NCBI GenBank assembly: GCA_023301725.1
Contig: JALZUD010000010.1
Span: 1-64,000 of the forward strand
DNA: 64,000 nucleotides
Direction of reading: 5' to 3'
DNA from: Granulosicoccus sp.
Lineage (GTDB): Bacteria > Pseudomonadota > Gammaproteobacteria > Granulosicoccales > Granulosicoccaceae
Shown: positions 1-64,000 of the stretch, in pieces
Layout: every line of letters starts with the position of its first letter
How positions within the stretch are numbered: the stretch's first letter is position 1
Notes under the pieces: model-generated
What the model was told of the DNA's origin: nothing
The model's database searches: none
Seen by the model: only the letters and a program-made list of their open reading frames with translations
Program-made: the position numbers and the translations under genes

Positions 1-1
1 C

Positions 2-421
2 AAAGACACCGACAGGCAAAAAGACAGAGGCGCATTCTTCAAATCTATACAAGGAACAATGAACCACCTCCTATGGGGTGACAGAATCTGGATGCACCGT
101 TTCGCTGAAACAGCAAAACCCAATAAAGAATTCATTGGCGAATCTGTAAACGAGACAGACGATTGGGCAACGTACCAATCAGCCCGACAAGAGATGGACG
201 CCATAATTGCAAACTGGACTGAGCAGCTAGACCCAATGTGGTTAACTGGAAATCTCACGTGGTTCTCTACTGCAGCCAACCGCACCATCTGTAAACCTAA
301 GCAAGTACTGGTAGTCCATTTCTTTAACCACGGCACACATCACCGAGGTCAGATCCACGCCATGTTAACTTCCGCAGGTGGAACGCCGATGGATACAGAT
401 CTGCCGCTACTGCCAGATTGA
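2..421 (+). CDS. DinB-family protein, 5' end cut by window edge
   Basis: The reading frame is open from base 2, so the gene begins outside the window and the ATG at 59 is probably internal: codons before it read DRGAFFKSIQGT and continue into MNHLLWGDRIW, the usual helix-1 region of the DinB four-helix bundle. A second conserved stretch, FFNHGTHHRGQIHAML, carries the histidines that bind a divalent metal in this superfamily. DinB-like proteins are small cytoplasmic metal-dependent proteins, some of them thiol-dependent transferases, but most are uncharacterised. The substrate here is unknown. It is followed by a 215-base gap and does not look linked to the next gene. Confidence 0.8.
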   Translation, partial: KDTDRQKDRGAFFKSIQGTMNHLLWGDRIWMHRFAETAKPNKEFIGESVNETDDWATYQSARQEMDAIIANWTEQLDPMWLTGNLTWFSTAANRTICKPKQVLVVHFFNHGTHHRGQIHAMLTSAGGTPMDTDLPLLPD

Positions 422-504
422 GATTCAATTTTTTGACGGCGCCACATGCGTTGCCATTTAACTGAATAGGAACAAAGTCACTCTCAATCGGTGCGCGGTC
501 GAAG

Positions 505-532
505 TTATAACAAATTTATAACAACTTGTTAT
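505..532. promoter_or_regulatory. Repeated TTATAACAA boxes and a 15-bp palindrome, possible operator
   Basis: TTATAACAA occurs at 505-513 and again at 516-524, spaced 11 bp (one helical turn). The second copy forms the left arm of the palindrome ATAACAA-C-TTGTTAT at 518-532. The site lies about 105 bp upstream of the YHS gene start, where a regulator could act. The site is seen in the sequence; its function is inferred and no cognate regulator is identified. Confidence 0.4.
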
Positions 533-636
533 GTTGATGGAACCCTGTTTAAAATGACTTGTCCCTTAAAACAGCGATCTTTTGGTCGTCCGAAATCTTA
601 CATTCACCACAAATTGTAAAAACAGGAACACGTCTG

Positions 637-1170
637 ATGAAAAAATTTGCTCTTGCTGCAGCCCTAACTCTGGCGGCTAACGTGGCGGTCGCTGGCGACC
701 AGTACATTGATGGATCTGGATACGCTATCGGTGGTTATGATGCGGTGGCCTATTGGAGTCTTGAGCAGTCGCCGGTAGGTACAAGCCAACCTGAAGCTAT
801 TCCGGGTAAAGAGTCCATCACGGCTGAGCACAATGGCGCTACATGGGCGTTTTCAACCGAAGAGAACCGTGACAAATTCGTATCTGATCCTGCTAAATGG
901 GCACCCCAATACGATGGTCATTGTGCCTACGGTATTGGCCAAGGTGGCAAAGTGCCTGCCAACCCTAATCTATGGCGGATTATTGACGACAAGCTGTACG
1001 TAAACATCAACCCGGCTGTAGTGGGATTCTTCGAAGAAGACCTAGACGGTAATCTAGTAGCAGCTGAGAGTGGTTGGTCCGATTTGGAAGCTGCAGCGGC
1101 TTCCGATAGAAAATGGAAAGAGATGACAGCTAACGACGGAACTTACACAGTCGAAGCTCCTCTCAAATAG
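637..1170 (+). CDS. Secreted YHS-domain protein
   Basis: I choose the ATG at 637 over the upstream in-frame ATG at 559 because it follows AGGAACA and opens a clean signal peptide (MKKFALAAALTLAANVAVAG, then D). The product is 177 residues. The mature part holds one YHS domain: GYDAVAYW, then HNGATWAFSTEENRDKF and WAPQYDGHCAYG with a conserved cysteine. YHS domains are small metal-associated modules, found for example in copper-transporting ATPases, and stand-alone exported forms are common in marine proteobacteria. The gene ends 66 bases before the bufferin operon in the same direction, so a shared role in periplasmic metal handling is plausible but inferred. Confidence 0.8.
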   Translation: MKKFALAAALTLAANVAVAGDQYIDGSGYAIGGYDAVAYWSLEQSPVGTSQPEAIPGKESITAEHNGATWAFSTEENRDKFVSDPAKWAPQYDGHCAYGIGQGGKVPANPNLWRIIDDKLYVNINPAVVGFFEEDLDGNLVAAESGWSDLEAAAASDRKWKEMTANDGTYTVEAPLK

Positions 1171-1236
1171 GCTTTTGATAGTATTCCTATCAACTACCGA
1201 ATTAAAAACTTGATTTACACTAACGGGGTATAGAGA

Positions 1237-1566
1237 ATGGCAAATTCAACCACTAATGCAGCGTTGATCGCTGGTTCAATTGTTCTGGCTATGTCAGGTG
1301 CAAGCTCGCTGCAAACTGCACAGGCTGCAGGCGCAAAAGAGAAATGTTTCGGTATTTCTTTAGCGGGTCAAAACGACTGTGCAGCAGGCCCAGGCACAAC
1401 ATGCGCAGGCACATCGACGGTTAATTACCAAGGCAACGCGTGGACTCTAGTGCCTGCAGGCGATTGCGCCAAGTACGGTGCACCAGATCAGGTTGCAAGT
1501 TTTGAGCTACCTGAGGATCGTCTCGGTTCATTGGAAGAGATCGACCGTGATCTGCCAAGCTCTTAA
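1237..1566 (+). CDS. bufA1: Bufferin-type RiPP precursor (DUF2282)
   Basis: A 109-residue protein with an N-terminal signal-like segment (residues 1-31) and four cysteines, C37, C48, C56 and C77, in the DUF2282 arrangement ([30 protein letters not shown]). In the bufferin system the adjacent MNIO enzyme modifies core cysteines to thiooxazole-type groups, and the exported peptide binds copper. A 30-residue acidic tail follows the last cysteine and ends in DRDLPSS. It is the first gene of a tight operon with bufB, bufC and a DoxX gene. The start follows a purine-rich RBS (TAGAGA). Confidence 0.87.
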
Positions 1567-1600
1567 CTGAAGATCGTTAGAAAACCATTGGTACGCGACC

Positions 1601-2506
1601 ATGTTGTCGCCATTGATGGAAAATTCTGGCAGCCAAAACCGTTTTCGGTCTTGGCTGCCAGAACTAGGAGGTCTGTGCCTTAAACCCCAGCATTACCAAG
1701 ATATTCTTCAAAACCTGCCCTGTGTTGGCTGGTTTGAAGTTCACGCCGAAAACTATCTTGGCGACGGCGGTGCACCGCTTCATTACCTAGAAAAAATACG
1801 AGAGCATTACGAGCTGTCAGTTCACGGTGTTGGCTTGTCAATTGGCTCAGCTCAAGGTATTAACGAGCAACACCTAGCCCGAGTTGCCAACATGGTTGAG
1901 AGGTTTCAACCCGCCTCGTTTAGTGAGCATCTGGCGTGGTCAACTCACGACAATCAGTTCTACAGTGACCTACTGCCTGTTCCATACAATAAGGAAGTGG
2001 AGGAGTTGGTCTGCCAGCATATCAATCAGATACAAGATCGATTGAAGCGGCAAATGCTGCTGGAAAATCCTTCAAACTACTTGACCATGGAAAACAGCAC
2101 GCAAGAAGAAACACACATGCTTAGCAACATCGTTAAAAATACTGGGTGCGGTCTCTTGCTGGACGTGAACAACGTATACATTTCTGCGCATAACTGCGGC
2201 TACAACGCTCTTGACTATATTTCATCGCTGCCATTATCTGAGGTGGGCGAAATTCATTTAGCAGGGCATGCAACAGACACCGCAGTTTCAGACGAACCAC
2301 TGTTGATTGATACACACGACAGACAAGTGTCCGATCCTGTGTGGAAGCTGTATGAAGCCACATTGGGGCTTACGGGTGCGAAGCCTACGCTTATTGAGTG
2401 GGATGCCGATGTCCCCGAATGGACGGTGTTCTTGAGCGAACTAGGTCGAGCCAACAAACTCCTGGAAAGAGCTGCTGTGCCCAGTAGTGTTGACAATGCT
2501 GGATAG
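1601..2506 (+). CDS. bufB: MNIO-family peptide-modifying enzyme (DUF692)
   Basis: A 301-residue TIM-barrel protein of the DUF692/MNIO family (multinuclear non-heme iron oxidative enzymes). Family motifs are visible in order: WFEVHAENYLGDGG, SVHGVGLSIGSA, FSEHLAWS, LLENPSNYL, GLLLDVNNVYISAHN, GEIHLAGH, IDTHDRQVSDPVW and LIEWDADVPEW. The His, Glu and Asp residues in these motifs supply the iron ligands in characterised relatives. It should oxidise core cysteines of the upstream DUF2282 precursor in the cytoplasm before export. A second ATG at 1616 is a possible start. The gap to bufA1 is 34 bases, and the 3' end overlaps bufC. Confidence 0.92.
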   Translation: MLSPLMENSGSQNRFRSWLPELGGLCLKPQHYQDILQNLPCVGWFEVHAENYLGDGGAPLHYLEKIREHYELSVHGVGLSIGSAQGINEQHLARVANMVERFQPASFSEHLAWSTHDNQFYSDLLPVPYNKEVEELVCQHINQIQDRLKRQMLLENPSNYLTMENSTQEETHMLSNIVKNTGCGLLLDVNNVYISAHNCGYNALDYISSLPLSEVGEIHLAGHATDTAVSDEPLLIDTHDRQVSDPVWKLYEATLGLTGAKPTLIEWDADVPEWTVFLSELGRANKLLERAAVPSSVDNAG

Positions 2507-3251
2507 TTTCCAGCTTGAAACAGGCCTTGCGCTAAACAACCCCGATGTTCAATGCCCTCACACAGTAGCGGGGCGGACAAGTGATGGAAGCTCGCGGCGC
2601 TTTAATGTTTATCGCAACAATCGAGCGGGTAGTTTGATTGGCTCGTTAAGAGACACCTATCCAGTGTTGTGCCGATTACTAGGCGATGAGTTTTTCCAAG
2701 CGGCTGCTCGACAGTTCATAGACCTTAACCCGCCCACGGGGCCGGTGCTTAGTGAGTACGGTAATGGTTTTGGAGACTTTGTCCAACAATTGCCAGGCTC
2801 GGATAGGTATCCTTATCTTGCCGATGTTGCAGAGCTTGAATGGAGGCGGTTGCAGAGTTATCACGCAGCCGATGATGAGACATTAACTCCAGCTGATCTG
2901 CAATCGATTGAACCTTCGCGCTTACTAGCATCCAAGTTGACGCTGCATAGCGCGGTGGCTGTGATTGAATCTAATTGGGCCATCGGAAGCCTTTGGAGCA
3001 ATTCACAATCAGATAACGGACACAAGCTGGATCTTGTCCAAGCGGAAATCGTATTGATATGCCGACCACAGTGGAATGTCCAGCAAACGATAATAAGCGC
3101 TGAAAGTGCTTGTTTTATGCAGTACCTTACTAGTGGCTTATCGATTGAAGAAGCCGCAACACAATGCTTAAGTGAGTATCTGGATTTCGACACGGGCTTC
3201 CATTTGCAAGGCTTGCTGGCAGCTGGTACATTTTCTAACAATATTCATTAA
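2496..3251 (+). CDS. bufC: MNIO partner protein (DUF2063 / BufC type)
   Basis: A 251-residue protein, counted from the ATG at 2496 (an upstream in-frame GTG at 2487 is also possible), overlapping bufB by 11 bases. The N-terminal half is a DUF2063 domain: RFNVYRNNRAGSLIGSL, YPVLCRLLGDEFF, FIDLNPPTGPVLSEYG and PYLADVAELEW. In bufferin and related RiPP systems this partner recruits the precursor to the MNIO enzyme, a role like that of RiPP recognition elements. The C-terminal half (roughly 130-250) is more variable. Translational coupling with bufB fits a stoichiometric complex. Confidence 0.88.
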   Translation: MLDSFQLETGLALNNPDVQCPHTVAGRTSDGSSRRFNVYRNNRAGSLIGSLRDTYPVLCRLLGDEFFQAAARQFIDLNPPTGPVLSEYGNGFGDFVQQLPGSDRYPYLADVAELEWRRLQSYHAADDETLTPADLQSIEPSRLLASKLTLHSAVAVIESNWAIGSLWSNSQSDNGHKLDLVQAEIVLICRPQWNVQQTIISAESACFMQYLTSGLSIEEAATQCLSEYLDFDTGFHLQGLLAAGTFSNNIH

Positions 3252-3278
3252 TTTTTTGACGAGCACATAGGCCCTCAT

Positions 3279-3839
3279 ATGTTTAGTTTCTTTCGTCGTT
3301 TTCACGATGCACTGTTTTTTATTCTGCGCAAATCTGAAGGGTGGTTGCCCGGTCTGACGGCTCGATTCGTTTTCGCAGCTGTGTTGTTTGTCTATTTTTT
3401 CAATTCTGCAAAAACCAAAGTGGGTGAATTGCCCGGTGGTTTTTTTCAATTGCAGGATGGGGCGTTTTTCCAGATCATGCCCGCGGTGGTCGAGCGCTTT
3501 AATTACGACGCATCAACAGTTCCGCTGTTCCCTTATCAGATTATTGTTTATGCTGGGACGTACCTTGAATTCATTTTGCCTGCGTTGATAGTGATAGGTC
3601 TGTTCACTCGACTGTCGGCAGTGGGTATGATCATTTTTATCTTTGTGCAGTCATATGTTGATATTACGGCTCATGCGGTGGGTGCAGAAACTATTGGCGC
3701 GTTCTTCGACAAAGCGACAGATTCTGCCATTTTAGATCAACGAGCTTTATGGGTATTCTTGCTACTGTATCTTGCAGTCTATGGTGCAGGAAAGCTGTCA
3801 GTGGACTATTTATTTGGTCGTAGAAGGCCTCTTAGATAG
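3279..3839 (+). CDS. DoxX-family integral membrane protein
   Basis: A 186-residue protein with four predicted membrane segments (about 27-42, 84-105, 110-128 and 156-173) and the DoxX-type motifs FVFAAVLFVYFFNSAKTK and YLEFILPALIVIGLFTR. DoxX-family proteins recur as the last gene of bufferin (gig-like) operons. Their biochemical role there is not settled, though a redox or quinone-linked function has been suggested for the family. It follows bufC after 27 bases and is likely cotranscribed with it. Confidence 0.85.
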   Translation: MFSFFRRFHDALFFILRKSEGWLPGLTARFVFAAVLFVYFFNSAKTKVGELPGGFFQLQDGAFFQIMPAVVERFNYDASTVPLFPYQIIVYAGTYLEFILPALIVIGLFTRLSAVGMIIFIFVQSYVDITAHAVGAETIGAFFDKATDSAILDQRALWVFLLLYLAVYGAGKLSVDYLFGRRRPLR

Positions 3840-3849
3840 ATACGAAAGC

Positions 3850-3901
3850 CCCTAGAGCGGACTAGAGCGGGACGTTAGCATCCTGTACGTTCGCTCTAGG
3901 G
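3850..3901. terminator. Inverted repeat between convergent genes, possible terminator
   Basis: CCCTAGAGCG (3850-3859) pairs perfectly with CGCTCTAGGG (3892-3901) across a 32-base loop, just after the bufferin operon and before the convergent DUF3179 gene. There is no T run on either side, so factor-independent termination is uncertain. CTAGAGCGG is also present as a direct repeat (3852 and 3863). Confidence 0.35.
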
Positions 3902-4010
3902 CCTCGGCCAGTGAGGATACCTTCCTCGTTAGGTTTGTATCAACGAGCAACGTCTTGTGAGCCCAAAAGTGCGCGCCCTCGCTGGTTTAGTCGTGCTATC
4001 CACCACAAGA

Positions 4011-5411
4011 TCAAGGCTGGTACAGCTCGCTCTTCACTCCCATAAAGTTCTCCCAAGCAAACCAGTAAGAGATATGGCCGGGCAGTCTTGCACGCTTCTG
4101 CTTACCATCGCTTGATACAAGAACATTCTCACCCATTACCCACAGCATATCGTCAGACACTAAATCCCCCGTAGGCGACAAGAAAAACACCTCGCCCTCG
4201 TTACGTTCATAAGCGCGCACAGTGCGCTTATCTGCATCTCCCACAAGCACTAGAGGCAGGGCGCCCGCCTTGTCATTAATGACCGGCGTATCTGCAAATG
4301 CAGACAACGGCCACGCTTTGCTAGATGCAACACTCCTGATGCCGAATACGTAGTCTTTTTGTAAGGCTTGGGTCTCATCTTTGAGGAATGCGGGAAACAT
4401 TAAATCCGGGCTGGCGAAATACTCCTGATAGACAACACCTGAACCGTAGTTACGAACGTACCCCGTTTGCAGTGACAGCACCATGGTGTCTGGATGTTGC
4501 TCATGCCAGGCTTGCCATGTAGTGATTGCCATGGGCCGCACCTTGAGTTTGATATCTTGGGCAACCATTGAACCCACGACAGGTTCTCCACTAAACTGAT
4601 TCCATAGACTGTTGGTTGCACGGTCAAACATCAGTTTGTTTGAACGGAAGAGTAGGCCGGATGACCCGAATACCAGAGGTTCGTCTGAGGCGTCTGTTAA
4701 GGTCTCGTACAAAATGCCACTGCCACATAATGTGCAGTAGGCGAGGGCCACAGGCACGCCACCAATGACATCGTTGGCCATCTCGTGCCAACCCATAATT
4801 CGTAATGGATACGCGCGCACATCGCCATTGATTTCGATACCGAATACCAGATCCGTGTCGAGTAGGTAATCTGCCTCGGAAGCGCTGAGAAAGGTGGCAT
4901 TATCCAGCGATGGAATGCCATCGAACTGCACACCACCCCAAACCACTTCCTCAAGCCTGATGCGCATATTCTCACGTGTGCCATACGGTTCATCAAACAG
5001 TGTTCTGAAACGCTCATCGGTATTGCCCAGAAACCTAAGCTTTAGCGCTTTGTAAGTGGCATGCGGGATAATCTCTGGATGCCGCTCCTGCCACTTGTAT
5101 GCATCGTGCCAAGTGGTTATCTGTTGTCCGGTTAATTGGGACAAGACGTTAGCGACATGCGTATTCGAGCCCGTCCAGCGCATGGCAAGCACCAGTGTGG
5201 GAATCAGGCTCTTGTCATTGAGTGCGGCAAGCTCTTCAACTACGGGTACTTTGGCCGCTCCCTGAGCTGAAAATAGCTGCAGGCTAAGTTCTGCAATTCT
5301 TTCATTCGAGCTATCTGTGGCCGCACTTACGCCTGCAAATAAATACAACGCTAAAGCTGTTAAGTAGGCAGCTACTAGGCCTGATGCTCGTGCCCTGTTT
5401 TTTGTTGTCAT
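4011..5411 (-). CDS. Secreted DUF3179-domain protein
   Basis: A 466-residue exported protein with a signal peptide at about 1-31 (hydrophobic stretch ending AGVSAAT). An N-terminal helical region (about 40-130) contains the segment LIPTLVLAMRWTGSNT. The rest is a DUF3179 domain: ISLDNATFLSASEADYL, VFGIEINGDVRAYPLRIMGWHEMANDVIGGVPVALAYCTLCGSG, and FGSSGLLFRSNKLMFDRATNS. The CTLC pair is a family hallmark and suggests metal or redox chemistry. No function is established for the family. The gene converges on the bufferin operon, and its ATG follows GAGAAG at a suitable distance. Confidence 0.85.
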   Translation of the reverse strand: MTTKNRARASGLVAAYLTALALYLFAGVSAATDSSNERIAELSLQLFSAQGAAKVPVVEELAALNDKSLIPTLVLAMRWTGSNTHVANVLSQLTGQQITTWHDAYKWQERHPEIIPHATYKALKLRFLGNTDERFRTLFDEPYGTRENMRIRLEEVVWGGVQFDGIPSLDNATFLSASEADYLLDTDLVFGIEINGDVRAYPLRIMGWHEMANDVIGGVPVALAYCTLCGSGILYETLTDASDEPLVFGSSGLLFRSNKLMFDRATNSLWNQFSGEPVVGSMVAQDIKLKVRPMAITTWQAWHEQHPDTMVLSLQTGYVRNYGSGVVYQEYFASPDLMFPAFLKDETQALQKDYVFGIRSVASSKAWPLSAFADTPVINDKAGALPLVLVGDADKRTVRAYERNEGEVFFLSPTGDLVSDDMLWVMGENVLVSSDGKQKRARLPGHISYWFAWENFMGVKSELYQP

Positions 5412-5701
5412 TGGGTCTTCTCACTTAAGCGCTTTACGGTAGGAGTCTAACTTGTTGGTTGCTGTGATTGGATATCGTGCTTAACATTTGTGCCGAGGTT
5501 ATTGGCTATATTTTGAGGACTCACGCACTTTTTCAGAGCGCAAACTGCATCAAAATATTGCAGAGTCATTGGCAAACTTACCATCGAAAAACACTAAAGC
5601 CTTGAAACTATTATATAAATAATTATGGCATGCACCATGTAACAGTATCGTGGATTGCTCAAGCTGGAGCAGCGTTTTAACTCACAACAAGAGATCCCCA
5701 C

Positions 5702-6994
5702 ATGCCATTACTCCATCGTTTCAAGTTATCAGGGCTCGTCGCGGCCAGTCTGGGAATAGCTAGTTTTTCGTTGCACGCACAGGACGACACAATCAAGGTC
5801 GGTGTTCTGCACTCGCTTTCAGGAACCATGGCGATTTCAGAGACCACCCTGAAAGACACCATGCTGATGTTGATTGATCAGCAGAATGAAAACGGCGGCT
5901 TGCTAGGAAAGCAGTTGGAAGCGGTGGTTGTAGATCCTGCCTCTGATTGGCCATTATTTGCTGAGAAAGCTCGTGAGCTGATTGAGCAAGAAGGTGTTGC
6001 TGCAACCTTTGGAGCCTGGACATCAGTGTCCCGCAAGTCAGTGCTCCCTGTGTTCGAGGAATTGAACAGTGTGCTGTTTTATCCTGTGCAATATGAAGGC
6101 GAAGAATCCTCGAAAAATGTTTTCTACACTGGAGCTGCCCCAAACCAGCAGGCCATCCCTGCTGTCGATTATCTGACCAATGAAATTGGCGTGGAGCGAT
6201 GGGTATTAGCGGGAACCGATTATGTTTATCCGCGTACCACCAATAAAATTCTTGAAGCTTATCTGCAGGCCAATGGCGTTGCCAGTGAAGACATCATGAT
6301 CAACTACACACCTTTTGGGCATGCTGATTGGCAGTCGATTGTCTCAGACATCAAGAAGTTTGGTTCTGAGGGCAAAAAGACAGCGGTAGTTTCTACAGTG
6401 AATGGCGATGCCAACGTGCCTTTTTATAAAGAGTTGGGAAATCAGGGAGTCTCAGCTGAAGATATTCCAGTTATTGCGTTTTCAGTGGGTGAAGAAGAAT
6501 TATCAGGATTTGACACTGAGCCTCTAGTCGGGCACTTGGCTGCGTGGAATTACTTCATGAGCGTTGATGCTGAAGCTAATGATGCATTCATTGATAGCTG
6601 GCTTGATTACATTGGCGATGATGCACGTGTAACGAATGATCCTATGGAAGCTCACTACATCGGTTTTAACATGTGGGTAAAAGCTGTTGAAAAAGCTGGG
6701 ACAACAGATCCATCGGCTGTACAGGATGCACTGATTGGTGTGTCTGTTCCAAATCTTACAGGTGGGTACTCAACCATGATGCCTAACCACCACATCACTA
6801 AACCTGTATTAATTGGCGAAATACAGGACGATGGTCAATTCGAAGTGGTTTGGGAAACTCCAGGACTAGTTGCAGGCGATGCGTGGTCAGATTTTCTGGA
6901 AAGCAGTAAGGACATTATCTCTGACTGGCGTGCACCGCTGTCTTGCGGTAACTACAATGTCAGCACTGGTGTTTGTTCGGGACAGAACCTTTAG
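5702..6994 (+). CDS. urtA: Urea ABC transporter, periplasmic binding protein
   Basis: A 430-residue type I periplasmic binding protein of the UrtA group. A signal peptide (about 1-26, ending SLHAQ) is followed by IKVGVLHSLSGTMAISE, then FGAWTSVSRKSVLPVFEE and LFYPVQYEGEESS, all typical of UrtA rather than of branched amino acid binding proteins. It delivers urea or short-chain amides to the UrtBC permease. It is the first gene of urtABCDE and lies 55 bases before urtB. A 290-base upstream region should contain the promoter; I saw no convincing sigma-54 site there. Confidence 0.95.
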   Translation: MPLLHRFKLSGLVAASLGIASFSLHAQDDTIKVGVLHSLSGTMAISETTLKDTMLMLIDQQNENGGLLGKQLEAVVVDPASDWPLFAEKARELIEQEGVAATFGAWTSVSRKSVLPVFEELNSVLFYPVQYEGEESSKNVFYTGAAPNQQAIPAVDYLTNEIGVERWVLAGTDYVYPRTTNKILEAYLQANGVASEDIMINYTPFGHADWQSIVSDIKKFGSEGKKTAVVSTVNGDANVPFYKELGNQGVSAEDIPVIAFSVGEEELSGFDTEPLVGHLAAWNYFMSVDAEANDAFIDSWLDYIGDDARVTNDPMEAHYIGFNMWVKAVEKAGTTDPSAVQDALIGVSVPNLTGGYSTMMPNHHITKPVLIGEIQDDGQFEVVWETPGLVAGDAWSDFLESSKDIISDWRAPLSCGNYNVSTGVCSGQNL

Positions 6995-7049
6995 GATCCA
7001 AACCCTTTCTTAGCGCAAGGATGCGCTTTATCCTCACTCGAGTTTATCT

Positions 7050-8681
7050 ATGTCCCTTCGCACTGCGATAGTGTCCATCGCTGCACTATGTCTTATGATT
7101 TCCCATCAGCATGTTCAGGCTGAAGTAACAACCGGAATCGATGAATTAGATCCTATATTCGAGGCTTTCTATGAGGGTAAAGGTGACACCCGAACGCAGG
7201 CGCTTGATGCGCTAGCTGCTCTGTCCCTGCCGGATGAGCAACCGGATACGCGGGAACTTTTGCAGGGTATTCTCGATGGAGATCTGATGTTCCATCAGCC
7301 CTCCAGTACGATTGTCTGGGCTACAAAGGACGGGCGAGAGTTTGCAATGATCTCACTCGATCGAGCCGAGGACCTGGGGCGTGATAGTAGTCGTAAGGTC
7401 AAGCGCCTTAAATTAAATAACAGTATTCGCGGTTATTTGCGTCAACTCATTGCAGGGCTTGGTCTTTACTCAGAAAATTCTGCCGAGCGACTCACCGCTA
7501 TCGAGGCACTAATTGATAACCCAAAATCAATCGAGCAAATCACGCTAGACGAGTTACTGGAAAATGAGCAAGATGAAGCGGTACTGGCTGCATTGAAGTC
7601 TTTGGCCACACGCAAGCAACTGGGATCTACCGATCCTTACATAAGACTCGAAGCTGTCAATGCTTTACGCACCGATTTGTCATCCGAGTCGCGCGCAGCC
7701 GTTGTGCGTCTTCAGAATACTGACGAAGATGAGACTGTTCGAGAAGCAGCCTCCGCAGTTCGCATTTTTCACGAACAACAAGTGAAACTATTTGGCTGGG
7801 CTGAAACATTGTTTTTCGGACTCAGCCTTGGATCAGTGCTAGTGCTGGCAGCCATCGGCTTAGCGATCAGCTTCGGGGTCATGGGTGTGATCAACATGGC
7901 ACATGGCGAATTAATCATGCTGGGTGCCTACTGCGCTTGGGCTATGCAACAACTGATGCCTCAATCAATTGCAGCAGCATTGCTGATATCCATACCGATA
8001 GCTTTCTTATTCACTGGGGCAGTCGGAATTATTATTGAGCGGACAGTGATTCGGTTTCTCTACGGGCGACCTCTTGAAACCTTACTAGCCACGTTTGGGA
8101 TCAGCTTAATACTTCAACAAGTGGTACGCACATTTGTATCGCCACAAAACGTACCTGTTGCCAACCCAGACTTCATGAGTGGAGTCCTGCAGATAAACGG
8201 GGTGTTCAGCCTGACCTTGAACCGGATGTACATCCTAGTGTTCTGTCTTGTTGTATTTGCAGCGTTGGTGGCGTTGCTCAAATACAGTCGCTTCGGGTTA
8301 GAGGTTCGTGCCGTGTCGCAGAACCGATCTATGGCAAGAGCAATGGGTGTGCCCTCAGCCAGAATTGACTCGTTAACGTTTGGCTTGGGCGCAGGGATTG
8401 CTGGAGTGGCAGGCGTGGCATTGTCACAACTGACGAATGTCGGTCCAAACCTAGGTCAGGCTTATATAGTTGATAGTTTTATGGTGGTGGTATTTGGGGG
8501 TGTGGGCAATCTATGGGGCACGTTGATCAGCGGCATGACCTTGGGTATTGCCAACAAGTTAATGGAGCCTTGGGCTGGGGCTATTCTCGCCAAAATTCTT
8601 GTGCTGGTTTTTCTGATCATGTTCATACAAAAGAGGCCACGCGGATTATTTCCGCAACGTGGTCGCGCGGTGGAGGGCTAG
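7050..8681 (+). CDS. urtB: Urea ABC transporter permease UrtB
   Basis: A 543-residue inner membrane permease with the long N-terminal extension characteristic of UrtB. A signal-like segment (1-24) leads into a helical-repeat region (about 25-245) with HEAT-like units such as RLTAIEALIDNP and YIRLEAVNAL. The LivH-like permease domain follows (about 250-540), including GVMGVINMAHGELIMLGAY and LLATFGISLILQQ. It forms the translocation path with UrtC. The TAG stop is followed after three bases by the urtC start, so the genes are coupled. Confidence 0.95.
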   Translation: MSLRTAIVSIAALCLMISHQHVQAEVTTGIDELDPIFEAFYEGKGDTRTQALDALAALSLPDEQPDTRELLQGILDGDLMFHQPSSTIVWATKDGREFAMISLDRAEDLGRDSSRKVKRLKLNNSIRGYLRQLIAGLGLYSENSAERLTAIEALIDNPKSIEQITLDELLENEQDEAVLAALKSLATRKQLGSTDPYIRLEAVNALRTDLSSESRAAVVRLQNTDEDETVREAASAVRIFHEQQVKLFGWAETLFFGLSLGSVLVLAAIGLAISFGVMGVINMAHGELIMLGAYCAWAMQQLMPQSIAAALLISIPIAFLFTGAVGIIIERTVIRFLYGRPLETLLATFGISLILQQVVRTFVSPQNVPVANPDFMSGVLQINGVFSLTLNRMYILVFCLVVFAALVALLKYSRFGLEVRAVSQNRSMARAMGVPSARIDSLTFGLGAGIAGVAGVALSQLTNVGPNLGQAYIVDSFMVVVFGGVGNLWGTLISGMTLGIANKLMEPWAGAILAKILVLVFLIMFIQKRPRGLFPQRGRAVEG

Positions 8682-8684
8682 ATC

Positions 8685-9788
8685 ATGCGTGCAGGGAAGT
8701 CCAGATTATCTACATTGTTATTTGTTAGTGCTGTGGTGACGCTGTTGGTTAGCGTCACCACGTTTAATCAGTTGCCCGCAGACCATGAGTTGCATGTTGG
8801 CAACTTTATGATCAGCTTGCTAGGCAAGTACCTCACGTATGCCATATTGGCCGTGGCTGTTGACCTTGTCTGGGGTTACTTGGGAATTCTCAGTCTTGGT
8901 CATGCCGCATTCTTTGCCTTGGGCGGTTATGCAATGGGCATGTACCTGATGCGACAGATCGGTGATCGGGGGGTATACGGGAATCCAGATCTCCCTGACT
9001 TCATGGTGTTTTTGAATTGGACTGAACTACCTTGGTATTGGAGTGGATTTGATAGTTTTGCATTTACAGCGTTGATGATCCTAATGATTCCAGGGTTATT
9101 GGCATTTGTTTTTGGCTGGTTTGCTTTTCGTTCGCGGGTTAATGGAGTTTATTTATCAATTATCACGCAAGCATTAACCTACGCATTGATGTTGGCGTTT
9201 TTCCGTAATGAGATGGGCTTTGGCGGGAACAATGGGCTAACAGATTTTAAAGAGATTCTTGGATTTGATCTTCGTTCTGATCAGGTTCGACTCGGTTTGT
9301 TTATTGCGTCCGGTATTTCGCTCATTTTTGTCTATCTATTGTGCGACAGCATATTGCGCTCTAGGCTTGGTAAGGTAGCCATCGCTATTCGAGATGCAGA
9401 AAACAGAACACGGTTTCTAGGGTATCGAGTTGAGCGGGTAAAGCTCAGCCTATTTACATTGTCTGCGATGATTGCAGGACTGGCGGGTGCGCTGTACGTG
9501 CCGCAAGTTGGAATTATCAACCCTGGAGAATTCTCACCGCTGAATTCTATAGAGGTGGTTGTCTGGGTTGCTATTGGTGGGCGTGGGACTTTGTATGGAG
9601 CGGTGGTTGGGGCGTTGGGAGTGAACTATGCAAAGACGTGGTTTACTGGTGCGTATCCGGAAGCTTGGCTGTTTGCCTTAGGGCTATTGTTCGTACTTGT
9701 TACGCTGGCACTACCCAAAGGTATTGCGGGGCTGCGCTGGTTCAAGGCACAAGCTAAGCCAATAGTTGAATCGGAGCAAAGCGCATGA
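8685..9788 (+). CDS. urtC: Urea ABC transporter permease UrtC
   Basis: A 367-residue LivM-like permease with about ten membrane segments. Typical sequences include AVAVDLVWGYLGILSLGHAAFFALGGYAMGMYL near residues 57-89 and EVVVWVAIGGRGTLYGAVVGA near 287-307. It pairs with UrtB in the membrane. It overlaps the start of urtD by four bases (ATGA), so translational coupling is expected. Confidence 0.95.
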   Translation: MRAGKSRLSTLLFVSAVVTLLVSVTTFNQLPADHELHVGNFMISLLGKYLTYAILAVAVDLVWGYLGILSLGHAAFFALGGYAMGMYLMRQIGDRGVYGNPDLPDFMVFLNWTELPWYWSGFDSFAFTALMILMIPGLLAFVFGWFAFRSRVNGVYLSIITQALTYALMLAFFRNEMGFGGNNGLTDFKEILGFDLRSDQVRLGLFIASGISLIFVYLLCDSILRSRLGKVAIAIRDAENRTRFLGYRVERVKLSLFTLSAMIAGLAGALYVPQVGIINPGEFSPLNSIEVVVWVAIGGRGTLYGAVVGALGVNYAKTWFTGAYPEAWLFALGLLFVLVTLALPKGIAGLRWFKAQAKPIVESEQSA

Positions 9789-10630
9789 GCACTGTAAAAG
9801 GGTATCAAAAGCCTTTAATTCGACGAGATCGAACGTTTGAATTTTTGATCCCTCAGTACGTGGATGATCTGGATCTTTCTCATGGGACAGCTCTCTACCT
9901 GGAAGATATCTCTGTAAATTTTGATGGGTTTCAGGCAATCAGTAACCTTAATTTTTATGTCAATACTGGAGAACTTCGGTGTTTGATTGGACCCAATGGC
10001 GCAGGTAAGACGACGCTAATGGATATTGTGACTGGAAAGACGCGCCCCGATTCTGGTAGTGCCTGGTTCGGGCAGCGTATTAATCTATTGAGAATGGATG
10101 AGGCAGAAATAGCTCAAGCAGGCATCGGTCGTAAGTTTCAGAAACCATCGGTGTTTGAGAATTTGAGTGTGTTCGATAACCTGGAATTATCTATGGCTGG
10201 TACGCGCTCGGTTTGGGGTACGTTCAGAGCAAAGATGAGTCGACAAACTATTGAGCAAATTGAAGCAATGGCTGAGACTATCAACTTGGTCGACCAACTG
10301 GATCGAGATGCGGGGTTGCTATCGCACGGACAGAAGCAGTGGCTGGAGATCGGCATGCTTATTATGCAGAACCCCACCCTGTTGCTTGTTGATGAGCCAG
10401 CAGCAGGTATGACACACCAAGAGATGGATAAGACAGTGGAGTTGTTACGCCTACTAGCAGGTGAGCGCGCTGTTGTCGTCGTTGAACATGACATGGGCTT
10501 TGTCAGGGCGTTACAGGCACCCGTCACTGTGCTTCATCAAGGAAGCGTTCTTGCAGAAGGCAGTATGGATGATATTCAAAGCAACAGTGATGTTATGCGC
10601 GTCTACCTCGGCACGGAGAGCACAACGTGA
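9785..10630 (+). CDS. urtD: Urea ABC transporter ATPase UrtD
   Basis: A 281-residue ABC ATPase of the LivG/UrtD type. The Walker A motif is GPNGAGKTT, the signature is LSHGQKQWLEIGM and the Walker B region is LLLVDEPAAGM. UrtD proteins typically have HGQ in the signature where most ABC proteins have GGQ, as seen here. It sits on the cytoplasmic face with UrtE and powers uptake. The start overlaps urtC by four bases and the end overlaps urtE by four bases. Confidence 0.94.
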   Translation: MSTVKGYQKPLIRRDRTFEFLIPQYVDDLDLSHGTALYLEDISVNFDGFQAISNLNFYVNTGELRCLIGPNGAGKTTLMDIVTGKTRPDSGSAWFGQRINLLRMDEAEIAQAGIGRKFQKPSVFENLSVFDNLELSMAGTRSVWGTFRAKMSRQTIEQIEAMAETINLVDQLDRDAGLLSHGQKQWLEIGMLIMQNPTLLLVDEPAAGMTHQEMDKTVELLRLLAGERAVVVVEHDMGFVRALQAPVTVLHQGSVLAEGSMDDIQSNSDVMRVYLGTESTT

Positions 10631-11325
10631 TTACTCTATCCAACATTGATCAGTATTACGGTTCCTCACATACCCTCAAAGATGTAAGTCTTAGCGTAAA
10701 ACAAGGTTCTTGCACGGTGCTGATGGGGCGTAATGGCGTGGGAAAAACAACACTGATGCAATGTATCACTGGATTGCTACCCATTCGTAAGGGAGAAATT
10801 TCGTTAGGCGATAATCGATCATTGACCAAGATGTCGGCTGAACGACGTGCCGCTATGGGAATCGGCTATGTCCCCCAGGGGCGACAAATATTTCCACTGC
10901 TCAGTGTTGAAGAAAATCTGTCTATTGGTCTGCGGGCTCGTAATGATGGACTGCGCGATATCCCAGAGCTTATATACAGTCTGTTTCCCGTGCTCAAAGA
11001 AATGCGCAGCCGGCGTGGTGGAGATTTATCAGGTGGGCAGCAACAGCAATTGGCTATTGGACGGGCTTTAGCAACACAGCCAGATGTACTTTTATTGGAC
11101 GAGCCAACTGAAGGAATACAGCCGAACGTCGTACAGGACATTGGTGACATTATCCAAAAATTGAATAAGGAAATTGGCCTAACCGTGTTGCTGGTAGAAC
11201 AGAAATTACCGTTTGCCCGACGTGTGGGGGATGATTTTGCCATTATGGATCGAGGGCATATTGTAGCCAACGGAGCCATGGCTGATTTGGGTGATGAGCT
11301 GGTCAGACAGTATCTAACGGTGTAG
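10627..11325 (+). CDS. urtE: Urea ABC transporter ATPase UrtE
   Basis: A 232-residue ABC ATPase of the LivF/UrtE type starting at a GTG that overlaps the urtD stop (GTGA). Walker A is GRNGVGKTT, the signature is LSGGQQQQLAIGRAL and Walker B is LLLDEPTEGIQP. The GIQP box is the LivF/UrtE hallmark. It is the last gene of the operon. No urease (ureABC) or urea carboxylase gene follows, so the imported urea must be used by enzymes encoded elsewhere. Confidence 0.94.
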   Translation: MITLSNIDQYYGSSHTLKDVSLSVKQGSCTVLMGRNGVGKTTLMQCITGLLPIRKGEISLGDNRSLTKMSAERRAAMGIGYVPQGRQIFPLLSVEENLSIGLRARNDGLRDIPELIYSLFPVLKEMRSRRGGDLSGGQQQQLAIGRALATQPDVLLLDEPTEGIQPNVVQDIGDIIQKLNKEIGLTVLLVEQKLPFARRVGDDFAIMDRGHIVANGAMADLGDELVRQYLTV

Positions 11326-11413
11326 TGAACAACCGATCAGATTGTTGATCGAAGCTATTTATTGCTGCCCAACCGTGACGAGTACCGCCTTCTTTATAGG
11401 GCATTCCTGCGGC

Positions 11414-12535
11414 TCAGCGCAGTAAAATATCGCCGCTCAGCGATTGCATGTCACGCAAACCGAGCTGGGCAAGTGCAATGCTGGTTTCTGCGCTGAATAC
11501 GTCGACCATCTCAGCCAAACCTCGTTCGCCACCAGCCGCAATTGCAAACAACAAAGAGCGACCAAAAAAGACAAAATCAGCACCCATTGCGTAGGCTTTT
11601 ACCACGTCTTCTCCACTGCGAATACCCGAGTCAAAAAACAAGGGATAGTCAGCACCTAGGGCACCACGAATGTTGGCAAGCGCGTGTATGGGTGGTGGCA
11701 CACTGTCGAGCTGACGACCACCGTGACTTGAGACTTGTATAGCATCCACCCCAGCGTCGCGCAGTCTGATAGCGTCGTCGCTGTTGAGCACGCCTTTTAC
11801 CACTAGGTTGCCTTTCCACAATTCACGGATATTGCTTAGCAATTGCCAGTCGGCACCTGCGCGGCTGGTGGTTCGGTCAAACTCGCCAAACGCACCACCA
11901 AAATTTGCCAATTCAGGTGCACCTTTAAACAAAGTAGACAGAGACCACTGTGGGTGTAATGCAAAATCTACGAACTGCTGCGGCCCAATTTTAAAAGGCA
12001 TTTTAAAACCGCGCTTAAGTTCACGCGGACGACGTCCCACTTCTGGCACATCCACAGTTAGTACTAGGGTTTTGTAGCCCGACGCAGACGCTCTGTTGAT
12101 CAGTGCTTTAGAAGCCTCAAAATCACCACTAAAATACAACTGAAACCAGGCGTTGCCGTCGGCAGCTTCAATGATGTTCTCCAGCGAAGTAGACGCGGCT
12201 GTAGACGCCCCTACTGGTACTTTATGCTTGGCAGCCATGCGCGCCAGCATGAGGTCAGCGCCAGGCCTAGACAAATTACACATGCCCATTGGGCTAACAC
12301 CAAAAGGCAGAGCCGCCGTCTGGCCAAACAACTGCACCGCTAAACTGCGGTGCTCGACGTTTTTGAGAATGCGAGGCTGCAATCGCAGCTCTCGCAGTGC
12401 TTGGCGATTGGCAGCTTCGCCGTGGCCCTCTCCCGCTGCACCGTCTATATAGTCAAACACCATCCAAGGTAGACGGCCCTGCGCAATGCGCCGAGCGTCT
12501 TCCGCCGAATGTATGTGTTGTGGCAGGTGCAGCAT
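11414..12535 (-). CDS. FMN-dependent 2-hydroxyacid dehydrogenase, probable sulfolactate dehydrogenase
   Basis: A 373-residue member of the LldD/glycolate oxidase family. The N-terminal helical segment (HSAEDARRIAQGRLPWMVFDYIDGAAGEG) is typical, SPMGMCNL is the FMN-binding loop, VDAIQVSSHGGRQLD carries the catalytic base H271, and FFDSGIRSGEDVVKAYAMGAD ends the barrel. The family oxidises L-2-hydroxyacids. It is the last gene of an operon with comDE and hpsN, so I infer that it oxidises (R)-3-sulfolactate, the HpsN product, to sulfopyruvate. (R)-sulfolactate has the L configuration, which suits this family. A lactate or mandelate dehydrogenase is the alternative. It starts 19 bases after comE. 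Confidence 0.85.
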   Translation of the reverse strand: MLHLPQHIHSAEDARRIAQGRLPWMVFDYIDGAAGEGHGEAANRQALRELRLQPRILKNVEHRSLAVQLFGQTAALPFGVSPMGMCNLSRPGADLMLARMAAKHKVPVGASTAASTSLENIIEAADGNAWFQLYFSGDFEASKALINRASASGYKTLVLTVDVPEVGRRPRELKRGFKMPFKIGPQQFVDFALHPQWSLSTLFKGAPELANFGGAFGEFDRTTSRAGADWQLLSNIRELWKGNLVVKGVLNSDDAIRLRDAGVDAIQVSSHGGRQLDSVPPPIHALANIRGALGADYPLFFDSGIRSGEDVVKAYAMGADFVFFGRSLLFAIAAGGERGLAEMVDVFSAETSIALAQLGLRDMQSLSGDILLR

Positions 12536-12554
12536 GTTTTTCAGCCCGCTGTGA

Positions 12555-13121
12555 TCAGGCTTTTCGTGCTTCTAAGGATTTCATAAAACGATCACGAATC
12601 ACGACAGGGTCCATCGTAATCACGGGCACTTTAATATTGCCTGACTCGCATTTACAAACAATGATAGTCATTTTATTGCTGTCGATTGCCTTTTGCAGCG
12701 TGGCTGGTGCTTCTTCAGCCTGACACTCAATCACATTCTCACATCCACAAGCTGTGGCTACCGCGGTTAATGAAGTCTTCATGCCAGCGTAGGTTGGCTG
12801 ATCACCTGTGGAGCCGTAGCTGCCGTTGTCGATTATCAGCAAAATAAAGTTATCGGCTACGTTATTAGCAATGGTGGGCAAGGTGCCAAAGTTTGTCAGT
12901 ACCGAGCCGTCGCCGTCGATGGAGATAACTTTTTCTTTTTGTGCCAGCGCAACACCTAGACCAATAGATGATGACAAACCCATGGTTCCGAGCATATAAA
13001 AATTGGTGGGCTTGTCAGCCATCATGTGTAGCTCTTGGCTAGGCAGACCGATATTGCAAACCACATGGTGATCGGCAAAAACAGGCAGTAGGCTTTTAAT
13101 TACTTCTGATCTGATCATCAT
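12555..13121 (-). CDS. comE: Sulfopyruvate decarboxylase, beta subunit
   Basis: A 188-residue TPP-binding C-terminal-type subunit. I start it at the ATG whose first base is the last base of the comD stop (TAATG), giving MMIRSEVI. The TPP/Mg site is visible as SIDGDGSVLTNFGTLPTIAN followed by LLIIDNGSYGSTGDQPTY. With ComD it forms the split decarboxylase that turns sulfopyruvate into sulfoacetaldehyde. Phosphonopyruvate decarboxylase is a close relative, but the adjacent hpsN makes the sulfonate substrate more likely. Confidence 0.88.
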   Translation of the reverse strand: MMIRSEVIKSLLPVFADHHVVCNIGLPSQELHMMADKPTNFYMLGTMGLSSSIGLGVALAQKEKVISIDGDGSVLTNFGTLPTIANNVADNFILLIIDNGSYGSTGDQPTYAGMKTSLTAVATACGCENVIECQAEEAPATLQKAIDSNKMTIIVCKCESGNIKVPVITMDPVVIRDRFMKSLEARKA

Positions 13122-13618
13122 TAATACCCATTCCAAAAAGTGGCGTCAGTTAATATAGCGACCGGCTTGTTACACATAAACGTGTAGGCAAGAATAGCGT
13201 CTAACTCTTCTACATCGGCTTCTTTGTGTAGATGATAAGTAGGCACATTGATTTGCGCCAACAGCGCTTTGGTGTGCACCGCCATCTCCGCCTGGCAAGC
13301 TACTGGCTCGCCAAGCTCACCGCGGTAGCTTATCAACATAGGCAACGGCATGCGGTAAAACTGAGTCAGTGTCACCAATGTATTGATGGTCACACCAATT
13401 GCGGTGTTTTGCATCACGATAGCTGCGCGTTTGCCGCCCATAAAAGCACCGGCGCAAATGCCCATGCCTTCGTCTTCTTTGTTAGATGGAATGTGGTAAA
13501 TGCTAGGCTCAGCATCTATTTTTTCAATAACACCCGCTAACTGCTTGCACGGCACTGTGGTGACTAGCTCAACCCGGTGCTTGACCAGATCAGCAACTAG
13601 TTTGTCGTCGATAGACAT
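13121..13618 (-). CDS. comD: Sulfopyruvate decarboxylase, alpha subunit
   Basis: A 165-residue N-terminal-type TPP enzyme subunit. Key sequences are VELVTTVPCKQLAGVIEKI, HIPSNKEDEGMGICAGAFMGGKRAAIVMQN with the catalytic glutamate of the TPP N-terminal domain, and MLISYRGELGEP. ComD and ComE are fused in some organisms and split here. It overlaps comE by one base, which ensures balanced translation. It lies 153 bases after hpsN, and that gap shows no obvious terminator. Confidence 0.88.
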   Translation of the reverse strand: MSIDDKLVADLVKHRVELVTTVPCKQLAGVIEKIDAEPSIYHIPSNKEDEGMGICAGAFMGGKRAAIVMQNTAIGVTINTLVTLTQFYRMPLPMLISYRGELGEPVACQAEMAVHTKALLAQINVPTYHLHKEADVEELDAILAYTFMCNKPVAILTDATFWNGY

Positions 13619-13771
13619 TTAATAACTCCTCGATTTAAAGACGAGTTGAGACCAGTTTAGGTCCCACTCAACAAATACTTCACCCTGCAGCAATCAGGGC
13701 TTACTGTTTATGACCAGTGACACAAGCGACCTTACCCTTCAAATCGAAGAGCGTTGGCAGATCAGCAGCAC

Positions 13772-15082
13772 TCATACTTCAGGTACCGTAAGCTCGAATG
13801 TCTCGTCTGGAAAGTACTTGGCTAAACGAACATCAGCCGAACGGGCGTGCCCTTCCATACCTTCCAATCGAGAGATACGAGCAGTGGCTTCGGCGACAGG
13901 CTTAGAACCTTCGCGAGTAGCGCGCTGCCAAGTGACGATTTTCATATACTTATGGACCGACAAGCCGCCGGTGTAATTGGCAGCGCCAGAAGTTGGCAAT
14001 ACGTGGTTAGTACCTGAGGCCTTGTCACCGTAAGAAACCGTTGTCTCTTCACCCAGGAACAAAGAGCCGTAGCATTGCAGACGGTTCAACCACCAATCCA
14101 GATCTTCAGCTTGTACCGTCAAATGTTCTGGTGCGTAGTCATCGGAGCATGCGGCCATCTCTTCGCGGTCGCTGCACAAAATCACTTCGGCGTAGTCACG
14201 CCATGCAGCTTCTGCATTTTTGCCGTTTAATTCAGGCAGATCAGCAATCAAACCTGGTACCAGCTCCATAACTTTCTCTGCAAGTGCTCGATCGTCAGTG
14301 ACTAGCCAAACTGGAGAGTTGTATCCGTGTTCAGCCTGGCTGACCAAATCAACGGCCGCGATCATAGGATCAGCGTTTTTGTCTGCAAGGATCAAACTGT
14401 CAGTTGGGCCAGCAAACATATCAATGCCCACGCGCCCAAACAAAATGCGTTTAGCTTCAGCGACAAACTGGTTGCCGGGACCGACCAAAATGTCTGCCTT
14501 TGGCAAACCGAACAATCCGAATGTCATGCTTGCAATAGCCTGCACGCCACCCATCGCTAGGATGGTATCAGCACCCGCAATGTGTGCCGCATAAACGATA
14601 GCAGGGGCAACACCTACGCCAGGGCGCGGAGGAGAGCAAGCAACAATATTGTGTACGCCTGCCACCTTGGCGGTGGTGACCGTCATGATGGCAGAGGCAA
14701 TGTGGCTGTAACGTCCACCGGGGATATAACAACCCGCCGTGTTGCAGGGAATAGTTTTTTGGCCTGCGATAAGGCCCGGAACAATCTCAACTTCAATATC
14801 TTGAAGCGTGGTTTTTTGAGCTTCTGCAAAACGCTTGACGTTAGCGTGGGCGAACTGAATATCTTGCTTGAGTTTTTCAGGCACAAGAGCACAAGCCGCT
14901 TCAATCTCTTTGGCGCTTAGGATGATACTGCCGTCGTAGTTATCGAACTTGGCAGCGTATTGCGTGGCAACTCTGTCACCACCAGCCTCGATAGCATCGA
15001 GGATTTCTTTAACTGTGTGACTGACATCTGCGACATCAGTTGAGGAGGTGAGCGTCGCTTTTTTTAAGTATTGCAAAGCCAT
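13772..15082 (-). CDS. hpsN: Sulfopropanediol 3-dehydrogenase (HisD-like)
   Basis: A 436-residue protein of the histidinol dehydrogenase superfamily. Zinc ligands align with HisD: Q249 and H252 in SQAEHGYNS, the Asp in YGDKASGTNHVLPT, and the His in EGMEGHARS; E319/H320 in APEHLTV are the catalytic pair. After GTNHVLPT it reads SGAANYTGGLSVHKYMK, as in HpsN rather than in true HisD. HpsN oxidises DHPS to (R)-sulfolactate with two NAD+. The absence of other his genes and the presence of comDE support a sulfonate role. It is preceded by a small membrane protein and the LacI operators. Confidence 0.88.
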   Translation of the reverse strand: MALQYLKKATLTSSTDVADVSHTVKEILDAIEAGGDRVATQYAAKFDNYDGSIILSAKEIEAACALVPEKLKQDIQFAHANVKRFAEAQKTTLQDIEVEIVPGLIAGQKTIPCNTAGCYIPGGRYSHIASAIMTVTTAKVAGVHNIVACSPPRPGVGVAPAIVYAAHIAGADTILAMGGVQAIASMTFGLFGLPKADILVGPGNQFVAEAKRILFGRVGIDMFAGPTDSLILADKNADPMIAAVDLVSQAEHGYNSPVWLVTDDRALAEKVMELVPGLIADLPELNGKNAEAAWRDYAEVILCSDREEMAACSDDYAPEHLTVQAEDLDWWLNRLQCYGSLFLGEETTVSYGDKASGTNHVLPTSGAANYTGGLSVHKYMKIVTWQRATREGSKPVAEATARISRLEGMEGHARSADVRLAKYFPDETFELTVPEV

Positions 15083-15158
15083 TTTAAATCATTCCTATTG
15101 GTATATTTCGGGGAGCAGCGACGTGGAAATTGCTGGTACAAAAGGTTGAATACCCACT

Positions 15159-15347
15159 TTACTCGTCAATTTTTGACTGGTTTGCTGTGTGTTCAGCACT
15201 CAGGATTGCGGCTACAAAAAAGCCCGCAACTGCCATCAGCAACAACATTTCGCTGACATCACCCAAAATCGCTTGGCCATTAATTGAACCCATCGCAACA
15301 TTGCCGACAAACAGCAAAAAAAGCCCGATAGAAATCCGTATGTACAT
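15159..15347 (-). CDS. Small two-span membrane protein at the head of the DHPS operon
   Basis: A 62-residue protein with hydrophobic segments at about 4-21 and 34-51, a short polar loop between them and a charged tail. The start is convincing: AAGGGGTG lies six bases before the ATG. It is the first reading frame downstream of the two LacI-type operators and runs in the same direction as hpsN, 76 bases away. I recognise no family. A transport accessory or a membrane anchor for a pathway enzyme are possibilities without direct evidence. Confidence 0.6.
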   Translation of the reverse strand: MYIRISIGLFLLFVGNVAMGSINGQAILGDVSEMLLLMAVAGFFVAAILSAEHTANQSKIDE

Positions 15348-15425
15348 AAATCACCCCTTGGGCAGGCCTACAAACCAATCAGATGCGCTGCATCTGGCAC
15401 TATTCGTCAATGACGTGTCGGCACA

Positions 15426-15463
15426 ATGTAATCGCTTACATCTATAAATGCAAGCGCTTACAT
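15426..15463. promoter_or_regulatory. Two LacI-type operators in the DHPS divergent promoter
   Basis: ATGTAATCGCTTACAT (15426-15441) and ATGCAAGCGCTTACAT (15448-15463) are two near-identical 16-bp palindromic sites with a CG centre, as expected for LacI/GalR regulators. Their centres are 22 bp apart, two helical turns. They lie between the leftward hpsN operon and the rightward lacI-type gene and are very likely its operators. Repression of both directions is inferred. Confidence 0.8.
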
Positions 15464-15536
15464 TTCTCATTCAACAGTTTTTGCGTTGTCTGTGTCAGAG
15501 TCACGGTTGAAATCCTTGCTTAAACCTTGAATTCAG

Positions 15537-16547
15537 ATGGATAAAGCTGTGCTGCCCACCATTGAAGACGTCGCCAAACGCGCACAGGTGTCGACCGCTA
15601 CCGTTTCTCGATGCCTCAACACCCCAAATCGTGTGGCTGAATCAACGCGCGACAAGGTAATTGCAGCTGTCACTGAACTAGGATATTCACCAAACTTTGG
15701 TGCCAAAGCACTGGCTTCAAAGCGCACAAACACCTACGGCGCGATCATTCCGACAATGGCCAACGCCATTTTTGCCAAAGGATTGCAAACATTCCAAGAG
15801 ACCCTCACGGAACACGGTGCCACGCTGCTGGTGTCCAGCTCCTACTACAACAACGCCATTGAGGAAGAGCAGATACGTTCCATGGTTGCTCGGGGTGCGG
15901 ACGGCTTACTGCTCATTGGCCAGAGTCGCAGTGACACGATTTACCAGTTTCTGGAACAACAAAACATTCCTGTGGTGCTCGCTTGGAGTTTCGATGCCAG
16001 CTCGAAATACAACATGGTAGGTTTTGACAACAGAGCGGCTAGCCTAAAGTTGGCGCAAAAAGCTATCGCGCTCGGCCATAGACAATTCGCCTTTTTAAGC
16101 GGAGAGCGAGAGAATAATGATCGCGCTTCAGAGCGCGTTAAAGGCGCGCAACAAGCACTCGCAGCGGCAGACATTGATCCGAACAGCATGCCAGTCATCG
16201 AAGCGCCATACTCGATCACTGAAGCTGGTGAAGCCTTTGAACAACTAATGTCCTCTCCTGTGAAGCCTAGCATCGTGATGTGTGGCAATGATGTACAAGC
16301 TGTTGGGGTACTCAAAAAAGCACGAGAAAGGGGGATAGATGTGCCCGGGGACGTGTCGATTACCGGCTTCGATAATCTTGAAATTGCTAGCGTGGTAGAA
16401 CCCGGTATCACCACCGTACACGTACCGCATAGGCAGATGGGCCGCAAGTCAGCGGAGCTACTGTTGTCTGATGATGCCAAAGCAAAACCCAGCCAGACTG
16501 AGCTGCAAACCTACTTAGTTGAACGCGATTCATTGGCCGCAGTTTAG
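15537..16547 (+). CDS. LacI-family regulator of the DHPS operon
   Basis: A 336-residue regulator with an N-terminal helix-turn-helix (TIEDVAKRAQVSTATVSRCLN, residues about 6-26), the hinge region (GYSPNFGAKALASKRTN), and a periplasmic-binding-protein-like effector domain (about 60-335), including GADGLLLIGQSRSD and SIVMCGNDVQAVGVLKKARERGIDVP. It is transcribed away from the hpsN operon, with two matching operators 70-110 bases upstream. The likely inducer is DHPS or sulfolactate, inferred from context. Confidence 0.9.
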   Translation: MDKAVLPTIEDVAKRAQVSTATVSRCLNTPNRVAESTRDKVIAAVTELGYSPNFGAKALASKRTNTYGAIIPTMANAIFAKGLQTFQETLTEHGATLLVSSSYYNNAIEEEQIRSMVARGADGLLLIGQSRSDTIYQFLEQQNIPVVLAWSFDASSKYNMVGFDNRAASLKLAQKAIALGHRQFAFLSGERENNDRASERVKGAQQALAAADIDPNSMPVIEAPYSITEAGEAFEQLMSSPVKPSIVMCGNDVQAVGVLKKARERGIDVPGDVSITGFDNLEIASVVEPGITTVHVPHRQMGRKSAELLLSDDAKAKPSQTELQTYLVERDSLAAV

Positions 16548-16949
16548 GTCTATGCGCGTCGCTGTTCATATCAATCTCACTGATTGCGGCGTCATCGTGG
16601 CGCCTTGGTGGTAATACGTGGTTTTAACTTCTTATACTCAATTATCGATAGGCAGTTTGAGACGCGTGCAGCCACATTGACACCATTCACAAAGATTTCA
16701 CCATTTCCATGAATTTGGGTCTGAAATTGGGTGTGCTGTTATAAACTGCAGTTGCACCCATGCAATTGTTCATGCTGGTTAGACCAAATACCCGGATGGG
16801 GATAACTGGGTGGCAACTCGCGTGATAGAAGAAATAATGGGCGCTGAGCTGCATCGTTAGCTGCCCAATGTCGGTCGCTAGATACGCGTTTATTTTGGTG
16901 CTATCAAGAAGGTGTTTTTCAAACCTTTACCACGGAGTTTTTTGCACAC
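16548..16949. other. Intergenic region with a possible gene-end remnant
   Basis: 402 bases between the LacI and PhyH genes. In one frame, after a stop, 16788-16860 reads TKYPDGDNWVATRVIEEIMG and then five residues before a stop. This looks like the C-terminal end of a lost gene, but I cannot assign a family. Nothing else is recognisable apart from the AT-rich stretch before the PhyH start. Confidence 0.3.
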
Positions 16950-18107
16950 ATGATGTTTTTACAAGAGGCCGATTGCCGTTTAGAAGACTTTGAAGTCTTA
17001 ATTAATGACACTTTGCTAAAAGATGAAGTGCCGTTTGCATCGGATGTGATGAAGAACATTCCCGTGTACGACATGCCAGAATTGCAAAGCACATTGAATA
17101 GTGCTGGTGAGCGAAAGAAGCTTTTATCCGAATGGGCTAAAGTGATGTTGAATCGATCGGGTGTGGTTGTTCTGCGTAAAACTTACGAAGATACAACGGT
17201 GATTGATAAAGCCACTGATATATTTCTAGCCTTAATCTGCCAAGAAAAAGAACAAAATGGCGACAAGTCAGATCATTTTGCAGCCAAAGGCAGTAACGAA
17301 CGATTGTGGAATTCATTGCAGAAACTTGCGAAAGCGGATGCTGCAGCCTTCATTGACTATCACGCAAATACTAATATCGATGCGGTATGTGAAAGTTGGT
17401 TGGGCCCAGGTTATCAAGTAACCACACAAATCAATCTTGTGCACCCAGGTGGCAAGGCGCAGCAACCGCACCGTGATTATCACATGGGTTTTCAAACATC
17501 CGATGTCTGTGAGCGGTACCCTGTGCACGTGCATTCATTGTCGCCAGTGTTAACATTGCAAGGTGCCATCGCACATTGTGATATGCCTATTGAAAGTGGT
17601 CCCACACAGTTACTGCCGTTTTCACAGCGTTATACACCCGGTTATCTGGCGTATCGGCGCGATGATTTCAAAGCGTGTTTTAAGGACAACTACGTGCAGC
17701 TGAATTTAGAGAAAGGGGATTCAGTATTTTTTAATCCTGCGCTGTTCCATGCAGCCGGTGATAATAAAACTTCGGATATTGAACGACTGGTAAATCTGCT
17801 GCAAATATCTTCAGCCTACGGACGCTCTTTAGAAAATATTGACCGTGCATCCATGTGCAACTGGGTATACCCTGAATTGCAGAAGCGCTTTGCGGCGGGC
17901 GCTATGACACCTGAAGCACTTCATGCCTTACTGGCTTCAACCGCTGAAGGTTATTCGTTTCCCACAAGCATGGATACCGATCCGCCTATTGGTGGTTTAG
18001 CCCCAGAGACACAGAATCAAGTGGTGGCGCGGTGTTTACGAAATGGCGCGTCGGCTGAGCAATTGTCGACTGAGCTGCACGCATTGTCGATTAAGCAGCA
18101 AGCCTAG
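16950..18107 (+). CDS. PhyH-family Fe(II)/2-oxoglutarate oxygenase
   Basis: A 385-residue protein of the phytanoyl-CoA dioxygenase superfamily. The iron site is visible as H174 and D176 in QQPHRDYHMG and a distal H267 in NPALFHAAGDN. Between them lies QGAIAHCDMPIESGPTQLLPFSQRYTPGY, the usual jelly-roll segment with GPTQ. Such enzymes hydroxylate small metabolites or lipids; the substrate is unknown. It follows the LacI gene by 402 bases and may or may not belong to the sulfonate locus. A CGGAG sequence upstream serves the ATG at 16950 or the one at 16953. Confidence 0.8.
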   Translation: MMFLQEADCRLEDFEVLINDTLLKDEVPFASDVMKNIPVYDMPELQSTLNSAGERKKLLSEWAKVMLNRSGVVVLRKTYEDTTVIDKATDIFLALICQEKEQNGDKSDHFAAKGSNERLWNSLQKLAKADAAAFIDYHANTNIDAVCESWLGPGYQVTTQINLVHPGGKAQQPHRDYHMGFQTSDVCERYPVHVHSLSPVLTLQGAIAHCDMPIESGPTQLLPFSQRYTPGYLAYRRDDFKACFKDNYVQLNLEKGDSVFFNPALFHAAGDNKTSDIERLVNLLQISSAYGRSLENIDRASMCNWVYPELQKRFAAGAMTPEALHALLASTAEGYSFPTSMDTDPPIGGLAPETQNQVVARCLRNGASAEQLSTELHALSIKQQA

Positions 18108-18114
18108 TGCTGAT

Positions 18115-18276
18115 ATGGTTAGTACACTATTAAACTTTGCAGCTGCAAGCTTTGCTCTAACAGCAACGCCTGGTCCAGATATGTTGTTGATGAATTCGCG
18201 CGCGGTTGCTTAAGGGCGAACTACGGGTTTTCTTTTCTTAGCGGGTGCCGTAGACCGACTGAGTAAGATTAAATAA
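18115..18276 (+). pseudogene. Decayed LysE/RhtB-family exporter gene
   Basis: The ATG at 18115 opens MVSTLLNFAAASFALTATPG, followed by PDMLLMNSRAVA and a TAA at 18211-18213. The TPGPDMLL box is the N-terminal signature of LysE/RhtB amino acid exporters. Reading through the stop gives GRTTGFLFLAGAV, the expected continuation, so the TAA probably replaced a sense codon (CAA to TAA would do it). The frame ends at 18276 and the remaining two thirds of the gene are gone. A remnant rather than a functional small protein. Confidence 0.7.
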
Positions 18277-18358
18277 CCAGAATAAAAATTGCCATTTAGG
18301 TCGTGCGGTGGAAGCCTAAATTCTAGGCTACTCTTGTTACACTAATACCGAGTACATC

Positions 18359-18856
18359 ATGAGTCGATACCGCCCGCCACAACCAAAATCCTCCCCGTAC
18401 ATCACGCGCCACGGCTTCGAACGCCTGCAACATGAGGAGAAAGAATTGTGGGTGCGTCGTAAAGTGGTGACAGCAGCCCTTCATGAAGCTGCCGCTGAAG
18501 GCGATCGCTCTGAGAACGCTGAATACCAATACCGGAAAAAAGAGCTGCGTGAGTTAGACCGGCGTATTCGCTATCTACAAAAGCGCATACCTGATCTCAC
18601 TGTGATTGACAGGCGTGCGGATAGTGATGCCATATTCTTTGGCGCAGAGGTTGAGCTGGAATCTGATACCGACACCATGATGGTCAGAATTGTAGGTGCT
18701 GATGAAATAAATCCAGCACGGAGGCATATAAGTATCGATTCACCACTAGCCAGAGCCTTGTTGAAAAAACAGGTGGATGACGACGTGACGATTCAGGTCG
18801 AGGGTAAGTCTCTGACGTACAGTGTCCTGAGATTGTCATATCCTGAACAGGACTAA
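18359..18856 (+). CDS. greB: Transcription elongation factor GreB
   Basis: A 165-residue protein with an N-terminal coiled coil (about 18-80) and a C-terminal FKBP-like domain (about 85-160). The coiled-coil tip contains AAAEGDRSENAEYQYRKKEL, whose acidic D and E residues enter the RNA polymerase secondary channel and stimulate transcript cleavage. The length and the PYIT start fit GreB rather than GreA. It appears to be a single-gene unit. Confidence 0.92.
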   Translation: MSRYRPPQPKSSPYITRHGFERLQHEEKELWVRRKVVTAALHEAAAEGDRSENAEYQYRKKELRELDRRIRYLQKRIPDLTVIDRRADSDAIFFGAEVELESDTDTMMVRIVGADEINPARRHISIDSPLARALLKKQVDDDVTIQVEGKSLTYSVLRLSYPEQD

Positions 18857-19069
18857 TTTAAACCTTATAAGTGCGGACTTTTGTGCGCTGGCACTAGGCA
18901 AAGCACAGGATGCTACACGTTTGAAATCATCTGCGTGGCATTGTTCACCTGTTCAGGTAGGTCACTAAAAACCATAACTTGCGGATACTAAAATACTTGG
19001 CACATCAATCGACGTAATTCGCGGTATTGTAGTGCCTTGCAGAGAAGGCCCCCGTGAAGCAATAACATC

Positions 19070-20305
19070 ATGAACCCCACGATTTCCTCACTAGAGCGTA
19101 ACGTCAGGCTTTTCCCACGCTACAAAGCGGCTACTAGCTTTTCACCGTGGTTGCCCGTCTTTTTTCTATACTTCATTGAGCACGTGACTCTGGGAGAGGC
19201 TGTATTACTTGGCTCTACTTATTACTTCTCAGCGTTTCTTCTCGAAGTACCCTCTGGGTATTGTTCAGATCGTTTTGGTCGTCGCCTCACACTTACCCTT
19301 GCATCAATAATGACGGCCCTGGCTTGCGTGCTGTTTGTGCTAGCCGACTCTTACGTACTTTTGTTTGCAGCACAAGCGCTGCTGGCAGCTGGTATTGCGT
19401 TTCAATCGGGCAGCGACAGCGCGCTGCTTTATGACTCGCTACGCGCACTGGGTCGCGAGGACGAATACACAATGCGTGAAACCATTGCCCAGAAGTGGAG
19501 CATGACGTCGTTGGCGTGTTCTTGTCTGGTGGGTGGCGCACTAGGCACTATAGATTTGCGGCTGGCCTACTTAGTTACCTTGTTTGCGGCCTTGTTCGCA
19601 GTGACTCAATGTGTCTCATTTACAGAGCCTTCAACAGAATCTGACGAAAAAGCACTTGATTTCATAAGACAGATGAAACGAGCACTGGGCTATTTTTCTA
19701 GTCCATTCTTGGGTTGGATATTGGCCTTTTTTGTCCTTGGCTTTTCACTAGAGCATGTACCTTTCGAATTTTATCAGCCTTACTTGAAGTTGCTTGGTGA
19801 AAGCTCTGTTACAAGCTGGCTGGCAAGTAATTCTGCACCGATGGTATCGGGCATTGTCATCAGCATCTCTATGTTTGGTGGCGCAATTGGTGCGGCAGTG
19901 AGTCAGCGTTTAATTAGCCGTATAGGACTAAGAGTGTTGTTGCTCACCAGCATCGCGATTCAAGTAGTCATAATCGCTGGCATGTCGATTGTTCTGCACC
20001 CTGTGATGCTATCGCTGATCATGTTCAGGAATTTTTCCATGTCGATGGCACGAGGGCCAATGCTAGGTGCCATCGCTCCGTATGTTGACAGCGCACAACG
20101 TGCCACATTTCTCTCAATGTTAAGTCTAGCTGGGCGAGCCGCGTTCTCTATTGCACTCGCCTTACTCTCAGTGCTGGTCATTGGTAAAGAGGCGCTGAAC
20201 TGGAATGCTCTGTCTCAAGTGTTGGTGCTGGCTGCAATTGTCGGTGTGTTAGCACTCTGTGCTCTTTACTTTTACTCACGCAATGTGGCCAGTGAACTGC
20301 AATGA
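19070..20305 (+). CDS. MFS transporter
   Basis: A 411-residue major facilitator with about twelve membrane segments. The motif between helices 2 and 3 is SGYCSDRFGRRLTL, and SGSDSALLYDSLRALGREDEY follows helix 4, a feature of the MFS subgroup often annotated as drug or multidrug permeases. The substrate is unknown. Flanking genes give no clue, and it is monocistronic. Confidence 0.85.
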   Translation: MNPTISSLERNVRLFPRYKAATSFSPWLPVFFLYFIEHVTLGEAVLLGSTYYFSAFLLEVPSGYCSDRFGRRLTLTLASIMTALACVLFVLADSYVLLFAAQALLAAGIAFQSGSDSALLYDSLRALGREDEYTMRETIAQKWSMTSLACSCLVGGALGTIDLRLAYLVTLFAALFAVTQCVSFTEPSTESDEKALDFIRQMKRALGYFSSPFLGWILAFFVLGFSLEHVPFEFYQPYLKLLGESSVTSWLASNSAPMVSGIVISISMFGGAIGAAVSQRLISRIGLRVLLLTSIAIQVVIIAGMSIVLHPVMLSLIMFRNFSMSMARGPMLGAIAPYVDSAQRATFLSMLSLAGRAAFSIALALLSVLVIGKEALNWNALSQVLVLAAIVGVLALCALYFYSRNVASELQ

Positions 20306-20989
20306 AGTTAATGCAGTTACTTGCCTCAGCTAGTAATCTTTTGGTGATGGTTGAAGTATGAGGCATCGTTAAGCACGCGCGCCGCGGCGGGCGGCCTAGG
20401 CGGTTGAAGATACAAGTGCCCGCCTAGAACAGTTCATAAGTACTGCGCCGCTCGGGGGCGGATAGGGCCTCTGGGCGCCCTCTAGGGCATGACTGCACGG
20501 CAAAGGAGATCAATGATAGTTCAGAGGTTTACGCGCCGCTAACTGATTTTCCAAAAGCGCTTTACGCAATATCCATCTTGCGCGCATGATGGATGCACTC
20601 TGTTCGCGTTTTCACACTAAGAACCTTATACAAAGCAGTAATATGAAACTTGACTGTCAAGATGCCAATGCACAATATTTATTGATTGTCCCAAAGTCGC
20701 CAGTATTGCCTTCAATCCAGCAGAAAACAGGCGATGCATCGTCGATGCATGACAATGCAAAGTTGTCCATTCATGAGGTGCATGATAAATCAGAAAACTT
20801 AAAAACGAATATCAGCGGTCAACTACTAATAGTAAGAAAAGCTAGACTATTGTCCGGTTGAAGTCCAAGCTAGCAGTCTTATTTGCCAGAATTGAACAAC
20901 AAACCTCAAAGCTTAACGGCATTTGGTGAAATGCCTGCCTGTTCTAAGTATCCAAAACATAGATAGCCCTCTAACTATAGGAAGAACTG
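20306..20989. other. Intergenic region with GC-rich hairpin
   Basis: 684 bases between the MFS gene and the histidine kinase. A GC-rich patch (about 20375-20500) contains an 8-bp inverted repeat, CTAGGCGG (20396-20403) with CCGCCTAG (20420-20427), which could terminate the MFS transcript, though no T run follows. A 91-codon frame at 20586-20861 has no recognisable domain, no good RBS and unconvincing composition, so I do not call it a gene. Confidence 0.4.
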
Positions 20990-22861
20990 ATGGCAACTCA
21001 ATCGTCCAAATCAGTTGACAGAGCGATCGTGCGCTCTGTTAGTTTCCGACGATGGTTGTTACAACCATCGTCGGAAGAGGAAGTCTTACAACTAGAGAGT
21101 ATGTTTCGCTATACGAAGGCAATGGGCCTCGTTATTTTTATCTATTTTTCGGCTGGTATTTATGCGATTTACGAGCACGTAAGCACCACCTATATTATTG
21201 CATTTCTCATTTTGTTATTCAGCGAGGCAATTTACAAGATCACCATAAGCGAGGGCTTTATGCGTGCCAGTCCAGAGGCGCAAAAACATCGGAGATGGAA
21301 AATTGCCTTCAGCATTGGAATGATCTATTACAGCATTGTTTATGGGTTGACCGCCCTGATCATATTCCTGCCAATGCCCGACGAAAGCCGCCTTGTTGTG
21401 TTGTCGATTTTTTTCTCGATAGCTTGCGCGCTGGCAGCCTGTTCGCTATTCATGCAAAGGGTGACGTGCCTATGCTTCGTTGTATACTTTGCGCCCACGT
21501 GTTTGGTACTCATCATTAAAGGGACGATCTTCGATCTGCTAATAGCGTTGGTTATATTTTTGTGTGTAGTTAGCGTGGTCTTATTTAACCGGCAGATTAA
21601 ACAAAAGTACAGTGATGTCTTTTCGTTGTTTAAACGTAACGAGATGTTATTGGAGCGCCTTAGTGTAGAGCGAGAGGTATCAGACTCATTACGTTTTGAG
21701 GCTGAAAAAGCTGTAGCAGAAAAAGATCGCTTCATTGCCACCGCAAGTCATGATTTGCGTCAACCTTTACACGCCATTGGGCTGTTCAGTCATGCATTGC
21801 AGCATATGCATCCCTCAGAGGAAAGTCAGGCTGTAATTGAATCCATGCAGCGCTCGATCGACTCATTGAACACCATGTTCGACAGCCTTCTGGATATATC
21901 TAGGTTGGATGCCAACGCAATATCACCGAACAAAAGCGCAATATCCATTGATGAACTGTTCGAATCCATGTCGATTGAATTTTTACCAGCATGCGAACAC
22001 AAGGGGTTGAAATTTATTGTTAAGCCGACCGAGCTTTGGGTGTATTCAGATCCTTCATTGCTTCGGCGTGTACTCCAGAACGTTGTAGCTAACGCCGTCA
22101 AGTTCTGCGAGAAGGGTCATGTTGAACTTTCAGCGAGTGTGTACCAGGAATGTGTACGTGTTGTAGTTGAAGATACTGGAGAAGGGATCGACGAGGAGTA
22201 CTTGGATCTGGTGTTCAACGAATTTCAACAGTTGGGTCGTCCGATTGGTGAAAGAACAGATTCAGGTGTGGGGCTTGGTCTGTCTATTGTTAAACGTCTG
22301 TGCAATTTGCAGGGCAATCATTTTGAATTAGTTTCAGAGCTCGGGCGTGGTACGCGTTTCAGTGTGTTGGTGGAGCAGATAGACAGCCAAATTCGACGTA
22401 TCGACAAACAAGAACCTGATGCGCTTGATTTGGGAGGTATACATATTCTAGTTGTCGACGACGATCCAGGCATAGTAGCGGGTTTGTCGCAGTTGTTAAG
22501 GTTCTGGCAGTGTACGGTGTACGGTTATGAGAGCGCAGATGCATTACTGTCAGCAGCTTCCCGAGAAGAATTCAAGTTGCCAGATGTCATTCTCTGTGAT
22601 TACCAATTGGGGCAAGGCTGGAACGGTCTGCAATTGCTGCAGATGCTACTGCCAAAATTGGGTGCGTCAGCGCCGTCTGTTTTCATTATTAGTGGTGAGT
22701 CAACGCAGGATGAATTATCGATCCTCGATGCATCAGAATATCCAGTCCTAACAAAACCTGTCAGGCCAACCGTGCTGCGGAACGCTATTGCGCATAGTTT
22801 GAGAACACGGACCGAACGAGCGACACAAGACTTACAATTAGCGATTGCACCAACCAGTTAG
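20990..22861 (+). CDS. Hybrid sensor histidine kinase with receiver domain
   Basis: A 623-residue protein. About six membrane helices occupy residues 43-205, a short coiled coil follows (about 215-245), the HisKA box has H254 in FIATASHDLRQPLHAIG, HATPase runs about 350-455 with N, G1 and G2 boxes (VVANAVKF, VEDTGEGID, GVGLGLSIVKRL), and a C-terminal receiver runs about 480-600 with phosphoacceptor D537 in VILCDYQLG. No sensor domain is recognised other than the membrane bundle, so the signal may be in the membrane. No separate DNA-binding response regulator lies nearby. An unusual palindrome sits in codons 19-29. Confidence 0.92.
   Translation: MATQSSKSVDRAIVRSVSFRRWLLQPSSEEEVLQLESMFRYTKAMGLVIFIYFSAGIYAIYEHVSTTYIIAFLILLFSEAIYKITISEGFMRASPEAQKHRRWKIAFSIGMIYYSIVYGLTALIIFLPMPDESRLVVLSIFFSIACALAACSLFMQRVTCLCFVVYFAPTCLVLIIKGTIFDLLIALVIFLCVVSVVLFNRQIKQKYSDVFSLFKRNEMLLERLSVEREVSDSLRFEAEKAVAEKDRFIATASHDLRQPLHAIGLFSHALQHMHPSEESQAVIESMQRSIDSLNTMFDSLLDISRLDANAISPNKSAISIDELFESMSIEFLPACEHKGLKFIVKPTELWVYSDPSLLRRVLQNVVANAVKFCEKGHVELSASVYQECVRVVVEDTGEGIDEEYLDLVFNEFQQLGRPIGERTDSGVGLGLSIVKRLCNLQGNHFELVSELGRGTRFSVLVEQIDSQIRRIDKQEPDALDLGGIHILVVDDDPGIVAGLSQLLRFWQCTVYGYESADALLSAASREEFKLPDVILCDYQLGQGWNGLQLLQMLLPKLGASAPSVFIISGESTQDELSILDASEYPVLTKPVRPTVLRNAIAHSLRTRTERATQDLQLAIAPTS
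21044..21076. repeat. 33-nt perfect palindrome inside the kinase coding sequence
   Basis: TTCCGACGATGGTTGT (21044-21059) and its exact reverse complement ACAACCATCGTCGGAA (21061-21076) flank one base. The repeat begins 54 nt after the kinase ATG and encodes RRWLLQPSSEE plus flanking codons. As RNA it would form a very stable hairpin in the early coding region; as DNA it is a perfect dyad. Confidence 0.85.
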
Positions 22862-23042
22862 CTCCGTTGCATATATTCACTTGCTGATATCAATAACAAC
22901 CTTGAGAAAAATGTAACGACTGACCGTTTCATTGTTTGCCCGGCCCTATGTCTAATTGTGTTAATTTCCAGAGCGACAAATTGTGTGTACCTATCAGATG
23001 TAGTTGAAGGCTAGTGACGATTGATGAACTTGTATTTGCGAT

Positions 23043-23675
23043 TCAAGTCTTCACAGGCACAGCATTGCCCCCCGTTGTTTGCTGCCAACTCAATAGAAAG
23101 TTGTTAACCAGCAGATCTACTATCTCCTGGTCTGCATTGGTTTCGTCCAAGTACAGCTGATTGGATAGTCGTAATGCGGCTACGCCATGTACGCCAGACC
23201 ATAGCGCTCGGGCTGCCACCGTAAGTTGGGTATCAGTGGCTGCTGGAACCAGCTGTTGAAGTTGAGTTTCGACAAGATCAAACAGCGCGTGAATCTGATG
23301 TGTGAGGTTTGGCGCAGTGACTTCTGGTCGCGTTTCTGCACGAGCAAACATCAAATCGAACTGGTGGGTGTGCTCAGCGGCAAATGTTAGATAAGCCAGT
23401 CCCATGTGCTTGATCGCAGCATCAGGCGATGGGCTTAGCTTGATGGCGTGGTCGCATTTCTCGTACAACGTTTGCAGGCCAATCTGATTCACGTGCAGGA
23501 AAATATCTTGCAAGTTGAGAAACACAGAGTAGAGCATGCCCGGTGTATAGCCGACGGCCGTTGCAATCTTGCGCGCCGTAACCTGTTCAGCGCCATGCTC
23601 ACTGACCAAGAACAACGTGGCATCAACAATTAGCTTTTGCAATTCCTCTCGACTGTGATCGCTGCGCCGGCCCAT
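23043..23675 (-). CDS. TetR-family regulator of the VIT/VWA gene
   Basis: A 210-residue regulator counted from the ATG at 23675 (MGRRSDHSREELQKL). An in-frame TTG at 23717 is a less likely start. The N-terminal helix-turn-helix is ATLFLVSEHGAEQVTARKIA and TAVGYTPGMLYSVFLNLQDIF (about 15-60). The C-terminal ligand domain (about 85-205) contains ARALWSGVHGVAALRLS, a WHG-type motif seen in TetR_C_33-like proteins. Three operator copies occupy the divergent promoter, so autoregulation and control of the VIT/VWA gene are expected. Confidence 0.88.
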   Translation of the reverse strand: MGRRSDHSREELQKLIVDATLFLVSEHGAEQVTARKIATAVGYTPGMLYSVFLNLQDIFLHVNQIGLQTLYEKCDHAIKLSPSPDAAIKHMGLAYLTFAAEHTHQFDLMFARAETRPEVTAPNLTHQIHALFDLVETQLQQLVPAATDTQLTVAARALWSGVHGVAALRLSNQLYLDETNADQEIVDLLVNNFLLSWQQTTGGNAVPVKT

Positions 23676-23750
23676 GTTGTGTGCGGGGTGAGAATGAGGC
23701 CAAAGTATAGCGAGCAATGACGTTAAGAATTCAAATGCGAGTCACTATTA

Positions 23751-23860
23751 ATTAAACATTGTTCAATTAATGCTTGTGATTTAATTAAACAACGTTCAAT
23801 ATAAGGCTGTCGATCGACTAGTGAGATTGACTAGAGCATTTTAATTGAACAATGTTTAAT
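23751..23860. promoter_or_regulatory. Three TetR-type operators
   Basis: Three copies of one 17-bp dyad: ATTAAACATTGTTCAAT (23751-23767), ATTAAACAACGTTCAAT (23784-23800) and, in inverted orientation, ATTGAACAATGTTTAAT (23844-23860). The core is TTAAACANNGTTCAA. The third copy ends one base before the AGGAG ribosome site of the VIT/VWA gene, so a bound repressor would block its transcription. The first two lie closer to the tetR start. Confidence 0.85.
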
Positions 23861-23872
23861 AGGAGAAACATC

Positions 23873-26062
23873 ATGAAAATATTATCTAAGTATCTGAATA
23901 AAATCAGAAAAACAGCCAATTCGATTCTCCAGAAAAATGGATTTATAGCCAGTGGGGTGTTACTTCTGATGGCCTCACAGGGCGTGACTGCGGCAGGATT
24001 ACTCACCCCAGACGATGGCAGCAAGTCATTGGTGTTGGCAGAGCAACATGTTTCAGTAGTGGTCGAAAACGGTTATGCCGTCACAGAGATTGATCAGATT
24101 TTTGGCAATCCACACGCGAACGACAAGCGCGCAATCTACAGTTTCCCAGTGCCTGATGGCGCTGCGGTGGGGGAATTTACTTTCTGGATTGATGGTCAGC
24201 CCGTGCACGCAGAAGTGTTGGAGAAAGAAGCTGCTCGGCAACTACATGAATCTGAGCAAGCAGCGGGCGGCGACTCTGCATTGGTTGAGCAAGATGATTT
24301 TCGCACTTTCGAGATGGAAGTTGCGCCGGTCAGGGCAGGCGCTGATGTCAGAGTTAGATTGGTTTACATACAGCAGGCCGCTGTTGACCATTCAATGGGC
24401 CGTTATGTTTATCCGTTGCAAGATGGCGATGTGGATGAGACTAAGAACAACTTCTGGTCGCGCAATGAAGAGGTCAGTGAAGCATTCTCATTCAACCTGC
24501 GGCTGCGTTCTGCCTATCCGGTAGATGCTATTCGGGTAACACGTGGCCAGGCCACCATCAACCAACTGGATAGTGGTGAGTGGGAGTTGAACATCAGCAG
24601 TAAATCAGGCGCTGGCGTTCAATTGGGCAATACCTTGAATGATCTTGAGATAGCAAAAACGCTTGAGCTTGATGCACCACCTGTTTTGAATTCGGAACTT
24701 GCGTCTGGACCGGCCACAGTGGTGTCCAGCCTGACGCCTGCAAGTGGTGAAGTTCATCGCCTGGACCGCGACATAGTGGTGTACTGGAGACTGGCTGAGA
24801 ATCTACCCGGTGCTATAGATCTTGTAACTTACAAAGAACACGGTGCTTCCTCTGGCACGTTCATGTTAACTGTGACACCCGGAATTGATCTTGCCCCGAT
24901 AACAGAGGGACGTGACTGGTTGTTTGTACTGGATACCTCTGGTTCTATGCAAAGTAAGTTCGCAACGTTGATCGATGGTGTGCAACGTGGACTGAATGCG
25001 CTTCAGCCGCACGATCGTTTTAAAGTCATTCTGTTTAGTAGCAAAGCGACTAGTCTTTCGAGGAACATGTTGCCAGCCACAGCCGATTCGGTTACGCAAA
25101 CACTGAAACAGCTTGATTCACTCAAGGCCGATGGTGGAACCAATCTTTTTGAAGGTTTGAAATCAGCCGTTGAATCGATCGATGGAGAGAGAACAACAGC
25201 TATTGTATTGGTGACAGATGGTGTAGCCAATGTGGGGGTCACCCAGATGACGGGTTTTCTCAAGCTGATGAAGAAGGTGGATGTGCGATTGTTTACAGCA
25301 GTTATGGGCAACAGTGCAAATCGTCCATTGCTGGAAGGGCTGACAAAGCACTCTGAAGGGTTTGCAGTGAACGTCTCCAACGATGACGATGTTGTCGGCT
25401 TGATGATGCAGGTTGTAGGAAAAGTAACGCATGAGGCCATGCACAACATTGACGTTGTTATTGATGGTGTTCGGACACGCGATCTGACACCTGCGAAGTT
25501 CAGCCGTGTTTATCAGGGTGAACAGTTGATTATCATGGGTAAATACAAAGGTTCTGGATCAGCGCGATTGACAATCAATGCTGAAATATCAGGGCAGAAA
25601 AACCAGTATGTTTCTGATTTGCAATTTCCAGATGCTGATACCAGCAATCCTGAACTTGAACGATTATGGGCATTTGCTGGTATTAAGGAATTGCAGGATC
25701 AGCAAGATATTGTGGGAGAGACAGATGACAGTAAGCAAGGCATTACCGATCTGGCGCTAGCCCATGGATTAGTGACACCGTATACCTCACTGATCGCTGT
25801 GCGCGACGAGGTTTTTGCAAACGCCGGCATACAGCGTAGTAATGCTACCCGAGTTGAACGTGAACGATTGGCACGTAGCGAACGGCTTAATCAACCTATT
25901 CAACAAACACGACAAGACACACAAGCACCCGCGTTTGCCTCTAGTAGAGCACAGACTGGGAATGGTGGTGGATCAATGGGGCTTTGGCTTCTGGGTTTGC
26001 TGTTAACATTGTTTCTTGTACGGGTAGGTCTTGAGGTCAAGGAGCGTCGTGAAGAAAATTAA
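23873..26062 (+). CDS. VIT and von Willebrand A domain surface protein
   Basis: A 729-residue protein starting at the ATG 23873, which follows AGGAGA; an upstream ATG at 23852 lies inside the operator. An N-terminal export signal lies at about 20-45. The VIT domain (about 50-170) includes NPHANDKRAIYSFPVPDGAAVGEF, and the VWA domain (about 345-510) has the MIDAS motif DWLFVLDTSGSMQSK. The C terminus has a membrane helix (LWLLGLLLTLFLV) with a basic tail. It resembles marine proteobacterial sortase-target proteins, but I see no sortase gene nearby and no clear LPXTG-type box. Likely anchored to the inner membrane or envelope. Confidence 0.85.
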   Translation: MKILSKYLNKIRKTANSILQKNGFIASGVLLLMASQGVTAAGLLTPDDGSKSLVLAEQHVSVVVENGYAVTEIDQIFGNPHANDKRAIYSFPVPDGAAVGEFTFWIDGQPVHAEVLEKEAARQLHESEQAAGGDSALVEQDDFRTFEMEVAPVRAGADVRVRLVYIQQAAVDHSMGRYVYPLQDGDVDETKNNFWSRNEEVSEAFSFNLRLRSAYPVDAIRVTRGQATINQLDSGEWELNISSKSGAGVQLGNTLNDLEIAKTLELDAPPVLNSELASGPATVVSSLTPASGEVHRLDRDIVVYWRLAENLPGAIDLVTYKEHGASSGTFMLTVTPGIDLAPITEGRDWLFVLDTSGSMQSKFATLIDGVQRGLNALQPHDRFKVILFSSKATSLSRNMLPATADSVTQTLKQLDSLKADGGTNLFEGLKSAVESIDGERTTAIVLVTDGVANVGVTQMTGFLKLMKKVDVRLFTAVMGNSANRPLLEGLTKHSEGFAVNVSNDDDVVGLMMQVVGKVTHEAMHNIDVVIDGVRTRDLTPAKFSRVYQGEQLIIMGKYKGSGSARLTINAEISGQKNQYVSDLQFPDADTSNPELERLWAFAGIKELQDQQDIVGETDDSKQGITDLALAHGLVTPYTSLIAVRDEVFANAGIQRSNATRVERERLARSERLNQPIQQTRQDTQAPAFASSRAQTGNGGGSMGLWLLGLLLTLFLVRVGLEVKERREEN

Positions 26063-26184
26063 TTAAACGTGAAGGTTCGGGATGCGGCAGCTTGTTGAGT
26101 TGTCGCACCCGTATAGCGCGGACGAAAGCTTCTTGCCGCGAATCCATAGTCTTCAAGTCCTTCTCATGGACGTGCCTGCTAAGT

Positions 26185-26736
26185 TCAGGATTTCCACTTG
26201 ATACTGCAGCCAACACTGGGTGCTGAATGCTGAGCAGGGTCTTTGCCTTCAAGCAGATTCGCTGCAGCCAGTCTCACTGATTTCCCATGTGCCTGTCCCT
26301 GGCCGGGTCGGGTGTCGTCAAACTGGCCTTGGTAATATAGCCGGTGATTGGCATCAAACAAGAATATGTCGGGAGTGCAGACCGCACCATAGGCTCGGGC
26401 CACAGTTTGAGTTTCGTCGTAGCAATAGGGAAAATTGAACCCATGCGTCTGCGCTAGTTCAGCCATTTTCTCTGGACCATCTTGCGGATAAGCGACAACG
26501 TCGTTAGCGCTGATGGCAACTGTGGCGATTCCTTGGGCCGCTAGTTCATCGGCGGTGTCTGTTAATGCAGACAGCAAGTGCACGACATAGGGGCAGTGAT
26601 TGCACATGAAGACGACCAACAATGGTTTGTCAGAAAAATCTGCCAGTGACACGTGTTTTTGATTCCGAGTATCTGGAAGGGTGAAATCGGCAGCTGATGC
26701 ACCTTGAGCCAAGGTGGTGGATTCTGTCAGTACCAT
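26185..26736 (-). CDS. Thioredoxin-like/AhpC-TSA family protein
   Basis: A 183-residue redoxin. The AhpC/TSA start is ADFTLPDTRNQKHVSLADF, followed by LLVVFMCNHCPYVVHLL with a CxxC pair (CNHC), then VAISANDVVAYPQDGPEKMAELAQ and AVCTPDIFLFD with the conserved cis-proline. This subgroup has no signal peptide and is probably a cytoplasmic thiol peroxidase or disulfide oxidoreductase. The start is preceded by AAGGAAA. It converges on the VIT/VWA gene. Confidence 0.87.
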   Translation of the reverse strand: MVLTESTTLAQGASAADFTLPDTRNQKHVSLADFSDKPLLVVFMCNHCPYVVHLLSALTDTADELAAQGIATVAISANDVVAYPQDGPEKMAELAQTHGFNFPYCYDETQTVARAYGAVCTPDIFLFDANHRLYYQGQFDDTRPGQGQAHGKSVRLAAANLLEGKDPAQHSAPSVGCSIKWKS

Positions 26737-27061
26737 AGAGTAGGTTTCCTTGTTGATGTATCTATAGGGTACAGCAAGCCACCTGATACCTAATCTGTCT
26801 TGAACTGCAGCGGCTTTTGATTAATGAGTAGCTTACGTTTTACCTCACTATGGTTCGCGTATTTCGCCGAATAGAGGAATTTAACTGACTATTCACTGTC
26901 ATCGAAAACTACAACCGAGTTTGACCTTTAAAAAATAGTGGTCCTTGCCTTTTTTCGTCCTGATGAACACACACACCACAGACACGGTTATGACAAGTAT
27001 TTTTAATAAATAAGACTTTTTAAAGCGTGTGTTATTCGTGTATGACGGACTCATATTAAAG
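26737..27061. other. Intergenic region, nothing recognised
   Basis: 325 AT-rich bases between the thioredoxin-like gene start and the FAD-oxidoreductase remnant. It should hold the leftward promoter near its left edge. I see no coding signal, hairpin or repeat. Confidence 0.4.
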
Positions 27062-27222
27062 CGGCACAGCATTGAGCTGTATCAAAAGCTGTGTGCTGAT
27101 CCTGAACATCCGGTTGCTTACCACATCACTGGGGCATGCGAACCGCGTATACCCAGGACCATCTGGATATCTACAACTACCATATCGGTCTAGCACACGG
27201 CATGGGTGTTGGGCAACAATAG
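27062..27222 (+). pseudogene. Frameshifted remnant of an FAD-dependent (dimethylglycine/sarcosine dehydrogenase-type) oxidoreductase
   Basis: From 27062 one frame reads RHSIELYQKLCADPEHPVAY and then HITG. The sense then shifts frame at about 27133-27136 and continues MRTAYTQDHLDIYNYHIGLA and HGMGVGQQ to a TAG at 27220-27222. The combined sequence matches the segment after the FAD-binding region in DMGDH/GcvT-type oxidoreductases (Y-H-x-T-G, R-x-A-x-T-x-D, G-L-A-x-x-M-G-V). Everything before and after is missing, so this is a decayed fragment. Confidence 0.6.
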
Positions 27223-27411
27223 TAAAAACGCGTGGCCCATCACGCCTGCGCTAGTACTCGGTAGGACAATAAAAATAGAGTAACAAGCAAAACGAATATC
27301 ACCAGAAATAGTAGAACTTTCCGCGGTGAGCGTTTTTTTCTTTCGAACAGAAACACATCTGCGATATGAGTTAAAAATATCTCTATAAGTTGTGGCACTT
27401 TTTTCTCTATC

Positions 27412-28362
27412 TTACCGAGACCGAGATAACAGACCCTCGACCTCATGGCGCATTGGCATCGCAGGTGCTGTCCCTGCGCGTGTTACTGACAAGCCTGCAA
27501 CAGCACATGCGAAACGTGCAGCACTGACCGGATCTTGCTGTTGCGACAGTGCCGCAGCAAATCCTCCATTGAATGCGTCCCCCGCACCGGTTGTTTCGAG
27601 TACTGGACCGGCATTTACTGCAGGGATGTGGATAGACTGGCTAGCGTTATGAAACAAGACACCTTGTTCACCAAGAGTTATTAACGCGGTGCCTACGCCT
27701 TTATTTAATAGAACATCACCTGCCTGCTGTGCATCTGAAATCGACGACACCTTGACGCCTGTGTACACTTCTACCTCGGTTTCATTGGGTGTTACGTAAT
27801 CACACAAGGCAAAGATATCATCGCTGATTGATTCGGCCGGTGCAGTATTGAGCATAGTAGTTACCCCCGCTTGGCGCGCTATGGACAATGCATGCAGTGC
27901 GGCTTCAATGGGTTGTTCAAGCTGGGTGACAAACACATCGGCTTGCTCAATGACAGATCGCGTGGACTCCACTACTTCAGAGGTAATAGTAGCTGCCGCC
28001 CCAGGGCAAACAATAATGGCATTGTTACCTGTGTTTTCATCAATGAAGATGTACGCCGAACCTGTGTAACTATCCGCGATTTGATCAATATGAGTATTTA
28101 TGCCCTCAGTGCGATACAAGCTGAGCGCCATATCGGCGAATGCATCCTGACCCAGACGCGAAATGAAGGCAACATTAGCGTGGCATCGTGCAGCAGCTAC
28201 CGCTTGATTAGATCCCTTACCCCCTGGCCCAAGCGCAAATTCACTGCCGAGTATGGTTTCTCCGATCTCAGGTTGTCGCGTTGCTCGGTAGGCGGCGTCG
28301 GCAACAAAGACACCCAAAATGGCAACAGAACCAGAACGTTTAACAGGCGAAATTTTAGTCAT
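27412..28362 (-). CDS. rbsK: PfkB-family sugar kinase, ribokinase/deoxyribokinase type
   Basis: A 316-residue PfkB kinase. I start it at the ATG 28362, which overlaps the upstream mutarotase gene by 8 bases; the frame can be extended only to a TTG. Typical motifs are GSEFALGPGGKGSNQAVAAARCH near residue 45 and ETTGAGDAFNGGFAAAL near 260, with the catalytic Asp. It phosphorylates a pentose at O5. The divergent deoC gene suggests deoxyribose as well as, or instead of, ribose (inference). It runs in tandem with the RbsD/FucU gene. Confidence 0.88.
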   Translation of the reverse strand: MTKISPVKRSGSVAILGVFVADAAYRATRQPEIGETILGSEFALGPGGKGSNQAVAAARCHANVAFISRLGQDAFADMALSLYRTEGINTHIDQIADSYTGSAYIFIDENTGNNAIIVCPGAAATITSEVVESTRSVIEQADVFVTQLEQPIEAALHALSIARQAGVTTMLNTAPAESISDDIFALCDYVTPNETEVEVYTGVKVSSISDAQQAGDVLLNKGVGTALITLGEQGVLFHNASQSIHIPAVNAGPVLETTGAGDAFNGGFAAALSQQQDPVSAARFACAVAGLSVTRAGTAPAMPMRHEVEGLLSRSR

Positions 28363-28807
28363 TAGGCGCAATAACTCCCTTGGTCAGAATGAAGCAACCA
28401 TAGAAACGACGCTCGCCAGTAGCGACTACTGCGTAGGCTTGCTTGGCACGGTCGTAGAATGCAAACCGTTCAATAGACACCATTGGCCACGGCTTGCCCT
28501 CAGCAGCATCAATGACAGACTGGGCTTCCGTTTGGACCACTGGTAGTTCGTTTGGTGCATCCACCACTTCCATGCGCTGAGCTGCATCATCAATGAAGGT
28601 ATCCAAGGGCATGACCGAAAGAATTGCCTCTATTGCGCGCGGAGCAGATACAGAATCAATACGCAATAATTTTCCCAGTACAGTTTCATGCGCAACAGAA
28701 TCTGCGGGAAAATTCCCATCACACACCACCAGAAAATCGCCGTGCCCCATTGCACGTAAGGCGCTAAGTACGTCGGCATTTAGCAAGGGGTCGATGTTTT
28801 TTAGCAT
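28355..28807 (-). CDS. RbsD/FucU-family sugar mutarotase
   Basis: A 150-residue RbsD/FucU protein: LKNIDPLLNADVLSALRAMGHGDFLVVCDGNFP with the conserved His and Asp, then RIDSVSAPRAIEAILSVMPLD, and a C-terminal ERFAFYDRAKQAYAVVATGERRFYGCFILTKGV. The length fits FucU. It catalyses interconversion of sugar anomers to feed the downstream kinase, whose start it overlaps. Whether it acts on ribose, deoxyribose or fucose cannot be told from sequence. Confidence 0.88.
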   Translation of the reverse strand: MLKNIDPLLNADVLSALRAMGHGDFLVVCDGNFPADSVAHETVLGKLLRIDSVSAPRAIEAILSVMPLDTFIDDAAQRMEVVDAPNELPVVQTEAQSVIDAAEGKPWPMVSIERFAFYDRAKQAYAVVATGERRFYGCFILTKGVIAPND

Positions 28808-29005
28808 AGTGTTTTTCCGAATTCAATGAACGTGTTTTAATGGCTATCGGTATTGAAGAAATGGAAACACGAGTTCCGCGCACAAGATTTATCTCAACAC
28901 TATATCAACACGTTTGTCTTATACCAACAAAAAAATGCCTGATGGTTGTGGATATAGCGCGCCATTTGCGGATCTTGTATCTCCATACCCCCCGGAGTCA
29001 GTTCA
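28808..29005. promoter_or_regulatory. Divergent promoter region with an AACGTGTT inverted pair
   Basis: 198 bases between the leftward mutarotase/kinase operon and rightward deoC. AACGTGTT (28829-28836) recurs inverted as AACACGTT (28907-28914), one near each flank. The arms are short and 70 bases apart, so a shared regulator is only a suggestion, and no regulator gene lies next to it. Confidence 0.25.
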
Positions 29006-29788
29006 TTGAATAACATCGAAAGCATAGGTACCACTCGCATACATCAGATAATCAGTCTGATTGATTTGACAAACCTCAACACACAATGTGATGTGGAAGC
29101 CATAAATGCATTGTGTGCATCTGCGCAGACACGCGTAGGCCCCGTTGCAGCAATTTGTATTTGGCCAGATTTCGTGGAACATGCAGCCCAGACACTAGGC
29201 AAGCACTCACCTGTACAAATAGCTACAGTGGTCAATTTTCCACAGGGGAATGAATGTGCGACCAAGACATCCACAACGATCGACAAGGCTTTAAAAGACG
29301 GCGCCACAGAGATCGACTATGTACTTCCCTATAGTGCGCTTCTTAACGGCGACACTGTGTATGTGGCTGAGTCTATACAAGCTGTACGCAAACAGATACC
29401 CAGCACCGTTGCGCTAAAGATTATCCTTGAGACGGGCATGCTTTCTGACGAAAAAATGATCAGCACCGCTGCTCATATTGCTATTGATCACGGTGCCGAT
29501 TTCATAAAGACATCGACTGGTAAGGTGCCTGTCAATGCGACTGTGGAAGCAGCTGCGCTCATGCTGCAGGGGATTGTCGATTGTGGACGTGATGTCGGGT
29601 TCAAAGCTGCTGGTGGAATCAGCTCTGTTGAGGAGGCAGGCCAGTATCTCTACCTGGCAGAACAGCTACTTGGCAGCGACTGGATCAGCGCATCACATTT
29701 TCGCTTTGGAGCGTCGAGTTTATTACAAAACGCGCTGCAGGCATTGAGCGCTGATGACGGTGCAGCCTCCGCTATTGATGGTTACTAA
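29006..29788 (+). CDS. deoC: Deoxyribose-phosphate aldolase
   Basis: A 260-residue class I aldolase of the DeoC family. SLIDLTNLN is the N-terminal signature, EIDYVLPYSALLNGD and LKIILETGML follow, the Schiff-base lysine lies in GADFIKTSTGKVPVNAT, and FKAAGGISSVEEA carries the second conserved lysine. It splits 2-deoxyribose-5-phosphate to acetaldehyde and glyceraldehyde-3-phosphate. Its divergence from a sugar kinase and mutarotase argues for deoxyribose catabolism rather than nucleoside salvage alone, since no nucleoside phosphorylase is present. Confidence 0.93.
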   Translation: MNNIESIGTTRIHQIISLIDLTNLNTQCDVEAINALCASAQTRVGPVAAICIWPDFVEHAAQTLGKHSPVQIATVVNFPQGNECATKTSTTIDKALKDGATEIDYVLPYSALLNGDTVYVAESIQAVRKQIPSTVALKIILETGMLSDEKMISTAAHIAIDHGADFIKTSTGKVPVNATVEAAALMLQGIVDCGRDVGFKAAGGISSVEEAGQYLYLAEQLLGSDWISASHFRFGASSLLQNALQALSADDGAASAIDGY

Positions 29789-29919
29789 CCCCACCGTCAA
29801 TGCAATGCCTATCCGCTGTGCGAATGTGATAAAAATGTTTTCACCCTTTTTGAGCTAGTTTGATAGTCTAGAGTTGAAGTTCATCAGTCTTATTATCAAT
29901 CATAGGTATTCATCTAATT

Positions 29920-30402
29920 ATGATAAAACTCAAACTATTAGGTATTGCAGGATTCACCAGTGCAGTGATTGCCATTAGTGCTGTAGCAATTGCCGCTGAC
30001 GGCCCGCACGACAAGGCTATCAAAGCTCGTCAAGCTATGTTTCAATCGTACAGCTTTAACCTGGGTATTCTTGGCGACATGGCCAAAGAAAAAAGACCCT
30101 ACGATGCTGCAGTTGCAACAGAAGCTGCGAACAACCTCAGTGCAGCTGCAAACTTTGGACAAAGCCAGATGTGGCCACAAGGTTCTGATAATGCAACCGA
30201 AGGCAATGCGACCACTCGCGCGCTTCCTGTAATCTGGGAGACTTTTCCCGCTATCACTGAAAAAGCTGACGCATTGAAAACTGCCGTAGCAGCGCTTGTT
30301 CCTGTAGCCGGAGATAGTCTGGGTGCTCTTCAGGGTGCAATGGGTGATGTGGGTGCTTCTTGTAAGGGTTGTCACGACGACTATCGAGCCGAAAGGAAGT
30401 AA
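29920..30402 (+). CDS. Cytochrome c' / c-556 family protein
   Basis: A 160-residue exported cytochrome. The signal peptide is about 1-25 (ending AVAIAAD), the body is a four-helix bundle (RQAMFQSYSFNLGILGDMAK, IWETFPAITEKADALKTAV), and the haem site is CKGCH at the C terminus (GASCKGCHDDYRAER). Such periplasmic high-spin or low-spin c-type cytochromes often pair with a membrane cytochrome b561, which follows here after eight bases. A role in electron transfer or gas binding is inferred. Confidence 0.9.
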   Translation: MIKLKLLGIAGFTSAVIAISAVAIAADGPHDKAIKARQAMFQSYSFNLGILGDMAKEKRPYDAAVATEAANNLSAAANFGQSQMWPQGSDNATEGNATTRALPVIWETFPAITEKADALKTAVAALVPVAGDSLGALQGAMGDVGASCKGCHDDYRAERK

Positions 30403-30410
30403 GTAGCCAT

Positions 30411-31088
30411 ATGAAAGAGCCCGAACTCGTCCGAATCTGGGATATCTGGGTTCGGGCCTTCCATTGGAGTCTAGCTATCAGTGTGACATTCATGCTGATA
30501 AGCGGAGCTACAGGTTGGTTGTTTTTCGACTGGCATCGCACCATTGGCGAGGTGGTCATGATGTTGGTTTTATTTCGTGTTTTCTGGGGTATTGTCGGCA
30601 GTGATAACGCTCGGCTATTAGCAGTCTTTAGTCATCCTCGCGAGGCTTTCAGTCATCTTAATGCCTTGTTCAAACGCCGCCTACATTCTGAGCGTGGCCA
30701 TAATGCCGCTGGCAGTTGGGCTGTAGTTTTAATGATGACGATGCTAGCCGTACAAGCTGGTACTGGTTTCTTCATAGCTGATGAAGATGAACTTATAGAA
30801 GGTGCCCTGTACGGCAACTTGTCCGGTTCTATGACTGACTTGCTCTACCGGGTACACCGTACTAACGCTGAGCTGCTGCAAATCGTAGCCATCGTGCACG
30901 TCGTTGTGGTGCTCGTCTATCTGGTCTATGGGCGGCAAAATCTCATCCTGCCCATGGTTAGCGGATCAATGAAGTGGTTGTCCGATAGGGTTGTGCCACA
31001 GATGTATTTTCAAGCAAGCTGGGTTGGTGCACTTGCGCTGGTAATTTCGGGAGCAATCGTTGGATACTTTGCTGGCTGGTATGGCTGA
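30411..31088 (+). CDS. Cytochrome b561-family membrane protein
   Basis: A 225-residue protein counted from the ATG at 30411 after AAAGGAAG. It has four main helices plus a C-terminal one (GALALVISGAIVGYFAGWYG). Haem-ligand histidines are visible in VRAFHWSLAIS, RVHRTNAELLQIVAIVHV and near the TIGEVVMMLVLFRVFWG segment, as in Ni/Fe-hydrogenase-type b561. It probably exchanges electrons between quinone and the preceding periplasmic cytochrome c'. The two genes form an operon. Confidence 0.88.
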   Translation: MKEPELVRIWDIWVRAFHWSLAISVTFMLISGATGWLFFDWHRTIGEVVMMLVLFRVFWGIVGSDNARLLAVFSHPREAFSHLNALFKRRLHSERGHNAAGSWAVVLMMTMLAVQAGTGFFIADEDELIEGALYGNLSGSMTDLLYRVHRTNAELLQIVAIVHVVVVLVYLVYGRQNLILPMVSGSMKWLSDRVVPQMYFQASWVGALALVISGAIVGYFAGWYG

Positions 31089-31249
31089 AGAAGGCCTTAT
31101 TGTTCTCAGACAGAGGGCAAGCGCAAAGAAATGTGTCGCACTGGAAGGGCATCAAAGTTGAGGCGTCTTTAGCTCCTTTGATTTTTGACATTCAGAGCTT
31201 AGATTCTTGTCGCAATCTACACGGCAGGGATAGGCGGGTACGAGATACG

Positions 31250-32407
31250 TTAGTTGTTTGTACTTGAAAAATCTTTCTGTACGAAGGTGCCGGTTGTATG
31301 GTCGTAATCCAACAGGCCAGCTTCAAATTGCCGCAGCTGCACTTGCTGTAACTCATTGATCAGCTCTGAGTTAACTGTCTCGTACGACTCCAATTCGTCG
31401 CCCGTATAGTTTGTCGAATCAACGTTTGTTGAATCCTCATAGTTTGCCTCTTCGGGATTTCCCTGCTCGTCTAGTTCAACGTAGCCTTCGCTGAAATTTT
31501 TAGTGTACTTTCTGGTCTCTAGATCGTAGACAAGCTGGCCTTCTTCATTGTATTGCGCACGCTGTTCCTCCAATTTATAGGCGAGTTCTTCGTCAGAGTC
31601 TTCCAACGCATCTTCGTCGTATTGAGCACTTGTACCGCTGAATTGCACTGGGGCTGAGGAACCAACAGGAGTATTCACAAAGTTGTAGATCACCCGAGTT
31701 TCTGTTGAACGCTTAGATTGAGACTGAAGCGCTACGAACTCTAGCTCCAAAGCCAACAACTCGCTATTCTGGTCGAATGTTTCTGTCTTGAGGGCATCCA
31801 GTTCATTAACTAAAACGCTATTCTGATTGCCCAGTAGATCAATCTGCGAAAGCAATTCTTTTTCCTTAAGACGATACTGTTGCTCACGCTCTATTCCTGC
31901 TTCTGTTTGCGCCTGCGTCCTTGACACAACAGGCACTGCGAAAGTGGCGTTGGTATCTGTTGGCCCCAGGGTTTCAGTGGCAGCAATGTCGATCACAAGT
32001 TCAGATTCAGCCTTGTTGCTGGCTTCAGGTGCCAGATTGAGCAACGACGACCATTGGTATCCCACTAGGCTGCCAATGCATAGGCTGCTCAATATGATGA
32101 TGGTCAGTGGGCTCTTTGGGGAAGCGAATGGTTGCTTCGACTGAGATACAGATTGTTCGAATGTGGTGTCATTAGTTGCCGTCTTTGCGTTAAACGGCTG
32201 AGACCCAAGCTTCACATGTTCTGAGCGTGTTTTGTGGTGGGTTGTTGAGCTTGCGTTAGGCTGTTTGGGGTGAGATACAGCTGCCCGTGATGGAGTACTT
32301 TGACTATAGGTGCCCAGATTGACCAGTTGTATGTTTCTCTGGCGCAGTATCTTGCTGGGGCGTCGATCAATTGCAATCTGACCAGGTCTCTTTAAGGCTT
32401 GTCCCAC
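31250..32407 (-). CDS. Unrecognised single-span membrane protein with coiled coil
   Basis: A 385-residue protein with no family I recognise. Residues 1-100 are Ser/Thr/Gln/Lys-rich and presumably cytoplasmic. A single membrane segment lies at about 103-122 (TIIILSSLCIGSLVGYQWSS). A heptad-rich coiled coil spans about 170-235 (KEKELLSQIDLLGNQNSVLV...). The rest is very acidic and contains two related units, LVYDLETRKYTKNF and LLDYDHTTGTFVQKDF, that look like a short repeat. The topology suggests an envelope spacer or scaffold with a periplasmic coiled coil. The start is uncertain. Confidence 0.6.
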   Translation of the reverse strand: MGQALKRPGQIAIDRRPSKILRQRNIQLVNLGTYSQSTPSRAAVSHPKQPNASSTTHHKTRSEHVKLGSQPFNAKTATNDTTFEQSVSQSKQPFASPKSPLTIIILSSLCIGSLVGYQWSSLLNLAPEASNKAESELVIDIAATETLGPTDTNATFAVPVVSRTQAQTEAGIEREQQYRLKEKELLSQIDLLGNQNSVLVNELDALKTETFDQNSELLALELEFVALQSQSKRSTETRVIYNFVNTPVGSSAPVQFSGTSAQYDEDALEDSDEELAYKLEEQRAQYNEEGQLVYDLETRKYTKNFSEGYVELDEQGNPEEANYEDSTNVDSTNYTGDELESYETVNSELINELQQVQLRQFEAGLLDYDHTTGTFVQKDFSSTNN

Positions 32408-32914
32408 AATTTTTTCTCTGGCGGCTGCCTAATTCGTTTTAAAAAGCAATTGAGTAGCTGCGCTTTGGGCTCTTGCTCAACGATCGTGCACTGCAAAAAT
32501 TCTGATGGTAAAGTCGCCGTACATCTCACCTCAATACTCACCATATCAGTTTATCAAAATACCCTATCAACAACACAGTAGACAGTTCGATATCTCGACG
32601 TGCTTTTATATTTAGAATATTTTTAACAAATTTTCTAGCTTGAATAGAGATATTTGCGACTGGATTGCTTACTCAAAAAAAATTCTCGACAGCCCTTCTT
32701 GGTGATGATTTGTTTGGGCGTGAGCTAATTCGCAGACCGGAATAGTATTTTATGTGGGGTGTTTGATGGTCATTCCCATTGGCCCTTGAGGATCTGTTGG
32801 GCAGCGTGTTGGCTGGACAGTTTTGTCGGAGCCTACCCCTTGGGTCAATAGCGGCTTATATAGCCACTACTTCGCACAAGAGGTAGTTCTTAGAAAGGTC
32901 AGTTTCGGGTGCGC
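32408..32914. other. Intergenic region, nothing recognised
   Basis: 507 AT-rich bases between two leftward genes. No open frame with coding character, repeat or strong hairpin was found. The promoter of the coiled-coil protein should lie near 32410-32500. Confidence 0.4.
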
Positions 32915-34411
32915 TTAAGGCGTGTCTGCTGCACGCGTTGTCACAACAATTGATTCTGTCAGTACGGCAACACCAGCACCATCCAGGGCTATCACGAAGA
33001 ATTCGTTTGCTGTTCCAGCGGTCAGGTTATCTCTGAAAAAGCTTCGTCCGTCAGTTGTGTCTAGCAACACACTATTTTGATAGATTTCGAATTGATAATT
33101 AACGTTCGATGCTAACTGATCTGTTGACCAGAACAATTCAATAGCTGACTGCGAGTATGCTTGAGCGCTTAAATTCAAACCACCAGTTACCGCAGGACTG
33201 CTTTCAGCAGGAGTGCCGTCTATAGAAACGCTAACGCTGTCTGTTACTACCGCATTTCCAGCTGCATTCACGCCTGTTACTGTGTAGTTATATTGCCTGG
33301 CCCCCTGTATTGTATTGTCGAAGTAGCTTCGACCGTCATTAGTGGTGAGTAGTTGATTCTCACGTCGTACTTCAAAAGTCAGTGCGTTAACATCGTTACT
33401 CACCCAGAAAAGTTCGAGTGCTGTATCGGAATAGACTTGGGCGCTCAGCTGCAGAGCTGAATCATTCCCACCACGCTCTGATGTAGCACCAACCGTTACG
33501 GTTTCGGAGCGTCCCCAGGCTTGCCAGCTTTGTTCATTCGTGGCGACGAGGTAGTAGCTGCCTTCAGCAGGTGCCTGCCACTGGGTTACTGAGCCGGGTA
33601 AGGATTCAAGCCATGCACCGTTGCCGCGATGGACATTGATGGCTATGGCATCTACAGCTGACCAAGCCAGTACATCGCCGGATACAACAGGTATTGGAGC
33701 TTCTGTCATCGCTGGTAGCGGCGTTGGCTCTGGAGCTGGAGTAGGGGCGACTGGAGTAGGTGCAGATTCGGGTGCTGGATTAGGAGCACTTTCGTTTGTG
33801 GTTCGCGACACGGGTAATGAGGTGAAGTTATTGGTGTCTATGCTGTTGTCGGAATAGTCGTATAGCGAGATTCGATCTATGGCGTGACCGTTAGAGCGTC
33901 CAGAAATCTGCATTGTGTGGTCCCCTGCAGAAAAGAACTGGCGAACCGGTCGTGCGACATTGTCCACAGTTCTTGAACGCCAAGCCCATTGATTCTGGGT
34001 ATTCATGAAGATCTTGGTCCAACCGTTTAACGGTTGCTCACCGGCTACATTTCTACCGGTTGGGAAGCGAGCCCAGCTATCGTTGTGTTCGCTGTTGCTA
34101 TTGCCGCGGGTGATTCTGGATCGCCAGAGCAATTCGTAATTTCCGGCACGTTCAATTCTGAATCGGTAAGTGATGGTGCCTCTGCCTGCAGAATTCACGT
34201 CAAAGGCGTCTGAACCATCCCAACGAAGGTATCCGTTGCCGGTGAATCCGCCAATAGCTCTCTCAAGCTCCCAGTCACCTGCTGTGCCTGAGGATTCGGC
34301 TTCCATCATCACGATGCCGTCGTTTTCGATGAAAGTGGTGGCGAAAACCGGACTTGTACAGGCTGCGAACGCAAGGAGCGCGCTCGATAGCAATTTTTTA
34401 AAAGGACGCAT
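32915..34411 (-). CDS. Secreted protein with carbohydrate-binding-like domain and FnIII-like repeats
   Basis: A 498-residue exported protein. I start it at the ATG 34411, which gives a clean signal peptide (MRPFKKLLSSALLAFAACTS, cut near VFA-T). Residues about 27-190 resemble a CBM6/malectin-like sandwich (MMEAESSGTAGDWEL, NGYLRWDG, YRFRIERAGNYELLWRSR). A Pro/Ala/Thr linker follows (about 200-240), then three fibronectin-III-like modules, two of which share the phrases LSAQ.YS..A.ELFW and DGRS(Y/F)F. No catalytic domain is seen. Probably a glycan-binding or adhesive surface protein. Confidence 0.75.
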   Translation of the reverse strand: MRPFKKLLSSALLAFAACTSPVFATTFIENDGIVMMEAESSGTAGDWELERAIGGFTGNGYLRWDGSDAFDVNSAGRGTITYRFRIERAGNYELLWRSRITRGNSNSEHNDSWARFPTGRNVAGEQPLNGWTKIFMNTQNQWAWRSRTVDNVARPVRQFFSAGDHTMQISGRSNGHAIDRISLYDYSDNSIDTNNFTSLPVSRTTNESAPNPAPESAPTPVAPTPAPEPTPLPAMTEAPIPVVSGDVLAWSAVDAIAINVHRGNGAWLESLPGSVTQWQAPAEGSYYLVATNEQSWQAWGRSETVTVGATSERGGNDSALQLSAQVYSDTALELFWVSNDVNALTFEVRRENQLLTTNDGRSYFDNTIQGARQYNYTVTGVNAAGNAVVTDSVSVSIDGTPAESSPAVTGGLNLSAQAYSQSAIELFWSTDQLASNVNYQFEIYQNSVLLDTTDGRSFFRDNLTAGTANEFFVIALDGAGVAVLTESIVVTTRAADTP

Positions 34412-35085
34412 GAAATCTTGACTCAGGATCGTTAGGAATGAGCGGTTGCGCCAAGTAGTTGCGCAGACCATGGTGAAAGCGTCGTCAGTCTATTGTTTGT
34501 AGTGTCAAAAAAGCAACGCTTTGAACATTAGCAAGCGTTAATAATTTGACGATTTTGTTGGCGTGCCTGCAGTCGCGGTGACCGAGGTGTATGTCAGGCG
34601 TTCTCAAGCTCCGCCTACAGCTTCAGTCGTTAAACAAAATGCTCCCTATTTAAAGGTGACTGGATGGGGCAACTAATCTACCTTCTTTGGTTGAGATTTT
34701 GATCTCGATGGTCTGCGGCAGTATTTTGAAGTCCAACGGCTGCGTCCTAGCGTGACTCGATTAACTGCACTGTAATGAACCCTAGCTCATAGATGTGCGC
34801 TTTAGGTTTGAGCTGTCAAGCAAACACGAGTAAGGTCAACACTGGAAGCTTATCAATACGGATGGTTAGGGTTATGAGGCGTAGAAAAAATAAAAGCGGA
34901 TTCGTGGAACTTTTAAAAAGTCCCAAGAGCATTGCTATTCATACAGTGTTTTTTTCGGTCCTCCTTTCAGCTCTGATTTATTTTTATCTATGGTAAATAC
35001 TGTTGAATAAAGAGTAGGAAAGGTCACGAATCCTTTCTTACTGAATCGCAGGAGCTTACACAAGTTACAATGGCTTGCTGAGTCA
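34412..35085. other. Intergenic region holding one candidate small gene
   Basis: 674 bases between the secreted protein start and the ureohydrolase. The one candidate coding element is the small membrane protein at 34862-34996, listed separately. The rest shows no domain, repeat or clear terminator. Confidence 0.4.
34862..34996 (+). CDS. Candidate small membrane protein
   Basis: A 44-codon frame (second ATG at 34874) reading VMRRRKNKSGFVELLKSPKS and then a single hydrophobic helix ending IYFYLW. Basic N terminus in, one membrane span, and a stop at 34996 just 90 bases before the ureohydrolase. The ribosome site is weak. The composition looks like a genuine tail-anchored micro-protein, but homology evidence is lacking. 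Confidence 0.35.
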   Translation: MVRVMRRRKNKSGFVELLKSPKSIAIHTVFFSVLLSALIYFYLW

Positions 35086-36093
35086 ATGAGTCTGGGTATG
35101 AAGACAACTTACAACCAGCCGCTTGGCGGTAACGATATGGCGCGCTTTGGCGGTCCTGCAACCATGATGCGTTTACCGTCTCAGGAAAGTGCTGAAGGTC
35201 TTGGCGCGTGCTTTGTCGGTATTCCTATGGATATTGGAACGTCCAATCGTTCTGGCACACGTCATGGCCCCAGACAGATCCGCTCTGAATCCTGCATGCT
35301 GCGCCCGTACAATATGGCGACCGGGGCTGCACCGTTTGATGCTATCAATGTTGCTGATATCGGTGATGTTGCTATCAACACGTTCGATCTTAAAAAAACA
35401 ATTGATATCATTACGGCCCACTATGATGAATTGTTGATACATGACTGTGTGCCTCTCACGCTTGGCGGTGACCACACCCTCACATACCCAGTGCTTAGAG
35501 CAATAGCAAAAAAGCATGGTCCTGTCGCATTGATTCACATAGATGCACATGCTGATATTAACGACGAAATGTTCGGTGAAAAAATTGCACACGGCACGCC
35601 GTTCAGGCGTGCTCACGAAGATGGCCTGCTGCAATCAGATAAGGTGTTCCAGATCGGTTTGCGTGGCACTGGGTACTCACCTGAAGACTTCGACTGGTCG
35701 CGCAAGCAAGGTTGGACGGTGGTTCAGGCTGAAGAATGTTGGGGACAATCACTCACTGGCATGATGGGACGTATTCGCTCCATCATTGGCAACACTCCCG
35801 TATACCTTACCTATGACATTGACAGTCTCGATCCTGCGTTCGCACCAGGAACTGGCACAGTGGAGGTTGGAGGGCTAACTGTCTGGCAGGCCCTAGAAAT
35901 TGTAAGAGGCTGTTACGGTTTGAATCTGGTGGGTTGCGATCTTGTAGAGGTCTCACCTCCTTATGATCCATCGGGCAATACAGCATTGATAGGTGCTAAC
36001 TTGCTCTACGAGATGCTGTGCGTTCTGCCCAGTGTTGCTCAAGCTTACACACCATCTATTACTCAGAGTTCGTCTTTGGTGCGTGGTGCTTGA
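35086..36093 (+). CDS. speB: Agmatinase/guanidino-acid ureohydrolase
   Basis: A 335-residue arginase/agmatinase-family enzyme. The dinuclear Mn site is complete: LGGDHTLTYPV, HIDAHADIND and TYDIDSLDPAFAPGTGT. It hydrolyses a guanidino group to release urea. The loop GTSNRSGTRHGPRQIRSES is typical of agmatinases and of guanidinobutyrase/guanidinopropionase, so the exact substrate is open. Urea released here could be used with urea imported by UrtABCDE. A strong terminator follows. The start may be 35086 or 35098. Confidence 0.85.
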   Translation: MSLGMKTTYNQPLGGNDMARFGGPATMMRLPSQESAEGLGACFVGIPMDIGTSNRSGTRHGPRQIRSESCMLRPYNMATGAAPFDAINVADIGDVAINTFDLKKTIDIITAHYDELLIHDCVPLTLGGDHTLTYPVLRAIAKKHGPVALIHIDAHADINDEMFGEKIAHGTPFRRAHEDGLLQSDKVFQIGLRGTGYSPEDFDWSRKQGWTVVQAEECWGQSLTGMMGRIRSIIGNTPVYLTYDIDSLDPAFAPGTGTVEVGGLTVWQALEIVRGCYGLNLVGCDLVEVSPPYDPSGNTALIGANLLYEMLCVLPSVAQAYTPSITQSSSLVRGA

Positions 36094-36227
36094 GACTGGC
36101 AGGCTCATCAAAAAAGATAGGGTGGTTATGACTCAGTGTTTGCAGCGCTTAGAGCGGCCAAGCGTCATGGGTGTCTTAATGTCGACGGGTGCCCGGGCTA
36201 AGTTGTACGCTATTGCAAACTAGAACA

Positions 36228-36267
36228 CCAGCCTAGCAACAATAAATTGCTAGGCTGGTTTCGTTTA
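36228..36267 (+). terminator. Rho-independent terminator after the ureohydrolase
   Basis: CCAGCCTAGCAA (36228-36239) pairs perfectly with TTGCTAGGCTGG (36247-36258) across a 7-base loop and is followed by TTTCGTTTA. This is the clearest intrinsic terminator in the window. Confidence 0.88.
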
Positions 36268-36339
36268 TTGTCTCAAAATATTGTCTTTACTTAGAATGTT
36301 GTCTTTAAAAGAGACTATAGATCTGGGTCAAGAACAATC

Positions 36340-37785
36340 TTAACCCTGTCCTTCAAACCACCCCCCAACAGCCTTAACCTCCATAAACTCTTCTAGCCCC
36401 CATTCACCACCTTCGCGTCCGTTACCAGATTGCTTATACCCACCAAACGGCGAACCAGCCGAACGACCAATGCCGTTCATATCAACCATGCCAGAGCGCA
36501 GTCCGCGAGCTACTCGATTTGCTTTGCTGCCATCACTAGTCTGCACGTAGTTGGTTAGACCATACTCAGTATCATTAGCAATGGCGATAGCTTCTTCCTC
36601 GGTGTCGAAAGGCATCATTGATAATACGGGCCCAAAGATCTCCTCACGCATAACAATCATGTCGTTAGTGCAATCAGCAAACACAGTAGGTTGAACGAAG
36701 TAGCCACTGTCTTTACCTTCAGGCTTTCCTAAGCCACCGGCAACCAGTCGAGCTTTGTCTGTGTTTATGCCTTTTTCTATCAGACCCTGTACTTTCTCGT
36801 ACTGGGCTTGGCTTACTAGTGGACCAATGTGCTTGCCTTCTTTCGAGGCTAAATCAACCGCTGTTTTTTCGGCAGCAGCTTTTGCTTGTTCCACAGCTTC
36901 GTCGTATCGTGAGCGTTCTACCAACATACGAGTGGGGGCGTTGCAAGATTGCCCCGTGTTGTTAAAGCAACGCGCCACGCCTTGTGCCACGGCCTTCTCT
37001 GGTGCATCCGCAAAAATGATGTTGGCACCTTTTCCACCTAGCTCTAGCGACACACGCTTGAGTGTGTCAGCGGCGTTTTTAGATATGGCAATACCTGCCC
37101 GCGAAGAACCGGTGAACGAGACCATAGCCACATCACGATGCCCTGACAACGTGGTGCCGACACCTGCGCCATCACCGTTCACCAAGTTGAAGACACCGGC
37201 TGGTACGCCGGCATCATGGAGTATTTCAGCAAACAAGATGCCCGACAGTGGCGATAGCTCAGAAGGCTTAAGGATCATGGTGCAGCCGGTTGCCAGTGCT
37301 GGCATAACCTTCAAGGCAATTTGGTTCATCGGCCAGTTCCATGGCGTGATCAAGCCGCATACGCCAATAGGCTCGTAGATGATTCGATCTTGTGGAGTGT
37401 TCGGTCGCAGTTCGCGATCAAACTCGAACTCACCCAAGGCCTTGATGAACGCCTCTATATGAAAGGAGCCAGTTCCTGACTGTGCCGTCTGAGCCATGGA
37501 GATAGGTGCGCCCATCTCACGGCTGATGATATCGCCCATCTCTGATGCACGCGCTTTGTAGCTGGACAGAATGCTGTTCATAAGCGCAAGTCGTTCAGCC
37601 TTTGACGACACTGACCAACTAACGAATGCACGCTTTGCAGCGGCTACTGCTGCGTTTGTGTCAGCTTCACCACCGAGAGAAATAGTTGCGCAGACTTCTT
37701 CTGTAGACGGGTTGATTACGTCCAGATCTGTTCCGTCAATGGGGTCAACCCAAGCGCCGTTGATATAAAATTGTCGTGTGTTCAT
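36340..37785 (-). CDS. NAD(P)-dependent aldehyde dehydrogenase
   Basis: A 481-residue ALDH-superfamily enzyme with a complete active site: the oxyanion Asn in TPWNWPMNQ, the general base Glu in LELGGKGANI, the nucleophile Cys in NNTGQSCNAP, and EEIFGPVLS. It is not an MmsA-type (CoA-acylating) enzyme by its GQSC context, so it yields a free acid. The substrate is unknown. It is divergent from an SDR and an acyl-CoA synthetase, which suggests oxidation of an alcohol through an aldehyde to an acid and then a CoA ester (inference). Confidence 0.9.
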   Translation of the reverse strand: MNTRQFYINGAWVDPIDGTDLDVINPSTEEVCATISLGGEADTNAAVAAAKRAFVSWSVSSKAERLALMNSILSSYKARASEMGDIISREMGAPISMAQTAQSGTGSFHIEAFIKALGEFEFDRELRPNTPQDRIIYEPIGVCGLITPWNWPMNQIALKVMPALATGCTMILKPSELSPLSGILFAEILHDAGVPAGVFNLVNGDGAGVGTTLSGHRDVAMVSFTGSSRAGIAISKNAADTLKRVSLELGGKGANIIFADAPEKAVAQGVARCFNNTGQSCNAPTRMLVERSRYDEAVEQAKAAAEKTAVDLASKEGKHIGPLVSQAQYEKVQGLIEKGINTDKARLVAGGLGKPEGKDSGYFVQPTVFADCTNDMIVMREEIFGPVLSMMPFDTEEEAIAIANDTEYGLTNYVQTSDGSKANRVARGLRSGMVDMNGIGRSAGSPFGGYKQSGNGREGGEWGLEEFMEVKAVGGWFEGQG

Positions 37786-38145
37786 AAGTCAATCCAGAGT
37801 GTAGGCAGTTGTAGGTGTTAATCGGTAAACGGCATAGGGCGGTGCTTCCCTGTTGAGCTGGAATAGGCCATTCAGGAATCTGGCTAGTATCGCAGAATTC
37901 AACAGACTGATTCCATGACAATTCGCGCCTTGGAATCCACCTCTTCAAAGCGCTCAGTCGCCCTTGGAATCGGCCTTACTTCTTGGCTTCGGGAGAAGGT
38001 GTTGACAGGCCCTGGGGCCCTAAGTAGCCTCGCTACATAACCCGCAAAGCGATTTTCCATTAAATTCCACAATATCCGATACTGTTAGACTATCGCCTAT
38101 CAAAAAGATGTAGTTTTCAAAACAAACAACAAAGGCAATCACTCA
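37786..38145. other. Divergent promoter region
   Basis: 360 bases between the leftward ALDH and the rightward SDR. TTGACA at 38002-38007 and TAGCCT at 38025-38030, 17 bases apart, form a plausible but weak sigma-70 promoter for the SDR operon. CCTTGGAATC occurs twice (37928 and 37962). No regulator gene is adjacent. Confidence 0.35.
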
Positions 38146-38898
38146 ATGGCGAACAAACCACTGGCGTTAGTAACGGGCGCAGCTCAAGGCATTGGCTATG
38201 CATGTGCCGAAGCGCTAGCAGAAGATGGTGCACAGCTGATTCTGTGTGACATTGACGCGAAGGGTGTCAAGGCGGCTGCGGCGCGTTTAGGTCAAGGGGT
38301 AACCGCCCACCACTGCGACATGAGCGATGCCGATCAAATCAACAGTATGTTCGATGCTATCGAAGCCGAGCATGGGGTAGTGGAGATTTTGGTTAACAAT
38401 GCGGGAATTGCGCTTCCCAGTGATTTTCTTTCGACCTCACTAGAGGAGTTCCGCAAAGTAATCGATGTCAATCTCATTGGTACATTTGCAGCCCTTCAGC
38501 GTGCAGCCAAAAGTATGGTGGCCCGTGAAGTTCAAGGCTCCATCATTAATATGTCCTCTATCAATGCGGTAGTGGCTATTCCATCCATCGCGGCGTACTG
38601 TGCATCCAAAGGTGGTGTCGCGCAGCTGACCAAAGCTGCGGCATTGGCGCTAGCGCCACACAACATCCGTGTGAATGCAGTGGGTCCAGGTTCCATAGAC
38701 ACTGCCATGATGGCAGGCGTTAACTCAAACCCAGATGCCATGAAAAAGATGATGTCACGAACTCCGTTGCAACGCGTTGGTAGCGCTCGAGAAATTGGTG
38801 ACACAGTGGCGTTTCTGGCGAGTAAGAAAGCCAGTTATATTACTGGAGAGACCATCTATGTAGACGGTGGTCGCCTAGGTATGAATTACACCTGCTGA
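38146..38898 (+). CDS. Short-chain dehydrogenase/reductase
   Basis: A 250-residue classical SDR. The cofactor motif is TGAAQGIG, NNAG follows, the catalytic Ser lies in INMSSINAV, and Tyr/Lys lie in YCASKGG. The C-terminal GETIYVDGGRLGMNYTC is typical. D39 in CDID suggests NAD rather than NADP. The substrate is unknown. It is followed after eight bases by an acyl-CoA synthetase gene and is likely cotranscribed with it. Confidence 0.9.
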   Translation: MANKPLALVTGAAQGIGYACAEALAEDGAQLILCDIDAKGVKAAAARLGQGVTAHHCDMSDADQINSMFDAIEAEHGVVEILVNNAGIALPSDFLSTSLEEFRKVIDVNLIGTFAALQRAAKSMVAREVQGSIINMSSINAVVAIPSIAAYCASKGGVAQLTKAAALALAPHNIRVNAVGPGSIDTAMMAGVNSNPDAMKKMMSRTPLQRVGSAREIGDTVAFLASKKASYITGETIYVDGGRLGMNYTC

Positions 38899-38906
38899 GA
38901 ATACAC

Positions 38907-40820
38907 ATGCAAACCAACTACAAAAGTGTTTATGCCAATTGGCAGCAAGATCCAGAAGCGTTCTGGGAAAAGGCTGCTCAGAACATCGACTGGATTGAAC
39001 CAGCAACGCAAGTTTTCAATCCTGAAAAGGGTGCCTACGGTCGTTGGTTTGATGGGGCGGTTTGCAACACCTGTGCAAACTGCGTTGATCGGCATGTACA
39101 TGCAGGTAATGGTGACAATCTTGCATTAATTTATGACAGCCCTGTTACTGGGCACATGCAGAAATACACGTATAACGAATTGTTGCAAGAGGTTGGGGCG
39201 CTAGCGTCCGTCATGCAAGACAACGGCGTTGGCCAAGGCGATCGGGTCATTATCTATTTGCCCATGGTGCCGCAGGCTGTATTTTCCATGTTGGCCTGCG
39301 CCCGCATTGGCGCTATACATTCAGTGGTATTTGGTGGTTTTGCTGCACAAGAGCTTGCCACAAGAATAGAAGATGCCGGGGCAAATTTTGTTATCTCGGC
39401 GTCGTGCGGTATTGAGCCTTCCAGAGTGGTGCCGTATAAACCATTACTCGATGAAGCTATTGAGCTGTCCAGCCACAAACCTAGCCACTGTTTGATACTG
39501 CAACGTGAACAACACTCCTGCCAGCTGATAGCTGGGCGCGATAGCGACTATGCAGACGTTGTCGGTGCTGCTAAGTCTGCCGGACGTGTGAGCGACTGCG
39601 TACCAGTAGCCGCCACCGATCCCCTATATATTCTGTACACTTCTGGTACCACGGGTCAGCCTAAGGGTGTGGTTCGCGACAACGGTGGTCACATGGTCGC
39701 TCTGAGCTGGACGATGGAAAATCACTACGGCATGAAGCCGGGTGATGTGTTCTGGGCTGCCTCTGATGTGGGTTGGGTGGTTGGGCACTCGTATATTTGT
39801 TATGCGCCTTTGCTGCACGGTTGCACCACAGTTGTTTTTGAGGGTAAGCCGGTGGGCACACCTGACGCCGGTGCATTCTGGCGAGTTATACAGGAACACA
39901 AAGTGGCTGCCTTGTTTACCGCGCCCACCGCATTCCGGGCTATCAAGAAAGTTGATCCTGCTGGTGAACTCATTAAGCAGTACGACTTAAGCTCGCTTCG
40001 CACCTTGTTTCTCGCAGGAGAGCGCTCAGACTCCACCACCATTGACTGGGCACAATCACATCTCAACATACCCGTAGTAGATCACTGGTGGCAGACAGAA
40101 ACAGGCTGGCCTATCTCTGGTAACCCGGTTGGTATTGGTTTGCTTCCTGTTAAACCCGGCTCACCTGGTGTGCCTATGCCCGGCTATGACATCCAAGTGC
40201 TAGATGATGAGGGCAATGCTCTACCCACTGGGCAACTGGGTAATATCGTTTGCAAGCTTCCACTGCCACCGTCAGCATTTCCCACTTTGTGGAATGCTGA
40301 AGAGCGATTCCACAGTGCCTACCTCAGTGAGTTTCCTGGGTACTATGCAACCGCTGATGCAGGCATCATTGATGAAGATGGCTACGTGTTCATCATGGCC
40401 CGCACCGATGACATCATCAATGTAGCGGGTCACCGTCTTTCTACCGGCGCCATGGAAGAGGTGCTTGGCACTCATCCAGATATTGCAGAAACGGCCGTTG
40501 TAGGTTTGGCTGATAGCTTAAAGGGTCAGCTGCCCGTTGGCTTCTATGTCACCAATGATGGGTGCACAAAATCGCCTGAGGCATTGCAAGCAGAGCTGGT
40601 GCAATTTGTGAGAGATGCCATAGGGCCTGTTGCCGCTTTCAAGATGGCTATTGAGGTTGAACGATTACCTAAAACTCGATCAGGCAAAGTGCTTCGGGGC
40701 ACCATTCAGAAAATAGGCGATGGTACACAATGGAAGATGCCTGCAGCAATTGATGATCCGGAGATCCTGATAGAGATTGAAGCGGCTATGAAGTCTGCAG
40801 GTGTTTTGGATAAAGAATAG
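38907..40820 (+). CDS. prpE: Propionyl-CoA synthetase-like acyl-CoA ligase
   Basis: A 637-residue AMP-forming ligase of the acetyl/propionyl-CoA synthetase family. ATP motif YILYTSGTTGQPKGVVRDNGG (A3) has the PrpE-type RDNGG, the substrate-pocket region is WWQTETGWPISGNP, and the catalytic lysine lies in LPKTRSGKVLRG. It activates propionate or a similar short acid to the CoA ester in the cytoplasm. With the adjacent SDR and divergent ALDH it could complete a route from a short alcohol or diol to an acyl-CoA. Confidence 0.9.
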   Translation: MQTNYKSVYANWQQDPEAFWEKAAQNIDWIEPATQVFNPEKGAYGRWFDGAVCNTCANCVDRHVHAGNGDNLALIYDSPVTGHMQKYTYNELLQEVGALASVMQDNGVGQGDRVIIYLPMVPQAVFSMLACARIGAIHSVVFGGFAAQELATRIEDAGANFVISASCGIEPSRVVPYKPLLDEAIELSSHKPSHCLILQREQHSCQLIAGRDSDYADVVGAAKSAGRVSDCVPVAATDPLYILYTSGTTGQPKGVVRDNGGHMVALSWTMENHYGMKPGDVFWAASDVGWVVGHSYICYAPLLHGCTTVVFEGKPVGTPDAGAFWRVIQEHKVAALFTAPTAFRAIKKVDPAGELIKQYDLSSLRTLFLAGERSDSTTIDWAQSHLNIPVVDHWWQTETGWPISGNPVGIGLLPVKPGSPGVPMPGYDIQVLDDEGNALPTGQLGNIVCKLPLPPSAFPTLWNAEERFHSAYLSEFPGYYATADAGIIDEDGYVFIMARTDDIINVAGHRLSTGAMEEVLGTHPDIAETAVVGLADSLKGQLPVGFYVTNDGCTKSPEALQAELVQFVRDAIGPVAAFKMAIEVERLPKTRSGKVLRGTIQKIGDGTQWKMPAAIDDPEILIEIEAAMKSAGVLDKE

Positions 40821-41314
40821 TTTTTAGCCGACACACCATTAATTGAGTGTGAGTGATGTCGGCATGCTTTCTGATGCTTTTATAGACGGCATTTTCTGAA
40901 GCCTTTTTAATCGGCCTCTGTGTGCGTGCTTTTCGCCAAGACGCGCCCAACGAATGTGCCCACCACACGCGTCGCCCAGCTCAACCCCGCAAAAAATGCG
41001 TGGAAGCACGGCGATAGTGTGAACTGTGCCTGTTAACAGAACACTATGTCTGGACTTCGTTTTTAACGGTAGTAATATCCAGTTGTTCTAGTACAGCCAA
41101 GGGCAACCTATACGGCTCAGCAGTGTATATGTTAACTACTTCGCATTTCTTTTAGAAGTGTGATCATCATCATGTATTAGGTTTGTTATTCAACGTGTGG
41201 AATAGCACCCTAACTAAATAGATGAAGTGCCGTGCCCTCGGCTGGAATAATTTTTACAACGGTTCAATAGGTATGGAGCGTTGTTAAAACACCTAACAAT
41301 AAGGGATTTTTTGC
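40821..41314. other. Intergenic region with a 7-bp hairpin
   Basis: 494 bases. GCCGACA (40827-40833) and TGTCGGC (40857-40863) could form a hairpin just after the acyl-CoA ligase, without a T run. The rest has no coding signal that I can see. Confidence 0.35.
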
Positions 41315-42499
41315 ATGCAAACCCTCAAAAATTTATCTAGAGTCGGCATTTTTTTTCTTGTTGCCTCTGCGCTTTATGGATGCACGCTGGTCCCGTATTC
41401 AGCTACGACTGTCGAAGCAGATACCAGGCTGAACACGCAAAAATTCAACCAACTGGTATCGCGTGATGTAGCCTCGGTTCTGAGACAAATTGATTCACTG
41501 TCGCCAGAGGCCACCACTCTGGGTCTTTCACGTGACACAGTTCAGGAAGATGAATTTGCAGCTGCATTAGATCGTGAGCTGCAAGGAAGCGGTTATGCCA
41601 TGAGGTCAATCGGTGGAAGTCCCGACACGGTTCCAGTGAGTTACAGCTTTTCTGAAGTGCCCGCCAGTAAGCGTGATTCGTCTGATATTTTCGCTAAAGA
41701 AGTTACTGTTATTATCGGCAAGGTGGCTGTTCGCCGCTCCTATGCAGTGGACTCAGACAATAATGTGCGCCCCTTGGGGGGGATGTCAGTGCGCGGTGAT
41801 GTTGATCCAGATGTTTTAGTTAACAACGACGATATTTTTAATGCTATCGGTTCTACGCCTAAAGATAGTATTCAGAGGCCGCAACCGCAACAAAGGCCGC
41901 AACAAAGGCCGCAACCGCAGGTCGCGCAGGTGCAAAATTCGCAAATAAATCAAGCTCAGGTTATCGCGAGTCAATCAAACAATGGATCTGCTCAAAATAA
42001 TGCTTTTAACAATAATGCAGCCGAGGCTAATGCACTAGCACTTCAGCTACCCAAAGCTACACCTGACTTGCCGGGTAATTCGTCTAACAACGCTGCTGGC
42101 CAAGGTGTTAACCCGAATAACATTCGCAATACACTTGTATCTAATTTTCAGTCGGATTTTGCTGATACGCTTATTGTCAAAGAGAAAGTATTAACCTTTG
42201 CCAACGATTCAACTCGCATGGGTGTTATCAACAAAGCGCAAGTTGAAACGTTCATCAAGGGGTTTAATCCCGGCAGCGATGTGGTGTCGATTATTGGTTG
42301 CTCTCACGGCAACACCTCAGCGGAAGGAGGGCAGGAAGCTCTTGCTCTTGGCCGCGCCGCACGTGTACGAGACGAATTACTTTTTTCAGGAATACCCGAG
42401 CAAAATATCCGAGCTGAAGGGTGCTGGGCAGGCGAACATTTTGATGGTGGAATGCCACGGCGTGGCGTTGTTATAACGCTTAGGCGCAAGGTGAGTTAA
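41315..42499 (+). CDS. Lipoprotein with OmpA-like C-terminal domain
   Basis: A 394-residue lipoprotein. The lipobox is LYGC with C23. Residues about 30-170 form a globular domain reminiscent of TrbH-type conjugation lipoproteins (SRDVASVLRQIDSLSPEATTLGL, then YAMRSI), though this resemblance is weak. A Pro/Gln-rich then Asn-rich linker spans about 185-260, with repeated RPQPQQ units. An OmpA-like domain (about 285-394) follows: IGCSHGNTSAEGGQEALALGRAARVRDEL. The domain order suggests an outer-membrane lipoprotein that contacts peptidoglycan. No conjugation genes are nearby. Confidence 0.75.
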   Translation: MQTLKNLSRVGIFFLVASALYGCTLVPYSATTVEADTRLNTQKFNQLVSRDVASVLRQIDSLSPEATTLGLSRDTVQEDEFAAALDRELQGSGYAMRSIGGSPDTVPVSYSFSEVPASKRDSSDIFAKEVTVIIGKVAVRRSYAVDSDNNVRPLGGMSVRGDVDPDVLVNNDDIFNAIGSTPKDSIQRPQPQQRPQQRPQPQVAQVQNSQINQAQVIASQSNNGSAQNNAFNNNAAEANALALQLPKATPDLPGNSSNNAAGQGVNPNNIRNTLVSNFQSDFADTLIVKEKVLTFANDSTRMGVINKAQVETFIKGFNPGSDVVSIIGCSHGNTSAEGGQEALALGRAARVRDELLFSGIPEQNIRAEGCWAGEHFDGGMPRRGVVITLRRKVS

Positions 42500-42502
42500 G
42501 CA

Positions 42503-45451
42503 TTAGTTCTTACTCGCCGCTTTTTTCTTCGTCGTCGCTTTAGCGATCTTTCTGCCTGCAAACTTTTTTGCCTTTGCCTTTGCCTTTGCCTTTGTACTTT
42601 TGGCCGAGTCGGTTTTTTCATCGGTGGACGCTAAGGCTGCAAGAATCGGTTTCAGGTAATGACCAGTATACGAAGCTTCGCAAGCCACAATATCTTCTGG
42701 TGGTCCACAAGCGACCACTTCACCACCACCTTGGCCGCCTTCTGGCCCCATATCGATAATCCAATCAGCTGTTTTTATGACATCAAGATTGTGTTCAATG
42801 ATAACAACAGTATTGCCGGCGTCTCGGAGTCGTTGCAAAACGATCAGCAAGGCTTTCACGTCTTCGAAATGAAGCCCGGTGGTAGGCTCGTCCAGTATGT
42901 ACAGGGTGTTGCCGGTGTCGCGCTTGGATAGCTCTCTTGCAAGCTTAATGCGTTGAGCTTCACCGCCCGAGAGTGTGGTGGCGTTTTGGCCCAGCGTGAT
43001 GTACGACAATCCCACATCCATCAGCGTTTGCAGTTTTCTGTGCAGCACAGGTACTGCGGCAAAGAAATTGTTAGCCTCCTCAACGGTCATGGTCAGCACT
43101 TGGTGAATGTTCTGTCCCTTGTAGCGTATGTCCAGTGTTTCACGTCCGTAGCGCTTCGCTTCGCACACATCGCAAGGTACATACACATCGGGTAGAAAAT
43201 GCATTTCTACTTTTATAAGGCCATCACCCTGACAGGCCTCGCAGCGTCCACCCTTTACATTGAAACTGAATCGTCCTGCCTGATAGCCACGAGATCGAGC
43301 CTCATGGGTGCCAGCAAACAATTCTCGTATAGTGGAGAAAAGGCCTGAATAGGTGGCGGGATTGCTGCGTGGCGTGCGCCCGATAGCGCTTTGGTCAATG
43401 GCCACAATTTTATCGAAACTAGAAAGCCCGGTAACGCTACCGACCTTTGCGCTCTTGTGGTGAGCACTGTTTATAAGATTGGCAGCGTTGTGGTACAGCG
43501 TGTTGTTTACTAATGTTGATTTGCCAGAGCCTGATACACCAGTAACCACTGTGCATAGTCCCACAGGAATTTTTACATCCACATTTTTCAGGTTATTGCC
43601 TTGCGCCTGTTTAATGGAGATGAATTGTTTACTGGGTGTTTTGCGTTCAGGGATTTCAATGCGGCGTGTGCCTCTCAAATATTGGCCCGTTATAGAATCC
43701 GGGTGATCGATAATATCCTGAGGTGTACCTTCGGCCACAATGCGGCCACCGTGCACGCCGGCACCTGGCCCTATGTCGATAACATGATCGGCAGTGCGGA
43801 TAGCGTCTTCATCATGCTCAACAACAATCACCGTGTTGCCTAAGTCTCGAAGGTAGGCCAAGGTGCCCAGTAGTTTGTCGTTATCTCTTTGGTGTAAGCC
43901 AATAGAGGGTTCATCAAGTACATACATAACCCCTTGCAAGCCGGCACCAATCTGACTGGCCAAACGTATGCGTTGTGCCTCTCCACCACTTAAGGTGTCG
44001 GCACTTCTATCCAGTGACAAGTAGTCCAAGCCTACGTTAACCAGAAACTGCAAACGCTGTTGCACCTCTTTGGTGATTTTGCTGGCCACCTCCTCGCGTT
44101 GTCCAATGAGCTGCAAGTCTTGTATGAGTTGTACGCTTTGGCCAATAGATAAACCCACTATTGACGGCAAGGTGTTCCCATCTATCACCACGTGTCGAGC
44201 GGCTTCATTTAATCGAGCACCTTTGCAATCAGGGCACGTATCACTGGACAATAGTTTGGCAAGATCATCACGAACCGTATTCGATTCTGTTTCTCGGTAG
44301 CGGCGTTGTAAATTAGGAATCACACCTTCAAAAGCACGAACCGACTCTCGCACAGCCTGGCTCTTGTCACTTTGGTATGTGAACTTGATTTGTTCATCTT
44401 TTGAGCCGTAGAGCAGCATGTTCTGTATGTTTTCATCCAGCTCGTTGTAGATGGTGTTGACGTTAAATTTGTAGTGTGTCGCCAAAGATTTAAGCATCTG
44501 GAAGTAATAAGGATTTTTCTTGTCCCAACCACGCACTGCGCCCCCGGCCAAGCTGATGGCGTCGTTGGTCACTATCAGGCTTTCATCAAAGTATTGACTT
44601 ACACCTAAACCATCGCAGGTGGGGCAAGCACCGTGTGGGCTGTTAAAAGAAAATGCGCGGGGTTCTAACTCTGCCAACGAATAGCCACATTGGCTGCAGG
44701 CAAAGTGGGTGGAGAAGACGACATCGCTTTCACTGCCGTCGAGGGCGGTGATCACAGCGTTACCCTCGGCAAGTTTTGTGGCCGTCTCGAACGATTCTGC
44801 CAGACGAAGTCGTTGATCATCACGCACCTTGAAGCGATCTACCACAACATCAATCCGATGTTTCTTCTTAGCCGCTAGGGTAATGTCGCCTTCAAGCTCT
44901 GTAATTACGCCATCAATGCGTGCGCGCAAATAGCCTTGGGCACGTAATTGCTCCAAAAGAGTTGCGTGATCACCTTTGCGATCTTTGACCACTGGAGCAA
45001 GCAGTACCATTGCTTTGCCCGCGGGCATTTGCAATACATGGTCGACCATCTGGCTCACGGTTTGCGCCTCTAGGGTCTCGCCGTGTTTGGGGCAGGTGGG
45101 TGTACCAACGCGGGCGAATAGCAAACGCAGGTAGTCGTACACTTCAGTGATGGTGCCAACGGTGGAGCGGGGATTGTGTGACGTTGATTTCTGTTCAATG
45201 GCAATTGCTGGGGAAAGTCCGTCGATCATGTCCACATCGGGTTTGTCCATGACTGACAAGAACTGCCGCGCATAGGCAGACAGTGACTCCACATAGCGGC
45301 GTTGCCCCTCAGCAAACAAGGTGTCGAAGGCCAAAGACGATTTGCCACAACCGGACAGGCCCGTAATGACTATCAGCGAATCGCGCGGAAGGTCGGCGTC
45401 AATATTTTTCAGATTGTGCGTACGGGCACCTCTGACGCGGATGGTATCCAT
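42503..45451 (-). CDS. uvrA: Excinuclease ABC subunit A
   Basis: A 982-residue UvrA, counted from the ATG at 45451. Two ABC modules are present ([22 protein letters not shown]), with signatures [16 protein letters not shown] and [16 protein letters not shown], plus zinc-finger cysteines (CSQCGY...CPTCDG; CEACQG...CDVC). It recognises DNA damage in nucleotide excision repair. The C-terminal tail is an added Lys/Ala-rich stretch of about 40 residues, partly encoded by a 6-bp tandem repeat. I saw no SOS box upstream. It converges on the OmpA-like lipoprotein gene. Confidence 0.96.
42567..42596. repeat. Hexanucleotide tandem repeat in the uvrA tail
   Basis: TTTGCC is repeated four times (42567-42590), with a partial fifth copy. 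On the coding strand it encodes alternating Lys and Ala. Because the unit is six bases, slippage would change tail length without shifting frame. Confidence 0.85.
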
Positions 45452-45779
45452 CAATTGCTCGCTGGTATGACGGACATGGCCGTCGTTCTGGTTTATAGAT
45501 AACTGTTTCGGGCGCAGCGTCGGAAATGTTCGTTACACTCAAGCCGCGGGCGCTTTTACATATCGTTGGATTTTCACCCAACCCTTCTCCAAAGCGTTCA
45601 CTCAGGCCTTCGCCAGAGCCCACTGGGCGCTCTATCAAGCACTCTGGCGTGGCTCGAAGCGCACCGTACTGATACTATACAGAGATTGCCGGTAAGCTCT
45701 CCACGCGCGAGCATCAGTCTGCATCCACCGTTTTGCGCCAGAGCTTTTTTAGCGCCTCCTTTTTCAACTACCGTATTCC
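45452..45779. other. Divergent promoter region of uvrA and the MFS gene
   Basis: 328 bases. Frames on both strands here are open by chance and have no recognisable domain. No LexA-type box or clear hairpin was found. Confidence 0.4.
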
Positions 45780-47150
45780 ATGAGTCAGAGTTCTTCATCA
45801 GCTTTATTGCCCAAGGAGCGGCGGGCCGCATGGTCACTGGCTTTGATCTACATTGTCCGTATGGTTGGCCTGTTTATAGTGCTACCAGTGTTCAGCCTGT
45901 TTGGTGATCACTACGAGCACAGCACGCCGCTATTGGTGGGTTTGGCCATCGGCAGTTATGGCTTGCTACAGGCGTGCTTTCAAGTGCCGTTCGGTATGCT
46001 CAGTGATCGCATAGGGCGCAAGAACGTGATTACTCTTGGTCTTGTTTTGCTGGCTATCGGTAGCGTTATTGCCGCAACCTCCGAGTCCATCTACGGCGTC
46101 ATTTTTGGTCGTTCCTTGCAAGGAGCGGGTGCTATTTCAGCGGCACTCATGGCGCTGGCGGCTGATCTTACTCGCGAAGAGCAACGCACTAAAGTAATGG
46201 CAAGCCTTGGGGCTAGTATCGGTTTTGCGTTCGTGTTGGCGCTCATTCTTGGACCGCTACTCATTGGCTGGTTTTCAATTAATGGTTTGTTCTGGCTCAC
46301 AGCATCAACCGCTGTCGTGGGCATTGTGCTGCTGCATACCGTTGTGCCCAACCCTGATCGTTGCCATTACAGCGCTGATACCGGGGCGAACTACGGTACG
46401 ATGAAAAAATTAATTCAAAACCCGCAGTTGCTGCGCCTTGATGGCAGTATTTTCATGCTGCATTTGCTGATTACGGCAATCTTCTTTGCTGTGCCGCTTG
46501 AGCTTAGGGATGCTGGACTTTCTGTAGACAGACAGTGGCTCATCTACTTGCCGGCGGTGGTTCTATCAATCGGTGTGATGGTGCCGCTCATCATCCATGG
46601 CGAGAAGCGCGCCATGCGTGGCGTATTGCTGTTTTGTGTGGGTGGTATGGGCGTGACACAGCTTATTTTTGCCGGCCCTGGGCTTCTGTCTATTCCAAGC
46701 AACGTTATTGTGCTGTTTGTAGGCGTGACGGTGTTTTTCAGTTTTTTGAATACTCTCGAAGCTTTGTTGCCCTCTTTGGTGTCACGTCTTGCACCGGCAG
46801 CAGCCAAGGGTAGTGCGATGGGGCTTTACTCTAGTAGCCAGTTTCTAGGTGCGTTTGTTGGCGGTGCTGGAGCGGGTTGGCTCTATGGCTGGGTAGGCGC
46901 CACAGGGCTCTATCTGGTTATGGCTGCCTTGACTCTGGTTTGGCTTGCCACGCTATGGCCGTTTCAGCCGCCACGCAAAATGGCGACGCACCGACGACCT
47001 CTTAGTGATGATGACAAAAGCCGCACTGACGATCTGATCAAAGAGCTTTTGGCCAAACCAGGTGTGGAAGAGGTGGTGGTTAAGATTGACGAAGGTGTTG
47101 CGTACATGAAAGTGGATAAGGCACGCTACGAGGAAGTATCGGTATCTTGA
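45780..47150 (+). CDS. YajR-like MFS transporter
   Basis: A 456-residue major facilitator with about twelve helices and a C-terminal cytoplasmic domain. Motif A is FGMLSDRIGRKNVI and QGAGAISAALMALAADLTREEQR follows helix 4. Residues about 400-456 form a small ferredoxin-like module (IKELLAKPGVEEVVVKIDEGVAYMKVD), like the YAM domain of E. coli YajR. It is probably a proton-driven exporter with unknown substrate. The arrangement next to uvrA is a common neighbourhood in gammaproteobacteria, as far as I recall. Confidence 0.88.
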   Translation: MSQSSSSALLPKERRAAWSLALIYIVRMVGLFIVLPVFSLFGDHYEHSTPLLVGLAIGSYGLLQACFQVPFGMLSDRIGRKNVITLGLVLLAIGSVIAATSESIYGVIFGRSLQGAGAISAALMALAADLTREEQRTKVMASLGASIGFAFVLALILGPLLIGWFSINGLFWLTASTAVVGIVLLHTVVPNPDRCHYSADTGANYGTMKKLIQNPQLLRLDGSIFMLHLLITAIFFAVPLELRDAGLSVDRQWLIYLPAVVLSIGVMVPLIIHGEKRAMRGVLLFCVGGMGVTQLIFAGPGLLSIPSNVIVLFVGVTVFFSFLNTLEALLPSLVSRLAPAAAKGSAMGLYSSSQFLGAFVGGAGAGWLYGWVGATGLYLVMAALTLVWLATLWPFQPPRKMATHRRPLSDDDKSRTDDLIKELLAKPGVEEVVVKIDEGVAYMKVDKARYEEVSVS

Positions 47151-47532
47151 TGCACTCGTGGCCACGCGAACACATCATCAAGCGTCTGTTTTTCTACCAT
47201 TCAGATTACCGCCAATGACTGGCAAGTCATCGCCCATTGCTGGCATCTGAGAGCCTTCTCAACGTTATTCCTGTGCAGGCGGGAATTTTGTTTGCTTGCT
47301 GTAATTCGGCGAACCTTCTAAGGTTTGGTCTCCTGATGATGAGGCCTTGATCACACAGGTGGCGGCGAATTACAGTGCTGTGATCGAGCATTGGATTTAG
47401 CGCTGAGCGCGACAAAACGAATAAAACTGCAACCGGTTGCAAAAAAAGCTTGCAACGTCGCTTAAGCGCTCGCATAATCAACACTCCTATGACGTTCTGG
47501 CTGAAGTTGTTCTTCAGCTTACCGGAGATCTT
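47151..47532. other. Intergenic region containing the inositol-operon promoter
   Basis: 382 bases between the YajR-like gene and the iolI-like gene. The notable element is the 14-bp operator at 47428-47441, described separately. A GGAGA at 47524-47528 provides the ribosome site for the TTG start at 47533. Confidence 0.45.
47428..47441. promoter_or_regulatory. Inositol LacI-type operator, copy 1
   Basis: TGCAACCGGTTGCA is a perfect 14-bp palindrome with a CG centre, the classical LacI/GalR operator form. It is identical to the site at 58189 and lies 92 bases upstream of the iolI-like start. The regulator is very likely the LacI protein at 51857. Confidence 0.85.
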
Positions 47533-48348
47533 TTGCCCGATTTCGCTGTCAATCACATGTCACTTGCCAACGCCTCTTACGCGTCGCTATTGGCGTGGGC
47601 ATCCGAGCTTGGGTGTATCGGCGTAGAGCTGCGTTGTGATCTTGCAGGCTCACTGTTTGACGGGATGAGTGCACAGGATGCAGGTGCAGCCGCCCGGCAA
47701 TCCGGTTTGCGAATACTTGCGCTATCAGAAGTTTGCGCATTCGATGACTTCAGCACTACAAAACGCGATGAGGCAGAAGCTCTGATTGAGCTTGCTGTGG
47801 GTTGTGGTGCCGAGGCCATCAGCCTTATCCCCAGAAACGATGGGCTCGGGTGTGCTGACGGTGAGCGGCAGGGCAATTTGTTAGAAGCTCTGACAGGATT
47901 GCAACCATTGCTCGAAGCGCATGCTCTTGTTGGCCTGATTGAGCCGTTGGGATTTACGAGTTGTTCATTGCGAAGCAAGCGCGAAGCTGTCGATGCAATC
48001 AAGAGCCTTGACGTTAGTCATTGTTTCAAACTGGTGCACGATACTTTCCACCATTATCTCGCCGGTGGTGACGTGTACCCGGAGCACACTGCAGTAGTGC
48101 ATGTGTCTGGCGTTACCGATACCTCTGTGAGTAACACTGACATGCGTGATTCGCACCGCGTGCTGGTAGATGCTAACGATCGTCTGGGTAACATCAAGCA
48201 ACTCGATGCATTGCACGCTGGTGGTTATCGCGGCGCGGTATCGTTCGAAGCGTTTTCGACCGATGTGCATCAATTAGCGGAACCTGTCATTGCATTACGC
48301 GAATCAATCAGTTTCATTGAGTCCAATCAAGTGGTGAAAGCCGCATGA
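47533..48348 (+). CDS. iolI: TIM-barrel sugar isomerase, IolI-like (inosose isomerase)
   Basis: A 271-residue AP-endonuclease-2/xylose-isomerase-like barrel. I start it at the TTG 47533 (LPDFAVNHMSLANASY) because GGAGA precedes it and family members start a few residues before the NHM motif; the upstream frame overlaps the operator. Metal-binding motifs are visible in LIEPLGF, LVHDTFHHYLAG, VHVSGV and VSFEAF. In IolI the enzyme interconverts 2-keto-myo-inositol and 1-keto-D-chiro-inositol. It is the first gene of the inositol transport operon. Confidence 0.75.
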   Translation: MPDFAVNHMSLANASYASLLAWASELGCIGVELRCDLAGSLFDGMSAQDAGAAARQSGLRILALSEVCAFDDFSTTKRDEAEALIELAVGCGAEAISLIPRNDGLGCADGERQGNLLEALTGLQPLLEAHALVGLIEPLGFTSCSLRSKREAVDAIKSLDVSHCFKLVHDTFHHYLAGGDVYPEHTAVVHVSGVTDTSVSNTDMRDSHRVLVDANDRLGNIKQLDALHAGGYRGAVSFEAFSTDVHQLAEPVIALRESISFIESNQVVKAA

Positions 48349-48438
48349 ATGAATGAGTGATGTTCTAAAGCCTTTCGAGGCGTTTTCCGGTATTCAAAAC
48401 AACGGTGTGCGCCGGACACAACCACACGGAGAGAAGAG

Positions 48439-49374
48439 ATGAAAAAAACCCTAATCGTTGCCGCTGTTGCCACGTTGTTGTCTGGCCCTACATTGGCCGA
48501 GACACTGGGCGTATCAATCGCTAACTTTGACGACAACGGCCTGACTATCATGCGCACCGGCATGACAGACCATGTTGGGACGTTGGATGGTGTTGAACTT
48601 CAGATGGAAGATGCACAGGAAGATGTTGCAAAGCAGCTTGACCAGATCAACAACTTCATTGCCTCTGGTGTTGATGCCATCATCGTTAATGCTGTAGATA
48701 CTGATGCTACAGAAGCCATGTCACAAGCAGCAGCTTCTGCTGGAATCCCTCTGGTCTACGTTAACCGCCAGCCGGGTAACATGGCAACACTGCCTGACGG
48801 TCAAGCGTTCGTAGCGTCTAACGAAATCGAATCTGGAACATTGGCAGCTTTCCGTATGTGCCAAGATTTGCGTGCACAAGGAAAATCTGGTGGTGCTTCA
48901 GCGTACATGCTGATGGGACGTCTGTCTAACCAAGCAGCTGTTCAACGTTCAAAAGATTTCCATGACGTTATTGGTATGGATATGTGTAACTTCATCACTT
49001 TGATCGATGAGCAATCAGCTAACTGGTCTCGCGATGAAGCGCAAAACATGATGACTAACTGGATCGCATCAGGCGAGCCTTTCGACGCTGTATTCGGTAA
49101 CAACGATGAAATGGCTATCGGTGCTATCCAAGCCATGAAAGCGTCTGGAATTTCTATGGACGATGTGGTTGTTGGTGGTGTTGATGCTACTCCTGATGCA
49201 CTGGTTGCGATGCAAGCCGGTGAAATGGACGTCACAGTATTCCAGGATCTTGCAGGTCAGGGCGCAGGCTCTATCGACACAGCAATCAAGCTGGTTAAAG
49301 GTGAAGATGTTGATAAAACTGTTTTCATCCCTTTCAAGCTAGTAACTCCTGAGACTGTTGAAGACTTCTTGTAA
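48439..49374 (+). CDS. ibpA: Inositol-type sugar ABC transporter, binding protein
   Basis: A 311-residue periplasmic binding protein of the ribose/inositol (peripla_BP_4) type, with a signal peptide (about 1-20, ending GPTLAE). Typical phrases are GVDAIIVNAVDTDA, SAGIPLVYVNR and VVGGVDATPDALVAMQAGEMDVTVFQD. GGAGAGAAG precedes the ATG. Its position beside an IolI-like gene and its LacI operator point to inositol. A hairpin follows the stop, which may raise its expression over that of the membrane genes. Confidence 0.85.
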   Translation: MKKTLIVAAVATLLSGPTLAETLGVSIANFDDNGLTIMRTGMTDHVGTLDGVELQMEDAQEDVAKQLDQINNFIASGVDAIIVNAVDTDATEAMSQAAASAGIPLVYVNRQPGNMATLPDGQAFVASNEIESGTLAAFRMCQDLRAQGKSGGASAYMLMGRLSNQAAVQRSKDFHDVIGMDMCNFITLIDEQSANWSRDEAQNMMTNWIASGEPFDAVFGNNDEMAIGAIQAMKASGISMDDVVVGGVDATPDALVAMQAGEMDVTVFQDLAGQGAGSIDTAIKLVKGEDVDKTVFIPFKLVTPETVEDFL

Positions 49375-49408
49375 GTTGACGACGCAGTAATGCAGTAATG
49401 CAATATGA

Positions 49409-49442
49409 GCTGGTATCACCATGACTTATCGGTGATACCGGC
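49409..49442 (+). other. Intercistronic hairpin between binding protein and permease
   Basis: GCTGGTATCACC (49409-49420) pairs with GGTGATACCGGC (49431-49442) with one G-T mismatch (a G-U pair in RNA) and a 10-base loop. No T run follows. Such hairpins after a binding-protein gene usually stabilise the upstream mRNA or partly attenuate readthrough. Confidence 0.6.
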
Positions 49443-49525
49443 ACTTTGCGCACTTGTGATTTTCATGTGTGGTTTATCCACATGAATTACGTACACAACT
49501 AACAAAAGCAGGAGAGTAGCCACCC

Positions 49526-50608
49526 ATGGCTCGATCGACAGAAGGCACAGGCGGCCTCGACTTTGATAAAAGCAGGCGTACATGGCCTAATGAGCTCAAC
49601 ATTCTTATCGCGTTAATTGTCATCATCGCGATATTCGAAATACTCGGTCAAACGCTGCCATACATGAATGAGCAGAGTTTTCTGTTTGATTCTCGCGACC
49701 GTTTTGACTCCATATTTAATGAGGCGCGATTGCGCATCATCATCCTGCAAGTAGCCATCATTGGCATCATTGCATTAGGTGTCACGCAAGTGATCATCTC
49801 CGGTGGAATTGATTTGTCGTCAGGTCCGCTTGTCGGGGCAACAGCGATGATTGTCATGTCATTTGCTCAAACAGAACTGGTTAACGGTGGCCCCAACCCT
49901 AAAGCGGTGTTCGGGCAATGGGCGTTTGATTTACCCATTTTGCTACCAATTATTGTGGGCTTGTCATTCGGGGCATTAATAGGGGCGATCAATGGAAGTC
50001 TTATTGCCTTCACGCGCATACCGCCGTTTATCGCCACACTGGGCATGTTCCTGATTTGCCGTGGTATTGCTCAGGCATGGACACGTGGCAAGCCAGTATC
50101 GTTTCCAACTGAAGGCTATGCGGGTCTTGGTAGTGGGATGATGCCGGTGTTCTGGTTTTTAGGGCTGGCAGTGTTATTCCACTTTATATTGAAATATACG
50201 GTTTACGGCAAACATACTTACGCTATTGGCTCGAACGAGGACGCGGCTCGCATGTCGGGCATCAATGTACAAAAGCATAAGATCATGGTGTACATGATTG
50301 CCTCGATGCTAGCGGCGTTTGCGGCCATCATTTTGAGTTCCAAGAACCTGACCGCACAGTCAGGCATGGGTATTTTCTATGAACTGTATGCCATTGCCAT
50401 GGCGGTTATTGGCGGTGTGAGTCTGACCGGAGGTAGAGGGTCGATTATTGGCACGGTGTTGGGCGCTATGGTTTTTGGTGTTATCCAATCTGGATTTACC
50501 TACGTGAAGCTAGATGCTTACTATCAGTTAATGGCAATGGGATTCATCATTATAGGTGCGGTCGTTCTAGATAAGGTGCGCCAAGAGCGTGCGGCATCGC
50601 GCAAATAG
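49526..50608 (+). CDS. iatP: Inositol-type ABC transporter permease
   Basis: A 360-residue permease of the RbsC type with about ten helices. Signature phrases are GGIDLSSGPLVGATAMIV, TRIPPFIATLGMFLICRGIA and GGVSLTGGRGSIIGTVLGAMVFGVIQSGF. AGGAGAG lies 12 bases before the start. It works with the ATPase ten bases downstream and the binding protein upstream. Confidence 0.9.
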   Translation: MARSTEGTGGLDFDKSRRTWPNELNILIALIVIIAIFEILGQTLPYMNEQSFLFDSRDRFDSIFNEARLRIIILQVAIIGIIALGVTQVIISGGIDLSSGPLVGATAMIVMSFAQTELVNGGPNPKAVFGQWAFDLPILLPIIVGLSFGALIGAINGSLIAFTRIPPFIATLGMFLICRGIAQAWTRGKPVSFPTEGYAGLGSGMMPVFWFLGLAVLFHFILKYTVYGKHTYAIGSNEDAARMSGINVQKHKIMVYMIASMLAAFAAIILSSKNLTAQSGMGIFYELYAIAMAVIGGVSLTGGRGSIIGTVLGAMVFGVIQSGFTYVKLDAYYQLMAMGFIIIGAVVLDKVRQERAASRK

Positions 50609-50618
50609 GAGAGGATAA

Positions 50619-51392
50619 ATGAGCGATACAATTCTAGAAACTCAGGGCCTCACCAAACACTATGGTGGAGTTCACGCGTTGAATGACGCTAACTTTGTGC
50701 TTCACAAGGGTGAGCACGTTGCCATCATGGGAGACAACGGGGCCGGGAAATCGACCTTTGTTCGACAGATCACCGGCGTTGAGCAGCGCACTAGTGGCAT
50801 TATTTCGTTTGATGGGAAGGAGGTGAACTTTGCCGGTCCCATTGATTCCAGAGAAGCAGGTATTGAGACGGTGTTTCAAACATTGGCATTGGCTGATGAT
50901 CTGGATGTGCCGGATAATCTGTTTTTAGGTCGGGAAATAACCAAGTGCAACTGGCTAGGGCCTTTTCGTCTGCTCGATTACAAAGCGATGCGTGCAGCCA
51001 CGATAGAAGGACTTGAGCGCACTGCCGTTAAAATTCCCAACATACGCAACACCATTCAGAATATGTCCGGTGGTCAGCGACAATGTGTGGCGATAGCGCG
51101 TACGGCTACTTTCTCTTCAAAACTGACCATCATGGATGAGCCTACGGCGGCCCTCGGTGTTCAAGAGACAGCGCAGGTGGAGAATATCATTCGTACTCTG
51201 AAAGACAATGGTGAACCGCTAATTCTGGTCAGCCACAACATGCGACAAGTATTCGATCTGGTTGATCGCATTATCGTATTTCGTCGTGGAAGAATTGTTG
51301 CCAACCTTAACGTTGACGAAACAGATGGGCAGGACGTGGTGGCTTATATCACTGGAGCGAAAACGGGCGCTGAGTTTGAGGGTGCTGCTTAG
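50619..51392 (+). CDS. iatA: Inositol-type ABC transporter ATPase (single domain)
   Basis: A 257-residue ATPase with Walker A GDNGAGKST, signature MSGGQRQCVAIAR and Walker B LTIMDEPTAAL. Most RbsA-type ATPases carry two ABC domains in about 500 residues; this one has one, so it must dimerise. Single-domain versions are known for this transporter class. The start follows AGGAGAGG. Confidence 0.9.
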   Translation: MSDTILETQGLTKHYGGVHALNDANFVLHKGEHVAIMGDNGAGKSTFVRQITGVEQRTSGIISFDGKEVNFAGPIDSREAGIETVFQTLALADDLDVPDNLFLGREITKCNWLGPFRLLDYKAMRAATIEGLERTAVKIPNIRNTIQNMSGGQRQCVAIARTATFSSKLTIMDEPTAALGVQETAQVENIIRTLKDNGEPLILVSHNMRQVFDLVDRIIVFRRGRIVANLNVDETDGQDVVAYITGAKTGAEFEGAA

Positions 51393-51500
51393 TAGGTGGG
51401 CAGTAACGGCGCCAGCTTTACGCCTGACTCTATGAAGACAAAGTACGAACCGTTCAGTTTGATAAGATAGTGGCAACGTAATGATTTCAGGCAGAAGTCA

Positions 51501-51830
51501 ATGAAGCTGTTCGAAGTACAAATAGAATTTTTCGTGCCTCTGTGGCGCAGAGTTGCTCTGGTTGCGTTTTGTTTTGGCTGGTCGTTGGTTGAGTTCAGCA
51601 GAGGCATGGTGTTTTGGGGGGCAATTTTTGTCGCACTAGGCGCCTATTCTATGTGGCAGCTCTTCTTTGATGGCTGGCCTGCTAAACATGCTGTGGATGA
51701 TCAGGTAAAGAACGATCGAGTAGTGAGTGAGCAAGTGATGGCTGATCGTTCGATTGAATTGAACGGTGCGAGCGCAGCAAGCACCACAAACAACGACAAA
51801 GTTTCCAACGATAAAACGAATCATGTCTAA
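51501..51830 (+). CDS. Small membrane protein in the inositol operon
   Basis: A 109-residue protein: FVPLWRRVALVAFCFGWSLVEF gives one helix and FWGAIFVALGAYSMWQLFF a second, followed by a polar tail of about 45 residues rich in Asn, Asp and Ser. The N-terminal part resembles DUF3329-type short membrane proteins found near sugar operons. Function unknown. It starts 108 bases after the ATPase and ends 26 bases before the LacI gene, so it is probably cotranscribed. Confidence 0.65.
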   Translation: MKLFEVQIEFFVPLWRRVALVAFCFGWSLVEFSRGMVFWGAIFVALGAYSMWQLFFDGWPAKHAVDDQVKNDRVVSEQVMADRSIELNGASAASTTNNDKVSNDKTNHV

Positions 51831-51856
51831 ATCGTTGAACTGCTTGAATCGTTGAT

Positions 51857-52882
51857 ATGAGTGTGACGCTTAAGGATGTGGCCATGCGCGCGGGAGTTTC
51901 CCGTTCGGCAGTCTCCCGTGCATTTACTGACGGTGCATCTGTTTCTGACAGTATGCGAAGTAAAGTCGAGAAAGCCGCCGCTGAGCTGGGCTATACACCC
52001 AACGCGCTGGCGTCAAGTCTAACCACAGGTCGAACACGACTCATCGGTTTGGTATCGAATAATTTCCATAATCCTATTTTTCTGGAAGTGTTTGATTTGT
52101 TTACGCGTGGTTTGCAGGAAAGGGGTCTTCGCCCGCTGCTGGTGAATCTCTCTGATGAAACAGATCCTGCTAATTGTGTGAGAATGCTGCGGCAATATTC
52201 AGTGGATGGTGTTGTCGTTGCATCGTCAACGCTCACGCCTGCATTCTCTCATGCATTTCGTGATGCACAGATACCGGTTGTGCACTCGTTCGGTCGTCAT
52301 ACCAGTTCGCCACAAGTCCATGTCGTGGGTATCGATAACGTTGAATGCGGGCGACAAGCGGCGCGAGAATTTGTCATGAGAGGCTATAAGAATGTAGCCT
52401 TTCTCGGCGGTCCTGAACTAGCCACCTCCACCCAGGATCGCCACGAGGGGTTTGCATCTGAATTGGCTTTGCATCCTTCAATGTCGTGCAGTTATTCTTT
52501 TGCAGATGCCTACTCTTTTAATGCAGGTCGTACAGAGATGTTGCGTCTTTTGCGAGGCGCTCCGGCTGAAGCCTACTTTTGTGGCGATGATGTGTTGTCG
52601 ATAGGTGCTTTGAGCGCTGCATCTGATGCTGGCCTAGTGGTGCCGGATGATGTTGGAATATTGGGACTCAATGATATGGAGATGGCAGGTTGGGAGAACA
52701 TTGCTTTAACTACTATTCGTCAGCCCATAGAGCAAATTATCAGTTCCTCCATAGAATTGATTGTTGCTATGCTGGATGATCCTGAAAAATTTCCTGAGGC
52801 GCGCTTATTTCCTAGTAAAGTGGTCGAGAGAGCAACGTTAAGGCCACGGTTAGGTTCATTTGCGTGTGTTGACGCTGATTGA
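51857..52882 (+). CDS. LacI-family regulator, probable inositol repressor
   Basis: A 341-residue regulator: helix-turn-helix TLKDVAMRAGVSRSAVSRAF (about 4-23), hinge GYTPNALASSLTTGRT, and effector domain through LGLNDMEMAGWENIALTTIRQP. It sits at the end of the inositol transport operon, and two identical LacI-type palindromes mark the two inositol promoters. Together this makes it the likely regulator of the regulon (inference), analogous to the LacI-family IolR of Caulobacter. Confidence 0.88.
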   Translation: MSVTLKDVAMRAGVSRSAVSRAFTDGASVSDSMRSKVEKAAAELGYTPNALASSLTTGRTRLIGLVSNNFHNPIFLEVFDLFTRGLQERGLRPLLVNLSDETDPANCVRMLRQYSVDGVVVASSTLTPAFSHAFRDAQIPVVHSFGRHTSSPQVHVVGIDNVECGRQAAREFVMRGYKNVAFLGGPELATSTQDRHEGFASELALHPSMSCSYSFADAYSFNAGRTEMLRLLRGAPAEAYFCGDDVLSIGALSAASDAGLVVPDDVGILGLNDMEMAGWENIALTTIRQPIEQIISSSIELIVAMLDDPEKFPEARLFPSKVVERATLRPRLGSFACVDAD

Positions 52883-52950
52883 TCCAGCTGTTGTATCTTC
52901 CGGAAACTGTACTGTAAGATAACGCCCACAGTGTGTAGAGCGAAATAGCG

Positions 52951-53835
52951 GTGATACCCAGCAACCCTGCTTCCAGAAAATACAGTTTGTCTGTTTCGGT
53001 GATTACAAAGAACGAAGCTGACAGGCTAGCTATGTGTCTGGATTCCGTACAAGCGCTAGCCAATGAAATTATTGTGTTCGATAGCGGTAGCACTGACAAT
53101 ACTGTCGACATCGCCCGTAAATACACTGATAAAATTTGGCAGACCGATTGGCCAGGGTACGGTGTGCAGAAGCAGCGGGCTCTGGAGCAGGCTCAATGCG
53201 ATTGGGTTCTGGCAATTGACGCAGACGAAGTGCTTGATGCTGAATTACAAGAATCACTAGCCACATTTCTGGATGAGGATCGCGGCAGTGTAGTGGCTGC
53301 CAAGATGAAATGGGGTGTGACCATCTACCAAAAGCGGCTCGACTACGGCCGAAGCGCAAGATCACCACTCAGACTAGTGTGGCGGGATGGCGCATCGTTT
53401 AGTGCTGACTGTATTCATGAGCGTTTAATTCCACCCGCTGGTCAAATCATAGCTCTTAACGGTAGGCTTTTGCACTTTACCCATCGAGATTTTGGACATG
53501 CTGCAAACAAAACGGCTCACTATGCGTGGCTGGGCAGTCAAAAATATTTCAATCAAGGCCGTCGTTGCCACAGCCTATTCAGCGCCACCTTGCGAGCCCT
53601 CTGGACTTTTATACTGATCTTTTTTTTGCGCCGCGGATTTCTCGATGGTAGCGTGGGATACCTATCGGCGGTTTGCTACGCACAGAGTAGCTTCAACAAA
53701 TACGCCGGGCTCTGGACGTTAACTCGGCTTGAAAAGCTGGCCTCTAAAGGGGTGCAGCTAACAAGTCATGAAGCTACTCGTGAAGCTACCCGTGAAGCTA
53801 CCCGTGAAGCTACCCGTGAAGCTACCGATACATAG
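52951..53835 (+). CDS. Family 2 glycosyltransferase (WaaE/KdtX-like)
   Basis: A 294-residue GT-A glycosyltransferase starting at GTG. SVSVITKNEADRLAMCLDSV, NEIIVFDSGSTDNTVDIA and WVLAIDADEVLD (the DxD-type motif) are characteristic, and the region after it (FLDGSVGYLSAVCYAQSSFNKYAGLW) matches LPS core glucosyltransferases of the WaaE/KdtX type. It probably acts on the inner membrane in LPS synthesis. The C terminus ends in a five-fold HEATR-type repeat encoded by a 12-bp tandem repeat, and its stop lies in a duplicated gene fragment. Confidence 0.87.
   Translation: MIPSNPASRKYSLSVSVITKNEADRLAMCLDSVQALANEIIVFDSGSTDNTVDIARKYTDKIWQTDWPGYGVQKQRALEQAQCDWVLAIDADEVLDAELQESLATFLDEDRGSVVAAKMKWGVTIYQKRLDYGRSARSPLRLVWRDGASFSADCIHERLIPPAGQIIALNGRLLHFTHRDFGHAANKTAHYAWLGSQKYFNQGRRCHSLFSATLRALWTFILIFFLRRGFLDGSVGYLSAVCYAQSSFNKYAGLWTLTRLEKLASKGVQLTSHEATREATREATREATREATDT
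53770..53829. repeat. 12-bp tandem repeat in the glycosyltransferase C terminus
   Basis: Five tandem units of GAAGCTACCCGT (first and last slightly diverged) encode a repeated Glu-Ala-Thr-Arg. The unit length is a multiple of three, so copy-number change would vary the tail without a frameshift. Confidence 0.92.
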
Positions 53836-53864
53836 GTAGTCTTGCATCTACCCAGTCTTCATCG
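53822..53864 (-). pseudogene. Duplicated 3' end of the Gfo/Idh oxidoreductase gene
   Basis: 53826-53864 matches 56107-56145, the end of the leftward oxidoreductase gene, at 36 of 39 bases. On the minus strand it reads DWVDARLPMYR then TAG, against VWVDARPPMYR then TAG in the intact gene. So the tail and stop of a related gene lie here with nothing upstream of them. The fragment also supplies the last codons and stop of the glycosyltransferase on the other strand. Confidence 0.8.
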
Positions 53865-54173
53865 GAGCGTACTCGCCACCGCCTTCGGGTCGCCCTATTG
53901 TATTGCGCAGTTCCATGCCTCTTCTTCGCTTTCAGGTCATTACAACCAATACCATAGGGTCGTATTCAGTCTCGGCATGTGCCGAAAACTGCGACTACAC
54001 GCACGCGCTCGGCGTGTAGACAAATCTTCAGAATTTAGAGACGAAACTAACACTGCAATTAGCATTGGAGAAACAAGCAATGGTTACCTCCCTATGAAAT
54101 ACATGAGTTTAGGTTGAAATTTCAATTAAGATACAACATTACTGGTTTCGATAAGACAACAACGAAGATTCCC
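53865..54173. other. Intergenic region before the malic enzyme
   Basis: 309 bases. Apart from the adjacent gene-tail fragment I see no coding signal. The promoter of the malic enzyme should lie in the AT-rich second half (about 54050-54170). Confidence 0.4.
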
Positions 54174-55793
54174 ATGACCGATTCTTGCCCACTTTCAGGC
54201 TATGCAGCTATCAATGATAGCTCTCTAAATAAATCGACCGCCTTTACGCGTGATGAGCGCGAAAAATACGGATTGAGCGGTCTTTTGCCCTATGCGGAAT
54301 CCTCTCAAAATCAGCAAATGCCCCGTGCTCTGGAGAACATGCGTCGTAAGGGAAACGATATTGAGAAATATATCTTTCTAAACGCGTTGCAAGGGCGTAA
54401 TGAACGTCTTTATTATCGGACGGTGATCGATAACATCGAAGAAATCATGCCGTTGATCTATACGCCCACTGTAGGTCAGGCTTGCAAGGAATTTGCGCAT
54501 ATATTTCGCCAACCAAAAGGCTTCTATATTACCCCTGAAGATAAGGGCAATATTCGCAACATGCTCGACAATTGGCCAGGAAACGATGTGCGTGTGATTG
54601 TTATCACCGACGGCCATCGAATTCTGGGGCTTGGGGACTTAGGCGCAAACGGGATGGGTATCCCGATTGGCAAGCTCGCGCTCTATGTGGGTTGCGCCGG
54701 TATTCACCCCCAGCACTGTATGCCAGTGATGTTCGATATCGGTTCCAATAATGAAGAGGTACTAAATGATCCGCTTTACATGGGCTACCCACATAAGCGG
54801 CTAGAAGGTGAAGCCTACGATGCTCTAATGGCTGAATTTGTCGAAGCGGTGCAAGATAAATTTCCAGGCGTGCTGATTCAATTTGAAGATTTTCTTACAC
54901 CTAATGCCTACAAGCTAATGGAAGAATACCGCGATAAGGTACTCAGCTTCAACGATGATATCCAAGGCACCGCCGCAGTTACATTAGCGGGTGTGTATGC
55001 GTCGACCAGAATAAGCGGACATGATTTTAAGGACTTACGCATCATGTTTCTGGGCGCCGGTTCAGCAGCCACTGGCATTGGCGATTTGATGGTTGCCGCG
55101 TTTCAACAATTGGGCTTAAGTGAAGAACAAGCAACACAAAAATTGTTCTTTAATGATCGAAAGGGGCTCGTTGTCAAATCTCGCACCGACCTCATGCCGC
55201 ACAACCGGCCCTATGCACATGACCTCGAACAATTAAATTTCATTGACGCGATAAACACGATCAAACCTCATGTACTCATTGGCGCCACGGGCACCCCGGG
55301 AACCTTTACACAAGAGGTTATTGAGGCCATGGCGGCGCTGAATGAGCGTCCAGCTATCTTTGCGTTATCCAACCCGACATCTCGCGCCGAATGTACGGCC
55401 GAAAAAGCTTATGAGTGGAGCAAGGGCCGCGCTATATTCACCAGTGGCAGCCCGTTTGATGCAGTGGACTATGAAGGTAAAACACTGAAACCCGGTCAAG
55501 GCAACAACGCCTATATTTTCCCCGGCATTGGACTCGGCGCACTGGCGTGCCGCGCGACAACCATCAGTGATGAGATGTTTCTTACCGCTGCCAAGTCCTT
55601 GGCAGACATGGTGAGCGAGGAGAATCTTAAATCATCTACGTTGTTTCCACCGCTAACCGATATTCGCGAAGCGTCTTTGAACATTGCCACAGCTGTAGCT
55701 GAGAAAGCCTATGAGCAAGGCCTGGCGCAAGAGTTAAAACCGGACAACCTCAGAGACTTTATCGCCAGCCAGATGTACGACGCATCGTACTAA
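54174..55793 (+). CDS. maeA: NAD-dependent malic enzyme
   Basis: A 539-residue enzyme counted from the ATG at 54174 (MTDSCPLSGYAAINDSS); the frame extends upstream only to a TTG. The malic N-domain holds NERLYYRTVIDNIEEIMPLIYTPTVGQACKEF with the catalytic Tyr, and FNDDIQGTAAVTLAG is the metal and substrate site. The NAD site is FLGAGSAATGIGDL. It oxidises malate to pyruvate and CO2. Its place between the inositol operons may be accidental. The size and motifs fit the MaeA/SfcA group. Confidence 0.93.
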   Translation: MTDSCPLSGYAAINDSSLNKSTAFTRDEREKYGLSGLLPYAESSQNQQMPRALENMRRKGNDIEKYIFLNALQGRNERLYYRTVIDNIEEIMPLIYTPTVGQACKEFAHIFRQPKGFYITPEDKGNIRNMLDNWPGNDVRVIVITDGHRILGLGDLGANGMGIPIGKLALYVGCAGIHPQHCMPVMFDIGSNNEEVLNDPLYMGYPHKRLEGEAYDALMAEFVEAVQDKFPGVLIQFEDFLTPNAYKLMEEYRDKVLSFNDDIQGTAAVTLAGVYASTRISGHDFKDLRIMFLGAGSAATGIGDLMVAAFQQLGLSEEQATQKLFFNDRKGLVVKSRTDLMPHNRPYAHDLEQLNFIDAINTIKPHVLIGATGTPGTFTQEVIEAMAALNERPAIFALSNPTSRAECTAEKAYEWSKGRAIFTSGSPFDAVDYEGKTLKPGQGNNAYIFPGIGLGALACRATTISDEMFLTAAKSLADMVSEENLKSSTLFPPLTDIREASLNIATAVAEKAYEQGLAQELKPDNLRDFIASQMYDASY

Positions 55794-55967
55794 CAGCCAC
55801 CATTGAGCACCCGTAAAGCCAAGGTTAGATTCATTGGTGAGTGCTAACGCTGATTGATCGTAAGCGATATTTGGTTGAACCTGCCGTCGCACGGGCCTGA
55901 TAGCAAGCGCACAGATAGTGGTTAGGAGAGCGAGCGGTAGTTGGTTACTAACATACCCACGAGGCTG

Positions 55968-56096
55968 CCGTCATCCCCACGAAGGTGGGGGTCCATAGCG
56001 CGACAGGGCATGGATTCCCGCTTGCGCGGGAATGACGGTATTAATCGCGGGAATGACGTTCCTAGTGGGAACGACGTTCTTCACGGGAATGACGTT
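55968..56096. repeat. REP-like extragenic repeat with diverged tandem copies
   Basis: An outer inverted pair CCGTCATCCCC...GTCCAT (55968-55996) and ATGGATTCCC...AATGACGG (56010-56038) holds two small hairpins: CCCCAC/GTGGGG and TTCCCGC/GCGGGAA. This is the widespread proteobacterial GTCATTCCCGC-type extragenic repeat. It continues into three diverged units of GGGAA-GACGTT to about 56096, right at the 3' end of the oxidoreductase gene. The other bases of the 309-base gap (55794-55967) show nothing. Confidence 0.8.
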
Positions 56097-56102
56097 ATAA
56101 AA

Positions 56103-57260
56103 CTAACGATACATAGGTGGTCTTGCATCTACCCAGACTGCATCGCGGCTTCCAGAATCTGCCACTGCAGCAACTGCTGCCATTGAACGCAAGCCATCAC
56201 TTGCACGTGGGTACAAGTCAGCGGCAGGATCAATAGCTCGACCTTCTTTTGTAGCACTAATAGCTTCTGCCAGATCCTTATAGATATTGGCAAACGCTAG
56301 TGGCATACCTTCAGCATGACCAATGGTGACGCGCGTAGTGCGATCAGCTTCAGGTGAGAGATTGCTTTCACCACGTTCAATTATTTGCAGCCTTTCATTG
56401 AGGGGCATGTAGAACAACTGATTAGGATGCTCTTGTGACCAGCGCAATCCGCCGGTTTCACCAAACACTTGAATGCTCAAGCCATGCTGATTACCGAGAG
56501 CTATGCTTGACGTCCATAAGCGCCCAACAGCGCCGCCGCTCATGCGAAAGTTGACCATGGCATCGTCTTCTAGCACGCGGCTACTGATACAAGACACATT
56601 ATCGGAAGCTAGCTTGGTGACTTCTTGACCCGTTACAAAACTGGCCATGTGCATGGCATGAATGCCGCAGTCGGCGAACTGGGCAGACACGCCGGCTTGC
56701 GCAGGATCGTAACGCCAGCGCACGCGAGGGTTGTCGGCATCGGCTGCATCGGCATGGTGTCCGTGAGCAAATTCCGCCTTTACTACGCGCACTTTGCCGA
56801 TATCGCCTCGAGCAATCATGGCTCTCATGTGGCGCACGAGTGAGTAACCGGTATAGCCATAATTCACGGCACAGATGCGTGAAGTTGATTCGCTGAGGCG
56901 GACAATTTCTTCAGCCTCATCGACGGTCATGGTCATTGGTTTTTCACACAACACGTGGAAGCCGTTTTCCAGAAACGCTTTGGTGATTTCAAAGTGGGTG
57001 GAGTTGGGTGTGGCGACGGAGACAAGATCAATACGGTCATCGCGACCTTTCTCACCTTCCAACATTTCCTGCCAGCTACCATAAGCGCGATCTTTGGCGA
57101 GGCCTAGCCGTTGTCCATAGTCGCGACCTTCAGCTTCACGATGATCCAGTGCGCCTGCACTGAAGTCGAACAGGCCATCAAGCCCCGCACTTAAACGATG
57201 TGCCGGGCCAATTTGACTGCCTTCGCCGCCACCGACCATGCCCCATTGTAGTTTTTTCAT
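56103..57260 (-). CDS. Gfo/Idh/MocA-family oxidoreductase
   Basis: A 385-residue NAD(P)-dependent oxidoreductase: GMVGGGEGSQIGPAHRLSA (Rossmann loop), VSVATPNSTHFEITKAFLENGFHVLCEKPMTMT with the EKP motif, and FADCGIHAMHMASFVTG with the catalytic D..H. It is longer than classical IolG and fits a subgroup often found beside iolE-like genes. It probably oxidises an inositol isomer or a keto-inositol. The ATG overlaps the stop of the preceding gene by one base. Confidence 0.87.
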   Translation of the reverse strand: MKKLQWGMVGGGEGSQIGPAHRLSAGLDGLFDFSAGALDHREAEGRDYGQRLGLAKDRAYGSWQEMLEGEKGRDDRIDLVSVATPNSTHFEITKAFLENGFHVLCEKPMTMTVDEAEEIVRLSESTSRICAVNYGYTGYSLVRHMRAMIARGDIGKVRVVKAEFAHGHHADAADADNPRVRWRYDPAQAGVSAQFADCGIHAMHMASFVTGQEVTKLASDNVSCISSRVLEDDAMVNFRMSGGAVGRLWTSSIALGNQHGLSIQVFGETGGLRWSQEHPNQLFYMPLNERLQIIERGESNLSPEADRTTRVTIGHAEGMPLAFANIYKDLAEAISATKEGRAIDPAADLYPRASDGLRSMAAVAAVADSGSRDAVWVDARPPMYR

Positions 57261-58153
57261 TATGCAAAGCCTATTGATTGCAGGTATTCACGATTCACGC
57301 GTGCATCGCGTTCAGGATCTGGATCCAATGTTGGGTCGCAGTCTTGTTCTATGGTGCACCAACCACTGTAGTTAGCATCGACTAGTAATTTACGCACTGC
57401 TGGGAAGTCAACTTCGCCTTCGGACAGGTTGCAAAAGATACCTTGACCGCAGGCGTCGTAGAAGCCTGTTCGATTGGCAATAGCCGCAGCTTTTATTGCA
57501 GCATCAGTATTTTTGAAATGCACGTACGTGATGCGATCCATATGACGTTCCATGAACACAATAGGGTCGAAGCCTGCGTACGTGCAATGGCCTGTGTCTA
57601 TGCAGATTTTTAATAAGTCAGAATCTACCTCTTCAAGCAGGCGCTCAACTTCGGGTTCAAAATCCATGAAACCACCCGCGTGTGGATGGATTTCAGGAAT
57701 GAGGCCGTACTCATCGCGGCCCAGCTTTGCCACGGTTTTAATACGTTCCACGTAGGCTTTCCAATCACTGCTGTCCATTTGCACAGCCTCTGCAGCACGC
57801 CCAGCGGTAGGTGCTCGCTGGGGTGCGATGGAATCTATTAGTACAAAATGCTCGGCGCCATGAGCTTTAAGTGCTTCGCAGGTTCGTTTCGCACCGTCCA
57901 TCACATCATCCCACTGACTCTTGTCATGAAATGGGCGAAATACCACGCCACCGATCAATTCGAGTGAGCGTGCAGCCAGGGCATCACCCAGCTCGGCAGG
58001 GTCCTCTGGCATAAAGCCCACTGGCCCCAGTTCTATGCCCTTGTAGCCTGCGCGTGCGCATTGATCAAGCACACTTTGCCAGGTGGGGTTGCGGTCGTCT
58101 TGGGCAAATTCCACGCCCCAGGAGCAGGGGGCATTGCCGATTCTTATGCTCAT
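57260..58153 (-). CDS. iolE: Inosose dehydratase-like TIM-barrel protein
   Basis: A 297-residue sugar isomerase/epimerase-family protein. IGNAPCSWGVEF is the N-terminal signature, IPEIHPHAGGFMDFE and ICIDTGHCTYAG carry metal ligands, HFKNTDA follows, and GQGIFCNLSEGEVDFPAVRKLLVDANYSGWCTIEQDCDP matches the end region of IolE. It would dehydrate 2-keto-myo-inositol to the diketone used by IolD. Confidence in IolE rather than a sister enzyme is moderate, but no other candidate lies in the window. Confidence 0.72.
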   Translation of the reverse strand: MSIRIGNAPCSWGVEFAQDDRNPTWQSVLDQCARAGYKGIELGPVGFMPEDPAELGDALAARSLELIGGVVFRPFHDKSQWDDVMDGAKRTCEALKAHGAEHFVLIDSIAPQRAPTAGRAAEAVQMDSSDWKAYVERIKTVAKLGRDEYGLIPEIHPHAGGFMDFEPEVERLLEEVDSDLLKICIDTGHCTYAGFDPIVFMERHMDRITYVHFKNTDAAIKAAAIANRTGFYDACGQGIFCNLSEGEVDFPAVRKLLVDANYSGWCTIEQDCDPTLDPDPERDARVNREYLQSIGFA

Positions 58154-58188
58154 TATTTTTAATTAGTCAAATAGTGTATGGGACGGTT

Positions 58189-58202
58189 TGCAACCGGTTG
58201 CA
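58189..58202. promoter_or_regulatory. Inositol LacI-type operator, copy 2
   Basis: TGCAACCGGTTGCA again, identical to the 47428 copy, in the 96-base divergent region between iolE and iolD. One bound repressor could control both directions. It lies 36 bases from the iolE start and 48 from the iolD start. Confidence 0.87.
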
Positions 58203-58249
58203 GATATTGTATTCTGTGACACTTCGAGGCGTCAACTGGTAACTGTACG

Positions 58250-60127
58250 ATGAGTGATGACACATTATTGTTGACCACAGCGCAAGCTGTCGTGCGTTAT
58301 CTGTCGCAACAGTTCATCGTCGTCGAGCGCGATGGGCAGGAACAGGAAGTGCGCTTATTTGGTGGCGGCTTTGGCATCTTTGGCCATGGCAATGTTACCT
58401 GCCTGGGCGAGGCTCTCTATAACACCCGTGAAGAGCTGCCTTTGTATCGCGGCCAGAACGAGCAGAGCATGGGTTTTGCAGCAGCGGCCTACGCCAAGTA
58501 TCACCTTCGGCAACGCATGATGTTCTGCACTGCATCGGCAGGGCCCGGTACTTCTAATCTACTTACTTCGTCTGCGCTGGCGCATGCTAACCGCTTGCCA
58601 ATGCTCATGTTGTGTGGTGATGCCTATGCTTCGCGCTTGCCCGATCCTGTGTTGCAGCAAATGGAGCACTTCAACGATCCGACCCTCGGGGTTAATGATG
58701 CCTTCAAGGCGGTTACGCGATATTGGGATCGTATTACGCATCCGGCGCAAATTATTCAAAGTTTGCCAGCGGCGCTTGCCACTCTCACAGACCCTGCTGA
58801 TTGTGGCCCCGCGTTTATCGGTTTGCCACAAGACGTACAAGGTTGGAGTTATGAATACCCCGCGGCTTTTTTCAAAAAGCGTGTGCATCGTATTCGTCGT
58901 GTTGGCGCCGATGAGCGTGAAATTGTTGATGCAGCGGCGCTATTAGCTGCAGCTTCCAAACCCATGATCATTGCAGGTGGTGGTGTTCAGTATTCACGTG
59001 CCACGGCTGAACTGATTAGTTTTGCTGAAGAACACAACATTCCTGTGGTTGAAACCATTGCCGGCCGCGCAAATCTTGAAGATACACACCCCTTAAACAT
59101 CGGACCCATTGGTGTGACGGGTTCTGATTCGGCCAACGTCATCGCAGAGCAGGCTGACGTCGTAGTGGCTGTGGGAACACGCTTACAAGATTTCACCACA
59201 GGTTCGTGGACAGCCTTTTCGAAAGACGCCAAGTTCATCTCTATCAATGCGGCCAGGCATGATGCGGCTAAGCATCAATCGTTATCAGTTGTGGGTGATG
59301 CAAAACTTGCTTTGTTAGATTTGCAACTTGCCATGGGCGACTACAAGGCGCCATCATCATGGACGGCGCAGGCACAGGAAGAGCGTAATAAATGGAATAA
59401 CTACGTGTCTGTAAATGTCTCTTACGGCAATCGTCCTAATTCCTATGCTCAAGCCATTGGTGTGGTAAACGCACATTGTGACCCGCACGATCGTGTGGTG
59501 GCCGCCGCAGGAGGCTTGCCAGCGGAAGTTACGGCCAATTGGCGCACACTCAAACAGGGCACTGTTGATGTGGAGTTTGGCTATTCTTGTATGGGTTATG
59601 AAATTGCGGGTGGTTGGGGTGCGCGTATCGCGCAAAGTGAAACCCAAGCCGAGCAAGACACCATCGTGTTTACTGGTGATGGTTCCTATTTGATGCTAAA
59701 TAGCGACTTGTACTCATCAGTACTCACTGACAAAAAGCTCATCGTACTGGTGTTAGACAACGGCGGTTTTGCGGTCATTAACAAGCTACAAAACAACACG
59801 GGTAATGAGAGCTTCAATAATCTCATTAAAGATACTCCAACAGCCATTAATCAGGTGAGCGTTGATTTTGAAGCTCACGCAAGAGCGCTAGGTGCAACAG
59901 CTGAAACTGTGACTGATGCAGCAGCACTGGTTGATGCTTTTAAGCGAGCGAAAGCCGCTAAGTGCACGTATGTCATCGTCATGAAGGTCGATGCCTATGA
60001 GGGTTGGACCACCGAAGGGCATACCTGGTGGGAATGTGGTACGCCATCGGTTAGTGAAAGTAAAAAAATTCGTGATGCGCACACGGATTGGGAATCAAGC
60101 CGCGTTAAGCAGCGAAAGGGTGTTTAA
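58250..60127 (+). CDS. iolD: 3D-(3,5/4)-trihydroxycyclohexane-1,2-dione hydrolase
   Basis: A 625-residue TPP enzyme. The catalytic Glu region is YNTREELPLYRGQNEQSMGFAAAAYAKY, the TPP site is FTGDGSYLMLNSDLYSS with LVLDNGGFAVINKLQ, and the C terminus has EGHTWWECGTPSVS, which marks IolD among acetolactate-synthase relatives. It opens the inositol ring to 5-deoxyglucuronate. First gene of a tight operon with iolC five bases downstream. It should not be confused with Xsc, which is absent. Confidence 0.93.
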   Translation: MSDDTLLLTTAQAVVRYLSQQFIVVERDGQEQEVRLFGGGFGIFGHGNVTCLGEALYNTREELPLYRGQNEQSMGFAAAAYAKYHLRQRMMFCTASAGPGTSNLLTSSALAHANRLPMLMLCGDAYASRLPDPVLQQMEHFNDPTLGVNDAFKAVTRYWDRITHPAQIIQSLPAALATLTDPADCGPAFIGLPQDVQGWSYEYPAAFFKKRVHRIRRVGADEREIVDAAALLAAASKPMIIAGGGVQYSRATAELISFAEEHNIPVVETIAGRANLEDTHPLNIGPIGVTGSDSANVIAEQADVVVAVGTRLQDFTTGSWTAFSKDAKFISINAARHDAAKHQSLSVVGDAKLALLDLQLAMGDYKAPSSWTAQAQEERNKWNNYVSVNVSYGNRPNSYAQAIGVVNAHCDPHDRVVAAAGGLPAEVTANWRTLKQGTVDVEFGYSCMGYEIAGGWGARIAQSETQAEQDTIVFTGDGSYLMLNSDLYSSVLTDKKLIVLVLDNGGFAVINKLQNNTGNESFNNLIKDTPTAINQVSVDFEAHARALGATAETVTDAAALVDAFKRAKAAKCTYVIVMKVDAYEGWTTEGHTWWECGTPSVSESKKIRDAHTDWESSRVKQRKGV

Positions 60128-60132
60128 TCACC

Positions 60133-61107
60133 ATGTTTGATACTCACGCCTTAGCTGGTAATAACTTTCTGGTCATTGGCCGTGCAGGCATGGATCTCTA
60201 CCCCGAACCTGTGGGTAGCAGCATTGAAGATGCACTGTCTTACCGTTCGGCCCTTGGTGGGTCATCAGCAAACATTTGTGCAGCATTAACGCGTCAAGGT
60301 GGCAAAGCGTCGTTAGTCACCAGTGTGTCTGATGATGCCGTGGGCCGGTACTGTCTTAATCAGCTCGATCATTACGGGATAAATCGTGATCATGTTGTGA
60401 ACGTGGCCGGTGAGTTTCGTAATTCATTAGCGTTATCCGAATGCCGCATGGAAGCTCACCAGACGGTGATCTATCGCAATGGCGCTGCTGATTTTCAGAT
60501 GACTGAAGAGCACGTCAGTGCTATTGATTACTCAAAGTACTCTGCGCTCATCACCACGGGCACTGTACTAGCGTCTGAGCCATCGCGCAGCGCTTGCATG
60601 CTGGCATTTGACAAGGCACGCGAAGCGGGCATTCCTTTGATATTCGATGTGGATTATCGTCCGTATAGTTGGGCGGGTGCTGACGAGGCCGCCCAGGTGT
60701 ATTCAAAAGCTGCCGCTTTGTGTGACATCATCATCGGTAACGATACAGAATTTGGTTTTATGGCAGGTGGCTATGAGCAAGGCTTGAATAAAGCTCGAGA
60801 ACTTGCGAACAGCTCGGCTGGTATTGTGGTTTATAAGATGGGTGAGAAAGGTGCCATCACCATGACGGCCACTGAAGAATTCACCACTGGCATCTTTCCG
60901 GTTGATGCACTCAAGCCAGTAGGTGCGGGTGATAGTTTCATGGGTGGCTTTATATCCAGCCTAGCCCATGGTTTTACGTTGAACGACGCGGTAGCTCGCG
61001 GCGCTGCCTGTGCGGCCATAGTGGTCACACGGGTTGGCTGCGCACCGGCGATGCCAAGCCCAGAAGAGCTTGATCAATTTTTAGCAGAACACTCAATACA
61101 GGACTGA
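60133..61107 (+). CDS. iolC: 5-dehydro-2-deoxygluconokinase
   Basis: A 324-residue PfkB kinase: VIGRAGMDLYPEPVGSSIEDALSYRSALGGSSANICAAL at the N terminus is IolC-typical, and the catalytic Asp lies in KPVGAGDSFMGGF. It phosphorylates 2-deoxy-5-keto-gluconate. In many proteobacteria IolC is fused to a C-terminal aldolase-like domain; here it stands alone and a separate aldolase follows two genes later. Confidence 0.93.
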   Translation: MFDTHALAGNNFLVIGRAGMDLYPEPVGSSIEDALSYRSALGGSSANICAALTRQGGKASLVTSVSDDAVGRYCLNQLDHYGINRDHVVNVAGEFRNSLALSECRMEAHQTVIYRNGAADFQMTEEHVSAIDYSKYSALITTGTVLASEPSRSACMLAFDKAREAGIPLIFDVDYRPYSWAGADEAAQVYSKAAALCDIIIGNDTEFGFMAGGYEQGLNKARELANSSAGIVVYKMGEKGAITMTATEEFTTGIFPVDALKPVGAGDSFMGGFISSLAHGFTLNDAVARGAACAAIVVTRVGCAPAMPSPEELDQFLAEHSIQD

Positions 61108-61111
61108 CACG

Positions 61112-61954
61112 ATGCACATAGCTCCCTACGATAATCAGAACAAGCCTATCGTTGATGTCGAGAGTTCCACGGTTCCACTCAACTACTTCAATATCGTTAA
61201 GCTCAAGAAAGGTCAGGCGTTTGAATATCAGGTACCTGGCTACGAGACGTGTATCGTGCCGGCAACGGGTACTGTGGATATTGATGTGGAGGGTGTAGCA
61301 TTTGCAGCGCTTGGCAATCGTGTTGAAGATGTATGGGGCGGCGAGCCTGAAGGTGCTTACGTGCCGTCTGGTGCAAAAGCCACCATGGTTTGTATGTCAG
61401 ACAATGCTGAGGTGTTTATTGCCGGTGCAAAATACGACAAAGTGCTAGAGCCGTTTGATGTGCGTACTGCAGAGTTAGATCTTGTGCAATATGGCTCAGA
61501 TGAAACAAAAACACATCGCAAGATCAAACATATTCTTGGTACCAAATACCATGACAAAGTAGGGCGTTTATTAGTCAGTGAGTTGTTCACTGTAGGTGAA
61601 GGTGGTTGGTCAGGTTTTCCATCACACAAGCACGATACCGATCGTCTGCCAGATGAGACTCGTCATGATGAGACGTATAACTTTCGCTTCAAGCCCAAGC
61701 ACGGCTCGGGTGTGCAAATGTTGCAACGTGTAGACAATGAATCAGGTGATGCTTATCACATTGTTGATGGCTCGACGATTTGTCTGGACAACGGCTATCA
61801 TCCTTGTGCGGTATTGCCTGGTTACCAGATGTACTACTTCACTATTCTCGCCGGTTTGAGTCAGCGTTCGTTAGTGCAATATTTTCAGCCTACACACGCC
61901 TATCAGATCGAAACCATTCCCGGCATTAAAGACATGATTGCTAAGTTCAAGTAA
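61112..61954 (+). CDS. iolB: 5-deoxy-glucuronate isomerase
   Basis: A 280-residue double cupin. FNIVKLKKGQAFEY and TCIVPATGTVDIDVEG form the first barrel; WSGFPSHKHDTD, ETYNFRFKPKHGSGVQMLQR and NGYHPCAVLPGYQMYYFTILAG form the second, with His and Glu metal ligands. It converts 5-deoxyglucuronate to 2-deoxy-5-keto-gluconate. The stop overlaps the next start (TAATG). Confidence 0.94.
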   Translation: MHIAPYDNQNKPIVDVESSTVPLNYFNIVKLKKGQAFEYQVPGYETCIVPATGTVDIDVEGVAFAALGNRVEDVWGGEPEGAYVPSGAKATMVCMSDNAEVFIAGAKYDKVLEPFDVRTAELDLVQYGSDETKTHRKIKHILGTKYHDKVGRLLVSELFTVGEGGWSGFPSHKHDTDRLPDETRHDETYNFRFKPKHGSGVQMLQRVDNESGDAYHIVDGSTICLDNGYHPCAVLPGYQMYYFTILAGLSQRSLVQYFQPTHAYQIETIPGIKDMIAKFK

Positions 61955-62784
61955 TGGCACTGGTATCGTTAAGCGATGTTCTACAACCGGCCTTGCAACA
62001 CGGTTATGCCGTGGCAGGGCTGGTCACTCTAGGCTGGGAGGATACCCGCGCTTTTGTCGTGGCGGCTGAAGCTGAAGGTTGTCCGGTGATTCTGCAGGCA
62101 GGCCCTGGTTGTCGTGAGCACACGCCTCTGCCGGTTCTGGCTGCTATGTTTCGGCACTTAGGCGACAACGCTAGCGTACCGGTGGTTGCGCATCTTGATC
62201 ATGGCTATAGCATGGAAGAGTGTCGGCAAGCGATTGATTGCGGCTTTACGTCGGTGATGTATGACGGTTCTCGAAAACCTCTTCAGCAGAACATTGATGA
62301 AACCGCAGCCATTGTAGCCGTGGCGCACGCAGCGGGTGTGTCGTGTGAGGGCGAAATTGGTTTTGTCGGTTATGCCGAAGGCGAAGAATCGCATGGCACG
62401 GAGCCAGAAGAAGCTGCAAAATTTGCCCGTGAAACAGCCGTTGATGCCATGGCAATTTCAGTGGGAAACGTGCATCTGCAAAGCGATAGTGTGTCTCAGC
62501 TTGATGAGGCGCGCATACGGCAGATTCAATTACAGTGCGACTTGCCCTTGGTGATTCATGGCGGCTCGGGCGTGGCCATTGAACAGCGTGTGCATCTTGC
62601 CCGTACTACGGCTATTTGTAAATACAACATTGGCACAGAACTGCGAATGGCCTTTGGCAAGGCACTACGTGAGTCTGTGAATAAAGATGCTGCCCGTTTT
62701 GATCGGGTATCTATTCTTAAAGATACACACGAGCCTGTGATGAATGCTGCGCGTCGTGTTATGAATGCTATAAAAGCCAGCTGA
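61954..62784 (+). CDS. iolJ: Class II aldolase, IolJ-like
   Basis: A 276-residue zinc aldolase of the fructose-bisphosphate aldolase class II family. Metal ligands are in VAHLDHGYSMEECRQAI, CEGEIGFVGYAEGEE, SVGNVHLQ and LVIHGGSGV; YNIGTELRMAF follows. By position it should cleave phosphorylated deoxy-keto-gluconate into dihydroxyacetone phosphate and malonate semialdehyde. Specificity cannot be read from sequence, so IolJ is a contextual assignment. Confidence 0.8.
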   Translation: MALVSLSDVLQPALQHGYAVAGLVTLGWEDTRAFVVAAEAEGCPVILQAGPGCREHTPLPVLAAMFRHLGDNASVPVVAHLDHGYSMEECRQAIDCGFTSVMYDGSRKPLQQNIDETAAIVAVAHAAGVSCEGEIGFVGYAEGEESHGTEPEEAAKFARETAVDAMAISVGNVHLQSDSVSQLDEARIRQIQLQCDLPLVIHGGSGVAIEQRVHLARTTAICKYNIGTELRMAFGKALRESVNKDAARFDRVSILKDTHEPVMNAARRVMNAIKAS

Positions 62785-62902
62785 AGTTACTTGCAGCCTT
62801 TTGAGGCCGACCTTTGAAAGCAAGCACTGAAAGCAAGACTTGAAATCAATCCCTGACGTTAATCTCTGAAGTTAGTCAGACAATTCTAGGTAAATAATAC
62901 TA

Positions 62903-64000
62903 ATGCGTGAAATTGGAATAGGGCTTGTTGGGTCAGGTTATATGGGTAAGGCGCATGCCGTCGCCCTGCATGCTGTAGGTGCTGTATTCAACACCACACT
63001 TAAACCGCGTTGTGAGCTCATTGCTACCACCACTAAGGCGGGTGCCAAGCGGGCTGCAGCTGAGCTGGGCTTTTTACGTGGAACAGATAGCTGGCAAGAG
63101 TTGGTGGCCGACCCTAAGGTGGAAGCCATTATTATTGCCTCCCCACAACAAACGCATCACGACATAGCGCTGGCAGCCTTTGCTGCAGGCAAACCTGTAT
63201 TTTGCGAAAAGCCTCTTGCTGAAACCACCGCTGAGGCCACAATTATGGCTCAAGCTGCGAAGGATTCAGGTGTGGTCAACATGATTGGCTTTAACTATGT
63301 ACGAACACCTGCCACACAGTTTGCTCGCCAACTTGTTGCTGATGGCGAGATAGGCAAGCTGCATTATATTAAAGCTGAGCACAGTGAAGATTTTCTTGCT
63401 GATCATAGTGAACCTGCCAATTGGCGAACTCGCGGTAAGGCTAATGGAACTCTGGGTGATCTGGCGCCTCATATTGTTAATGCGGCTTTAGCATTAGGTG
63501 GCGATATTGTTGAACTCATTGGGGATCAGCAAATCACATGTGCACAACGCGAAGGTGCCAACGGTGTTGAGGCTGTAACCAACGATGATCAGGCTCAGAT
63601 GATGTGTCGTTTTGCTAATGGTGCGATGGGGCACTTGTTTTTCAGCAGAGTGGCGCATGGCCGAAAGATGGGTTACGCCTATGAACTACATGGCGACAAA
63701 GGCAGTATTCGTTTTGACCAAGAAGACCAGAACGCCTTGTACCTGTACAAAGCGGAAGGACCTGAAAGTATGCGTGGTTTTCGAAAAATTCTGACAGGCC
63801 CCGCACACCCTGATTATGTGCACTTTTGCTTAGGACCCGGACACGGCACAGGTTATCAGGATCAAATCATCATTGAACAAAAAGACTTCCTAAAAGCTAT
63901 TGACACTGCTGAGGCTGTGTACCCTGATTTTTCTGAAGGGCTGCGTGTGCAGGAGTTGATTGATGCTGTACACGAATCGTGTGAGACGCGTAGATGGGTA
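62903..64000 (+). CDS. Gfo/Idh/MocA-family oxidoreductase, 3' end cut by window edge
   Basis: The frame is open from the ATG at 62903 to the last base (366 codons so far). It starts MREIGIGLVGSGYMGKAHAV (Rossmann), then IIIASPQQTHHDIALAAFAAGKPVFCEKPLAE with the EKP motif, and LGDLAPHIVNAALALGG with the D..H pair. It is at the end of the iolDCBJ run, so it is a good candidate inositol 2-dehydrogenase. At 366 or more residues it is longer than classical IolG (about 330-340). 118 bases separate it from the aldolase. Confidence 0.85.
   Translation, partial: MREIGIGLVGSGYMGKAHAVALHAVGAVFNTTLKPRCELIATTTKAGAKRAAAELGFLRGTDSWQELVADPKVEAIIIASPQQTHHDIALAAFAAGKPVFCEKPLAETTAEATIMAQAAKDSGVVNMIGFNYVRTPATQFARQLVADGEIGKLHYIKAEHSEDFLADHSEPANWRTRGKANGTLGDLAPHIVNAALALGGDIVELIGDQQITCAQREGANGVEAVTNDDQAQMMCRFANGAMGHLFFSRVAHGRKMGYAYELHGDKGSIRFDQEDQNALYLYKAEGPESMRGFRKILTGPAHPDYVHFCLGPGHGTGYQDQIIIEQKDFLKAIDTAEAVYPDFSEGLRVQELIDAVHESCETRRWV

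Follow-up and report, generated by a model that had tools for sequence, protein, structure and literature searches.

When an FMN-dependent enzyme is encoded beside hpsN, comD and comE, which step of DHPS degradation would it catalyse, and is it a new enzyme for that step or one that already has a name? We consider this question for a Granulosicoccus genome, in a window (the whole stretch of DNA analysed) of 64,000 nucleotides. The sequence-only reading had joined the three genes to an LldD-family enzyme and thought the arrangement an uncharacterised variant of the pathway. The linkage is confirmed by intact minus-strand frames and family matches. The finding itself is most likely largely ordinary: a sulfolactate dehydrogenase of a type already named.

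Gene content of the locus

Positions 11414-15347 of the minus strand carry HpsN, ComD, ComE and an FMN-dependent alpha-hydroxyacid dehydrogenase, all four as intact open frames. HpsN, the (R)-DHPS-3-dehydrogenase (13772-15082, minus strand; PF00815), has the DHPS dehydrogenases PDB 8wwe (743 bits) and 8v35 (539 bits) as its top matches among solved structures, with the best histidinol dehydrogenase at 252 bits. ComE, the sulfopyruvate decarboxylase beta subunit (12555-13118, minus strand), reaches 233.2 bits with TIGR03846 (cut-off 221.5); its ATG start at 13118 was chosen by reading, where the list of open reading frames has TTG at 13136. ComD, the alpha subunit (13121-13618, minus strand), scores 144.8 bits with TIGR03845, slightly below the cut-off of 147.95, and is 97-98% identical to ComD of the related loci L024 and L025. 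The phosphonopyruvate decarboxylase model also matches both subunits, as would be expected if this operon served phosphonates, with the ComDE-like protein decarboxylating phosphonopyruvate and the FMN enzyme acting as phosphonolactate dehydrogenase. However, the sulfopyruvate models score much higher (233 versus 129 bits for ComE and 145 versus 74 for ComD), and HpsN and Xsc indicate sulfonates; we find a phosphonate operon barely credible. Xsc is encoded on another contig of the same genome (G000:C27; 934 bits, cut-off 676), and a single genome thus holds HpsN, a candidate sulfolactate dehydrogenase, ComDE (ComD being just under its cut-off) and Xsc.

Upstream, a divergent LacI-family gene (15537-16547, plus strand; PF00356/PF13377) matches the LacI gene of hps clusters in place and orientation and is hpsR-like. 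The operon's first gene (15160-15347, minus strand) encodes a membrane-like protein of 62 residues with no Pfam family found; the product is 87% identical to a 62-residue protein at L024:1353-1541, and in roseobacter clusters a homologue is flanked by hpsR and hpsK.

The rest of the hps cluster is eroded. With hpsK, hpsL, hpsP and hpsQ missing and hpsM and hpsO reduced to stubs, the window lacks the intact hpsKLM, hpsO and hpsP of a complete cluster, and elsewhere in the genome only relatives of 33% (HpsM), 57% (HpsO) and 48% (HpsP) identity were found. The DNA alignment of the window with L024 breaks off within hpsM, and the last 14 codons and stop of that gene (15095-15139, minus strand; VPAISTSLLPEIYQ-stop, resembling the end of L024 HpsM) are, judged by sequence, a presumptive leftover from the loss of hpsKLM. 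The hpsO remnant (13701-13775, minus strand) consists of the 5' end with its start codon, in the same overlap with the stop of hpsN as in L024, where hpsO is intact. It runs into a stop after 24 codons, the remainder being deleted; in the alignment, window 13714 pairs with L024 6081 and window 13694 with L024 6922. The LacI gene and the two stubs inside the operon are absent from the sequence-only reading. The cluster is eroded, and therefore the use of DHPS by this strain is unsure.

The FMN enzyme

The product of 11414-12535 (minus strand) belongs to PF01070, with 397 bits against a cut-off of 24.9. Its assignment to the LldD family, as first proposed, stands at the level of this shared Pfam family and fails at the level of the LldD models: PRK11197 gives 263.1 bits of the 376 needed and L_lactate_LldD 232.7 of 550, and since both scores lie under the cut-offs, the enzyme is by these models not LldD itself. 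With LldD, the FMN L-lactate dehydrogenase, it would by analogy share an L-handed substrate and quinone-linked oxidation.

The top solved relative by sequence is (S)-mandelate dehydrogenase 6bfg. Y29, Y134, D162, R169, K247, H271 and R274, which we take to be the catalytic residues of the family, are conserved in 92-95 of 95 alignment rows, so that the domain score is accompanied by the full catalytic set of Tyr, Tyr, Asp, Arg, Lys, His and Arg. The likeness to (S)-mandelate dehydrogenase (6bfg, 1huv) extends to these residues, to a Gly at window G84 and to a long loop: the part of the FMN enzyme that follows residue 180 lines up with the equivalent loop in (S)-mandelate dehydrogenase, presumably the membrane-binding segment of that protein. 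The FMN enzyme would likely pass its electrons to the membrane. It differs from 6bfg at the M85-C86-N87-L88 of its subfamily and at R221/R225, as well as in gene context. R221 and R225 are possible sulfonate contacts; both also occur in the distant relatives L106 and L107, neither of which has an hps/com context. In a quick tree of the FMN-enzyme family, used only to find the nearest kin of the window copy, these were L024 and L025.

Gene context in other genomes

The neighbourhood of this enzyme was counted for its best 80 named relatives, within the stretch examined around each. There, hpsN occurs in 46 of 80, comDE in 57 and either or both in 64; in 50, comE is encoded on the same strand within 200 bases upstream of the FMN gene. 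The association of the FMN gene with hpsN and comDE is other than chance. That the enzyme acts at the sulfolactate step, as had been proposed, is well supported by this context, with oxidation of (R)-sulfolactate to sulfopyruvate as the reaction. HpsN yields (R)-sulfolactate according to PMC11382572, as the sequence-only reading held, and its stereochemical argument is sound when the rules are checked: CH2-SO3 outranks COO in CIP priority, and (R)-sulfolactate has the arrangement of L-lactate.

The family is broad, and 16 of the 80 relatives lack both hpsN and comDE within the stretch examined, as might be expected if the window enzyme were an ordinary dehydrogenase for L-lactate, glycolate or another 2-hydroxyacid that lies beside comDE by chance. 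A second FMN copy in the same genome could be read in the same way, adjoining as it does genes for a thiolase, an SDR and, judged by reading, pyruvate dehydrogenase. However, comDE precedes this copy too, making a second comDE-FMN cassette, and the 64 relatives with hpsN or comDE, together with scores far under the LldD cut-offs, make an ordinary dehydrogenase very unlikely. Two NAD-type Ldh_2 proteins of the genome, 36-39% identical to ComC-like proteins, could on sequence grounds be alternative sulfolactate oxidisers, which counts against assigning the step to the FMN enzyme.

A second survey covered 104 hps loci chosen by HpsO regardless of the FMN enzyme, one per genome, all of which were counted. 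The FMN enzyme seemed to alternate with the other enzymes that act on (R)-sulfolactate: it was found in 43 loci and suyAB in 38, never together; 23 had neither in the stretch examined. ComC-like genes were present in 29, none of them with the FMN enzyme, and comDE was present in 38 of the 43 loci with the FMN enzyme versus 5 of the 61 without. ComC, which is NAD-linked and of the Ldh_2 family, would catalyse the same (R)-sulfolactate reaction but differs from the FMN enzyme in Pfam family and cofactor. Among the 80 loci chosen by the FMN enzyme, L032 was the sole case noted with a ComC-like and an FMN enzyme both in the stretch examined. Fisher tests for the FMN enzyme against suyAB, comC and comDE gave p values of 1e-12, 5e-9 and 2e-17 over the 104 loci, with kinship ignored. 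These values overstate the case, because the kinship-corrected test has just three independent pairs with 56 loci and four with 98; the exclusion of suyAB and comC is then not significant. In the HpsN tree of 98 loci (L144, L163, L170, L203, L220 and L237 were left out, hpsN being absent from the stretch examined) the FMN enzyme changes 15 times, with only four independent pairs on well-supported branches, and the underpowered corrected tests gave median p values of 1, 1 and 0.5 for suyAB, comC and comDE, respectively.

Probable identity with SlcD

Is this enzyme, then, new to the pathway? According to PMC4334477, the R. pomeroyi order is hpsR-K-L-M-N-O-P-Q-slcD (SPO0590-0598) and SlcD is termed a membrane-bound sulfolactate dehydrogenase; a figure legend of PMC11131964 (Fig. 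3) labels SlcD and ComC (R)-sulfolactate dehydrogenases, and PMC6278857 has S. pomeroyi SlcD converting sulfolactate to sulfopyruvate. Granulosicoccus, the window's own group, is already named with hpsNOP, SlcD, ComDE and Xsc in the 2024 paper PMC11382572. Four Roseovarius loci (L064, L066, L070 and L094) have the R. pomeroyi order with a gene of the FMN family in the place of slcD, except that hpsR and hpsK are separated by a further small gene, which is missing from the published R. pomeroyi table. On three annotated plasmids comDE, where present, comes directly before the FMN gene, and in many further roseobacter loci the FMN gene likewise follows hpsRKLMNOPQ or an inserted comDE. In the window the FMN gene comes after comDE, in a cluster that lacks K, L, P and Q and has only stubs of M and O.

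We suggest that the FMN enzyme is most likely SlcD, an identification made by position rather than from the R. pomeroyi sequence. The HpsO of PDB 8wwf is an R. pomeroyi protein according to PMC11131964. As a probe it gave a best match of 84% identity in the sets searched (two Roseovarius genomes, 394 genomes of the family, two genera and 389 relatives, largely the same genomes), so the R. pomeroyi genome apparently lies outside them. The available parts of PMC4334477, PMC11131964, PMC11382572, PMC10199032, PMC6278857 and PMC12330013 do not say which cofactor SlcD uses or to which family it belongs. SlcD (R. pomeroyi SPO0598; R. nubinhibens) and the FMN family are alike in gene place, proposed step and expected membrane association; the window copy differs in having an operon with no hpsK, hpsL or hpsP and only stubs of hpsM and hpsO.

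The sequence-only reading had assumed that known pathways use an FAD-type SlcD, in which case the FMN enzyme would be a new, non-orthologous replacement for a GlcD-type protein. A GlcD-type FAD enzyme does lie near the FMN gene in seven of the 80 loci, six of the seven with TctA/TctC and five with comDE, a setting that resembles what we take to be that of the R. nubinhibens slc cluster, and the L041 copy (L041:11118-12569) scores 261 bits with TIGR00387, below the cut-off of 567.9. However, a GlcD-type enzyme was found in none of the 104 hps loci (with L041 as the single query, at 200 bits), set against 43 with the FMN enzyme and the four Roseovarius loci with it at the slcD place, and the FAD protein near xsc in L023 and L137 is of a different, DAO type. 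Replacement of an FAD-linked SlcD is therefore unlikely, and neither that premise nor the claim of an uncharacterised variant is supported. The comparison of clusters in other genomes, which had been proposed, did find the FMN enzyme recurring with hpsN and comDE.

Proposed pathway and its meaning

With good confidence, we propose that the 11414-12535 product, a slcD-type FMN-dependent (R)-sulfolactate dehydrogenase, is an orthologue of the roseobacter membrane-bound SlcD, and that SlcD itself is an FMN-dependent alpha-hydroxyacid dehydrogenase. The sequence shows which genes and families are present, that the active site is conserved, how the gene context looks in other genomes and that hpsM and hpsO are stubs; we infer what the FMN enzyme acts on and in which handedness, where its electrons go, and that the FMN family is the published SlcD. 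HpsN would convert (R)-DHPS to (R)-sulfolactate, which the FMN enzyme would oxidise to sulfopyruvate, with two electrons entering the membrane chain and quinone as the probable acceptor. ComDE would then decarboxylate sulfopyruvate to sulfoacetaldehyde, and Xsc, from its other contig, would release sulfite and acetyl phosphate.

More tentatively, the seven of 80 FMN loci that also carry a GlcD-type FAD enzyme make a matched pair of respiratory flavoenzymes conceivable, with the FMN enzyme serving (R)-sulfolactate (L geometry) and the GlcD-type FAD enzyme the (S) form (D geometry), much as lldD and dld do for lactate. The two enzymes would supply both ComDE and the quinone pool and take the place of the NAD-linked ComC/SlcC racemase pair; we consider this doubtful. 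The window's own genome has two copies of the FMN member.

DHPS is one of the major currencies of sulfur and carbon exchange between algae and marine bacteria. If SlcD indeed uses FMN and belongs to the lactate/mandelate family, the oxidative branch of DHPS degradation could be found in genomes annotated only with 'alpha-hydroxy acid oxidase', and the lack of any co-occurrence of this enzyme with SuyAB or ComC in the 104 hps loci would help annotators to spot this branch. The sulfolactate step would then be predicted to feed the respiratory chain and not NAD+.

Operon structure and the identity of the FMN enzyme

The operon lies on the minus strand and comprises, in order, a gene for a 62-residue membrane-like protein without a Pfam family (15347-15160), hpsN (15082-13772), comD (13618-13121), comE (13118-12555) and a gene for an FMN-dependent alpha-hydroxyacid dehydrogenase (12535-11414; PF01070, 397 bits), with a LacI regulator encoded divergently (15537-16547). 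The best matches of HpsN are the solved DHPS dehydrogenases 8wwe and 8v35, which score far above every histidinol dehydrogenase listed in the comparison with solved structures. ComE scores above its curated cut-off and ComD slightly under its own. The FMN enzyme fell below both LldD cut-offs in the profile search, and its closest solved relative by sequence comparison is the (S)-mandelate dehydrogenase 6bfg. The hpsN-comD-comE-FMN operon proposed in the sequence-only reading is real. On the opposite strand, ABC transporter genes (5702-11325), of urea type by reading and with permease and ATPase confirmed by Pfam, end next to the FMN gene.

In R. pomeroyi, SPO0590-0598 are hpsR, hpsK, hpsL, hpsM, hpsN, hpsO, hpsP, hpsQ and slcD, the last listed as a 'membrane-bound sulfolactate dehydrogenase' (PMC4334477). 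Four Roseovarius loci (L064, L066, L070 and L094) show this published arrangement with one small extra gene following hpsR, and the FMN gene stands last; no comDE was found in these four. From this gene position, the window FMN enzyme is most likely SlcD. The variant had been thought new because SlcD was taken for an FAD enzyme, and the gene order speaks against an FAD-type SlcD. The assignment of the FMN enzyme to the sulfolactate step is very likely right. In the available text of PMC11382572, Granulosicoccus is already named with hpsNOP, SlcD, ComDE and Xsc, the SlcD cofactor is not given, and the words 'FMN' and 'flavin' are absent.

Proposed mechanism

The HpsN product is described as (R)-sulfolactate (PMC11382572), and a Fig. 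3 legend calls SlcD an (R)-sulfolactate dehydrogenase (PMC11131964). Most likely HpsN converts (R)-DHPS to (R)-sulfolactate, which the FMN enzyme then oxidises. Under the CIP rules the (R) form corresponds to L geometry, and an FMN alpha-hydroxyacid dehydrogenase fits a substrate of that hand. In our alignment Y29, Y134, D162, R169, K247, H271 and R274, which we take to serve FMN and substrate binding and proton removal in this family, are conserved in 92-95 of the 95 rows. R221 and R225 occur in all 95 rows, are absent from 6bfg and are candidate sulfonate-holding residues, although the distant relatives L106 and L107 also carry them. Window residue G84 aligns with a Gly of mandelate dehydrogenase, and Gly at this place accompanies dehydrogenase rather than oxidase behaviour. 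A long loop after residue 180 likewise aligns with a mandelate dehydrogenase loop that is presumably a membrane anchor. Because of these two resemblances, electrons from the FMN enzyme would, by analogy, likely pass to quinone.

Distribution in other genomes

One scan of named genomes found 368 relatives of the FMN enzyme, and the best 80 were used. In the stretches examined, hpsN was present in 46 of the 80 loci, comDE in 57, either in 64 and both in 39; comE lies directly upstream, at most 200 bases from the FMN gene, in 50. Where at least 5 kb was available on both sides, 49 of 57 loci had hpsN or comDE. Three annotated roseobacter plasmids have the order LacI, small protein, TRAP K-L-M, hpsN, hpsO, hpsP, universal stress protein, comD, comE and alpha-hydroxy acid oxidase. 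In four Granulosicoccaceae loci (L060, L062, L063 and L095) the relatives lie near a SurA/PpiD-like peptidyl-prolyl isomerase gene, and no hps or com genes were found in the stretches examined.

As a set selected independently of the FMN gene, we also took the loci of all 104 genomes with an HpsO match at 1e-100, out of 394 of the family searched. The FMN enzyme was found in 43 and suyAB in 38, never together, and a comC-like gene in 29, never alongside FMN; in the stretches examined, 23 had neither FMN nor suyAB. comDE accompanied the FMN gene in 38 of 43 loci, against 5 of 61 loci without it. The Fisher values, which ignore kinship, are 1e-12 (FMN vs suyAB), 5e-9 (FMN vs comC-like) and 2e-17 (FMN with comDE). 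In a quick tree built from the HpsN proteins of 98 of the 104 loci, the FMN gene changes state 15 times and suyAB 14 times; just 4 independent pairs rest on branches with good support, which is not enough for a kinship-corrected test. Because neither suyAB nor a comC-like gene accompanies the FMN gene in the 104 loci, the FMN enzyme seems to replace the other known (R)-sulfolactate users. The sole exception seen is L032, one of the 80 FMN-chosen loci, which also has a comC-like gene.

A GlcD-type FAD enzyme lies near the FMN enzyme in 7 of the best 80 of 368 loci (L034, L039, L041, L045, L072, L079 and L088), with TctA and TctC in 6 of the 7, comDE in 5 and a LysR gene in 5; the L039 enzyme is only 36% identical to that of L041. 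Possibly the two flavoenzymes form a pair for the two hands of sulfolactate, which would explain their proximity in these loci. A search with the L041 enzyme at 200 bits found no GlcD-type FAD enzyme in the 104 HpsO-chosen loci.

Erosion and origin of the window cluster

L024, a Granulosicoccus MAG locus whose FMN enzyme is 97% identical to that of the window, has hpsKLM and hpsO; hpsP was not found there. Relative to it the window operon carries two deletions: the first has taken hpsKLM, leaving 14 codons at the 3' end of hpsM, and the second has taken hpsO, leaving ~21 codons at its 5' end. In many hps clusters a homologue of the 62-residue protein (15160-15347) is placed between hpsR and hpsK, and the protein is retained in the window despite the loss of the transporter genes. 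hpsP, missing from the window operon, is present in L025, a locus of genome G190 from another family of the same class. The L025 cluster yielded no TRAP genes. An ABC transporter (L025:872-4176; Pfam identifies an ATPase and a family 3 solute-binding protein) adjoins its hpsR-like gene and is a possible alternative DHPS importer. In three of the 80 loci (L057, L069 and L080) hpsN, comDE and FMN are likewise present, and neither hpsO nor hpsP was found in the stretches examined.

The operon DNA (11413-15833) is 90% identical to L024 and 86% to L025, the likeness ending at the slcD end on one side and extending to the LacI gene on the other. The cluster of a same-genus genome (G258, locus L069) is 68-73% identical and differently ordered. 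Because the likeness is greater to L025, from another family, than to same-genus L069, the operon would appear either to have moved between lineages or to have been binned wrongly.

Elsewhere in the window's own genome, the best relatives of HpsM, HpsO and HpsP are 33%, 57% and 48% identical. The HpsP-like dehydrogenase, compared with that of L025, stands behind another TRAP transporter (G000:C43:67622-72056, or L130:5622-10056; DctM assigned by Pfam and the other TRAP genes by reading), a possible replacement uptake locus; we are unsure that the strain still takes up DHPS. A second comD-comE-FMN cassette (G000:C4:68748-70990, or L104:8748-10990; 82%, 82% and 67% identical to the window genes) lies downstream of genes for thiolase, SDR and, as judged by reading, pyruvate dehydrogenase, with no hpsN found within the 20 kb examined around it. 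Two NAD-type Ldh_2 proteins encoded outside the window are 36-39% identical to roseobacter ComC-like proteins, so an NAD-linked sulfolactate route is also possible. Xsc is encoded on contig C27 (934 bits in the profile search), and a route by which DHPS would yield sulfite and acetyl phosphate can therefore be drawn. We count the window operon as an eroded new example of an already known kind.
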